Source: Acidobacteriota bacterium (GTDB lineage: Bacteria; Acidobacteriota; Vicinamibacteria; Vicinamibacterales; UBA8438). From it: 35,937 nt of DNA. This document shows positions 1 through 35,937 of this stretch, one piece after another (position 1 is the stretch's first letter; every line of letters begins with the position of its first letter). The notes below the pieces were generated by a model that saw only the letters and a program-made list of their open reading frames with translations, had not been told where the DNA came from and made no database searches. The stretch covers positions 6,375-42,311 of the forward strand of contig JAGWAI010000019.1 in the NCBI GenBank assembly GCA_021296485.1, in the 5' to 3' direction. A program made the position numbers and the translations under genes.

Positions 1-231
1 CTCGAGGCGCGCCGTGCGCAGTATTACCTGCTTGGGGCTGCGCCCCAAACCCCCGCCGGCCACTCGCGGGGACCCCATTGCCCCGCTCCGTCGCCGGCGG
101 GCCGCGCCGTGCGCGCCTTTGGACCTCCGCGTAGAGGCTCGCTTGTCACACCTTGTATCGGCCGGACGCGGCGTTGATACAAACGTAGTTGGAGCTACGC
201 GGGGTTCCACCGCGGATTGCTGGTGCGATGG
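1..231. other. Intergenic region with hairpins, no gene seen
   Basis: I see no credible gene here. The one open frame on the + strand has a composition unlike a protein and runs into the tRNA. The stretch contains a perfect 7-bp hairpin at 32-48 (TTGGGGC, 3-base loop, GCCCCAA), a compound hairpin at 153-182, and a small hairpin at 184-199. It lies downstream of tRNA-Leu as that gene is transcribed, so some of this structure may end or process the tRNA transcript, but no T-run follows any stem. Confidence 0.6.
153..199. repeat. Tandem hairpins downstream of tRNA-Leu
   Basis: TTGTATC at 153-159 pairs with GATACAA at 176-182. Inside this stem GCCG at 161-164 pairs with CGGC at 169-172 around the loop GACG. 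Directly after it CGTAG at 184-188 pairs with CTACG at 195-199. The last stem resembles the centre of the foldback element at 3837-4018 (CGTAGT/ACTACG at 3921-3936), so it may be a decayed relative. That link is a guess from a short motif. Confidence 0.4.
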
Positions 232-318
232 TGGTGCGAAAGGGGGGACTTGAACCCCCAAGGCCTTGCGGCCACCGGATCCTAAATCCGGCGCGTCTGC
301 CAGTTCCGCCACTTTCGC
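232..318 (-). tRNA. tRNA-Leu (anticodon TAG)
   Basis: Read on the - strand, the gene starts GCGAAAGTGGCGGAA at 318 and ends with the acceptor CTTTCGC, the discriminator A and an encoded CCA at 232-234. The acceptor stem GCGAAAG/CTTTCGC is perfect. The anticodon stem CCGGA/TCCGG encloses the loop TTTAGGA, giving anticodon TAG, which reads CUN leucine codons. The variable arm (TGGCCGCAAGGCCT region) is long, as expected of a class II tRNA such as Leu. The T-arm contains GTTCAAGTC. At 87 nt including CCA, it is a normal size. Confidence 0.95.
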
Positions 319-415
319 TTTGTGCGGCGGCGTGGTCCGGACAACGTTAGCATATCCACCGCGCGCCGCTTGCTGGTACCATAGATACAGGCCGCCGGCC
401 GTTTCGTTCCTGCAG

Positions 416-1765
416 ATGCGCACGCCACGTGAAATCCACCAAAACGGCTTCGATCGCGAGGCGGCAGTGCGCGCCTACCACGCGAATCGCGCCCGGACGG
501 CGGCGCTGTTCGAGCTCCTCGAACCGGCCGCCTATTACGAGCAGCCGATCGCGCTGCGCCATCCGCCGGTGTTCTACGACGGCCATATTCCGGCATTCGC
601 CGTCAACTGCCTGCTGCGCAAGGGGCTCGGTTCGTCGGGCCTCGATCCCGAGCTGGATCTTCTGTTCGCACGCGGGATCGACCCGCACGACGGACAGGCG
701 GCCGCTGCCGCCGCCATCGACGTCTGGCCGAGCCGCGACACTGTCCGGCAGTACGTGCGGCGCGCGGACCGGGCGATTCTGGACGCATTGGAGACGGCGG
801 ACGTCGCGGGCGGCGCCAATGCGGTACTGCGCCGCGCGCAGGGGGTGCACACGCTGCTCGAGCACGAGGTGATGCACCAGGAGACGCTGCTGTACATGTG
901 CCACCGGCTGGATTTCGTCCACAAGCGGCGACCGGCGGACGCCGCGCCGGTCGTCGGCGGCCTGCCCCCGGAACCGGCGATGGTTGGCGTGCCGGCCGGC
1001 AGCGCGACCCTGGGCAGCACGCCGGAGCTTATCCCGTTCGGCTGGGACAACGAGTTTCCGGCGCAGGTGGTGGAAGTGCCGGCATTCGAAATCGATCGCC
1101 ACGACGTCACCAACGGCGACTATCTGGCGTTCGTCGAAGCGGGCGGCTACGCGAACCGCGACCTGTGGACGCCCGGCGGATGGCAGCGGCGGGAGGCGGC
1201 CGGGCGCATGCACCCGCTTTTCTGGGAGCGGCGGGGCGGCAAGTGGACATGGCGCGGGATGTTCGAGTCGATCCCGCTGCCCGCCGCGTGGCCGGTGTAC
1301 GTGACGCACGACGAGGCGGCGGCCTACACGGCGTGGCGCGGCATGCGCCTGCCGAGCGAGCCGGAATTCCATCGCGCGGCGTACGGCGCGCCGGACGGCA
1401 TCGAACGGCCGCACCCCTGGGGCGCGGACGAACCGGACGCGGCGCGCGGCAACTTCGATTTCCGCCACTGGGATCCGCTGCCCGTCGGCTCCTGTCCGGC
1501 CGGCGCCAGCGCGTGGGGTGTGCACGACCTCGTCGGCAACGGCTGGGAGTGGACATCGACGGTCTTCGACGGATTCCCCGGATTCGAGCCGATGGCCTCG
1601 TATCCGGAGTATTCCGCCGACTTCTTCGACGGCGACCACTACGTGGTCAAGGGGGCGTCGCCGGCCACCGGGCGCGGCCTGATCCGCCGCAGCTTCAGGA
1701 ACTGGTTCCGGCCGCACTATCCGTACATGTACGCAACCTTCAGGTGCGCGCGCGACGCGCGCTGA
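416..1765 (+). CDS. egtB: Ergothioneine biosynthesis protein EgtB (sulfoxide synthase)
   Basis: This is a non-haem iron enzyme that joins a thiol donor to N-alpha-trimethylhistidine (hercynine) with oxygen to make the sulfoxide precursor of ergothioneine. The 449-aa product has an N-terminal DinB-like helical domain (about 1-165) and a C-terminal formylglycine-generating-enzyme/SUMF1 fold (about 180-445, with GNGWEWT and RRSFRNWF motifs). Likely iron ligands are H57 in YDGHIPAF and H150/H154 in HEVMHQE. I chose the ATG at 416 because the in-frame codons upstream run back through the tRNA. No strong ribosome site is visible. egtD follows after 17 bases. Acidobacterial EgtB enzymes of this type can use cysteine directly, which would fit the absence of egtA and egtC here; that is inference. 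A selenoneine synthase (SenA) is a relative, but no senB is seen. Confidence 0.9.
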   Translation: MRTPREIHQNGFDREAAVRAYHANRARTAALFELLEPAAYYEQPIALRHPPVFYDGHIPAFAVNCLLRKGLGSSGLDPELDLLFARGIDPHDGQAAAAAAIDVWPSRDTVRQYVRRADRAILDALETADVAGGANAVLRRAQGVHTLLEHEVMHQETLLYMCHRLDFVHKRRPADAAPVVGGLPPEPAMVGVPAGSATLGSTPELIPFGWDNEFPAQVVEVPAFEIDRHDVTNGDYLAFVEAGGYANRDLWTPGGWQRREAAGRMHPLFWERRGGKWTWRGMFESIPLPAAWPVYVTHDEAAAYTAWRGMRLPSEPEFHRAAYGAPDGIERPHPWGADEPDAARGNFDFRHWDPLPVGSCPAGASAWGVHDLVGNGWEWTSTVFDGFPGFEPMASYPEYSADFFDGDHYVVKGASPATGRGLIRRSFRNWFRPHYPYMYATFRCARDAR

Positions 1766-1782
1766 CCCGACACCCTGGCCAG

Positions 1783-2763
1783 ATGCAGGAACCGCGCGGC
1801 TCGGCCGCAACGGTCGACCCCGACCCCACGTTAGAGATGGCCCGCGAGGTCGCCGAGGGACTCGCGCGCCAGCCGAAGCAGATCCCCGCGAAATACCTGT
1901 ACGACCCGCTCGGGTCGCAACTCTTCGAGGCGATCTGCAAGCTGCCCTGGTACAACATCACCCGTGCGGAGCGGAATCTGCTGGCCGCCCACGCGCCCGC
2001 CATCCTGCCGGCGGCCGGCGGCTGCGACACCGTGGTCGAGCTGGGCGGCGGGAGCGGCGACAAGCTGTCGGTGCTGTTGTCGGCGGCGGACGGCCGCGCG
2101 CTCGACGTGCATCTAGTCGACATCTCCGCGGCGGCGCTGGCGCAGTCGGAGCGGACGCTGGCCACTCACGGGTCCGTCGCCCTGCACAGCCATCTGGCCG
2201 ACTACGAGGCGGGACTGCGCGGCGCGCTGCGCCTGCGCCGGCCGGACGGCCGCGCGCTCGTGCTGTTTCTCGGCTCCAACATCGGCAACCTGTCTCCAGG
2301 CGAGGCGGACGGCTTCCTGCTGGAGTTGCGGGGCGCCTGTCGGCCGGGGGACCGGCTGCTGCTCGGCGCGGACCTGGTCAAGCCGGAGTCGGAGTTGCTG
2401 CTGGCGTACGACGATCCGCTCGGCCTGACGGCGGTGTTCAACAAGAACGTGCTGGCGCGGTTGAACCGCGAGCTCGACGCTGACTTCGACTTGTACGAAT
2501 ACGACCACCGCGTGGTCTGGAACGCCGACGCGTCGCGTATCGAGGTGTACCTGGAGAGCCGCAGCGACCAGCTCGTGTGCGTGCGGGGCGCTGGATGCTG
2601 CATCCGCATCGACGAGTACGAGCGCATCTGGACCGAGAGCTCCTACAAGTACGAGCCGGCGGGCATTGTCGAGATGGGTGAGCGGGCCGGGTTTGCAACC
2701 CGCGAGCAGTGGGTCGAGCCCGAGGCCCGATTCGCCCTGACGCTGTTCGAGAGCGAACGATGA
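1783..2763 (+). CDS. egtD: L-histidine N-alpha-methyltransferase EgtD
   Basis: EgtD trimethylates the alpha-amino group of histidine with S-adenosylmethionine to give hercynine, the substrate of EgtB. The 326-aa product shows the family hallmarks: YDPLGSQLFEAICKLPWYN near residue 40, the SAM-binding ELGGGSGDK motif near residue 87, FLGSNIGNLSPGEA near residue 165, and a C-terminal half ending in EARFALTLFESER. The ATG at 1783 places the protein at normal length and just after egtB. Its TGA overlaps the next gene's ATG (ATGA at 2760-2763), so translation is probably coupled. egtB and egtD form a minimal ergothioneine operon; the final C-S lyase (EgtE) is not in the window. Confidence 0.93.
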   Translation: MQEPRGSAATVDPDPTLEMAREVAEGLARQPKQIPAKYLYDPLGSQLFEAICKLPWYNITRAERNLLAAHAPAILPAAGGCDTVVELGGGSGDKLSVLLSAADGRALDVHLVDISAAALAQSERTLATHGSVALHSHLADYEAGLRGALRLRRPDGRALVLFLGSNIGNLSPGEADGFLLELRGACRPGDRLLLGADLVKPESELLLAYDDPLGLTAVFNKNVLARLNRELDADFDLYEYDHRVVWNADASRIEVYLESRSDQLVCVRGAGCCIRIDEYERIWTESSYKYEPAGIVEMGERAGFATREQWVEPEARFALTLFESER

Positions 2764-3839
2764 ATGACAGACGCACCCCGTTCACCGGCGGCGGCCTGCG
2801 GTTTCTGGTGGGCGCCGCCTGCCTGGTCGTAATCGTCGCCGGGCTGCGGGCGGCCGCACCCCTGGTCCTGCCGTTTCTGATCGCCGTATTTCTGGCGGTA
2901 GTCAGCGTGCCGCTGATCGGCCAGTTGCAGCGCTGGCGAGTGCCGCGGCCGCTGGCGGTGCTCGGCGCGGTGCTGCTGGCGGTAGGCGCAATCGGCGTGC
3001 TGGCGCTCGTCGTGGGGCGCTCGGTCAACGACTTCGGCGCCGCCGCGCCCCGCTATCAGGAGCGGCTGCAGGCGGTGCTGGATTCAGGACTGGCGCTGGG
3101 CGACGAGCTGGGGCTGCCGATTGAAGACTGGAGCTCGCTGGAGCTGCTGCCGTTCGGCAGCATGTTCGACCTGCTGGGCGGGGCGCTGGGCACGGTGGCG
3201 TCGTTCGCGTCCAACGCGTTTCTGGTGTTGCTGACCGTGACGTTCATCCTGATCGAGGCGGCCGGCTTCAGCGGCAAGCTGCGGGAGGCGTTCGGCGAGC
3301 ATGTGAAATTCGGGCAGTTGGAGCAGATGATGCGCCAGGTGCAGCGCTACCTGGCGATCAAGTTGGCCATCAGCGCGGCGACGGGCGTGCTGCTGGGCCT
3401 GTGGGTGGCGGCGTTCGGCCTCGACTTCGCGCTGCTGTGGGGGCTGGTCGCGTTCATCCTGAACTTCATCCCGACGCTCGGATCCGTCATCGCGGCGGTC
3501 CCGGCCGTGCTGCTGGCGATCGTGCAGTTCGACCTGGCGCGGGCGGGCCTGATCGCGGCCGGCTATGTCGGCGTCAACGTCATCTTCGGCAACGTCGTCG
3601 AACCGCTGCTCATGGGCCGGCGTTTGGGCCTGTCGGCGCTGGTGGTGTTCGTGTCGCTGGTGTTCTGGGGCTGGGTGTGGGGGCCGATCGGGATGCTGTT
3701 CTCCGTGCCGCTCACGATGTCCATCAAGATCGCGCTGGAGAACACCAGCGAATTCCGCTGGGTCGCGGTCATGCTGGACGCCAACCCGCGCTCGCTGCGC
3801 ACCGCCGCTGCCCGCCGCGACAACCCGCGCCGCGGCTAG
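2760..3839 (+). CDS. AI-2E family transporter (PerM/YdiK-like)
   Basis: This is a 359-aa inner-membrane protein of the AI-2E exporter family (PF01594). Hydrophobic segments lie at about 15-40, 58-82, 145-170, and in a C-terminal group of several helices between about 205 and 325, with the family's NFIPTLGSVIAAVP stretch followed by VVEPLLMGRRLGLSALVVFVS. Members export various small molecules or ions, and the substrate cannot be read from sequence. It overlaps egtD by 4 bases, so it is likely co-translated with the ergothioneine genes. The TAG stop (3837-3839) is the TA flank plus the first base of the foldback element at 3837-4018, so the present C-terminus was set by that insertion. Family length is nevertheless normal. 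Confidence 0.88.
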   Translation: MNDRRTPFTGGGLRFLVGAACLVVIVAGLRAAAPLVLPFLIAVFLAVVSVPLIGQLQRWRVPRPLAVLGAVLLAVGAIGVLALVVGRSVNDFGAAAPRYQERLQAVLDSGLALGDELGLPIEDWSSLELLPFGSMFDLLGGALGTVASFASNAFLVLLTVTFILIEAAGFSGKLREAFGEHVKFGQLEQMMRQVQRYLAIKLAISAATGVLLGLWVAAFGLDFALLWGLVAFILNFIPTLGSVIAAVPAVLLAIVQFDLARAGLIAAGYVGVNVIFGNVVEPLLMGRRLGLSALVVFVSLVFWGWVWGPIGMLFSVPLTMSIKIALENTSEFRWVAVMLDANPRSLRTAAARRDNPRRG

Positions 3840-4018
3840 CCCGCATTTCTCACCAGCGTTCGTCGCGAGGGTGTCGAGGCGCCGCGGTGGTGGGTCGCAC
3901 GGACTGAACGACGCTGCAGGCGTAGTCGCAACTACGTCGAAGCGGCGTGAGGGAGTACGGCCCGCCACCGCGAGCGGATCGGCGGCCGTAGCAGAAGGCT
4001 GGTGAGAAATGCGGGCTA
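3837..4018. repeat. Foldback/MITE-like inverted-repeat element, long copy
   Basis: A 182-bp element has perfect 19-bp terminal inverted repeats, GCCCGCATTTCTCACCAGC at 3839-3857 and its reverse complement at 3998-4016, flanked by TA on both sides (3837-3838 and 4017-4018). Inside are nested inverted repeats: CGCGGTGG at 3883-3890 with CCACCGCG at 3965-3972, and CGTAGT at 3921-3926 with ACTACG at 3931-3936. Almost the whole element could fold into one long hairpin. It encodes no protein. A second, shorter copy lies at 14120-14198. Size, TA flanks and lack of coding capacity resemble MITEs of the IS630/Tc1-mariner group. It lies exactly between two converging genes and may also end transcription from both sides. 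Confidence 0.85.
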
Positions 4019-4561
4019 GCTGCGCTGCCGGAAGCTCTTCACCGCCTCGACGTGCTCGACGAAGGCGGCGCGCGCGGCGACGAATTCCTGGTGGGTCAGA
4101 CCGAGCTCCCTGGAGATCCGCCGCGCCTGGCCTTCCTCCGCGACGGTGATCGACTCGTCCGCCGCCGAGACGGCAAAGACGCATTCGAGCAACTCCATCC
4201 GTTGCACGCTGTCCGACAGCTCCCGGAACTGGCGTGTGACCAGGAAGTCCTCGGTGCCTCCGAACAGACGCACCTGGTTCTTGGCGATCTCGACGACCAG
4301 CACGGCCTGCGCCTCCGGCAGGTGGCCCAGCACCCGCACGATCTCCTCCATCTTGCGCGTTTCCGCTTCGCTGATGTGCGAGTCGGCGTGGGCGGCGCGG
4401 CCGAGAATATAGGCGAAGCCGGCCAGGTAGCGCGCGCGCTGCTCCGGTATCGCCTCGAGCTCGCCGACGATGCGGCGGACCGCGTCGGCCTCCGGTACGC
4501 CGCCGCGGCCTGCCGGCGCGGCGGCGGGCCGCGACAGGTTCAGAAACTCCAGAATCGACAT
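4016..4561 (-). CDS. TerB-domain protein
   Basis: This 181-aa protein is predicted cytoplasmic and mostly helical. The region from about 35 to 175 resembles the tellurite-resistance TerB fold, with AAHADSHISEAETRKMEEIV and VFAVSAADESITVAEEGQARRI as two acidic, metal-site-like helical repeats. TerB domains are linked to membrane-associated stress responses, but the exact role is unknown. An AAGGAAA sequence lies about a dozen bases before the ATG. It is the last gene of a - strand run, 16 bases after the permease/substrate-binding gene, so it may be co-transcribed with the transporter. Its TAG stop (4018-4016) is formed by the end of the foldback element. Confidence 0.75.
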   Translation of the reverse strand: MSILEFLNLSRPAAAPAGRGGVPEADAVRRIVGELEAIPEQRARYLAGFAYILGRAAHADSHISEAETRKMEEIVRVLGHLPEAQAVLVVEIAKNQVRLFGGTEDFLVTRQFRELSDSVQRMELLECVFAVSAADESITVAEEGQARRISRELGLTHQEFVAARAAFVEHVEAVKSFRQRS

Positions 4562-4577
4562 TTGGCGTGTATTTCCT

Positions 4578-6098
4578 TCAGCGGGTGGGGAGACTGTCGA
4601 CGAAACGGCCGGCCACAGCGGCCGGGTCCGCTCCCTGCACGTCGACCTCGTAGTTCATGGCGCGCATCCGGTCCGTGGCAATGGCGCCGTCGAGCCGCGC
4701 GAGCGCCGCGATGACGTCGGGCGCCGTGCGCACGAGGCTCGATCCCGCCAACACGATGGCGTCATAGGGCGGGACGACGTGCCGGTTGTCCTCCAGCACC
4801 CGCAGTCCGAAGGCATCGATGCGCCCGTCGGTGCCGAACCCGCTGATCACGTCGACTTCGCCCGTGGCGACTGCCTGGTACATCAGCGACGGGTCCATCG
4901 TGCGGCGCTCCCGGAAGGCGAGCCCGTAGGCGTCCCGGATGGACGGCCATTCCGGCCTCGCGAAGAACTCGTAGTCGCCGCCGAACACGAACTGCCCGGC
5001 GACCGGCGCGAGGTCGCTGATGGTCGTCAGGCCGAGCCGATCGAAGTCGGCGCCGCGGACCGCCAGCGCATACGTGTTCTCGAATCCGAGCATGGCCGCC
5101 AGCGTCACGCTGTGGCCGTCGAGCAGAAAGCGGCGGACGTCGTCGGTCAGCACCGCGCGTTCGGGCAAGACGTCGCCGCCGTGCATGTGGTTCACCCAGA
5201 CGGTGCCGGTGTAGTCGACATAGATGTCGATCTCGCCGGCGGTGAGCGCGTCGAAGGCGACCGTCGAGCCCAGCGACTGCACCAGCGTCGTCCGGCGGCC
5301 GGTCTCGCGTTCGATCAGCTCGGCGATGACGGCGCTCAGCACGTACTGTTCTGTAAACGTCTTGGAGCCGATGACGACCGGTTGTTCCGAATCGGCGAGG
5401 CGCGCCGCCAGCGTGACGCCGGCATAGCCGTACAACAGCGCGGCGATGCCCAGCGCGGCCGCCACCTGCCGCCGCCGCCGCCGCACCAGCCCGTCCTCGA
5501 CCGCCCGCACCAGTCCGTCCAGAATCAGCGCCAGCCCGCCGGCAGCCACGCAGCCGAAGACAACCGCCGTGTAGTTGCGTATCTGCAGCCCGCTGAAGAT
5601 GTAGTTGCCGAGGCTCGTGGCGCCGACCGGCGTGGAGAGGGTGGTTATGCCCACCAGCCACACCGTTGCGGTGCGCAGTCCGGCCACGATCACCGGCATG
5701 GCCAGGGGCAGCTCGACGCGCATGAGCTGTTGCCGCGGGGTCATTCCCACGCCGCGGGCCGCCTCCGTGTACACGGGGCTCACGCCGCCGATCCCCGTTA
5801 CGGTATTGCGCAGAATGGGAAACATGCCGTAGAGCGTGAGCCCGCAGATTGCCGGCAGGAAGCCGATGCTGTGCAGGTCCATGGCCGCCAGCAGCGGCAC
5901 CATCAGCGCCAGCAGCGCCAGGCTGGGCACGGTCTGGATTACGCCCGCCACCCCCAGCGCCAGCGGTTCCAGCCACCGCGAGCGGGTGGCCGCGACGCCG
6001 AGCGGCAGGGCGGTAGCGGCGCTCAACAGCAATGCGATCAGCGTCAGCTGCAGATGGGCCGTGAGGTATTCCGGCAGCAGGGCCAGTTGCTCGCTCAC
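4578..6098 (-). CDS. ABC transporter permease fused to substrate-binding domain (OpuC/EgtU-like)
   Basis: The 506-aa membrane protein combines a BPD_transp_1 permease (about 1-205, five or so helices, EAA loop around E112 in TEAARGVGMTPRQQ) with a quaternary-amine type periplasmic binding domain (about 240-505, starting VVIGSKTFTEQYVL). A RRRRR tract at 206-210 and a further helix (about 212-232) tether the binding domain. This architecture is known from glycine betaine/choline importers and from EgtU, the ergothioneine importer of some bacteria. The start overlaps the ATPase gene by 4 bases (ATGA). The egtB-egtD operon is about 2 kb away, so ergothioneine or hercynine, both betaines, are plausible ligands. 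An osmoprotectant is equally compatible with sequence alone. Confidence 0.88.
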   Translation of the reverse strand: MSEQLALLPEYLTAHLQLTLIALLLSAATALPLGVAATRSRWLEPLALGVAGVIQTVPSLALLALMVPLLAAMDLHSIGFLPAICGLTLYGMFPILRNTVTGIGGVSPVYTEAARGVGMTPRQQLMRVELPLAMPVIVAGLRTATVWLVGITTLSTPVGATSLGNYIFSGLQIRNYTAVVFGCVAAGGLALILDGLVRAVEDGLVRRRRRQVAAALGIAALLYGYAGVTLAARLADSEQPVVIGSKTFTEQYVLSAVIAELIERETGRRTTLVQSLGSTVAFDALTAGEIDIYVDYTGTVWVNHMHGGDVLPERAVLTDDVRRFLLDGHSVTLAAMLGFENTYALAVRGADFDRLGLTTISDLAPVAGQFVFGGDYEFFARPEWPSIRDAYGLAFRERRTMDPSLMYQAVATGEVDVISGFGTDGRIDAFGLRVLEDNRHVVPPYDAIVLAGSSLVRTAPDVIAALARLDGAIATDRMRAMNYEVDVQGADPAAVAGRFVDSLPTR

Positions 6099-6862
6099 GT
6101 GGCCGACCCGTCGGACAGGCGCTCGACGGCGGCTGCCTGCCGCCGCGGCGTGTCCATCAATTGGCGTACGTACGGGGAGCCGGGACGGCTCAGGAGATCA
6201 TGCGGCGTGCCGATCTGCTCCAGGCGACCCTCGTGCATCACCGCGATGCGATCGCCGAGCAGCAGCGCTTCCGCCATGTCGTGCGTGACGAATACGGCGG
6301 TCAGGCCGAGTTCCCGGCGGACGCGCAGGAACGACTCCTGCAAGCGTTCCCGCGTGAGCGGATCGAGCGCGCCGAACGGCTCGTCGAGCAGCATCACGGT
6401 CGGACTGGCGGCGAGCGCCCGCGCAACGCCCACCCGCTGCTGTTGGCCGCCGGACAGCGCGTCCGGACGTCGGTCGCGGACGAGCGCCGGATCGAGCTCC
6501 ACGAGCTCCAGCAGCTCGTCTGTGCGGTTCCGGATGCGGTCCGGCGGCCAACCCAGCAGTGACGGCGTGACCGCCACGTTCTCGGCGACCGTCATGTGCG
6601 GAAAGAGTCCCACCTGCTGGAACGCGTAGCCGATCCGCCGGCGCAGCTCGAACGGCGGGATCGTCGACGTGTCCGTGCCGTCGAGCCGGATGGTCCCGGA
6701 CGTCGGGTCCACCAGCCGGTTGATCATCTTCAGGGTAGTCGTCTTGCCGCACCCGGATCCGCCGAGCAGGATGAGCAGCTCACCGGCGGCGACATCGAGC
6801 GAGAGATCGTCTACGACGACCCGCGACCCGTAGCGCTTGCTGACGCCGTTCAACTGGATCAT
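6095..6862 (-). CDS. ABC transporter ATP-binding protein (OpuCA/EgtV-like)
   Basis: This 255-aa ATPase should energise the adjacent fused permease/binding protein. It has Walker A GGSGCGKTTT at about 35-44, a Q-loop in AFQQVGLFPHMTV, the signature LSGGQQQRVGVARAL at about 138-152, Walker B VMLLDEPFGALD and the switch histidine in VFVTHD. Quaternary-amine transporters often carry C-terminal CBS domains for osmotic sensing. This protein stops soon after the nucleotide-binding domain and has none, which argues mildly against classical osmoregulation and is shared with short EgtV-like ATPases. It starts 26 bases after the TPR gene ends. Confidence 0.9.
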   Translation of the reverse strand: MIQLNGVSKRYGSRVVVDDLSLDVAAGELLILLGGSGCGKTTTLKMINRLVDPTSGTIRLDGTDTSTIPPFELRRRIGYAFQQVGLFPHMTVAENVAVTPSLLGWPPDRIRNRTDELLELVELDPALVRDRRPDALSGGQQQRVGVARALAASPTVMLLDEPFGALDPLTRERLQESFLRVRRELGLTAVFVTHDMAEALLLGDRIAVMHEGRLEQIGTPHDLLSRPGSPYVRQLMDTPRRQAAAVERLSDGSAT

Positions 6863-6888
6863 GCGTGGCAGGGTTTCATGACCGGCAG

Positions 6889-8511
6889 CTAGAAACGCGA
6901 CGCCTGCAGCCAGGTGTCGGCGCGCGCCCAGCTCGCGGCGAGGTCGTCTTCGACCTCCGGCGAGGACTTGCCCTGTGCGTCCAGCGCAGTCTTGAGGCCG
7001 TACAGCGACCAGCCGTTGTGCGGGTGGTCGTCCAGCTCCGCCCGGTATACCGCTTCGGCTTCGCTGAAGCGGCCCGCCTCGATCAGCGCCGCGCCCAGCC
7101 AGTGGCGCGCGGCGAACGGCAGCGGCTCCGGCTCGTCGTACATCAGCGCGTCCTCCTGGGCGACCGCCGCTTCGAATGCGCGGATGCCGCCGTCGAGGTC
7201 GCCGGCGTCACGGTGGATTTCACCGTCGAGGATCGCGGCCGCGATACCCAGGATGTCTCCTCCCGGGTGGAACCGCAGCCGCTGTTCCGTGGTCTCGGCG
7301 ATGCGCCGTACGCGGTCGAGATAGACCCGCGCAAAGTCCGCCTCCCCGTTGCGCAGGTGGGCGTACCCCTGGGCGAAATCCCACAGGCCGCCCGAGATTT
7401 CCGTCTCGGGGCGCCCGTTCACGGCGGCGATCTCGTCGAAGCGCCCGAAGCGGAGCAGCGTCAGCACGTGGTACAGCGTGTCGCCGGTCAGCTTCGCATA
7501 GTCCTTGCCCGCCTGGATGGCGATGGCGCCCTGGCCGTCCATGGAAGCGGCGAACAGCAGCATGTGCAGGTTGTGCGAGGGGTAGATGGCGACGCCCTCG
7601 CCGCTTTCCGCCTTCAGGTCGGAGTGCCAGGCCTGCAGGTTCGCCCGCACCGAGTCGCCCCAGCGGCCGATCTCGTTCCAGGTGTGCGACGGCATGTGGT
7701 TGATGTGACTCGCCCCCGGAATCGCGTTGCCCAGAAATTCCGTGCACGGCTCGGCCATCTCGGGCCGGACGGTCGATTCGGTGGCATGCACGTACAAGTG
7801 GCACGCGCCGGGGTGCCGGATGTCTACCGCCAGCACCTGCTCGAGCACGCCGTGCAGCCGCTGCACGTTCGGATCGTTCAGGTCGCGCGTCCCACGGCGC
7901 GGCTCCAGCAGGAACAGCGCTTCGCCGTACAGCGTGACCGCATCCAGATCGTCCGGATAGCGCTCAGCCACCATGCGCATGGCGTCCGCATACGCGCGGT
8001 CCTGCTCCTCGCGCTCTTCGGGATCGAAGTCCTCCACGTAGCGCACGGCCATCGCGTCGATGAACGCACGTTCGCGCGGACTGGCATGGTCCTCGGCGAG
8101 GGCCAGCGCCTTCCGGATGGCGGCGTAGGCGCGCGGCGCTTCGTCGGCGCGCATCGGGCCGTTCAGGTACGAGCCCCAGGTCCAGGCCTCACCCCAATAG
8201 CAGATGGCGCATTCGGGGTCGTGCTTCTGCGCCTCCCGGAAAGAACGGGCCGCGTCCACCTTGGCGAAGGCGTACATCAACTGGAAGCCCTGGTCGAAGT
8301 ACTGCTGCGCCTCGGCGCTGTCGGACGAGATCGGCCGGGTGAAGCTGCCGAGCGACGACGTGCGCAGCGGCATCGGCTCGTCGAAGCTCTCCGGCAGCGA
8401 CGCGTCCGCTGCGCCCTGCCCCGCCGCCGGTCCGGCGGCGAGCGCGAGCAGCAGCAGGGCAAGGCCTGCGCGAGGCAACGGTGCAAGGGATCGGAACGCC
8501 ACGCTACGCAA
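6889..8511 (-). CDS. Exported TPR-repeat protein with conserved histidines
   Basis: The 540-aa protein has an N-terminal signal peptide (about 1-32, LALLLLALAAGPAAGQG) followed by tetratricopeptide-type helical pairs across the rest. Two histidine clusters stand out: H233, H238, H242 with E245 (HLYVHATE), and H269, H272, H276 (HINHMPSHTW). C101 and C104 form a CxxC pair. Such clusters suggest a bound metal, but no reaction can be named. The start is a TTG at 8511, supported by AGGCGG about 6 bases upstream; a GTG at 8502 is a weaker alternative. It follows the PQQ dehydrogenase by 15 bases, so it may assist that enzyme in the periplasm. Confidence 0.75.
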   Translation of the reverse strand: MRSVAFRSLAPLPRAGLALLLLALAAGPAAGQGAADASLPESFDEPMPLRTSSLGSFTRPISSDSAEAQQYFDQGFQLMYAFAKVDAARSFREAQKHDPECAICYWGEAWTWGSYLNGPMRADEAPRAYAAIRKALALAEDHASPRERAFIDAMAVRYVEDFDPEEREEQDRAYADAMRMVAERYPDDLDAVTLYGEALFLLEPRRGTRDLNDPNVQRLHGVLEQVLAVDIRHPGACHLYVHATESTVRPEMAEPCTEFLGNAIPGASHINHMPSHTWNEIGRWGDSVRANLQAWHSDLKAESGEGVAIYPSHNLHMLLFAASMDGQGAIAIQAGKDYAKLTGDTLYHVLTLLRFGRFDEIAAVNGRPETEISGGLWDFAQGYAHLRNGEADFARVYLDRVRRIAETTEQRLRFHPGGDILGIAAAILDGEIHRDAGDLDGGIRAFEAAVAQEDALMYDEPEPLPFAARHWLGAALIEAGRFSEAEAVYRAELDDHPHNGWSLYGLKTALDAQGKSSPEVEDDLAASWARADTWLQASRF

Positions 8512-8526
8512 TGTGGACCGCCTGTC

Positions 8527-10299
8527 TCAGGGAAGTGCAAACACGAAGATGTTGTTGCCGATGCTCGGCCGCAGCTCGGGCGTGAGCGCCAGGAACGACA
8601 TCGGGTTGCCGGCGCCGGTGCTGGCCACTATGTACTGCTTGCCGTCGACCGCATAGGAGATCGGGAAGCCGGACAGCGAGGAACCGACGTTGACCTCCCA
8701 CAGCACGGCGCCGGTCCTGTCGTCGAGCGCCTTGAACCGCCCGTTCGCGTCTCCGACGAACACGAGCCCGCCGCCGCTGGCAAACAGCGAGGCGGTGGCG
8801 GCGCGCTGCTCGTACTTCCAGGCGATCGCGCCGGTTTCCGCCGAGATGGCGTGCACCGCGCCGACCATTTCGGTGCCGGGGGCAATCTCCTGGCGTACCG
8901 CTAGCGAGTACAACTCCAGGGGCAGCGTGTCGCTGCTCTCCACCACCATCATGCGCGCGCAGGTGTTGCGCAGCGGCATGTACATCATGTTGGTCTGCGG
9001 ACTGTAGGCGCCGGCCTCCCAGTCCTTGCCGCCGTTGTAGGTCGGGCAGGTCATCACCTGTTGGCCGCGGCTGGTGAATACCAGCTCGGAGTTTTCCGAC
9101 ACCGCGCCGGTGGCGCCGTCGATGTTGGTGATCACGTTCTGCGTGATCGTCGGCGTGGCCCACAGGAACTCCCCGGTGGCGCGGTCCAGCGTGTAGACCA
9201 CGCCGGTCTTGCCCGGGATGCCGGTTACCACCCGGCGCACCTCGCCCGGCCGGAGATTCGGGTTGATCCAGCTCACCGCCGATGGGTCCGGCGCCACGGC
9301 GGTGTCGACCAGCAGCCGCTCGAACGGGTGGTCGAGGTCCCAGTGGTCGTTCAGGTGCTGGTAGTGCCAGGCGATGTCGCCCGTGTCGGCGTCGAGCGCG
9401 AGAGTGGAGTTGTGGTACAGGTATTTGTGTTCGGTGCCGCCCAGCAGGAACTTCGGCGCGGGCGAGGTAACCGACGTTCCCAGGTAGATCAGGTTCAGCT
9501 CCGCGTCGTAGCTCGGCACCATCCAGGAGCCGACGTGCGACCGCTCGCCGAACGGCACGCCGCCCCATGTGTCGTCACCCGCCTCGCCGGGCGCCGGGAT
9601 CAACCGCGTACGCCACACCTCGGCGCCGGTCCGGGCGTCGTGCGCGACGATGATGCACGCTTCGGGCCCGCCGGCAGGCATGCACCCGCGGCCCGAGACG
9701 GCCTTGCCGTCGGCAATGATCGGACCCGCCGACTGGTGCGCGGGATTCACACGGTAGTCCAGAATCTGCGTTTCCCACGCCAGTTGCCCGGTGGCGGCGT
9801 CGAGGGCGTACGCATAGTCGTCGGCGCTTGTGGAAATAATCAGGTTCCCGTAGACGGCGATGTTCCGTTTCGCCTCTGACAGGTACGGGGAGATGAACTC
9901 GTCGATATCGTCGGGGCGCTGCCGGCGGTATTCCCACAGCAGATCGCCCGTGGCGGCGTCGATCGCCTGGATGACGTCGCGCGGGTTGGGCATGTACATC
10001 ACGCCTTCGTACACCAGCGGCGTGCCCTGCTGGCTGCCGGCGCTCAGCGCCCGCGACCAGACCAGCCGCAACTGGCCGACGTTGTCGCGGTTGACCTGGT
10101 CCAGCGGGCTGAAGCCCCAGCCGTCGAGCGTCCGCCGCCAGCTCAGCCAGTCCCCGGGGGCGGGGTCCTGCACCATCGCGTCGGTGACGGGCGTGAAGTC
10201 GCGCGCCGCCTGGGCGGAGGCCGCGCCGGCCCCTGCGGTCAGCAGCAGGGCGGCGCAGAGCATGGCGGAACGCAGCGGCGCAACACGGATTGCGGACAT
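8527..10299 (-). CDS. PQQ-dependent dehydrogenase (eight-bladed propeller quinoprotein)
   Basis: This periplasmic quinoprotein would oxidise an alcohol, aldose or similar substrate with PQQ. The 590-aa product has a signal peptide (about 1-31, ending ASAQA), then repeated tryptophan-docking blades such as IDAATGDLLWEYRR, LDAATGQLAWE, LDADTGDIAWHYQ and ISAETGAIAWKYEQ. It has no adjacent Cys-Cys pair and no cytochrome c motif, so it is not a classical methanol dehydrogenase or quinohaemoprotein. A separate electron acceptor would be needed. I chose ATG 10299, which has GGAGGTG about 10 bases upstream; the open frame continues much further up only as a shadow of preA. It lies 65 bases after preA and 15 bases before the TPR gene. 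No PQQ biosynthesis gene is in the window. Confidence 0.87.
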   Translation of the reverse strand: MSAIRVAPLRSAMLCAALLLTAGAGAASAQAARDFTPVTDAMVQDPAPGDWLSWRRTLDGWGFSPLDQVNRDNVGQLRLVWSRALSAGSQQGTPLVYEGVMYMPNPRDVIQAIDAATGDLLWEYRRQRPDDIDEFISPYLSEAKRNIAVYGNLIISTSADDYAYALDAATGQLAWETQILDYRVNPAHQSAGPIIADGKAVSGRGCMPAGGPEACIIVAHDARTGAEVWRTRLIPAPGEAGDDTWGGVPFGERSHVGSWMVPSYDAELNLIYLGTSVTSPAPKFLLGGTEHKYLYHNSTLALDADTGDIAWHYQHLNDHWDLDHPFERLLVDTAVAPDPSAVSWINPNLRPGEVRRVVTGIPGKTGVVYTLDRATGEFLWATPTITQNVITNIDGATGAVSENSELVFTSRGQQVMTCPTYNGGKDWEAGAYSPQTNMMYMPLRNTCARMMVVESSDTLPLELYSLAVRQEIAPGTEMVGAVHAISAETGAIAWKYEQRAATASLFASGGGLVFVGDANGRFKALDDRTGAVLWEVNVGSSLSGFPISYAVDGKQYIVASTGAGNPMSFLALTPELRPSIGNNIFVFALP

Positions 10300-10364
10300 G
10301 TCTCGGGGCACCTCCGCGGCCATTCTATGCCATGCCGCCGTTGCCGTTGGCGGCGCGCGGCGCG

Positions 10365-11678
10365 TCAGGAGCCCGGGCGCCGGGCAGTCGGGGCCAGGGG
10401 ATTGTTGGGATGCGTCGTCCAGTTGCCGTAGGCCTCCACGGCCGTGCCGGTGCGCGCGTCGACCGCGCCGACCGGCAGGGACTCCATCGTGATGCAGTCC
10501 TCCACCGGGCAGGTTATGACGCAGAGGTTGCAGGCGACACACTCCTCGTCGATGACCTCGAAGGTGCGCTTGTCCCGGATGGCGATCGCCTGGTGGGACG
10601 TGTCCTCGCAGGCCGCGTAGCAGCGGCCGCACTTGATGCACAGCTGCTGGTCGATCTTCGCCTTGGCCACGTAGTTGAGGTTCAGGTACTGCCAGTCGGT
10701 GACGTGCCGCGCGGCGCGGCCCTGAAAGTCCGACAGGCTGGAGTACCCCTTGTCCTCCATCCAGAGCTGCAGCCCGCCGATCATTTCCTGGACGATGCGG
10801 AAGCCGTACACCATGGCGGCCGTGCACACCTGCACCGTGCCGCAACCGAGCGCGATGTACTCGGCCGCGTCGTGCCAGGTGGAGATGCCGCCGATTCCGG
10901 AGAGCGGCAGTTCCGCGGTTTCGGGGTCGCGGGCGATCTCGGCCACCATGTTGAGCCCGATCGGCTTGACCGCCGGGCCGGCATAGCCGCCGTGGCTGCC
11001 CTTGCCGTCGACGGCGGGCTCCGGGCTGAACGTGTCCAGGTTCACGGACGTGATCGAGTTCAGGGTGTTGATGAGGCTCACCGCGTCGGCGCCACCCGCC
11101 TGTGCGGCGCGGGCCGCCAGCCGCACGTCCGTGATGTTGGGCGTGAGCTTGACGATGACCGGCATCCGGGTGGACGCCTTCACCCAGCGCGTGACCATCT
11201 CGACGTATTCCGGCACCTGGCCCACGGCCGAGCCCATTCCGCGCTCGCTCATGCCGTGGGGACAGCCGAAATTCAGCTCGACGCCGTCGGCGCGCGTGTC
11301 CTCGACCTGCCGCAGGATGCGCCGCCACGCCGGTTCCTCGCACGGCACCATAAGCGAGACGACCACGGCCCGGTCCGGATAGTCGCGCTTGATCGCCTTG
11401 ATCTCGCGCAGGTTCAGCTCGAGCGGCCGATCGGTGATCAACTCGATGTTGTTGAGGCCGAGCAGCTGCCGGTCGACGCCCCACACGCCGCCGTAACGCG
11501 GTCCGTTGACGTTGACGTTCGGCGGGTCCGCCTCGCCCAGCGTCTTCCAGACCACGCCGCCCCATCCCGCGTCGAATCCGCGGCGGACGTTGTACTCCTT
11601 GTCCGTGGGCGGTCCGGAGGCCAGCCAGAACGGGTTGGGAGACCTGATCCCCAGAAAATCGGTTGCAAGCGTCGCCAT
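10365..11678 (-). CDS. preA: NAD-dependent dihydropyrimidine dehydrogenase subunit PreA
   Basis: PreA reduces uracil and thymine to the dihydro forms, with electrons from NADH passed through PreT: the first step of reductive pyrimidine catabolism. The 437-aa protein has an FMN-binding TIM barrel (about 1-310; GCPHGMSERGMG, VIVKLTPNITD, SGIGGISTWHDAAE) and a C-terminal ferredoxin-like region with two 4Fe-4S motifs, CIKCGRCYAAC and CVACNLCVITCP. The ATG at 11678 follows GGGAAGGGAG at a good spacing; an upstream in-frame codon at 11708 would overlap preT and is less likely. preT ends 19 bases before it. Because PreT is internally deleted, PreA may lack its normal electron donor. Confidence 0.92.
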   Translation of the reverse strand: MATLATDFLGIRSPNPFWLASGPPTDKEYNVRRGFDAGWGGVVWKTLGEADPPNVNVNGPRYGGVWGVDRQLLGLNNIELITDRPLELNLREIKAIKRDYPDRAVVVSLMVPCEEPAWRRILRQVEDTRADGVELNFGCPHGMSERGMGSAVGQVPEYVEMVTRWVKASTRMPVIVKLTPNITDVRLAARAAQAGGADAVSLINTLNSITSVNLDTFSPEPAVDGKGSHGGYAGPAVKPIGLNMVAEIARDPETAELPLSGIGGISTWHDAAEYIALGCGTVQVCTAAMVYGFRIVQEMIGGLQLWMEDKGYSSLSDFQGRAARHVTDWQYLNLNYVAKAKIDQQLCIKCGRCYAACEDTSHQAIAIRDKRTFEVIDEECVACNLCVITCPVEDCITMESLPVGAVDARTGTAVEAYGNWTTHPNNPLAPTARRPGS

Positions 11679-11697
11679 GTTGCCGGCTCCCTTCCCG

Positions 11698-12621
11698 TCA
11701 ACCCGCAAGCGCGGCGTGCATGTCCTCGGCGGCGTCCACCGCGGTCATGCCGCCGCCGATGACGACGACGCGCCGGCCCACGGGCAGCTCTGCAAGATCC
11801 GCCGCCTGGCGCAGCTCGGCGATGAAGTCGATCGCGTCGCGCACGTTCTCGGCAGCGTCGCCCGCGATGCCCAGCGCGTTGACGCCTGTCAGGCCGATGC
11901 CCAGAAAGACCGCGTCGTAGTCGCGCGCCAGTCCGTCGAGCGTCAGGTTCGCGCCCAGGCGCTTGCCCAGCTCCACCGTGATGCCGCCGACCCCGAGCAG
12001 CCAGTCGACCTCCCGCGCCGCGAAGTCGTCGACGGTCTTGTAGCTGGCGATGCCGTATTCGTTCAGGCCGCCCGCCTTGGGGCGGGCGTCGAACAGCGTG
12101 ACGGCATGGCCGTTCAGCGCCAGCCGGTGCGCGCAGGCCAGCCCGGCCGGACCCGCGCCGACAACGGCGACGCGCCGGCCGCTGGGCGCCGCGCGCCGGT
12201 ACGGGTGCCCGCCCCGGGCCATGAGCTGGTCGGTGGCATGGCGTTGCAGCCGCCCGATCTCGACCGGCTTGCCCTCGGCCGCCTCCCGCACGCAGGCCTG
12301 CTCGCAGAGCGTTTCCGTCGGACAGGCGCGCGCGCACATTCCGCCCAGGATGTTCTGATCGAATATCGTCTTCGCCGCGGCGCGGGCCACGCCCGTCGCA
12401 ATCTGGCGCACGAAGAGCGGGATGTCGATGGTGGTCGGGCAGGCGGCAACGCAGGGCGCATCGTGGCAGAAATAGCAGCGGCCGGCGGCGACGGCCGCCT
12501 CGTGATTGCTGAACGGCGCGTGCAGATCGGCGAATTTTTCGTCGTACGCCCGGGCGGGCTGGCGGGCCGGCGCGACGCCGGGCGTGGTCGTTGAATTCGG
12601 CACGTCAGTCTTCCGGGGCAT
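11698..12621 (-). CDS. preT: PreT, flavin/Fe-S subunit of dihydropyrimidine dehydrogenase, internally deleted
   Basis: PreT normally takes electrons from NADH through FAD and two iron-sulfur clusters to PreA. The 307-aa product has both cluster motifs (C49, C52, C57, C61 and C96, C100, C106, C110) and the FAD motif GAGPAG (155-160). It enters the second Rossmann motif, VVVIGGGMTAVDAA (285-298), and ends nine residues later with EDMHAALAG. Family members run about 410-450 residues. The tail looks like the normal C-terminus of this family, which usually ends in an AAEDIH-type helix. So roughly 110-140 residues seem lost by an in-frame deletion that destroys the nucleotide domain. The ATG at 12621 overlaps dihydropyrimidinase by 17 bases. 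An assembly collapse is possible. Confidence 0.82.
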   Translation of the reverse strand: MPRKTDVPNSTTTPGVAPARQPARAYDEKFADLHAPFSNHEAAVAAGRCYFCHDAPCVAACPTTIDIPLFVRQIATGVARAAAKTIFDQNILGGMCARACPTETLCEQACVREAAEGKPVEIGRLQRHATDQLMARGGHPYRRAAPSGRRVAVVGAGPAGLACAHRLALNGHAVTLFDARPKAGGLNEYGIASYKTVDDFAAREVDWLLGVGGITVELGKRLGANLTLDGLARDYDAVFLGIGLTGVNALGIAGDAAENVRDAIDFIAELRQAADLAELPVGRRVVVIGGGMTAVDAAEDMHAALAG

Positions 12622-14068
12622 TTCCGCGGCGCTGCCCGGAGTCCGCACCCGTCCATCCGGCGGCGGCCTGCGGCGCATACGCCCCGCCGTAGGGTCCGCG
12701 CTTGACGTATTGTCCCTGCCCCGGCCGCCCGACGTATTCACCCTTGTCGACGATGACGCGGCCCCGCGAGATCACGGTTTCCGTGAATCCGCGCACCTCG
12801 AATCCTTCGTAGGCGCTGTAATCGACGTTCATGTGATGTGTCCGCGGGTCGCTGCTGCTGATTGTCACCTCGCGCTGCGGGTCGAATATCACGATATCCG
12901 CGTCCGAGCCCACGGCAATGGTCCCCTTGCGCGGGAACATCCCGAAAATGCGTGCCGGCGCCGTCGAAGTGAGCTCCACGAAGCGGTTGACGTCGATGCG
13001 GCCGGCATTGACGCCGTGATGGTAGATGAGGCTCATGCGGTTCTCGACCCCCGGACCGCCGTTGGGGATGCGGCTGAAGTCGCCGCGCCCGAGCTCCTTC
13101 TGCTCGCGCATGCAAAACGGGCAGTGGTCCGTGGAGATGACGTCGAGGTCGTTGCTCCTGAGGCCCCGCCACAGCTCGTCCTGGTTCCACTTCTCGCGCA
13201 GGGGCGGCGTGAGGACGTACCTGGCGTTGCCGAACCCCGGCTCGTCGTACGCCCCGGCATCGAGGAGCAGGTAGTGCGGGCAGGTCTCAGCGTGCGCCAT
13301 CACTCCCCGCTCCTGCGCCCGCCGCAGTTCCGTCAGCGCGTCGTAGCAGCTCAGGTGCACGATGTAGACGGGCGCGCGCGCCACCTCGGCGATGGCCAGC
13401 GCGCGGTGCGCGCCCTCCGCCTCCAACCGCGTCGGGCGGGTCAGCGCGTGGTATTTCGGCTCGACATGCCCGGCTGCCAGCGCGGCCTTCACCAGTTCGT
13501 CGATGACGACGCCGTTCTCGGCGTGCATGCAGACGAGCGTGCCGTCCTCGCCCGCCCTGCGCATGGCCCGAAAGATGGTGGCGTCGTCCGCGAGCATCGC
13601 GCCGGGGTAGGCCATGAACAGCTTGTAGCTGGTGACTCCTTCGTCCGCGAGGCGGCGCATCTCCGGCGCCCGCCGCTCGGGCAGGTCCGTGATGATCATG
13701 TGGAACGCGTAGTCGATGGCCGCATTGCCGGCCGCCTTCCCGTGCCAGGTGTCCAGGCCCTCCAGGGTGGACGCGCCGCGGCTCTGCATGGCGAAATCGA
13801 CGATGCAGGTGGTGCCGCCGAACGCTGCCGCGCGGGTGCCCGTCTCGAACGTATCGGAGGATTCGGTGCCGCCGAACGGCATCTCCATGTGGGTGTGCGG
13901 ATCGACCCCGCCCGGGATGACCAGGCGCCCGGTCGCGTCGATGACCCGCTCGGCGGCAATCTCCAGGTCGCGGCCGATCAACGCCACGCGCTCCCCGTCG
14001 ACGAAGATGTCGGCGCGGTAATCATCGACGGCGGTCACGACGCGGCCATTCTTGATTAGTACGCTCAA
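12605..14068 (-). CDS. hydA: Dihydropyrimidinase
   Basis: This enzyme hydrolyses dihydrouracil/dihydrothymine to N-carbamoyl-beta-amino acids, the second step of the reductive pyrimidine pathway. The 487-aa amidohydrolase shows the full binuclear metal set: H58 and H60 in DPHTHM, the carboxylated lysine K149 in SYKLFMAYPG, H182 in CMHAENG, H238 in IVHLSC and D314 in STDHCPF. I place the start at TTG 14068 (reads SVLIKNGRVV next), which matches the family's N-terminus. The open frame continues upstream for 52 codons, but that part is translated from the foldback repeat at 14120-14198 and is not expected to be protein. Downstream preT and preA complete the first step. beta-Ureidopropionase for step three is absent here. 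Confidence 0.92.
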   Translation of the reverse strand: MSVLIKNGRVVTAVDDYRADIFVDGERVALIGRDLEIAAERVIDATGRLVIPGGVDPHTHMEMPFGGTESSDTFETGTRAAAFGGTTCIVDFAMQSRGASTLEGLDTWHGKAAGNAAIDYAFHMIITDLPERRAPEMRRLADEGVTSYKLFMAYPGAMLADDATIFRAMRRAGEDGTLVCMHAENGVVIDELVKAALAAGHVEPKYHALTRPTRLEAEGAHRALAIAEVARAPVYIVHLSCYDALTELRRAQERGVMAHAETCPHYLLLDAGAYDEPGFGNARYVLTPPLREKWNQDELWRGLRSNDLDVISTDHCPFCMREQKELGRGDFSRIPNGGPGVENRMSLIYHHGVNAGRIDVNRFVELTSTAPARIFGMFPRKGTIAVGSDADIVIFDPQREVTISSSDPRTHHMNVDYSAYEGFEVRGFTETVISRGRVIVDKGEYVGRPGQGQYVKRGPYGGAYAPQAAAGWTGADSGQRRGNAPED

Positions 14069-14119
14069 GCACTCATCCGCGAAGGCTGAATGGACACAAT
14101 TTAGCGGAAGTCTAACGGT

Positions 14120-14198
14120 TAGCCCGCATTTCTCACCAGCGTTCGTCGCGAGGGCGTCGAGGCGGCCGCAGCAGAAGGCTGGTGAGAAATGCGGGTTA
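14120..14198. repeat. Foldback/MITE-like inverted-repeat element, short copy
   Basis: A 79-bp copy of the element at 3837-4018. The left terminal repeat at 14122-14140 is identical to the long copy; the right one at 14178-14196 differs by one base (GCGGGT instead of GCGGGC). TA flanks it on both sides (14120-14121 and 14197-14198). It equals the long copy with about 103 internal bases missing; the junction falls in GAGGCGGCCG, where the long copy has similar GGCG tracts on both sides of the lost part. It lies in the gap between divergent genes, 51 bases from the dihydropyrimidinase start and 39 bases from the start at 14238, so it sits in or next to both promoters. Confidence 0.85.
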
Positions 14199-14237
14199 GG
14201 ATAAGGGAACGCCCGCACTTTCAAAGAGAGGTCGCGA

Positions 14238-15209
14238 ATGCTGCGTCAATGCATGGCCGTCGTGACGATCACCGCCGGCGTGTGGCTGGCTCCGCTTTCC
14301 GCTGCCGGACAGGCTCCACCCCGGACGGCGTGGGGGGACCCCGACCTCCAGGGCGTCTGGACGGGCTCCACGCTGACGCCGCTGGCGAGGCCGGCCGATC
14401 TGGCCGGGCAGGAGTTCCTGACCGAGGAGCAGGCCGTGGCGCTGGAGCAGCGCGCCGATCGCAACCGGTTCGTCGAGCGCGTGCCGCGCGAGGGCGATCC
14501 GGGCACCTACAACCAGATCTGGTTCGATCCCGGCACCCGCCTCGTCCCGGACCGGCGCACGGCGCTGATCGTCGATCCGCCGGACGGGCGCATTCCCTAT
14601 ACCACCGCGATGGCGGAGCGTGAACGGCTGCAGCGCGATTACCGCGTGAACGGCGAGCGCGACTCGTGGGTGGACGTCGACACGGGGGAACGGTGCATGA
14701 CCGACGGCGTCCCGATGTTCTGGCTGGGCTACAACCCGAACCACCAGATCCTGCAGACGCCGGAGCACGTGGTCATTCTCCACGAGATGTTCCGCGACCG
14801 TCGGATCATCCCGCTCGATGGGCGATCGCACGGACTCGAGCAGTGGAACGGCGATGTTCGGGGCCGCTGGGAAGGCGACACGCTGGTCGTGGAGTCGACG
14901 CGTTTCGTCGACGGGAGCGGCGAGCGCTGGGCGGCCACGTGGCGCATGCCCACGCCCACGATGCAACTCGTCGAACGCTTCACGCGCCTCGACGAGAACA
15001 CCCTCGAATACGAATTCACCCTGACCGACCCGGCCAAGTTCACGCGGCCCTGGAGCGTGCGCATGCCGCTGACGACAAACCAGGCCGCGCGCGGCGTGAC
15101 GGAAGGTCCGCTATACGAATATGCCTGCCACGAAGGGAACTACAGCATCGTCAACGTGCTCAGCGGCGCACGCGCCGAGGAGCAGGCCGCGATGGTCGGT
15201 TCGAGATAG
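14238..15209 (+). CDS. Secreted protein of uncharacterised DPDLQGVW family (copy 1)
   Basis: This is a 323-aa exported protein with a signal peptide (about 1-25, ending SAAGQA). I do not know its function. Conserved blocks shared with the products at 15971 and 24610 are: WGDPDLQGVW after the signal, LIVDPPDGR, a single Cys in a GERCM-type motif, HVVILHEM, IIPLDGR, RGRWEGDTLVVESTRF, VERFTR, and the C-terminal YEYACHEGNYSIVNVLSGAR. The repeated His, Asp/Glu and Cys positions could form a catalytic or metal site. GAGAGG lies about 7 bases before the ATG. It is a single gene, divergent from dihydropyrimidinase and convergent with the SRPBCC gene. Confidence 0.8.
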   Translation: MLRQCMAVVTITAGVWLAPLSAAGQAPPRTAWGDPDLQGVWTGSTLTPLARPADLAGQEFLTEEQAVALEQRADRNRFVERVPREGDPGTYNQIWFDPGTRLVPDRRTALIVDPPDGRIPYTTAMAERERLQRDYRVNGERDSWVDVDTGERCMTDGVPMFWLGYNPNHQILQTPEHVVILHEMFRDRRIIPLDGRSHGLEQWNGDVRGRWEGDTLVVESTRFVDGSGERWAATWRMPTPTMQLVERFTRLDENTLEYEFTLTDPAKFTRPWSVRMPLTTNQAARGVTEGPLYEYACHEGNYSIVNVLSGARAEEQAAMVGSR

Positions 15210-15264
15210 GGGAGTTGCAGACCGCCGCCTGGCGGCCCGGCGCGCCGCGCCGCCCCTTGGGGTA
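15210..15264. terminator. Possible bidirectional terminator hairpins between convergent genes
   Basis: The 55-base gap between the stop at 15209 and the SRPBCC stop at 15265 holds inverted GC-rich repeats, for example CCGCC and GGCGG around a GCCT loop, then a GGCGCGCCGCGCC palindrome. No T-tract follows, so this is only a weak terminator candidate. Confidence 0.25.
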
Positions 15265-15783
15265 TTACTCGCGGGCAGACGGCCGGGATTTGGCGGCCCG
15301 CAGCATGGCGGGGGTCACCTTCCGGCCGGTTTCGTAGAAGATTTTCTGCGCCAGGGTGACGTCGCGCAGTTGCCGGCCGATCTCGCGGTGCAGCAGCAGA
15401 CCGTCGAGAAGCGTTCCCAGCGGCCCGAGGCCGACCTCGTAGCGCATGCGGTTGACCAGCCAGACGCGGCCGTCCCGCTCGGAGAGGCCGTAGTCGAAGA
15501 AGTGCTCGCGCAGCGGCGGCAGCGGTCCCTTGTCGCCGCGGTTCAGGCGCAGGGTCATCCCTTCGCCCTCGCGCCACTCGGTGACGGTTTCGTCCATGGT
15601 CAGGATGCCGCGCATGCGGACCCGGCGGTGGGTGCCGACGCCCTCGCGTTGCGCGCCGACGAAGCTGACCGCGGTGAGGCCGGGAACGTACATGTGCGCA
15701 CTCGACAGGTCGCGCAGCCGCCGCCATGTGCCGTTGAGGTCGAGCTCGGGGTCGAGCGGAAACTCGGCGCGGACTGTTTGCAT
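15265..15783 (-). CDS. SRPBCC (START/Bet v1-like) family protein
   Basis: This 172-aa cytoplasmic protein has the pattern of the SRPBCC superfamily: an N-terminal strand and amphipathic helix (FPLDPELDLNGTWRRLRDLS), a run of beta-strands (VGTHRRVRMRGILTMDETV, GMTLRLNRGDKG, RVWLVNRMRYEV) and a long C-terminal helix. Members bind hydrophobic ligands or act as polyketide cyclase/dehydrase-like proteins. No catalytic residues can be assigned. The ATG is at 15783. It is divergent from the gene at 15971 with a 187-base gap that should hold both promoters. Confidence 0.75.
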   Translation of the reverse strand: MQTVRAEFPLDPELDLNGTWRRLRDLSSAHMYVPGLTAVSFVGAQREGVGTHRRVRMRGILTMDETVTEWREGEGMTLRLNRGDKGPLPPLREHFFDYGLSERDGRVWLVNRMRYEVGLGPLGTLLDGLLLHREIGRQLRDVTLAQKIFYETGRKVTPAMLRAAKSRPSARE

Positions 15784-15872
15784 GGACGGCTCCGGTCCCG
15801 GCAGGAGCGGCGATCGACTACGGACGCCTCGGACGATAACATGCGCGGCGCGGGGCTACGAACCATGCGGGG

Positions 15873-15878
15873 TACAAT
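15873..15878 (+). promoter_or_regulatory. Candidate -10 element upstream of operon A
   Basis: TACAAT at 15873-15878 matches the -10 consensus at five of six positions, in the context GGTACAATC. It lies 93 bases before the ATG at 15971. No good -35 hexamer is visible 16-18 bases upstream. The same GGTAyAATC context occurs before the gene at 30810, where the hexamer is perfect. Weak evidence. Confidence 0.3.
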
Positions 15879-15970
15879 CGTGGGCGGTGCGCCGCCGGCT
15901 GACGCGCAACGGGCACCCGCAAGGACGTGCCGCGGCAACCGCAGCAGCGCGGCTTCTTCAGGAGGATGAG

Positions 15971-16972
15971 ATGCGCATTCGCCGAATTGCTACCGTGCTC
16001 GCCTTGTTCACGCTGATCGCGGGCAGCTCGCTCCCGGCGACCGGGCAGGCGCCGTATGAGCCGCCGCGCCTGCCGGACGGCAAGCCCGACCTGCAGGGCG
16101 TCTGGGACTTCCGCACGGTCACGCCCCTGGAACGTCCCGAGATGCTGGGCGACAGGGCGACGCTCTCCGAGGAGGAGGCGGCGGTGTTCGAGGCGCAGGC
16201 TGCCGCGGCGATCCGGCCGGAGGACAGCCTGCCGGTCGGCGGCGAGGTGAGCGCCTACAACAACTTCTGGATCGACCAGGGGGCGCGGCTGACGGACGAC
16301 CAGCGCACGTCGCTGATCGTCGATCCGCCGGACGGCCGCCTGCCGGCGCTGCAGCCGGGCGTCGAGTTGCAGGTGCTGTCGCTCGACGAGGATCTGCCGG
16401 GCACCCGTCCGGTGCGCGTGCGCGCCGCCGGCATCGGCGCCGACAGCTGGGAGGACCGCGGACTTGGCGAACGCTGTCTGGTCGGCTTCAACTCCGGACC
16501 CCCGATCATGCCCGCCGGCTACAACCAGAACATCCAGGTCTTCCAGACCGCGGAGCACGTAGCGATCCTGACCGAGATGGTGCACGACGTCCGCATCGTC
16601 CCGCTCGACGGACGGGAGCACCTGTCCACGGACATACGGCAGTGGGCGGGCAACTCGCGCGGCCGCTGGGAGGGGGACACGCTCGTGATCGAGACGATCA
16701 ACTTCAGCGACAAGCTGGCGAGCTACAACCCGTCGATCGACCAGGCGGCGGGCTCCGGCGCGACGCTCCATCTGACCGAGCGCTTCCGGCGCGTCGCGGA
16801 CGACACGCTGCACTACGAGTACACCGTCAACGACCTGCAAACGTTCACCCGTCCGTTCACGGCGCTGCTCCAGATGAAGCGGGGTGACGTGCTGTACGAG
16901 TACGCCTGCCACGAGGGGAACTACGGCCTGTACAACATCCTGTCCGGCGCCCGCCAGGACGAGCAGCAGTAG
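15971..16972 (+). CDS. Secreted protein of uncharacterised DPDLQGVW family (copy 2)
   Basis: A 333-aa exported protein with a signal peptide (about 1-26, ending PATGQA). It is a paralogue of the products at 14238 and 24610, sharing KPDLQGVWDFRTVTPLERP, LIVDPPDGRLP, GERCLVG, HVAILTEM, RIVPLDGR, SRGRWEGDTLVIETINF, LTERFRR, and YEYACHEGNYGLYNILSGAR. Function is unknown to me. A strong ribosome site (AGGAGG, about 6 bases before ATG) fixes the start. The next gene begins 15 bases after its stop, making it first in operon A with an alpha/beta hydrolase and a PQQ-like propeller. This partnership recurs with different members in operon B. Confidence 0.82.
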   Translation: MRIRRIATVLALFTLIAGSSLPATGQAPYEPPRLPDGKPDLQGVWDFRTVTPLERPEMLGDRATLSEEEAAVFEAQAAAAIRPEDSLPVGGEVSAYNNFWIDQGARLTDDQRTSLIVDPPDGRLPALQPGVELQVLSLDEDLPGTRPVRVRAAGIGADSWEDRGLGERCLVGFNSGPPIMPAGYNQNIQVFQTAEHVAILTEMVHDVRIVPLDGREHLSTDIRQWAGNSRGRWEGDTLVIETINFSDKLASYNPSIDQAAGSGATLHLTERFRRVADDTLHYEYTVNDLQTFTRPFTALLQMKRGDVLYEYACHEGNYGLYNILSGARQDEQQ

Positions 16973-16987
16973 GCAAGGAGGATCGAC

Positions 16988-19082
16988 ATGGCGAAGCGAA
17001 TCGCCGCTGCCCCCTTCGCGGTCGCCCTGCTGGGCGCCCTGACCGCTACGGCGGCCGAGGCGCGGGTAGTGCGGATTGAAGTCGAGCGGACCACCCCGCA
17101 CGCGGGAGGCAAGCCGTTCGGCGACGCGGGAGCGTTCGAGCGGCTCGACGGCACGGTGCACATGGAAGTCGACCCGCACGACCCGCGCAACGCGGTGGTC
17201 GTCAACCTCGACCGCGTGCCGCGCAACGAGCGCGGGCTCGTCGAATTCAGCGCGCCGTTCTTCATCATCAAGCCGGTCGACATGGCGCGCGGCAACCGCA
17301 AGCTGCTGTACGGCATCAACAACCGAGTTGGGGTTCCAGACGTTTCCGCCGCTGCCGCCCGGCGCCGATCCCGACTCCGCCGACGGGCTCATCTTCCGGC
17401 TCGGCTACAGCTTCGTGGACGCCGGCTGGGCGGGCGACATCGTCACGCCGGAGAGCCGCAACCGCCTGGGGGCGAATCTCCCGGTCGCGGTGCAGGCCGA
17501 CGGCAGCCCGATCGTCTCGCGCATTCGGATCGAGTACCCCTCGGATCCGATACAGGCGGTAGCCGCCGCCAGGGCGGACGGCTCCATCGGCTACACGGTG
17601 CCACTGAAGGGGAACGACCGCTTCGTCAGCTACGAGACCGCCGATACGAATACGGCGCACGCCAGCCTGACGGTGCGCGACGCCATCGACGGTCCGCGCC
17701 GGACGATTCCGGCGGACCGGTGGGCGTTCGGCAAGTGTCCGACCGGGCAGGCGTCGCTGACGCCCTCGACGGCCGACCTGTGCGTATTCGACGGGTTCGA
17801 TGCGGACAAGGTGTACGACCTGACCTACCCGGCCAGCAATCCCTGGGTGATGGGACTGGGGTATGCCGTGACGCGGGACCTCGCGTCGTTTCTGCGCTAC
17901 CAGGCGGCGGATGACGCCGGCAATCCGAATCCGCTGGCCGAGAGCGCCGCGGCCACCGGCATCCGGCGCGCCTACGGGCTCGGGATCTCGTCGACCGGCA
18001 TGTACATGCGCGACTACCTCTACCTCGGCTTCAACGCGGACGAGGCGGGGCGGCAGGTCTTCGACGCGGTGCGCATCCACATCCCCGGCTCGCACCGGTT
18101 GTTCGCCAACGTCGAGTTCGCGGATCCCAACATCTATTCGCGCCAGGATCGCACCGCCGACTTCACGTCGACCGCGTACCCGCCGCTGACCTACGCGGTG
18201 ACGACCGATCCGGTGACGAACATCCGTGACGGGATCCTGAAGCGGCCGGCGACGGATCCGCTGGTGCTGCATGTCGATACGAGCAACGAATTCTGGCAGA
18301 TGAAGGCGTCGTTGAACGTCCACGACGGCCACGGCAACGCCGTGCCGATCCCGGACAACGTGCGGCTGTACCTGCTGGCCAGCCACCCGCACGGCGGCGG
18401 CACGGGCGTCGGCTTCGTGCCGACGGAGCGGGGGTCGTGCGAGTACGTCACCAACTCCTACCGCAGTGCCGCGCCCTTCATGCGCGCGCTGCTGGTGGCC
18501 CTCGACGAGTGGGCCGACAAGGGCATCGAGCCGCCAGAGAGCAACTATCCGGACGTGCGGCGCGGGACACTGGCGACGGTGGACGAGGTGGCGCGGACGT
18601 TTCCCGCCATACCGGGCGTGAAGTTCCCGACTACCGTCAACGGCCTCGACGCGCTCGATTTCGGTCCCACCTTCGGCTCGCACGGGGGGCGGCAGACGGT
18701 GCTGCCGCCGAACCGCGGCGGCGCCTATCAGGTGCTGGTGCCGACCACGGACCGCGACGGCCACGACATTGCGGGCGTGCGCACGGTGGACATCGCCGTG
18801 CCGGTCGGCACCAATACCGGCTGGAACCTGTACGCGGCGGGCCCGCGCGGGCGCGATCTGTGCGCCCTGACCGGCGCGTTCTTCCCGTTCGCCCGCACGC
18901 GCGACGAGCGGCTGGCAAGCGGCGACCCGCGTCTGTCGCTCGAGGAGCGCTACGGGGATCACGCCGGTTTCGTGGCGGCCGTCCGGCGCGCCGCGGGAGA
19001 CTCGGTGGGACGGCGGATCCTGTTGCAGGAGGACGCCGAGGTAATCATTCGGATGGCCGAGGACAGCGACATCCTGCGATGA
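16988..19082 (+). pseudogene. Secreted alpha/beta hydrolase (Abhydrolase_10 type), frameshifted
   Basis: Two overlapping frames make up one hydrolase of about 698 codons. The first (from ATG 16988, preceded by AAGGAGG) carries a signal peptide (about 1-25) and continues to KLLYGINNR. The protein then resumes one frame over with ELGFQTFPPLPPG and runs to 19082. The break is near 17324 (AACAACCGAGTTG): one inserted base or two lost bases restores the reading. The second part holds the probable nucleophile in GISSTGMYMRDYLYLGFN and the family's HGGRQT and RDGHDIAGVRT blocks. Family members are secreted esterase-like proteins of unclear substrate. It may be a real inactivation or a sequencing error. 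Its stop overlaps an ATG at 19079. Confidence 0.78.
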
Positions 19083-19117
19083 ATCAGGTTTCGGCGGCGC
19101 AGGCGGGAGAGCAATCC

Positions 19118-20485
19118 ATGCAGATCGGCAGGCGCAGGCAGGCCGCGGCACGGCTGGGAGTCGCGCTGGCGGCGGGTATTTGTACGGCGGCGACGGTGGC
19201 CGCGGAAGACTGGACCCAGTGGCGCGGCCGCGACCGGTTGGGCGTGTGGCACGAAACGGGCATCGTCGACGAGTTTCCGCAGTCGGGGCTGAAGTTCAAG
19301 TGGCGCGTCCCGATCCGCAGCGGTTTCTCCGGCCCCGCCGTCGCTGACGGCCGGGTGTTCGTGACCGACTGGATGGAGGATCCCGAGTCGCGCACAATCG
19401 ACGGCACCGAGCGGGTGTTGGCGCTCGACGAGGAGACCGGCGCGGAGCTGTGGACCTACTCCTGGGGCGCGACCTACCGGGCGCTGCTGGCGTCGTACGC
19501 CGGCGGGCCGCTGGCGACGCCGACTGTTGACGGGGAGCGCGTCTACGTCCTCGGGGCGACCGGATTGCTGTGGTGCCTCAACGTGGAGACGGGCGCGGTC
19601 ATCTGGCACCGGAACTTCCAGGCAGAATTCGACGCCAGCCTGCCGCCGTGGGGCACGCCGGCCGCGCCGCTCGTCGACGGGGACAAGCTGATCACCATCG
19701 TCGGCGGCGAGCCGGATGCGCTGGTCGTGGCGTTCGACAAGCGCACTGGCGCCGAGCTGTGGCGCGCGCTCGAAGTGACCGGCGGCAGCTCGAGCCCGCC
19801 GATCATCTACCAGGCCGGCGGCGCCCGGCAGCTGATCATCTGGCATACGTCCGGCATTGCGTCGCTGGATCCGGAATCGGGCGAGACATATTGGGAAGAG
19901 CCGTGGGAGACCGGGGCGAGCATGAACGTCATCACCCCGCTCAAGGTCGGCAACTACCTGCTGGTGAGCCAGTTCTACAACGGCTCGCTCATGTTGCAGC
20001 TCAGCAGCGACCGCCCCGACGCCACGTTGATGTGGAAGGGCTCGAGCCGCAGCGAGATGCCGAACGAGACCGAAGGCCTGCACACGGTGATAACCCCGCC
20101 GGTAATCATCGACGACTACCTGTACGGCGTGGGGAGCTACGGGGAGCTGCGCGGCCTCGACGCGCGCACCGGCGAGCGGCTGTGGATGAGCGGCGAGATG
20201 ACGCCGCAGGCGCGCTGGGGCGGGGCGTTCATCGTGCGGCACGGCGACCGGTACTTCGTCAACAACGACGACGGGGACCTGATCATCGCGCAGTTCACGC
20301 CCGCGGGTTACGTGGAGTACGACCGCACCAGGCTGATCGAGGCCACGACGAGCGCCGGCTTCGGACCGCGCAAGCGGCACGACCGGATCGTCAACTGGTC
20401 GCACCCGGCGTACGCGAACCGCCACATCGTCCAGCGCAACGCGCAGGAGATTGTGCGCGCCTCGCTGGCGGCCGAGGACTACTGA
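19118..20485 (+). CDS. Exported PQQ-like beta-propeller protein
   Basis: The 455-aa protein has a signal peptide (about 1-30, ending TVAAE) and the DWTQWRGRDRLGVW entry motif typical of PQQ_2-type propellers. Blades include LDEETGAELWTYSW, LNVETGAVIWHRNF, FDKRTGAELWRALE and LDARTGERLWMSGE. It lacks the Cys-Cys and Trp-Asp features of true PQQ dehydrogenases, so it may be a scaffold or substrate-handling protein that binds no cofactor. I prefer ATG 19118, with GGGAGAG about 7 bases upstream and a normal-length signal peptide. An ATG at 19079 overlapping the previous stop (ATGA) would add 13 residues. It is the last gene of operon A and overlaps the convergent NHL gene by 7 bases. Confidence 0.82.
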   Translation: MQIGRRRQAAARLGVALAAGICTAATVAAEDWTQWRGRDRLGVWHETGIVDEFPQSGLKFKWRVPIRSGFSGPAVADGRVFVTDWMEDPESRTIDGTERVLALDEETGAELWTYSWGATYRALLASYAGGPLATPTVDGERVYVLGATGLLWCLNVETGAVIWHRNFQAEFDASLPPWGTPAAPLVDGDKLITIVGGEPDALVVAFDKRTGAELWRALEVTGGSSSPPIIYQAGGARQLIIWHTSGIASLDPESGETYWEEPWETGASMNVITPLKVGNYLLVSQFYNGSLMLQLSSDRPDATLMWKGSSRSEMPNETEGLHTVITPPVIIDDYLYGVGSYGELRGLDARTGERLWMSGEMTPQARWGGAFIVRHGDRYFVNNDDGDLIIAQFTPAGYVEYDRTRLIEATTSAGFGPRKRHDRIVNWSHPAYANRHIVQRNAQEIVRASLAAEDY

Positions 20486-21714
20486 ACGCCGACGAACGCG
20501 AACTTCTGCAGCCCGCTGTTGTAGATGTTGCCGGCCGAGTCAACCGTCAGGTAGTGGTTGGCCGACGGATTGGTGGCGATCGATCCGATCAACTCCAGGT
20601 CGCTGCGGCGGTAGATCCAGATCATGGCGTTCATGTTGTCGCCGACGTACATGAAGTGCTGCGCCGGGTCGACGGAGAAGCCGATTGTCGACGCGGATCC
20701 AAACCTGACGGCGCCCTCTCCCTGCGGAAATCCGAGCTCGGCCGGCGTATCCGGGGCGACCGGGAATTCCGTGAGGAACGCGCCGTCGCGCGCGAACACC
20801 TGCACGCGGTTGCGCTGGCGGTCGCATACGTACACCGTTCCGTCCTTCGCGACGCGCACGCAGTGGACGGCCAGGAATTGCGGCTGCGGCGGCTCGCCCG
20901 GCATGTAGAGCTGCGAGTCGTCCGAGTACAGGCCGTTCTCCATCAGCTCGAAATCGACCGGCGGGTTGCCGTACGCGCCCCAGTGACGGCGGTATTCGCC
21001 GCTGTCCCCGTCGAAGACGATTACCCGCCGGTTGTTGTAGCCGTCGGCGACGTACAACTCGTTCGTCGCCGCGTCGACGGTCAGCTCGCACGAGTTGCCC
21101 AGCAGCGCCGTGTCGCTGCTGCCGTTCGTCCGTCCCGGCTCGCCGACCTGCAGCAGCAGCTCGCCGTCGGGCGAGAACTTCAGCGCCACGTGGCCGTTGC
21201 CGGTGACCCAGACGTTGTTCTCGTGGTCGACGTACATGCCGTGCTCGGCAGGCGTGCCGGACGGATACGGCATGTCGGGATCCGGCGGCAGCATCCAGAC
21301 GTCACTGGTTTGCGGACCGCCCCAGCTGCGGATGACGTTGCCCGCCGGATCGAATTCGAACACCCGCGGCACCTGCGGGCCGCCGGCCATCTCCGCCTCG
21401 AAGTCTTCGGGGGTCGGGACCTGCATCATCCACACATGGTCGCGCGGGTCCACGGCGACCGACGTGGCGTTGCGATCCAGGTGCGGCCAGCGGGCGTCGC
21501 TGTCGCCGCGCGGGGCCGGCCAGGAGGGGTCGAGCTCGAAGACCGGCACCCCGGCGGGCGGCGGCGCGTCGAAGTCGACCTCCGCGGCCGGCTCGGGCGC
21601 TTCGGCCGCGCAGGCCTGCAGCAGGCAGACGGACAGGATGAGCGCGCCCGCCCGCAGCGGGCGCCGGCGCCCGGTCCAGCCGGTGTTGTCTCGAACAGCC
21701 ACTCGTGTCAGCAT
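20479..21714 (-). CDS. NHL-repeat lipoprotein
   Basis: The 411-aa product has a lipoprotein signal (LILSVCLLQAC, acylated C35) followed by a Pro/Ala/Glu linker. The remainder is an NHL-type six-bladed propeller, with blades such as TSVAVDPRDHVWMM, GMYVDHENNVWVTG, ELTVDAATNELYVADGYNNRRVIVFD, CVRVAKDGTVYVCDRQRNRVQVF and YLTVDSAGNIYNSG. It resembles the peptidylglycine-lyase-like and NHL proteins common in Acidobacteria, but no activity can be assigned. The ATG at 21714 has GGAG about 8 bases upstream. It is divergent from operon B and shares a 76-base promoter gap with it. Confidence 0.82.
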   Translation of the reverse strand: MLTRVAVRDNTGWTGRRRPLRAGALILSVCLLQACAAEAPEPAAEVDFDAPPPAGVPVFELDPSWPAPRGDSDARWPHLDRNATSVAVDPRDHVWMMQVPTPEDFEAEMAGGPQVPRVFEFDPAGNVIRSWGGPQTSDVWMLPPDPDMPYPSGTPAEHGMYVDHENNVWVTGNGHVALKFSPDGELLLQVGEPGRTNGSSDTALLGNSCELTVDAATNELYVADGYNNRRVIVFDGDSGEYRRHWGAYGNPPVDFELMENGLYSDDSQLYMPGEPPQPQFLAVHCVRVAKDGTVYVCDRQRNRVQVFARDGAFLTEFPVAPDTPAELGFPQGEGAVRFGSASTIGFSVDPAQHFMYVGDNMNAMIWIYRRSDLELIGSIATNPSANHYLTVDSAGNIYNSGLQKFAFVGVQ

Positions 21715-21745
21715 TAGTCTCCGCCCCGTTATCGCGTCGTATCGG

Positions 21746-21751
21746 ATTGTA
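21746..21751 (-). promoter_or_regulatory. Candidate -10 element upstream of NHL lipoprotein
   Basis: On the - strand TACAAT (21751-21746) matches five of six -10 positions and lies 31 bases before the ATG at 21714, which would give a leader of about 25 bases. No convincing -35 is seen. Low certainty. Confidence 0.25.
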
Positions 21752-21790
21752 TACGCCGGAAGCACCGCCGGCGATGCACGGCGCACGGGG

Positions 21791-23494
21791 ATGATGATGC
21801 CAGGAAACGCGGGGTTTCGCCACGGACTCCTGGCAGCGCTGCTCGCGGCGCTGCCGCTCACCGCCGTTCTCGCCCAGGTCGGTCCCGAGCGTCTCGACCG
21901 CGCGGCCGAGGAGCCCCACAACTGGCTCACCTATTCCGGCAACTACAACAGCGACCGCTACAGCCGGCTGGATCAGATCACCCCGGACAACGTCGGGAAC
22001 CTGGAGCAGCAGTGGGTGTACCAGTCGAGCGCGTTCGGCCTGTCCTGGACGCCGACGCCGCTCGTGGCGGACGGCGTCATGTACCTCACGCAGCGGCCCA
22101 ACGACGTCGTGGCGCTGGACGCGCGGACGGGCCGGGTGTTCTGGATCTACAGCTATCCGACGCCGCCCGACGTCAAGTCCTGCTGCGGATCGAACAACCG
22201 CGGCGTTGCGCTGCTCGGCGAGCGGGTCTTCATGGCGACGCTGGACGCGCACGTCGTGGCGCTCGACGCGGCAACCGGCGCCGAGTTGTGGGACGTGGAG
22301 CTGGCCGACAATCAGCTGCAGTATTCGTTCACGCTGGCGCCGCTGGCCATCAACGACCTGGTGCTGGTCGGGACCTCGGGCGGCGACCGCGGCATCCGTG
22401 GGTTCATCTCGGCGCTGGACGCGGCGACCGGTGAGGAGGTGTGGCGCTTCCACACCATTCCGGCGCCGGGCGAGCCGGGCCACGAGACCTGGGAGCCGTG
22501 CCCGCCGGATCCGGAGACCTACTGCGACCCGGAGGCGTGGAAGCACGGCGGGGGAGCGGTCTGGATTACCGGGTCGTACGACCCGGAGCTGAATCTGACG
22601 TACTGGGGAGTCGGCAATCCGGGTCCGGACTGGAACCCTTCCCAGCGGCCGGGCGACAACCTGTACACCAGCTCGGTGGTGGCGCTCGACGCGGACACCG
22701 GCGAGTTGCGCTGGCACTTCCAGTTCACGCCCGGCGATCCCTACGACTACGACGCTGTTCAGATCCCGGTGCTGGCTGACATCCAGCGCGGCGGGAGCAC
22801 GTTGAAGGCGATGCTGTGGGCGAACCGCAACGGGTTCTACTACGTCCTGGATCGCGCCACCGGCCGCTTCCTGAACGGCCGCGCGTTCGTCAAGGTTAAC
22901 TGGGCCGAGGGCCTCGACGACAGCGGGCGGCCGATCGCGACGCCGCAGGCGCCGGGCGAGCCGACGTTTCCGTCCCTCACGGGCGCCACGAACTGGTACT
23001 CGCCATCGTTCAGCCCGCGGACGGAGCTGTTCTACGTCTCCGCGTGGGAGGACCGCGCCTCGGTATTCAATCCGCTGCCGCAGGAATACGAGCCGGGCGA
23101 GCCGTTCCACGGCGGCTATCCGGAGAACGTCCAGCCGGTGCCCGGCGCTCCGACCGTGCCCACCCGGGGCCCCGGCCCGATCAACAACTGGACCGCGGCA
23201 GCGGGCTACGGCGCTGTGCTGGCGCTGGACGCGCTGACGGGCGAGGAACGCTGGCGCGTCGAGATGACGGACGTCATCCGCAGCGGGTTGCTGAGCACCG
23301 CGTCGGACCTGCTGTTCAGCGGCGCGCGCTCGGGCTATTTCCAGGCCCATGACGCCCGCACCGGGGACTTGCTTTGGAGAGTCAACCTGGGAGGGCAGAT
23401 CGAGAGCGGCCCGACGACCTTCGAAGTTGAGGGCCGCCAGTACGTGACCATCGTCGCCGGCCAGTCGCTGTCCGCCTTCGCGCTGCGGGACTGA
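21791..23494 (+). CDS. PQQ-dependent dehydrogenase with vicinal-cysteine motif
   Basis: This 567-aa periplasmic quinoprotein has a signal peptide (about 1-29, ending AVLAQ). The adjacent cysteines C131-C132 (KSCCGSNNRG) match the vicinal disulfide that sits over PQQ in methanol and alcohol dehydrogenases. Blades with docking tryptophans include LDARTGRVFWIYS, LDAATGAELWDVE, LDADTGELRWHFQF and LDALTGEERWRVE; the catalytic aspartate region is DPYDYDAVQIPVLAD. No cytochrome c domain is present. It should oxidise an alcohol or sugar and pass electrons to a separate cytochrome. Three in-frame ATGs (21791, 21794, 21797) compete as start. A lactonase-like gene follows after 15 bases, suggesting that the product is a lactone. 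Confidence 0.88.
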   Translation: MMMPGNAGFRHGLLAALLAALPLTAVLAQVGPERLDRAAEEPHNWLTYSGNYNSDRYSRLDQITPDNVGNLEQQWVYQSSAFGLSWTPTPLVADGVMYLTQRPNDVVALDARTGRVFWIYSYPTPPDVKSCCGSNNRGVALLGERVFMATLDAHVVALDAATGAELWDVELADNQLQYSFTLAPLAINDLVLVGTSGGDRGIRGFISALDAATGEEVWRFHTIPAPGEPGHETWEPCPPDPETYCDPEAWKHGGGAVWITGSYDPELNLTYWGVGNPGPDWNPSQRPGDNLYTSSVVALDADTGELRWHFQFTPGDPYDYDAVQIPVLADIQRGGSTLKAMLWANRNGFYYVLDRATGRFLNGRAFVKVNWAEGLDDSGRPIATPQAPGEPTFPSLTGATNWYSPSFSPRTELFYVSAWEDRASVFNPLPQEYEPGEPFHGGYPENVQPVPGAPTVPTRGPGPINNWTAAAGYGAVLALDALTGEERWRVEMTDVIRSGLLSTASDLLFSGARSGYFQAHDARTGDLLWRVNLGGQIESGPTTFEVEGRQYVTIVAGQSLSAFALRD

Positions 23495-23509
23495 TCAAAG
23501 GAGACGCAG

Positions 23510-24553
23510 ATGTGTCTTGACCGGACTGCACTGGCGCCGCTGGTACTGTTGGCCGCTGTCGCCATGGCGTGCGGCGCCCCGGCGCCGGCGCCGGATCCCG
23601 AACCGGCCGCGCCGGCTGCGCCGGAGCCGGAAAGCTTGGGCGGCGTGGTGCGGATCGATCCGCGGCTCGACGCCATCGTGCCGCCGGACGCGCGCATCGA
23701 GAAGCTGGCCGAGGGGTTCGTCTTCAGCGAGGGTCCGGTGTGGGATCGCCGCGCGTCGCGGCTGCTGTTCTCGGACGTGCGGGCCAACCAGGTCTTCGAG
23801 TGGACGGAGGCCGGCGGCGCTAGCGCCTACATCGACCCCGTGTACACGGGCGACCTGGCCGGTCTGCGGTCGTACAGCTCGAACGGGCTGACAATTGACG
23901 CCGAGGGCCGGCTCATCCTTTGCGAGCACGGCAACCGGGTCATCTCCCGCCTCGAAGCGGATGGCACCCGCACGACACTGGTCGGTGAATATGAGGGCCG
24001 CCGCCTGAACGGTCCGAACGACGCGACATTCGCGTCCGACGGTTCGCTGTACTTCACCGATCCCGGCTCCGGTCTCGAAGGTCGGGACGAGTCGCCGCTG
24101 CGCGAGCTCGACTACAACGGCATCTACCGCCTGAGTCCGGACGGCGGGCTGGAGCTGCTCGTGCGGGATCATCCGCGCCCGAACGGCATCGCGCTTTCGC
24201 CCGACGAGTCGATTCTGTACGTGGCGAACTCGGCGGCCGACGACATCCGCTGGATGGCGTACGATCTGGGCGCCGACGGCGTCTCGAGCTCGCGCGTGTT
24301 CTTTGCGATTGACGACGCGCAGGGCGCCGCGGGCGTGGCCGACGGCATGAAGGTCGATCTGGCCGGAAACGTCTATGCGACCGGCCCGGGCGGCGTCTGG
24401 GTGATTTCGCCCGACGGCGTCCATCTCGGCACCATCATGACCGGCGAGGTCACGGCCAATGTCGCCTGGGGCGACGATGGACGGACCTTGTACATGACCG
24501 CTTCGACCGGGTTGTACCGGGTGCGGCTGACCGCGGAGGGGGCGATTCCATGA
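23510..24553 (+). CDS. SMP-30/gluconolactonase family lipoprotein
   Basis: This 347-aa lipoprotein has a lipobox ending at C21 (VLLAAVAMAC) and a Pro/Ala/Glu-rich linker up to about residue 42. The propeller follows the SMP-30/gluconolactonase pattern: FSEGPVWDRRASRLLFSDV, SSNGLTIDAEGRLILCEHGNR, LNGPNDATFASDGSLYFTDP, RPNGIALSPDESILYVANS and DGMKVDLAGNVYAT. E75 with the N/D residues of these motifs would bind the divalent metal. The family hydrolyses sugar lactones, the usual products of PQQ aldose dehydrogenases, which fits its place 15 bases after such an enzyme. AAAGGAG precedes the ATG. Its end overlaps a candidate ATG at 24550 by 4 bases. Confidence 0.87.
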   Translation: MCLDRTALAPLVLLAAVAMACGAPAPAPDPEPAAPAAPEPESLGGVVRIDPRLDAIVPPDARIEKLAEGFVFSEGPVWDRRASRLLFSDVRANQVFEWTEAGGASAYIDPVYTGDLAGLRSYSSNGLTIDAEGRLILCEHGNRVISRLEADGTRTTLVGEYEGRRLNGPNDATFASDGSLYFTDPGSGLEGRDESPLRELDYNGIYRLSPDGGLELLVRDHPRPNGIALSPDESILYVANSAADDIRWMAYDLGADGVSSSRVFFAIDDAQGAAGVADGMKVDLAGNVYATGPGGVWVISPDGVHLGTIMTGEVTANVAWGDDGRTLYMTASTGLYRVRLTAEGAIP

Positions 24554-24609
24554 GCGTTGACCGGCGTGTCGAGCGGTCGGCATGGGACCTGGTGGGACGG
24601 AGGAGACCG

Positions 24610-25578
24610 ATGGCTGTGTGCTTGAGATTGTTGCGGGTGGTCGCGGCCGTGACGGTGCTGGCGTTGTTGCTGCCGCCGCCGGCGGCCGGCCAGGGACGCA
24701 CGCCCTGGGGCGATCCCGACCTGCAGGGGGTTTGGGCCAACGACGTAGTCACGCCCCTGGAGCGCCCGTCTGAGCTGGGCGAGCGCCTGGAGCTCACCGA
24801 CGAGGAGCTGGCCGAGGCCGCGGCGGCGAACGAGCGTCGCAGGCTCGATGACGGCGGACCGCGTCCGGGCGATCCGATCCTGCTCCAGGGTTACAACCAG
24901 TTCTGGATGCCGGCGCGCGACGTCTCGCGCCAGACGTCGCTCGTGGTGGATCCCCCCGACGGCCGCGTGCCTCTGCTCACGGCGGCAGGCGTGCAGCGCG
25001 AGGCGCTGGCGCTCGAATCGAGCCAGGGCGTGCCGGCGAAGGTGGCCGAGCTGCGCCGCCACAACGACGGGCCCGAGGGGCGCAGCCTGTGGGAGCGCTG
25101 CCTCACCCGCGGCGTACCGCGGATGCCGGACTTCTACAACAACGGCACGCTGGTGCTGCAGACGCCCGACCACGTGGTCATCCACATGGAGATGATTCAC
25201 GAGACGCGTGTGATTCCGCTGGATCGGCGCCCGCACATAGGCGCCGGCATCCGCCAGTGGCACGGCGATCCGCGCGGCCGCTGGGAGGGCGAAACGCTGG
25301 TGGTCGAGACGACCAACTTCTCCACGAAGACTAACTTCAAGGGGTCGCAGGACGGGCTGCATCTGGTCGAGCGATTCTCGCGCGCGGACGGCGATACGCT
25401 CCTGTATGAAGTGACCGTCACTGATCCGGATACCTGGACCCGGCCCTGGACCGTGCGGTTCCCAATCCGCAAGAGCGACGGCCCGCTATTCGAGTACGCC
25501 TGCCATGAGGGCAACTACGCGATGTTCAACACCCTGGCCGGCGCAAGGGCCGCAGAAGAAGCAAAGGGAGACCGATGA
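24610..25578 (+). CDS. Secreted protein of uncharacterised DPDLQGVW family (copy 3)
   Basis: A 322-aa exported protein, paralogous to the products at 14238 and 15971, carrying WGDPDLQGVWANDVVTPLERP, LVVDPPDGRVP, WERCLTRG, HVVIHMEM, VIPLDRRP, PRGRWEGETLVVETTNF, LVERFSR and YACHEGNYAMFNTLAGAR. The signal peptide is about residues 1-28 (ending PPAAGQ). I chose ATG 24610 because GGAGGAG lies about 5 bases upstream and a proper signal peptide begins there; an ATG at 24550 overlapping the previous stop would add 20 residues. Function unknown. It sits between a lactonase-like gene and a CocE-type hydrolase, with ATGA overlap to the latter. Confidence 0.82.
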   Translation: MAVCLRLLRVVAAVTVLALLLPPPAAGQGRTPWGDPDLQGVWANDVVTPLERPSELGERLELTDEELAEAAAANERRRLDDGGPRPGDPILLQGYNQFWMPARDVSRQTSLVVDPPDGRVPLLTAAGVQREALALESSQGVPAKVAELRRHNDGPEGRSLWERCLTRGVPRMPDFYNNGTLVLQTPDHVVIHMEMIHETRVIPLDRRPHIGAGIRQWHGDPRGRWEGETLVVETTNFSTKTNFKGSQDGLHLVERFSRADGDTLLYEVTVTDPDTWTRPWTVRFPIRKSDGPLFEYACHEGNYAMFNTLAGARAAEEAKGDR

Positions 25579-27536
25579 CGGCTCTTCCGCAACGTCTGCT
25601 CAAGCTCTGTTTCGTGGTTGCACTGCCGGCCATCGCGGCCGGTCCGCTGGCGGGCCAGCAGTCGTCCGGCGGCGGCGCCGTTTCCGAGGCTGACGACGGC
25701 GGTACCGAGTACGGCGTCGCCATCGTGCGCGACGTGATGGTGGAGATGCGGGACGGGGTCAAGCTGGCGACCGACCTCTATATCCCGGCGCGCGACGGTG
25801 AGCCGCTGCCCGGTCCGTGGCCCACCGTCGTCGAGCGAACGCCGTACAGCAAGTACCGCTTCTACGCCAACGCGCCCGACGGCAACGACTATGCGCGGCA
25901 GGGCTACGTGATGGTCGTGCAGGACGTGCGCGGCAAGTTCGACTCCGAAGGCGTGTTCTCCTCCTATCCGCAGGAGGGGCCCGACGGGTTCGACACGGTT
26001 GCGTGGATTCGGGAGCAGCCCTGGTCGGACGGCCGGATCATCGCCACCGGGTCGTCCTACTTCGCGTCGACCGCGCAGGCCATCCTGGTGCAGAATCCGC
26101 CGGGCCTGGTGGCGGCGGCCATACGGGTCGGTCCGGGCAACTACCACGAGGACGGCGCGTGGCGCGGCGGGGCGTTCCTGCTGTCCCACAACGTGAATTA
26201 CGTGCTCCGCCTGGCCGCGGAAGGTCAGGAAGCGGCAAGGAACCCGGCCGTCGAGGCGGCGCTGCAGGAGAACCGCAAGATCGAGAACTCGCTGCGGCTG
26301 ATGCGCCTGTCGCCGCTGACCAGGGGCTTCTCGCCGATCGCGCTTACGCCCAGCTACGACGACTGGTACCAGGACTGGCAGAACCACGAGATGTACGACG
26401 AGTACTGGCAGCAGATGGGCAACGGCGTCACGAAGCACTTCGCGAACGCGGCCGACGTGCCCATCCTGCTGATCGGCGAGTGGTACGACGCGTTCCTCGG
26501 CGGCACGCTGGATCAGCTCGCGGCGTACGGCGAGGGCCGTCAGTCGCCGGTGCACCTCGTCATCAGCGGCGGCGAGCACGGCAACGTGTACTCGCTGCGC
26601 ACCTATTCCGGGGACGTCGACCTTGGACCGGATTCGCCCATCCACGTCGGCGTCGAGATGATGAAGTGGTTCGACCAGCACGCGAGGGGCAAGGACCGCG
26701 GCGTGAAGCCGGGCAACCTGATCCGCGCTTTCCGCATGGAGGGCGGCGACGGCGTCAGGAACGCCGACGGACGGCTGCAGGCCGGCGGCACCTGGCAGGA
26801 GTTCACCGAGTGGCCGCCGGCGGATTCCAGTCCGGTCAGCTACTACCTCAGCGCGGATCGCAGCCTGACGACTACGGCCCCGACGACCGGCTCCATCACC
26901 TACACGCACGATCCCGCGGACCCCGTACCGTCGATCGGCGGGCGGGTCAGCTCCGGCCTGCCGGTGCGGGCCGGGCCGCAGGACCAGCGTTGCCGGATCG
27001 AGCTGCCGCACTGCGACGACGACCTGCCGCTGCGGCTGCGGCCGGACGTGCTCGCCTTCGAGACCGCGGCGCTGGAGCAGGACGTGGAGGTCTCCGGTCC
27101 CGTCGTCGCGCGCCTGTGGGTGTCGTCGAGCGCGGTCGACACGGACTTCGTGGTCAATCTGATCGACCAGTACCCCCCGACCGCCGACTATCCCGAGGGC
27201 TACGCAATGAACGTGGCCGAGGGCATCGTGCGCGCCCGCTTCCGGTCATTCGAGCAGGACAACCCGAAGTTCCGCCGCGCATACGCCATCAAGGATGAGC
27301 CGCTCGTGCCGGGTGAGATGTACGAGGTCACGGTCGACCTGTGGAGCACCAGCTACCTGTTCCGCGAGGGCCACCGCATCCGCGTCGACATCTCGAGCAG
27401 CAGCTTCCCGCAGTTCGACGTCAACCCGAACACCGGCGAGCCGTTCGCCAAGCGGGTCTCGCCCCCGGTGACGGCGGACAACACGATCTACATGGGCGCC
27501 GACCACGCCTCGAGCATCAGCCTGCAGGTGCGCTAG
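25575..27536 (+). CDS. CocE/NonD family hydrolase (X-Pro dipeptidyl-peptidase S15-like)
   Basis: The 653-aa exported protein has a signal peptide (about 1-27), an alpha/beta-hydrolase domain (about 50-390) and a C-terminal jelly-roll (about 450-650), the layout of cocaine esterase and glutaryl-7-ACA acylase relatives. The nucleophile is probably S161 in GSSYFAS; the family usually has Gly where this protein has A164. The acid is likely in GEWYDAF and the histidine in GGEHGN. It hydrolyses an ester or amide whose identity cannot be read. The ATG overlaps the previous stop (ATGA), so it is co-translated as the last gene of operon B. Confidence 0.86.
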   Translation: MTALPQRLLKLCFVVALPAIAAGPLAGQQSSGGGAVSEADDGGTEYGVAIVRDVMVEMRDGVKLATDLYIPARDGEPLPGPWPTVVERTPYSKYRFYANAPDGNDYARQGYVMVVQDVRGKFDSEGVFSSYPQEGPDGFDTVAWIREQPWSDGRIIATGSSYFASTAQAILVQNPPGLVAAAIRVGPGNYHEDGAWRGGAFLLSHNVNYVLRLAAEGQEAARNPAVEAALQENRKIENSLRLMRLSPLTRGFSPIALTPSYDDWYQDWQNHEMYDEYWQQMGNGVTKHFANAADVPILLIGEWYDAFLGGTLDQLAAYGEGRQSPVHLVISGGEHGNVYSLRTYSGDVDLGPDSPIHVGVEMMKWFDQHARGKDRGVKPGNLIRAFRMEGGDGVRNADGRLQAGGTWQEFTEWPPADSSPVSYYLSADRSLTTTAPTTGSITYTHDPADPVPSIGGRVSSGLPVRAGPQDQRCRIELPHCDDDLPLRLRPDVLAFETAALEQDVEVSGPVVARLWVSSSAVDTDFVVNLIDQYPPTADYPEGYAMNVAEGIVRARFRSFEQDNPKFRRAYAIKDEPLVPGEMYEVTVDLWSTSYLFREGHRIRVDISSSSFPQFDVNPNTGEPFAKRVSPPVTADNTIYMGADHASSISLQVR

Positions 27537-27559
27537 CCGGGGAGGCGCCTGAACCGCGC

Positions 27560-28438
27560 TCAGAACATGCCGTTCGGGTTGGCGGAGCGGTCGGGCACTA
27601 CCTGCAGGACGTCCCAGTGCTCGACGATGCGGCCGGCGTCGTCGAAGCGGAAGATGTCCATGCCGGCGTAGTCGTGGTCGCCGGGCCAGTGCTGGCGGCA
27701 ATGCAGCACCACCAGGTTGCCCTCGGCGACGGCGCGTTTGAATGTCACCCGCTTGCCCGGATACTCGCGCGCCATGCGTTCGAAGTACTCGACGAACGCA
27801 GCCGGACCTTCGGCGACGTGCGGGTTGTGCTGCCGGTATTGTTCGCCGAGATACAGGCGCGCCGCCTCGCGCGGGCGGTTCCAGTTGAACATCACGTCGT
27901 AGAGCGCCATGGCGTTGCGCTTATTGCGCGCGGCCGCACCGGCCGGCCGGCGGGCCCGCAGCGTGCGTCCGCCTTCCCACTCTTCCACGACGGTGACATC
28001 GAAGCCTGCCGCGACCCAGTCGTCGAAGACGAGGTCGCCGGGGACGGCGGCTGACGTCTCCGCGATGTCCAGGCGGTCGGCGTGGTGCAGGAACATGCGA
28101 AAGACGGTCAACCCGCCGATGACGTTCAGTTCGTCGTCCGAATCGCGGAAGCGCTCGATCAGTTCGACGTGATTCGTGCAGACCGCGGCGTGCGCGAGCT
28201 CGGCGGCCGCTTCCAGGTCGGGGTCGGTCGTCACGATGAGCTTGGTGCTCTCGCTCAGCGCCGGCTGCGCGGCGCCGCCCAGCGAGCGGCGGCCAACGGC
28301 CACCGTGTCCGCGGCGTACAGCCCGGCCATCACCCGCGGCAGCGCGGGCGGCAACTGCGCGAATCGCCGCGCGTTGCCTTCCGCGGTCGACGCACCGATG
28401 ACCCGGTGCGCGTCGGTCATGAAGGTCAGCCTGATCAT
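27560..28438 (-). CDS. DHFR-like domain fused to SnoaL-like (NTF2 fold) domain
   Basis: This 292-aa protein joins two domains. Residues 1-164 follow the dihydrofolate reductase pattern: the start [15 protein letters not shown] aligns with the E. coli enzyme's first strand without gaps, then [27 protein letters not shown], the cofactor-loop motif [10 protein letters not shown] and [16 protein letters not shown]. The catalytic acid position (D27 in E. coli) reads Ala (LPPAL), and the Thr after GD is Leu, so DHFR activity is doubtful. Residues 172-292 are SnoaL-like ([47 protein letters not shown]), close to proteins described as aldol-condensation-type SnoaL enzymes. The first-strand alignment supports ATG 28438; the open frame reaches 28468. 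It is divergent from the MBL-fold gene. Confidence 0.8.
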
Positions 28439-28548
28439 GATTGCAACCGCCAGGGACAAGGCTACCACCAGGGGTTGTAGGATTGCGGCGTGATGGCCCG
28501 CCGCGAGGCGGGCTCATGAGTGGTACCGCGTTTTCGAGGAGTCGTCCG

Positions 28549-29502
28549 ATGTTCAGACAACCCCGTGTCGTCGTCTTCGCGCTGGCCGCGCTCTGCATGG
28601 TGATCGTCGCCGTCAGCGCCCGAGGACAGAATCAGGCTGGCCGGTTCGCGGCCGTCGAGCTGACGATTGCGCCGGCGGCGGGCCGGGTCCACATGCTTCA
28701 GCGCCCGGGCGGAGGCGGCAACGTCGGCGTATTCGCCGGCCCGGACGGTGTGCTGCTCGTTGATTCCCTGTTCGCGCCGCTGGCCGAGCGGCTGGTGGAC
28801 GCAGTACGGCAGGTGTCGGACGGCGAGATCCGCTTCCTGATCAACACGCACGTGCACCCGGACCATATCGGCGGCAACGCGCCGCTCGCCAGGCGGGGCG
28901 TCCTGATCTTCGCCCATGACAACCTCCGGGTCCGCGCGCTGGAGCGCCTGCGGACCCCGCGCCGGGGCGGCCGTTTCTCGCCGCAACCGGCGGCCGAAGC
29001 GCGGCCGGTCGTGACCTTCGACTCCGCACTGAGCTTTCATTTCAACGGCGAGGAAGTGCGGGCCTTTCTCGCGCCGGCGGCCCACACCGACGGCGACGCC
29101 TTCGTCCACTTCCCGGACTCGGACGTGCTGCACCTGGGCGATGTCTTCCGCACCACGAGCTATCCGATCGTCGACGTCTACAACGGCGGGACGGTGGCGG
29201 GCACGATCAAGGCGCTGGAGACCGCGGTAGCACTGGCGGGACCCCGGACGCGGGTGATTCCCGGCCACGGCCTCGAGGTGGTGGGCCGTGACGCCCTCGT
29301 AGAGTTCCTCGACATGACCGTCGACATCCGCGACCGGGTGCAGGCGATGATCGCCGAGGGCCGCACGCTGGAAGAGGTGATGGACGCGGAGCCGACAGCC
29401 GCGTACGACGCGAAGTGGGGGCAGGAAGCGACGTGGACCGCGAACGACTTCGTCCCGATCGTCTTCTACGAGCTCGGCGGCGGGTCGCTCTTCGCCCGCT
29501 GA
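28549..29502 (+). CDS. Exported MBL-fold metallo-hydrolase
   Basis: The 317-aa protein has a signal peptide (about 1-26) and a complete metallo-beta-lactamase metal site: H101, H103, D105, H106 (HVHPDH), H179 (AAHTDGD), D198 (LGDVF) and H240 (IPGHG). These bind two zinc or iron ions for hydrolysis. The sequence resembles periplasmic subclass B3-like or SoxH-like proteins more than true beta-lactamases, and the substrate is unknown. GAGGAG lies about 8 bases before ATG 28549; an upstream ATG at 28516 would give an overlong n-region. tRNA-Glu lies 5 bases beyond the stop on the opposite strand. Confidence 0.86.
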   Translation: MFRQPRVVVFALAALCMVIVAVSARGQNQAGRFAAVELTIAPAAGRVHMLQRPGGGGNVGVFAGPDGVLLVDSLFAPLAERLVDAVRQVSDGEIRFLINTHVHPDHIGGNAPLARRGVLIFAHDNLRVRALERLRTPRRGGRFSPQPAAEARPVVTFDSALSFHFNGEEVRAFLAPAAHTDGDAFVHFPDSDVLHLGDVFRTTSYPIVDVYNGGTVAGTIKALETAVALAGPRTRVIPGHGLEVVGRDALVEFLDMTVDIRDRVQAMIAEGRTLEEVMDAEPTAAYDAKWGQEATWTANDFVPIVFYELGGGSLFAR

Positions 29503-29507
29503 GAGAG

Positions 29508-29583
29508 TGGCGTCCCCAACGGGATTCGAACCCGTGTCTCAGCCTTGAAAGGGCTGAATCCTAGGCCTCTGGACGATGGGGAC
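29508..29583 (-). tRNA. tRNA-Glu (anticodon TTC)
   Basis: On the - strand the gene begins GTCCCCATCGTCCAGAGG at 29583 and closes with GGGGAC, discriminator G and an encoded CCA at 29510-29508. The anticodon stem CAGCC/GGCTG holds the loop CTTTCAA, giving anticodon TTC for glutamate. The T-arm is GGGTTCGAATCCC with strong pairing. It is 76 nt and very similar in layout to the E. coli tRNA-Glu. Confidence 0.96.
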
Positions 29584-29832
29584 GAGGTGTCGATTGCTTT
29601 CGAACGCGCCAGTATATCGCAACGTCCGCCGGTCAGCGCCGGGGGGGATCGGTGCGGCGCCGGCCGGCCGGGTGCGTCATGATCGGCGTTGTTCTGTGAT
29701 TTGCCACTACGCGGCCCGCCGATCTAGAGTTTGTCGCGCGTCCGGACCCGGCCGGCCGGATGTGCGCGGACACATGGCGGCCGGCCCGGGATCGCGCTGG
29801 ATTCCGGCGGTCAACGAGAGGAAATCAGAAAC
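29584..29832. other. Intergenic region, promoters of tRNA-Glu and OsmC gene expected
   Basis: No gene is supported in this 249-base gap. It lies between the divergent tRNA-Glu and the osmC-like gene, so both promoters should be here. I see no clear consensus hexamers and no repeat. Confidence 0.5.
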
Positions 29833-30258
29833 ATGGACAGCAAGGCATCTGCCGTCTGGAATGGCAGTCTCAAGGACGGTAGCGGGCAGATTTCAAGTGA
29901 GAGCGGCGTGCTCTCGTCGGCGGCGTACACGTTCGCCACGCGCTTTGAAGGCAGCGCCGGCACGAACCCGGAAGAGTTGATTGCGGCGGCGCACGCCGGT
30001 TGCTTCTCGATGGCGCTGTCGGCGCAGCTGGGCGGGGCGGGGCTCACGCCGGATCACGTCAGCACGACCGCCACGGTGACGCTGGAGCAGACGGACGGCG
30101 GCTTCGCCGTCACGAAGGTGCACCTCGACGTTTCGGCCAGGGTGCCGGGCGCGGATCAGGCCGCGTTCGATACGGCGGCAGGGAATGCCAAGGCGGGCTG
30201 TCCGATCTCGAAGCTGCTGAACGCCGAGATCTCGATGGACGCCACCCTCGAATCGTAG
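29833..30258 (+). CDS. OsmC-family peroxiredoxin
   Basis: This 141-aa cytoplasmic protein reduces organic hydroperoxides. Both redox cysteines are present, C57 in HAGCFSMAL and C123 in AGCPISKLL, together with the conserved glutamate in NPEELIAAAH. Length matches the OsmC subgroup (about 140 aa), and the N-terminal ASAVWNGSLKDGSG matches OsmC rather than Ohr. GAGAGGAAA lies about 9 bases before the ATG. It is a single gene, convergent with the small exported protein at 30319. Confidence 0.93.
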   Translation: MDSKASAVWNGSLKDGSGQISSESGVLSSAAYTFATRFEGSAGTNPEELIAAAHAGCFSMALSAQLGGAGLTPDHVSTTATVTLEQTDGGFAVTKVHLDVSARVPGADQAAFDTAAGNAKAGCPISKLLNAEISMDATLES

Positions 30259-30259
30259 A

Positions 30260-30274
30260 CCCGCGCCGCGCGGG
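30260..30274. terminator. Possible terminator hairpin after OsmC gene
   Basis: CCCGCG at 30260-30265 pairs with CGCGGG at 30269-30274 around a 3-base loop, right after the OsmC stop. No T-run follows, so termination is uncertain. Confidence 0.3.
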
Positions 30275-30318
30275 GCTGGTCGTTCGGGGACCTTCGGTTC
30301 AGCCGGGGGTTCCCGACT

Positions 30319-30810
30319 TCACTTCATCGGCGATATCGTCCCGTACATCATGCCGCCGTACGGGCCGTGGTCCCAGGTTCCCGCATAGCGTTCGTCGTAG
30401 AAGACGACCCGCGCGCCGAACTCGTCGCCGAGGCCGGGGATGGTGAAGTCGGTGATGCTGACCATCGGTGTGTCGCCGGCCCATTCGACCGGCAGCACCA
30501 TCGGCAGCGTCGCATCGACGCTGCCGTACTTGACGCGCGCTTCGAACCGCCAGCGGTTACCGTCGAGCTTGGTCACCCGCGCGATCTCGTAGAGCTCGGG
30601 AACGCCGTCGCGCCGCTCTTCGCCTTCGATGGTGAAGTGGCCGGTAAGCACGACGTCCTGCATCCGCTCGGCGAAGTCGCGCTCCAGATCGGTCAGCGAC
30701 TCCAAAGGCGCTTCACGGCCTATTCCCGTCACGCTCGAGCCCACCCAGCCGAGGCCGAACGCCAGGAGCAGAGCGACACCCGCGGCGAGGACCTTCAGAA
30801 CGATTCTCAT
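30319..30810 (-). CDS. Small exported or membrane-anchored protein of unknown function
   Basis: I do not recognise this 163-aa protein. It has one N-terminal hydrophobic segment (about 3-26, VLKVLAAGVALLLAFGLGWVG) that may be a signal peptide or anchor. The rest looks beta-rich: VVLTGHFTIEGEERRDGVPELYEIARV, NRWRFEARVKYGS, PVEWAGDTPMVSITDFTIPG and RVVFYDERYAGTWDHGPYGGMMYG. The composition suggests a small lipocalin-like barrel, which is only a guess. AGGAGG lies about 10 bases before the ATG, and a perfect -10 hexamer lies upstream, so it should be well expressed as a single-gene unit. Confidence 0.72.
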   Translation of the reverse strand: MRIVLKVLAAGVALLLAFGLGWVGSSVTGIGREAPLESLTDLERDFAERMQDVVLTGHFTIEGEERRDGVPELYEIARVTKLDGNRWRFEARVKYGSVDATLPMVLPVEWAGDTPMVSITDFTIPGLGDEFGARVVFYDERYAGTWDHGPYGGMMYGTISPMK

Positions 30811-30836
30811 AACGGGGCAACCTCCTGCGACTTCTG

Positions 30837-30842
30837 ATTATA
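30837..30842 (-). promoter_or_regulatory. Perfect -10 element for the gene at 30810
   Basis: On the - strand TATAAT (30842-30837) sits 26 bases before the ATG at 30810, placing transcription start near 30830, just upstream of the AGGAGG ribosome site. The region 16-18 bases upstream (CCGGAC) does not match a -35 box. In so GC-rich a background a perfect TATAAT at this spacing is notable. Confidence 0.45.
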
Positions 30843-30905
30843 CCGTTGTGCCGCGGGGCGTCCGGACGTGCGGACGCGAATCTGGCGGCGGCGCCCGGTG
30901 AGGCG

Positions 30906-30911
30906 TATGAT
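30906..30911 (+). promoter_or_regulatory. Candidate -10 element for secreted alpha/beta hydrolase
   Basis: TATGAT matches five of six -10 positions and lies 57 bases before the ATG at 30969. A -35 box is not convincing (TGGCGG at 30883-30888). Low certainty. Confidence 0.28.
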
Positions 30912-30968
30912 GGGCGCGTGCGGCTTGCGCGCGAAGCGGGCGGCGTATACGGCAAGAAAGGACATCCC

Positions 30969-31910
30969 ATGGCTGCCAACCGGCTGAATCGTTTGCTGGC
31001 GCTGATCGTCGTTGCGGGTCTCGCTGCGGGCCTGGCCCCGCCGGTTGCCCATGCTCAACTGTCGGACACGGCGGAGTGGGCGATCAGCGTGGGTCGTGAG
31101 TTCCGGACGACGCCGAACGTGACGTACCTGACCGCGAACGGGTGGGAGGGGAAGCTGGACATCCACGTACCCCGAAGCGAGGGGCCGCATCCGGCATTCA
31201 TCTATTTCCACGGCGGCGCGCACGTGTTCGGCAGCAAGGAGTCGAGCTTCCTTACGCTGCTGCCGTACCTGGAGATGGGCTGGGCCGTGGTCAACGTCGA
31301 GTACCGCCTGGCGCCCATGGCGCATGCTCCGGCAGCGGTGGAAGACTGCCTGTGCGCGGTGCGCTGGGTGATCGAGAACGGTGAGGATTACGGCATCGAC
31401 GCCGGCCGGCTCGTCCTGACCGGCAATTCCGCGGGCGGCCATCTGGCGCTCGCCGCCGGCATGATTCCCAGCTCGACGGGGCTCGACCGGCAGTGCCCGG
31501 GCGCGCCTATCGACGTGGCCGGCATCGTCAACTGGTACGGCATCACGGACGTGCTGGAGCGTCTGGAGGGGCCGCACTCGAGGCCGGGCACGGTGCAGTG
31601 GTTCGGGAGCAACCCCGACCGGCGCGAATTGGCACAGTTTCTGTCGCCGCTGACGTACGTGCGTGAAGGGCTGCCGGCCATCATCACGGTCCACGGTGAC
31701 GCGGACCCCCGGATTCCCCACACGCAGGCCATACGGTTGCATGAAGGGCTGGAGGGGAAGAGCGTCCCGAACCGGCTGATCACCATCCCGGGCGGCGGCC
31801 ACGGCGGCTTCAGCCAGGAGGAAATGGTGCGCAGCTACGCGGCGATCCGCGACTTCCTGGGGCAGCACGTCTCCGGCCAGCCGGCACCGAGCAATACCGC
31901 CGCGCCGTAA
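30969..31910 (+). CDS. Secreted alpha/beta hydrolase (esterase/lipase, HSL/BD-FAE-like)
   Basis: The 313-aa protein has a signal peptide (about 1-29, ending VAHAQ) and an alpha/beta-hydrolase fold with the oxyanion motif HGG (81-83). The probable triad is S154 in GNSAGG, D246 in HGDADPRIP and H278 in GGGHGG. The pattern is that of carboxylesterases near the hormone-sensitive-lipase and BD-FAE groups, acting on small esters outside the cytoplasm. AAAGGA lies about 7 bases before the ATG. It is convergent with the quinohaemoprotein gene. Confidence 0.88.
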   Translation: MAANRLNRLLALIVVAGLAAGLAPPVAHAQLSDTAEWAISVGREFRTTPNVTYLTANGWEGKLDIHVPRSEGPHPAFIYFHGGAHVFGSKESSFLTLLPYLEMGWAVVNVEYRLAPMAHAPAAVEDCLCAVRWVIENGEDYGIDAGRLVLTGNSAGGHLALAAGMIPSSTGLDRQCPGAPIDVAGIVNWYGITDVLERLEGPHSRPGTVQWFGSNPDRRELAQFLSPLTYVREGLPAIITVHGDADPRIPHTQAIRLHEGLEGKSVPNRLITIPGGGHGGFSQEEMVRSYAAIRDFLGQHVSGQPAPSNTAAP

Positions 31911-31932
31911 GCGCCCGGCGGCGGCCGGCGCG
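31911..31932. terminator. Possible terminator between convergent genes
   Basis: GCGCCCGGC at 31911-31919 can pair, with one bulged base, with the GGCCGGCGC that follows, in the short gap between two convergent genes. No T-tract is seen. Confidence 0.3.
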
Positions 31933-31951
31933 CCCACCACGCCGCAGCCGG

Positions 31952-34069
31952 TTAGCGGCCGGCCAGTGCGAGTTCCGCCTGCCGGCGGATGTAGTGGCGC
32001 AGGGCGGTGAGCTGCTGGTCCGTCAGCTCCGGATAGTCGGGCATGCCCCGTGCGGTGCGTCCGTCCCGCACGACGGCGGCGAACGCCCCCGCGGAAAGCA
32101 CCAGTCCCGACGCCCGGAGGTCGGGCGCCATCCCCGACGAAACGGCGCCGCCGCCGTGGCACGAGCTGCACACGCCTCCGAACTCGAGCGCGCCCTGCTG
32201 CGCCAAACCGGCATCCACCTCGAAATGCGGCGCCTCGACCGGGACCGGGACCCGCGGCGGCGGTGACGCCGGCAGCTCGGCGTTTCCGTCGAGCGAAAAC
32301 GTGATCAGCCTCCGGGGATGCACGCCGTAGGCCCAGCCCTGGTCGGCGGAGATCCGGCCGCCGACACCGGCATAGGCGCCGCCCCAGCCGACCAGCAGCG
32401 CCACGTACTGGCGTTCGTCGACGGCGTAGCTTATGGGCGGCGCCGAGATGCCCGACCCCACGTCGAAGCTCCACAGCTTCGCGCCGCTGGCCGCGTCATA
32501 GGCGGCGAGCTCCCCGCTGGCGCTGCCCTGGAAGACGAGGTCGCCGGCGGTGGTGAGCGTGCCGGCATGCCACATGCCGTCGAGCGGCACCTCCCACGCA
32601 CGCTGCTGGCGCACCGGGTCCCACGCTTGCAGCGATCCGAGCGCGCCATCCGGGCGCGAGGAGCCGAGCCGGGTGGTGCGGACGCCCGTGCCCGTTCCAC
32701 GCTCCGGCGAGCGCCAGGCGCCGAGATCGATGTCCGCGTCGGAGAATTGGTAGGAGAGATGTATGGCGGGAAAGTACGCCAGGCCGGTGGCCGGGTTGTA
32801 CGACATGGCGTGCCAGTTGTGGCCGCCGATAGGGCCGGGCGAGACGAAGGCGGGGGCGTTTTCGTACCGCGCGCCGGGCACTTCCACGGGCCGCCCGCTA
32901 TCCGGATCGATTGCCGATGCCCACGTGGTCTCGGTGAACGGCGCGGCCGATACCAGCTCTCCGTTCTCGCGGTCGATCACGTAGAAGAATCCGTTCTTCG
33001 GCGCGTGCATCAGCGCCTTCACCGTGCGGCCCTCGATGTCGAGGTCGGCCAGCACGATGTCCATGTTGGAGTTGTAGTCCCAGGTCTCGCCCGGCGTGGT
33101 CTGGTAGTGCCAGCGGTACTCGCCGGTATCCGGGTCGAGGGCGACGATGGAGCAAAGGAAAAGGTTGTCGCCGCCGCCCGGGCTGCGGATCTTGCGGTTC
33201 CAGGGCGATCCGTTGCCGGTGCCGATGTACAGCGCGTCGAGCTCGGGATCGTAGGTGAACCCGTGCCAGGCGTTGCCGCCGCCGCCGAATTCCCACCACT
33301 CGCCGGTCCACGTCTCGGCCGCCATGGCCATCGCGTCGTTCTCGAACCCGTCCGCGGGATTGCCGGGCACGATGTGGAAGCGCCACGCCTGCTCGCCGGT
33401 GTCGGCGTCGTATGCCGTCACGTAGCCTCGCGCCGCGCCGTTCTCCGTGCCGCCGTTGCCGATCAGCACCTTGTTCTTGAACACCTTGGGCGCGCCCGTG
33501 ATGTAGAAGTTGTCGCCGGGATCGAGCGTCATGGTGCTCCACAGCTCGCGTCCGGTCGCGGCGTCGACCGCGTTCAACCGTCCGTCCCACGTGGCGACGT
33601 ACAACTTGTGTTGCCAGAAGGCGATGCCGCGGCTGTGGTCCCATCCGGAACGCATGCGCCGGCCCGCATGGGCGGCTACCTCGGGGTCGTATTCCCACAG
33701 CAGTGCGCCGGACGCGGCGTTCACTGCGCGCACGACGTTCAGGCTGCCGATGAAGTAGAGGATGCCGTCGACTACCAGGGGGGTCGAGACGAGTCCGCGC
33801 TCGCCCGGCAGATCGAGATACCAGTCCACCGCCAGATTGCCGACGGTAGACCTGTCAATGCGGGTCAGCGGGCTGAAGCGTTGCTCACTGTACGTGCGGC
33901 CGAACGCGAGCCAGTGTTCGCCGGACGGCTCGTCGGCCAGCGCTGCGTCGTCGACCGACAATCCCGGCGCACGCTGAGCCGCCGGGTGCGCCGCCAGCGC
34001 TACGAGCAGAAGCGCGGCGGCGAGCCCGGCGGTGCGGCTGACCGGTGTCGGTGCGGCGCGGGCTCTCAA
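31952..34069 (-). CDS. Quinohaemoprotein dehydrogenase (PQQ domain plus C-terminal cytochrome c)
   Basis: A 705-aa periplasmic alcohol-type dehydrogenase. It has a signal peptide (about 1-32), an eight-bladed PQQ propeller (blades such as VNAASGALLWEYD, VDAATGRELWSTM, YDADTGEQAWRFH, LDPDTGEYRWHYQ; catalytic region ETWDYNSNMDIVLAD) and a class I cytochrome c domain with haem motif CSSCH at 634-638 and probable axial ligand M676 (RGMPDYPEL). It carries its own haem, so electrons can leave without a separate first acceptor, unlike the enzymes at 8527 and 21791. The vicinal cysteine pair is absent (GNGGTENG region). The start is a TTG at 34069, 9 bases after the preceding gene; the ribosome site is weak. 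Confidence 0.88.
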   Translation of the reverse strand: MRARAAPTPVSRTAGLAAALLLVALAAHPAAQRAPGLSVDDAALADEPSGEHWLAFGRTYSEQRFSPLTRIDRSTVGNLAVDWYLDLPGERGLVSTPLVVDGILYFIGSLNVVRAVNAASGALLWEYDPEVAAHAGRRMRSGWDHSRGIAFWQHKLYVATWDGRLNAVDAATGRELWSTMTLDPGDNFYITGAPKVFKNKVLIGNGGTENGAARGYVTAYDADTGEQAWRFHIVPGNPADGFENDAMAMAAETWTGEWWEFGGGGNAWHGFTYDPELDALYIGTGNGSPWNRKIRSPGGGDNLFLCSIVALDPDTGEYRWHYQTTPGETWDYNSNMDIVLADLDIEGRTVKALMHAPKNGFFYVIDRENGELVSAAPFTETTWASAIDPDSGRPVEVPGARYENAPAFVSPGPIGGHNWHAMSYNPATGLAYFPAIHLSYQFSDADIDLGAWRSPERGTGTGVRTTRLGSSRPDGALGSLQAWDPVRQQRAWEVPLDGMWHAGTLTTAGDLVFQGSASGELAAYDAASGAKLWSFDVGSGISAPPISYAVDERQYVALLVGWGGAYAGVGGRISADQGWAYGVHPRRLITFSLDGNAELPASPPPRVPVPVEAPHFEVDAGLAQQGALEFGGVCSSCHGGGAVSSGMAPDLRASGLVLSAGAFAAVVRDGRTARGMPDYPELTDQQLTALRHYIRRQAELALAGR

Positions 34070-34078
34070 CGTGCGCTG

Positions 34079-34723
34079 CTAGTCGTGGATCATGATCGGC
34101 ACGGACGCCGTCATCTGGCCCCAGTCGAAGCTGAACGCGTCGCTCGAGACCGACAGGGTCAACTGGTCGGCCGGCGGATCCAGCTCCCCGACTTCCATTG
34201 TGATGTGGGCCACGTCCTGGCCGGAGTCGTACTGCGTGCCCCACTGGCCGGTCTGGCCGTTGACGATCAGGTGGAACTCGCCGCCCATGTTCCCGGCCCA
34301 GAGGGTGTACTCGCCGGCCGGAATGTGCGCGTCGCCGATCATCAGGTCCTTGTCGGTGACCAGCGTGGTGGCCTCGTCAGCGCCGAGCCGCCATATGCCG
34401 GTGTCCATCGGTTCGACGCTCTCGCCGACGACGCGGTCCCTCAGGTACGGCCGGCCGTAGGTGATGGAAATGTTGGCGTCGTTCACCATCCAGTCGACCG
34501 TGACGTGCGGGCTGCCGCCCTGTCCGGGGTGAACTTCCATCGCCTTGCCGCCGCCCAGCATCTCCGGGGTCGAAGAAGCCGGCTCGGGGGCCGGTTCGGG
34601 CTCCGCCGGCGCCGCCTCGGGCATCGGCTCATCATCTGCTTCCTCCGGCATCCCGCCGCCGCATGCGACCAGGAAAACCAGCCCGGAGAGCACGGCCAGG
34701 AACGAGAGATTCTTGCGCGTCAT
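34079..34723 (-). CDS. DUF2911-domain lipoprotein
   Basis: The 214-aa lipoprotein has a lipobox ending at C21 (GLVFLVAC), an acidic Pro/Ala/Glu linker to about residue 50, and a DUF2911-type beta domain: ISITYGRPYLRDRVV, TGIWRLGADEATTLVTDKDLMIGD, IPAGEYTLWA, FHLIVNGQTGQWGTQYDSGQDV. The domain occurs widely in exported proteins and has no known reaction. AGGAG is about 8 bases upstream of the ATG. It lies 9 bases before the quinohaemoprotein gene on the same strand, so the two are probably co-transcribed. Confidence 0.85.
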   Translation of the reverse strand: MTRKNLSFLAVLSGLVFLVACGGGMPEEADDEPMPEAAPAEPEPAPEPASSTPEMLGGGKAMEVHPGQGGSPHVTVDWMVNDANISITYGRPYLRDRVVGESVEPMDTGIWRLGADEATTLVTDKDLMIGDAHIPAGEYTLWAGNMGGEFHLIVNGQTGQWGTQYDSGQDVAHITMEVGELDPPADQLTLSVSSDAFSFDWGQMTASVPIMIHD

Positions 34724-34790
34724 GAGGGACTCCTGTGTTTATCGACAGTGAAGAGAACGTGGATTCAAGATCCGTACAAATCCCAATATA

Positions 34791-35937
34791 TCACGGCGCC
34801 GCAGATTGAACCGCGCGACTCGCCGCGGCGCCGGCGGCCCGGCCCCGGGTGATGCAATCGGGGATGCCGACCCCGCGGAATCCCGCGCCAATGAGGTGGA
34901 TTCCCGGCAGCCGGTCGAGCCGGGCGTCGATGGCGGCCAGCCGTTCCAGGTGGCCCACTTCGTACTGCGGATTCAGACGCGGCCAGCGGTAGACGCGCGC
35001 CAGCGCCGGCCGGCGCCTGATGTCGAGCAGGCGCGCGAGGTCGCGGTGTACGGAATCGACCAGTTCCGCGTCGGTGCGGTCCAGCGCCGCCGCGTCGCGC
35101 GCGCCGCCGACGAAACCGCGCAGCAGCGCTTGTCCGTGAGGGGCGCGGTCGGGCCATTTGGACGAGACCCATGTCCCGGCCATCACCGACAATCCGCGCT
35201 CGACGCGCGGCACCACGAATCCGGTGCCGCGGAGATCGTGGCGGATTGCGTCGCGCGGATAGCCGAGCGTCACGGTGGCGCTGGAGGTGTGCGGAACCGC
35301 GCCGCATATCGAGGCCAACTCCGGATCGAGCGGGCGCAGCAGCTCCGCGGCGGTTTGGGCGGGGACCGCCAGCACGACTTGCCGCGCCGTTACCGAAGTT
35401 CCACCGGCCAGCCGCAGCCGGTACGGCGCCGGGCCGCGCAGTTCACGCACGCCAGCGCCCGTACGCAGCGCCCGGGCCGGCAGCGCAGCGCACAGAGCGT
35501 CCGTCAGCTCCCCGACGCCGCCCGGCAATGAACGGAACGGTCCGTCAGGCGTGCGCCCCCCGGGGCCTCCCGCCGCGAGCGCGCGGATGACGCTGCCGTG
35601 CGTGCGCTCCGCTTCCACCAGCCGCGGGAAGAGCGCCTGCATGGACAACCGGTCGACGTTGCCGGCGTGGATACCCGCCAGCAGCGGCTCCGCGATGTAG
35701 TCGACCGCCTCGCGGCCGAAGCGGCGCTCGAAGAACGACGCGATCGATTCGTCATGCCGCCCCGCGGACGCGCCGCCGGGCAGCAACAGATCCAGGGCCA
35801 CGCGGGCCTTGCCGGCCGCGGTCAATAGCCGTGTCTTTGCCAGCGGCCGCAGGCGGGTCGGAATGCCCAACACCGAGTCCTGCGGCAGCGGGTGGAGCCG
35901 GCCCGCGCGCAGCACGTAGGCGGTGCGCGGCGGCAGG
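34791..35937 (-). CDS. hemG: Protoporphyrinogen/coproporphyrinogen oxidase, partial (N-terminus outside window)
   Basis: This is the C-terminal 380 or so residues of a FAD-dependent porphyrinogen oxidase (HemG/HemY type), which oxidises the porphyrinogen in late haem synthesis. Evidence: FFERRFGREAVDYIAEPLLAGIHAGN, which is characteristic of the family; SLPGGVGELTDAL; LAVPAQTAAELL; and the C-terminal FAD closure HLIGAGFRGVGIPDCITRGRAAG. The gene is read from beyond 35937; the N-terminal Rossmann FAD motif is missing only because the window ends. A methionine codon at 35915 is internal, as matching family sequence (YVLRAGRLHPLP) continues upstream of it. The neighbouring cytochrome c protein needs haem, but the proximity may be chance. 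Confidence 0.9.
   Translation of the reverse strand, partial: LPPRTAYVLRAGRLHPLPQDSVLGIPTRLRPLAKTRLLTAAGKARVALDLLLPGGASAGRHDESIASFFERRFGREAVDYIAEPLLAGIHAGNVDRLSMQALFPRLVEAERTHGSVIRALAAGGPGGRTPDGPFRSLPGGVGELTDALCAALPARALRTGAGVRELRGPAPYRLRLAGGTSVTARQVVLAVPAQTAAELLRPLDPELASICGAVPHTSSATVTLGYPRDAIRHDLRGTGFVVPRVERGLSVMAGTWVSSKWPDRAPHGQALLRGFVGGARDAAALDRTDAELVDSVHRDLARLLDIRRRPALARVYRWPRLNPQYEVGHLERLAAIDARLDRLPGIHLIGAGFRGVGIPDCITRGRAAGAAASRAVQSAAP

Follow-up and report, generated by a model that had tools for sequence, protein, structure and literature searches.

A foldback element of Acidobacteriota with the ends of IS1380-family transposons and a fold conserved across the phylum

MITEs are usually regarded as degenerate and lineage-bound leftovers of one insertion sequence. 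Palindromes of this kind can keep their arms complementary by template switching or by arm-to-arm conversion. The prokaryotic MITEs, as exemplified by QMITE2, NEMIS and ERIC, are short sequences without genes that have inverted ends, a target duplication, many copies and a stable predicted stem-loop, and the 2024 review of these elements names neither IS1380 nor Acidobacteria (PMC10969869). REP sequences carry a GTAG or CGTC tag, have a length of 20-40 bp and, with the REPINs and the RAYT or TIRYT transposases, form a second system of palindromic sequences with many copies, imperfect hairpins and an asymmetry of the single strands (PMC3733652). The IS1380-family insertion sequences (PF13701, NF033539) are about 1.6-1.8 kb long and encode a transposase. 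In the current analysis we describe a hairpin element from a stretch of 35,937 nucleotides of an Acidobacteriota genome, the whole of which is referred to as the window.

The element body is a non-autonomous hairpin of 176 bp at 3840-4015, with its left-to-right (L->R) direction on the + strand as given by the CGTCGCGAG motif at the left. Positions 3836-4019 read CTAG-CCCGCATTTCTCACCAGC...GCTGGTGAGAAATGCGGG-CTAG. The original prediction had described perfect 19-bp terminal inverted repeats with TA at each end. The inverted ends are indeed perfect, with CCCGCATTTCTCACCAGC at 3840-3857 (+) and its reverse complement at 3998-4015 (-), and their length is 18 bp within the element or 22 bp with the palindromic CTAG flanks counted. 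The flank itself is not TA and is a 4-bp direct repeat, CTAG at 3836-3839 and at 4016-4019. A repeat search of the window extends the inverted arms to 38 nt at 87% identity, and the 22-bp end has 4 matches in the window as against 0 in the dinucleotide-shuffled window. The interior includes a left outer conserved loop module TTC-GTC-GC-GA-GG (3859-3870, +), an apical stem-loop with an 8-bp stem and a 4-nt loop in the GCGTAGTCGCAACTACGTC region (3919-3938, +) and a right outer conserved loop module CC-GTA-GC-A-GAA (3986-3996, +), which reads GCAG.AG in most relatives. The element folds end to end as one hairpin of -137.3 kcal/mol, compared with -83.6 +/- 4.5 for shuffled sequences (z -12.1). 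No coding capacity was found in it, as had been proposed, and the 146-aa ORF (3565-4005) that overlaps it is without any Pfam match.

The second copy that had been noticed 10 kb away is located at 14123-14195 (+) and is a derivative of 73 bp, flanked by TTAG duplications at 14119-14122 and 14196-14199. Both ends and the outer loop module are kept and the inner hairpin is absent; this copy is either a genuine short derivative or a collapsed assembly. Elsewhere in the window, the regions 8531-10250 and 14319-14590 match many places in two related genomes (G001 and G002) at 65-79% identity and are therefore considered as members of large paralogous gene families.

The element is situated between two convergent genes. 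The TAG stop codon of an AI-2E transporter gene (2709-3839, +) is formed by 3837-3839 inside the left CTAG duplication, and that of a TerB-like gene (4016-4561, -) by the complement of 4016-4018 inside the right one. The orthologous site of a congeneric sister species, the Vicinamibacteria MAG JAJEEU (G001), is a clean empty site with about 87% identity on both sides, reading GCCCGCCGCTAGCGCCGCTGCCG with one CTAG, and this single CTAG holds the TAG stop of both genes; the duplication has thus left each of the convergent genes with its own stop codon. The C terminus of the transporter differs over a short stretch between the two genomes and the alignment beside the site is not gap-free. The same site of G002 is also empty and is without the CTAG.

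The genome that carries the window is an 88% complete draft of 2.38 Mb in 105 contigs, which has been searched and sampled by region. It contains 93 ends at up to 2 mismatches, as against 0 for a reversed-pattern control, and 65 covariance-model matches, numbers that are lower bounds because the assemblies are mostly draft MAGs in which hairpins cause gaps and contig ends and in which short forms are possibly misassembled. Thirty-two copies have been assembled with both ends, and 12 of these 32 have identical 4-bp flanks, which match as words (TTAG/TTAG, CTAG/CTAG, CTAC/CTAC); TTAA also occurs among the duplications. The many copies, the target duplications and the empty single-CTAG site in the sister species establish that this is a non-autonomous mobile element, and the proposal of a mobile foldback family of this lineage is borne out. 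The family is not limited to the two copies of the window, nor is the site always occupied among relatives.

The copies also vary in their length and state of assembly. N runs are seen within the hairpins of several own-genome copies (for example L037, L050, L061 and L063) and several contigs end inside a copy, which indicates that short-read assembly is disrupted by the elements. This genome also has size classes of 142-161 bp; as N runs or gaps lie exactly at the apex of many of them, they have been considered to be 176-bp copies distorted by assembly. Forms with a greater length, 225-251 nt, and with extra sequence in the apical half have been identified in the own genome (L043, L079, L080) and in G460 (L349-L351); those of the own genome contain GGGGGTTTGGGGCGCAGCCCC and are possibly passenger insertions. 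On two contigs of G001 (C95 and C10; L111:2789, 2912 and L117:1495, 1617) head-to-tail left ends (CCCGCAGTTCTCACC...) are spaced by about 122 bp, and no right ends face them. Shortened derivatives, of 61-90 nt and flanked by target duplications, also exist, two of which in G347 share one deletion at different sites. The inner fold is therefore not strictly required, and the inner hairpin may count only quantitatively or in another step.

The ends of the element have been found to be those of IS1380-family transposons. The sequence TAGCCCGCATTTCTCACC is present, at up to 1 mismatch, in 50 of the 396 genomes of the phylum, and in G166 the same end bounds a CTAG-flanked element of 1.74 kb (CTAG-CCCGG..GCGGG-CTAG) that encodes an IS1380-family transposase (PF13701, E-value 2.8e-153; NF033539, 379 bits with a cut-off of 180). 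The element ends come in five sequence variants, and the same variants bound IS1380 transposons in relatives. The variant CCCGGATTATGCATA is shared by an IS (ctag..ctag, 1643 bp) and a hairpin (L175) of G297; hairpin and IS1380 transposon are likewise paired for CCCGCATTTCTCACAC in G361 and G340 and for TTTCTCAACGGGGTG in G192; CCCGSATTATTCATGA belongs to the IS copies of G032 and G298 as well as to hairpins of G333, G347, G213 and G179; and CCCGSATTTCTCACC is present in G166, G402 and the family of the window. Element and transposon have the local end variant in common, within a genome or a family, in at least three genomes (G297, G361/G340, G192). Duplications of 4 bp of the YTAR type are common to the hairpins and the IS copies (G166, G192, G391, G032, G297, G298). 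PF13701 is enriched in genomes that carry the element, 19/65 as against 40/331 (OR 3.0, p 0.001, without kinship correction), and 46 of the 65 carriers, which are draft assemblies, have no IS1380 transposase.

The transposase with matching ends that had been sought is thus encoded in relatives, and no PF13701 (IS1380) transposase was identified in the own genome (88% complete draft) or in G001; the mobiliser in the own genome is accordingly one that we infer. The match in ends and in duplication length makes mobilisation in trans by IS1380 transposases highly probable. No hairpin was seen inside the loci of IS1380 transposons in the IS copies that were examined directly, and the hairpin is therefore not needed for moving the ends. 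Derivation of the element as an internal deletion of IS1380 was considered and rejected, because the IS loci seen contain no hairpin. At one locus of G361 (C86, L187:1359-1364) an IS1380 transposon begins right next to an outward-facing hairpin-type end, from which it is separated by CTAA alone, and it looks as if the transposon had made use of the target duplication that belongs to the hairpin.

A covariance model built from 11 copies, with at most 6 matches scored per genome in the phylum scan, has matches in 65 of the 396 genomes of the phylum, representing 47 genera, and most of these span the full model. The element of the window (G000:C53:10214-10389) scores 161 bits over model positions 1-177. 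Matches are also present in 4 of 299 Pseudomonadota, one being the seed genome G460. This genome (JALUUZ), labelled as a Gammaproteobacteria MAG and thus outside the phylum of the window, has 72 model matches in 3.0 Mb and is the densest carrier seen; its copies reflect either transfer or a wrong label. Plasmid and phage collections have no match to the element, and the viral contigs none to its core pattern, with two contigs that share the end only. Rfam 15 has no match at gathering or relaxed thresholds, the best sub-threshold family being a plant foldback miRNA at 35 bits versus 197.

Copies from unrelated genera differ in sequence and are alike in fold. The length is 174-176 nt in 67 of the 78 aligned copies (44 genomes). 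In an alignment of 34 sequences 93.8% of the stem cells pair, a percentage that is favoured by deriving the structure from the same sequences, which is a minor concern given the slid registers and the effect size: the covariation score is 0.599, as against 0.209 +/- 0.009 after shuffling and no more than 0.11 in slid registers, and RNAalifold agrees. Changes on both sides are seen in 49 of the 57 pairs, and the terminal repeats covary too. The unpaired interior loops recur unchanged in different genera and phyla.

The two strands of the element are not equivalent. The base pairs were picked on the Watson-Crick fraction alone, which is strand-neutral, and the L->R strand was set by the loop motifs. 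On this strand the mismatches comprise 313 G.T and 125 A.C cells, or 39 versus 19 pairs (p 0.012), of which the pair-wise test is the conservative one, as loops and families are common by descent and the genomes are not independent observations. Among the conserved columns that stay unpaired on it, 11 are A, 5 are G, 1 is T and none is C. In 42 of 44 genomes the L->R strand has a better fold than its complement, by a mean of 13 kcal/mol, and this persists with DNA parameters or without G.U pairs. The idea of an identical hairpin from either strand is hence only partly right, given the asymmetry of the interior loops and the clearly better fold of one strand. Among copies within a genome the unique changes are 43 G.T, 32 A.C and 43 other. 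The asymmetry is almost gone in this nearly symmetric variation, from which single copies appear to decay near-neutrally once inserted.

These results are probably best explained, as a whole, by a structured foldback MITE that is moved by an IS1380 transposase and whose fold is needed for copying. An IS1380-family transposase would act in trans on the 15-18-bp ends, and insertion would duplicate a 4-bp target, mostly CTAG, TTAG or TTAA. The L->R strand of the imperfect hairpin of about 176 nt would have to fold properly for a lineage to keep copying, and individual copies, once inserted, would decay in a nearly neutral manner. The part of this proposal to which we give even chances is that the folded strand is under selection during propagation.

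The element could instead be an ordinary IS1380-type MITE, in which the arms stay complementary only through repair of the palindrome by template switching or arm-to-arm conversion, and in which the loop motifs are functionless remnants of an ancestor. That short derivatives still move and that copies of one genome drift near-neutrally would fit such an origin, as would the pairing-preserving double changes within a genome (28 cells in G347), which conversion or subfamily mixing predicts. Conversion should, however, remove mismatches from the interior, yet genera and phyla have the same unpaired loops; it is symmetric for the strands, whereas a long-term G.T excess lies on one strand, the one that folds better in 42/44 genomes; and the length has stayed constant, at 174-176 nt in 67/78 copies. 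We regard this explanation as rather unlikely. A much smaller chance is given to an RNA element useful to the host, which would be transcribed from a neighbouring gene, end or stabilise its message and be kept by hosts, as in the role of terminator or RNA stabiliser that had been suggested for the element. The hairpin is very stable, its conserved A/G-rich loops lie on one strand, and at 16 of 58 own-genome sites an element end falls exactly at a stop codon. Ends at stop codons amount to 17/90 (19%) as against 12/104 (11.5%) at control YTAR sites, an excess that is not convincing, and YTAR sites are often stop codons. The copies have no orientation bias with respect to the ends of neighbouring genes (16 vs 22; 15 vs 14), variation among copies of one genome is near-neutral and no T-run follows the stem in the window sequence. 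Given this drift and the lack of orientation bias, the fold seems to be maintained for the making of new copies and not for host genes.

Two further mechanisms of movement have been considered. Y1 transposases are not known to leave a target duplication. A REP/REPIN-like hairpin moved as ssDNA by such an enzyme (RAYT or TIRYT), with the likeness of its ends to IS1380 being a coincidence, is very improbable in view of the 4-bp duplications, which by themselves weaken it, and the variant-matched IS1380 ends. Strand-specific folding would suit a Y1 enzyme, TIR-flanked Y1 genes have been reported from Acidobacteria (PMC3733652) and in G460 one Y1 gene is found at a distance of about 600 bp from a copy; against this, no Y1 gene is found in the own genome, G001, G174, G192 or G531, and only 2 of 30 Y1 loci have a model match, one of them weak. 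The original assignment to the IS630/mariner type, with TA as target, has practically no likelihood left. The TA does lie inside the 4-bp YTAR target, yet the left and right flanks of a copy are identical over the full 4 bp (CTAG, TTAG, TTAA or CTAC), so that the 4-bp duplication refutes it, and the transposons with these ends in relatives encode IS1380 transposases.

The element spans a phylum and reaches another, holds its length within a few bases, retains a specific fold through compensatory change and uses ends that belong to a common IS family. Should propagation depend on the fold, the element would be a testable example of transposition by a DDE enzyme that requires a structure; otherwise it is a strong natural example of a palindrome maintained without function. 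The element also accounts for the recurrent assembly gaps in these genomes, and it serves as a warning for RNA-motif searches that strong covariation can stem from a mobile element. More tentatively, it could represent an ancient element class in which the substrate of a DDE (IS1380-type) transposase is a structured, protein-free nucleic acid with a fixed length of about 176 nt, one folded strand of which, as ssDNA or self-made RNA with conserved purine-rich interior loops, would be a working part of the propagation cycle; the comparison of this strand with attC or REP hairpins is in role and not in origin.

No description of IS1380 MITEs, acidobacterial MITEs or structured-RNA MITEs was found in the searched literature, which is weak evidence as most subscription literature lies outside the search. 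Rfam 15, PMC10969869, PMC3733652 and the texts searched contain no description of the strand asymmetry or of so deep a conservation of length, loops and fold. With its 176 bp, 18-bp ends, many copies, target duplications and empty site, and no transposase gene, the element has the defining features of a MITE and works as one. It resembles QMITE2, NEMIS and ERIC in all the features by which those were introduced above (PMC10969869) and differs from them in the conservation of its length, its interior loops and its fold throughout a phylum, with compensatory changes. To the IS1380-family insertion sequences of the same phylum, and partly of the same genomes, it is alike in the five end variants and the 4-bp duplication, and it differs from them in having a hairpin, which they lack, and no gene. 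With REP/REPIN sequences (PMC3733652) it has the palindromic form, the copy number, the imperfect hairpins and the single-strand asymmetry in common; unlike REPs it is 176 bp long, with 4-bp duplications and no linked Y1 gene. The integron attC sites are similar in one respect at most, an imperfect palindrome with one active folded strand; the element is not a member of that group, and its target duplications, unlike attC, point to a different chemistry.
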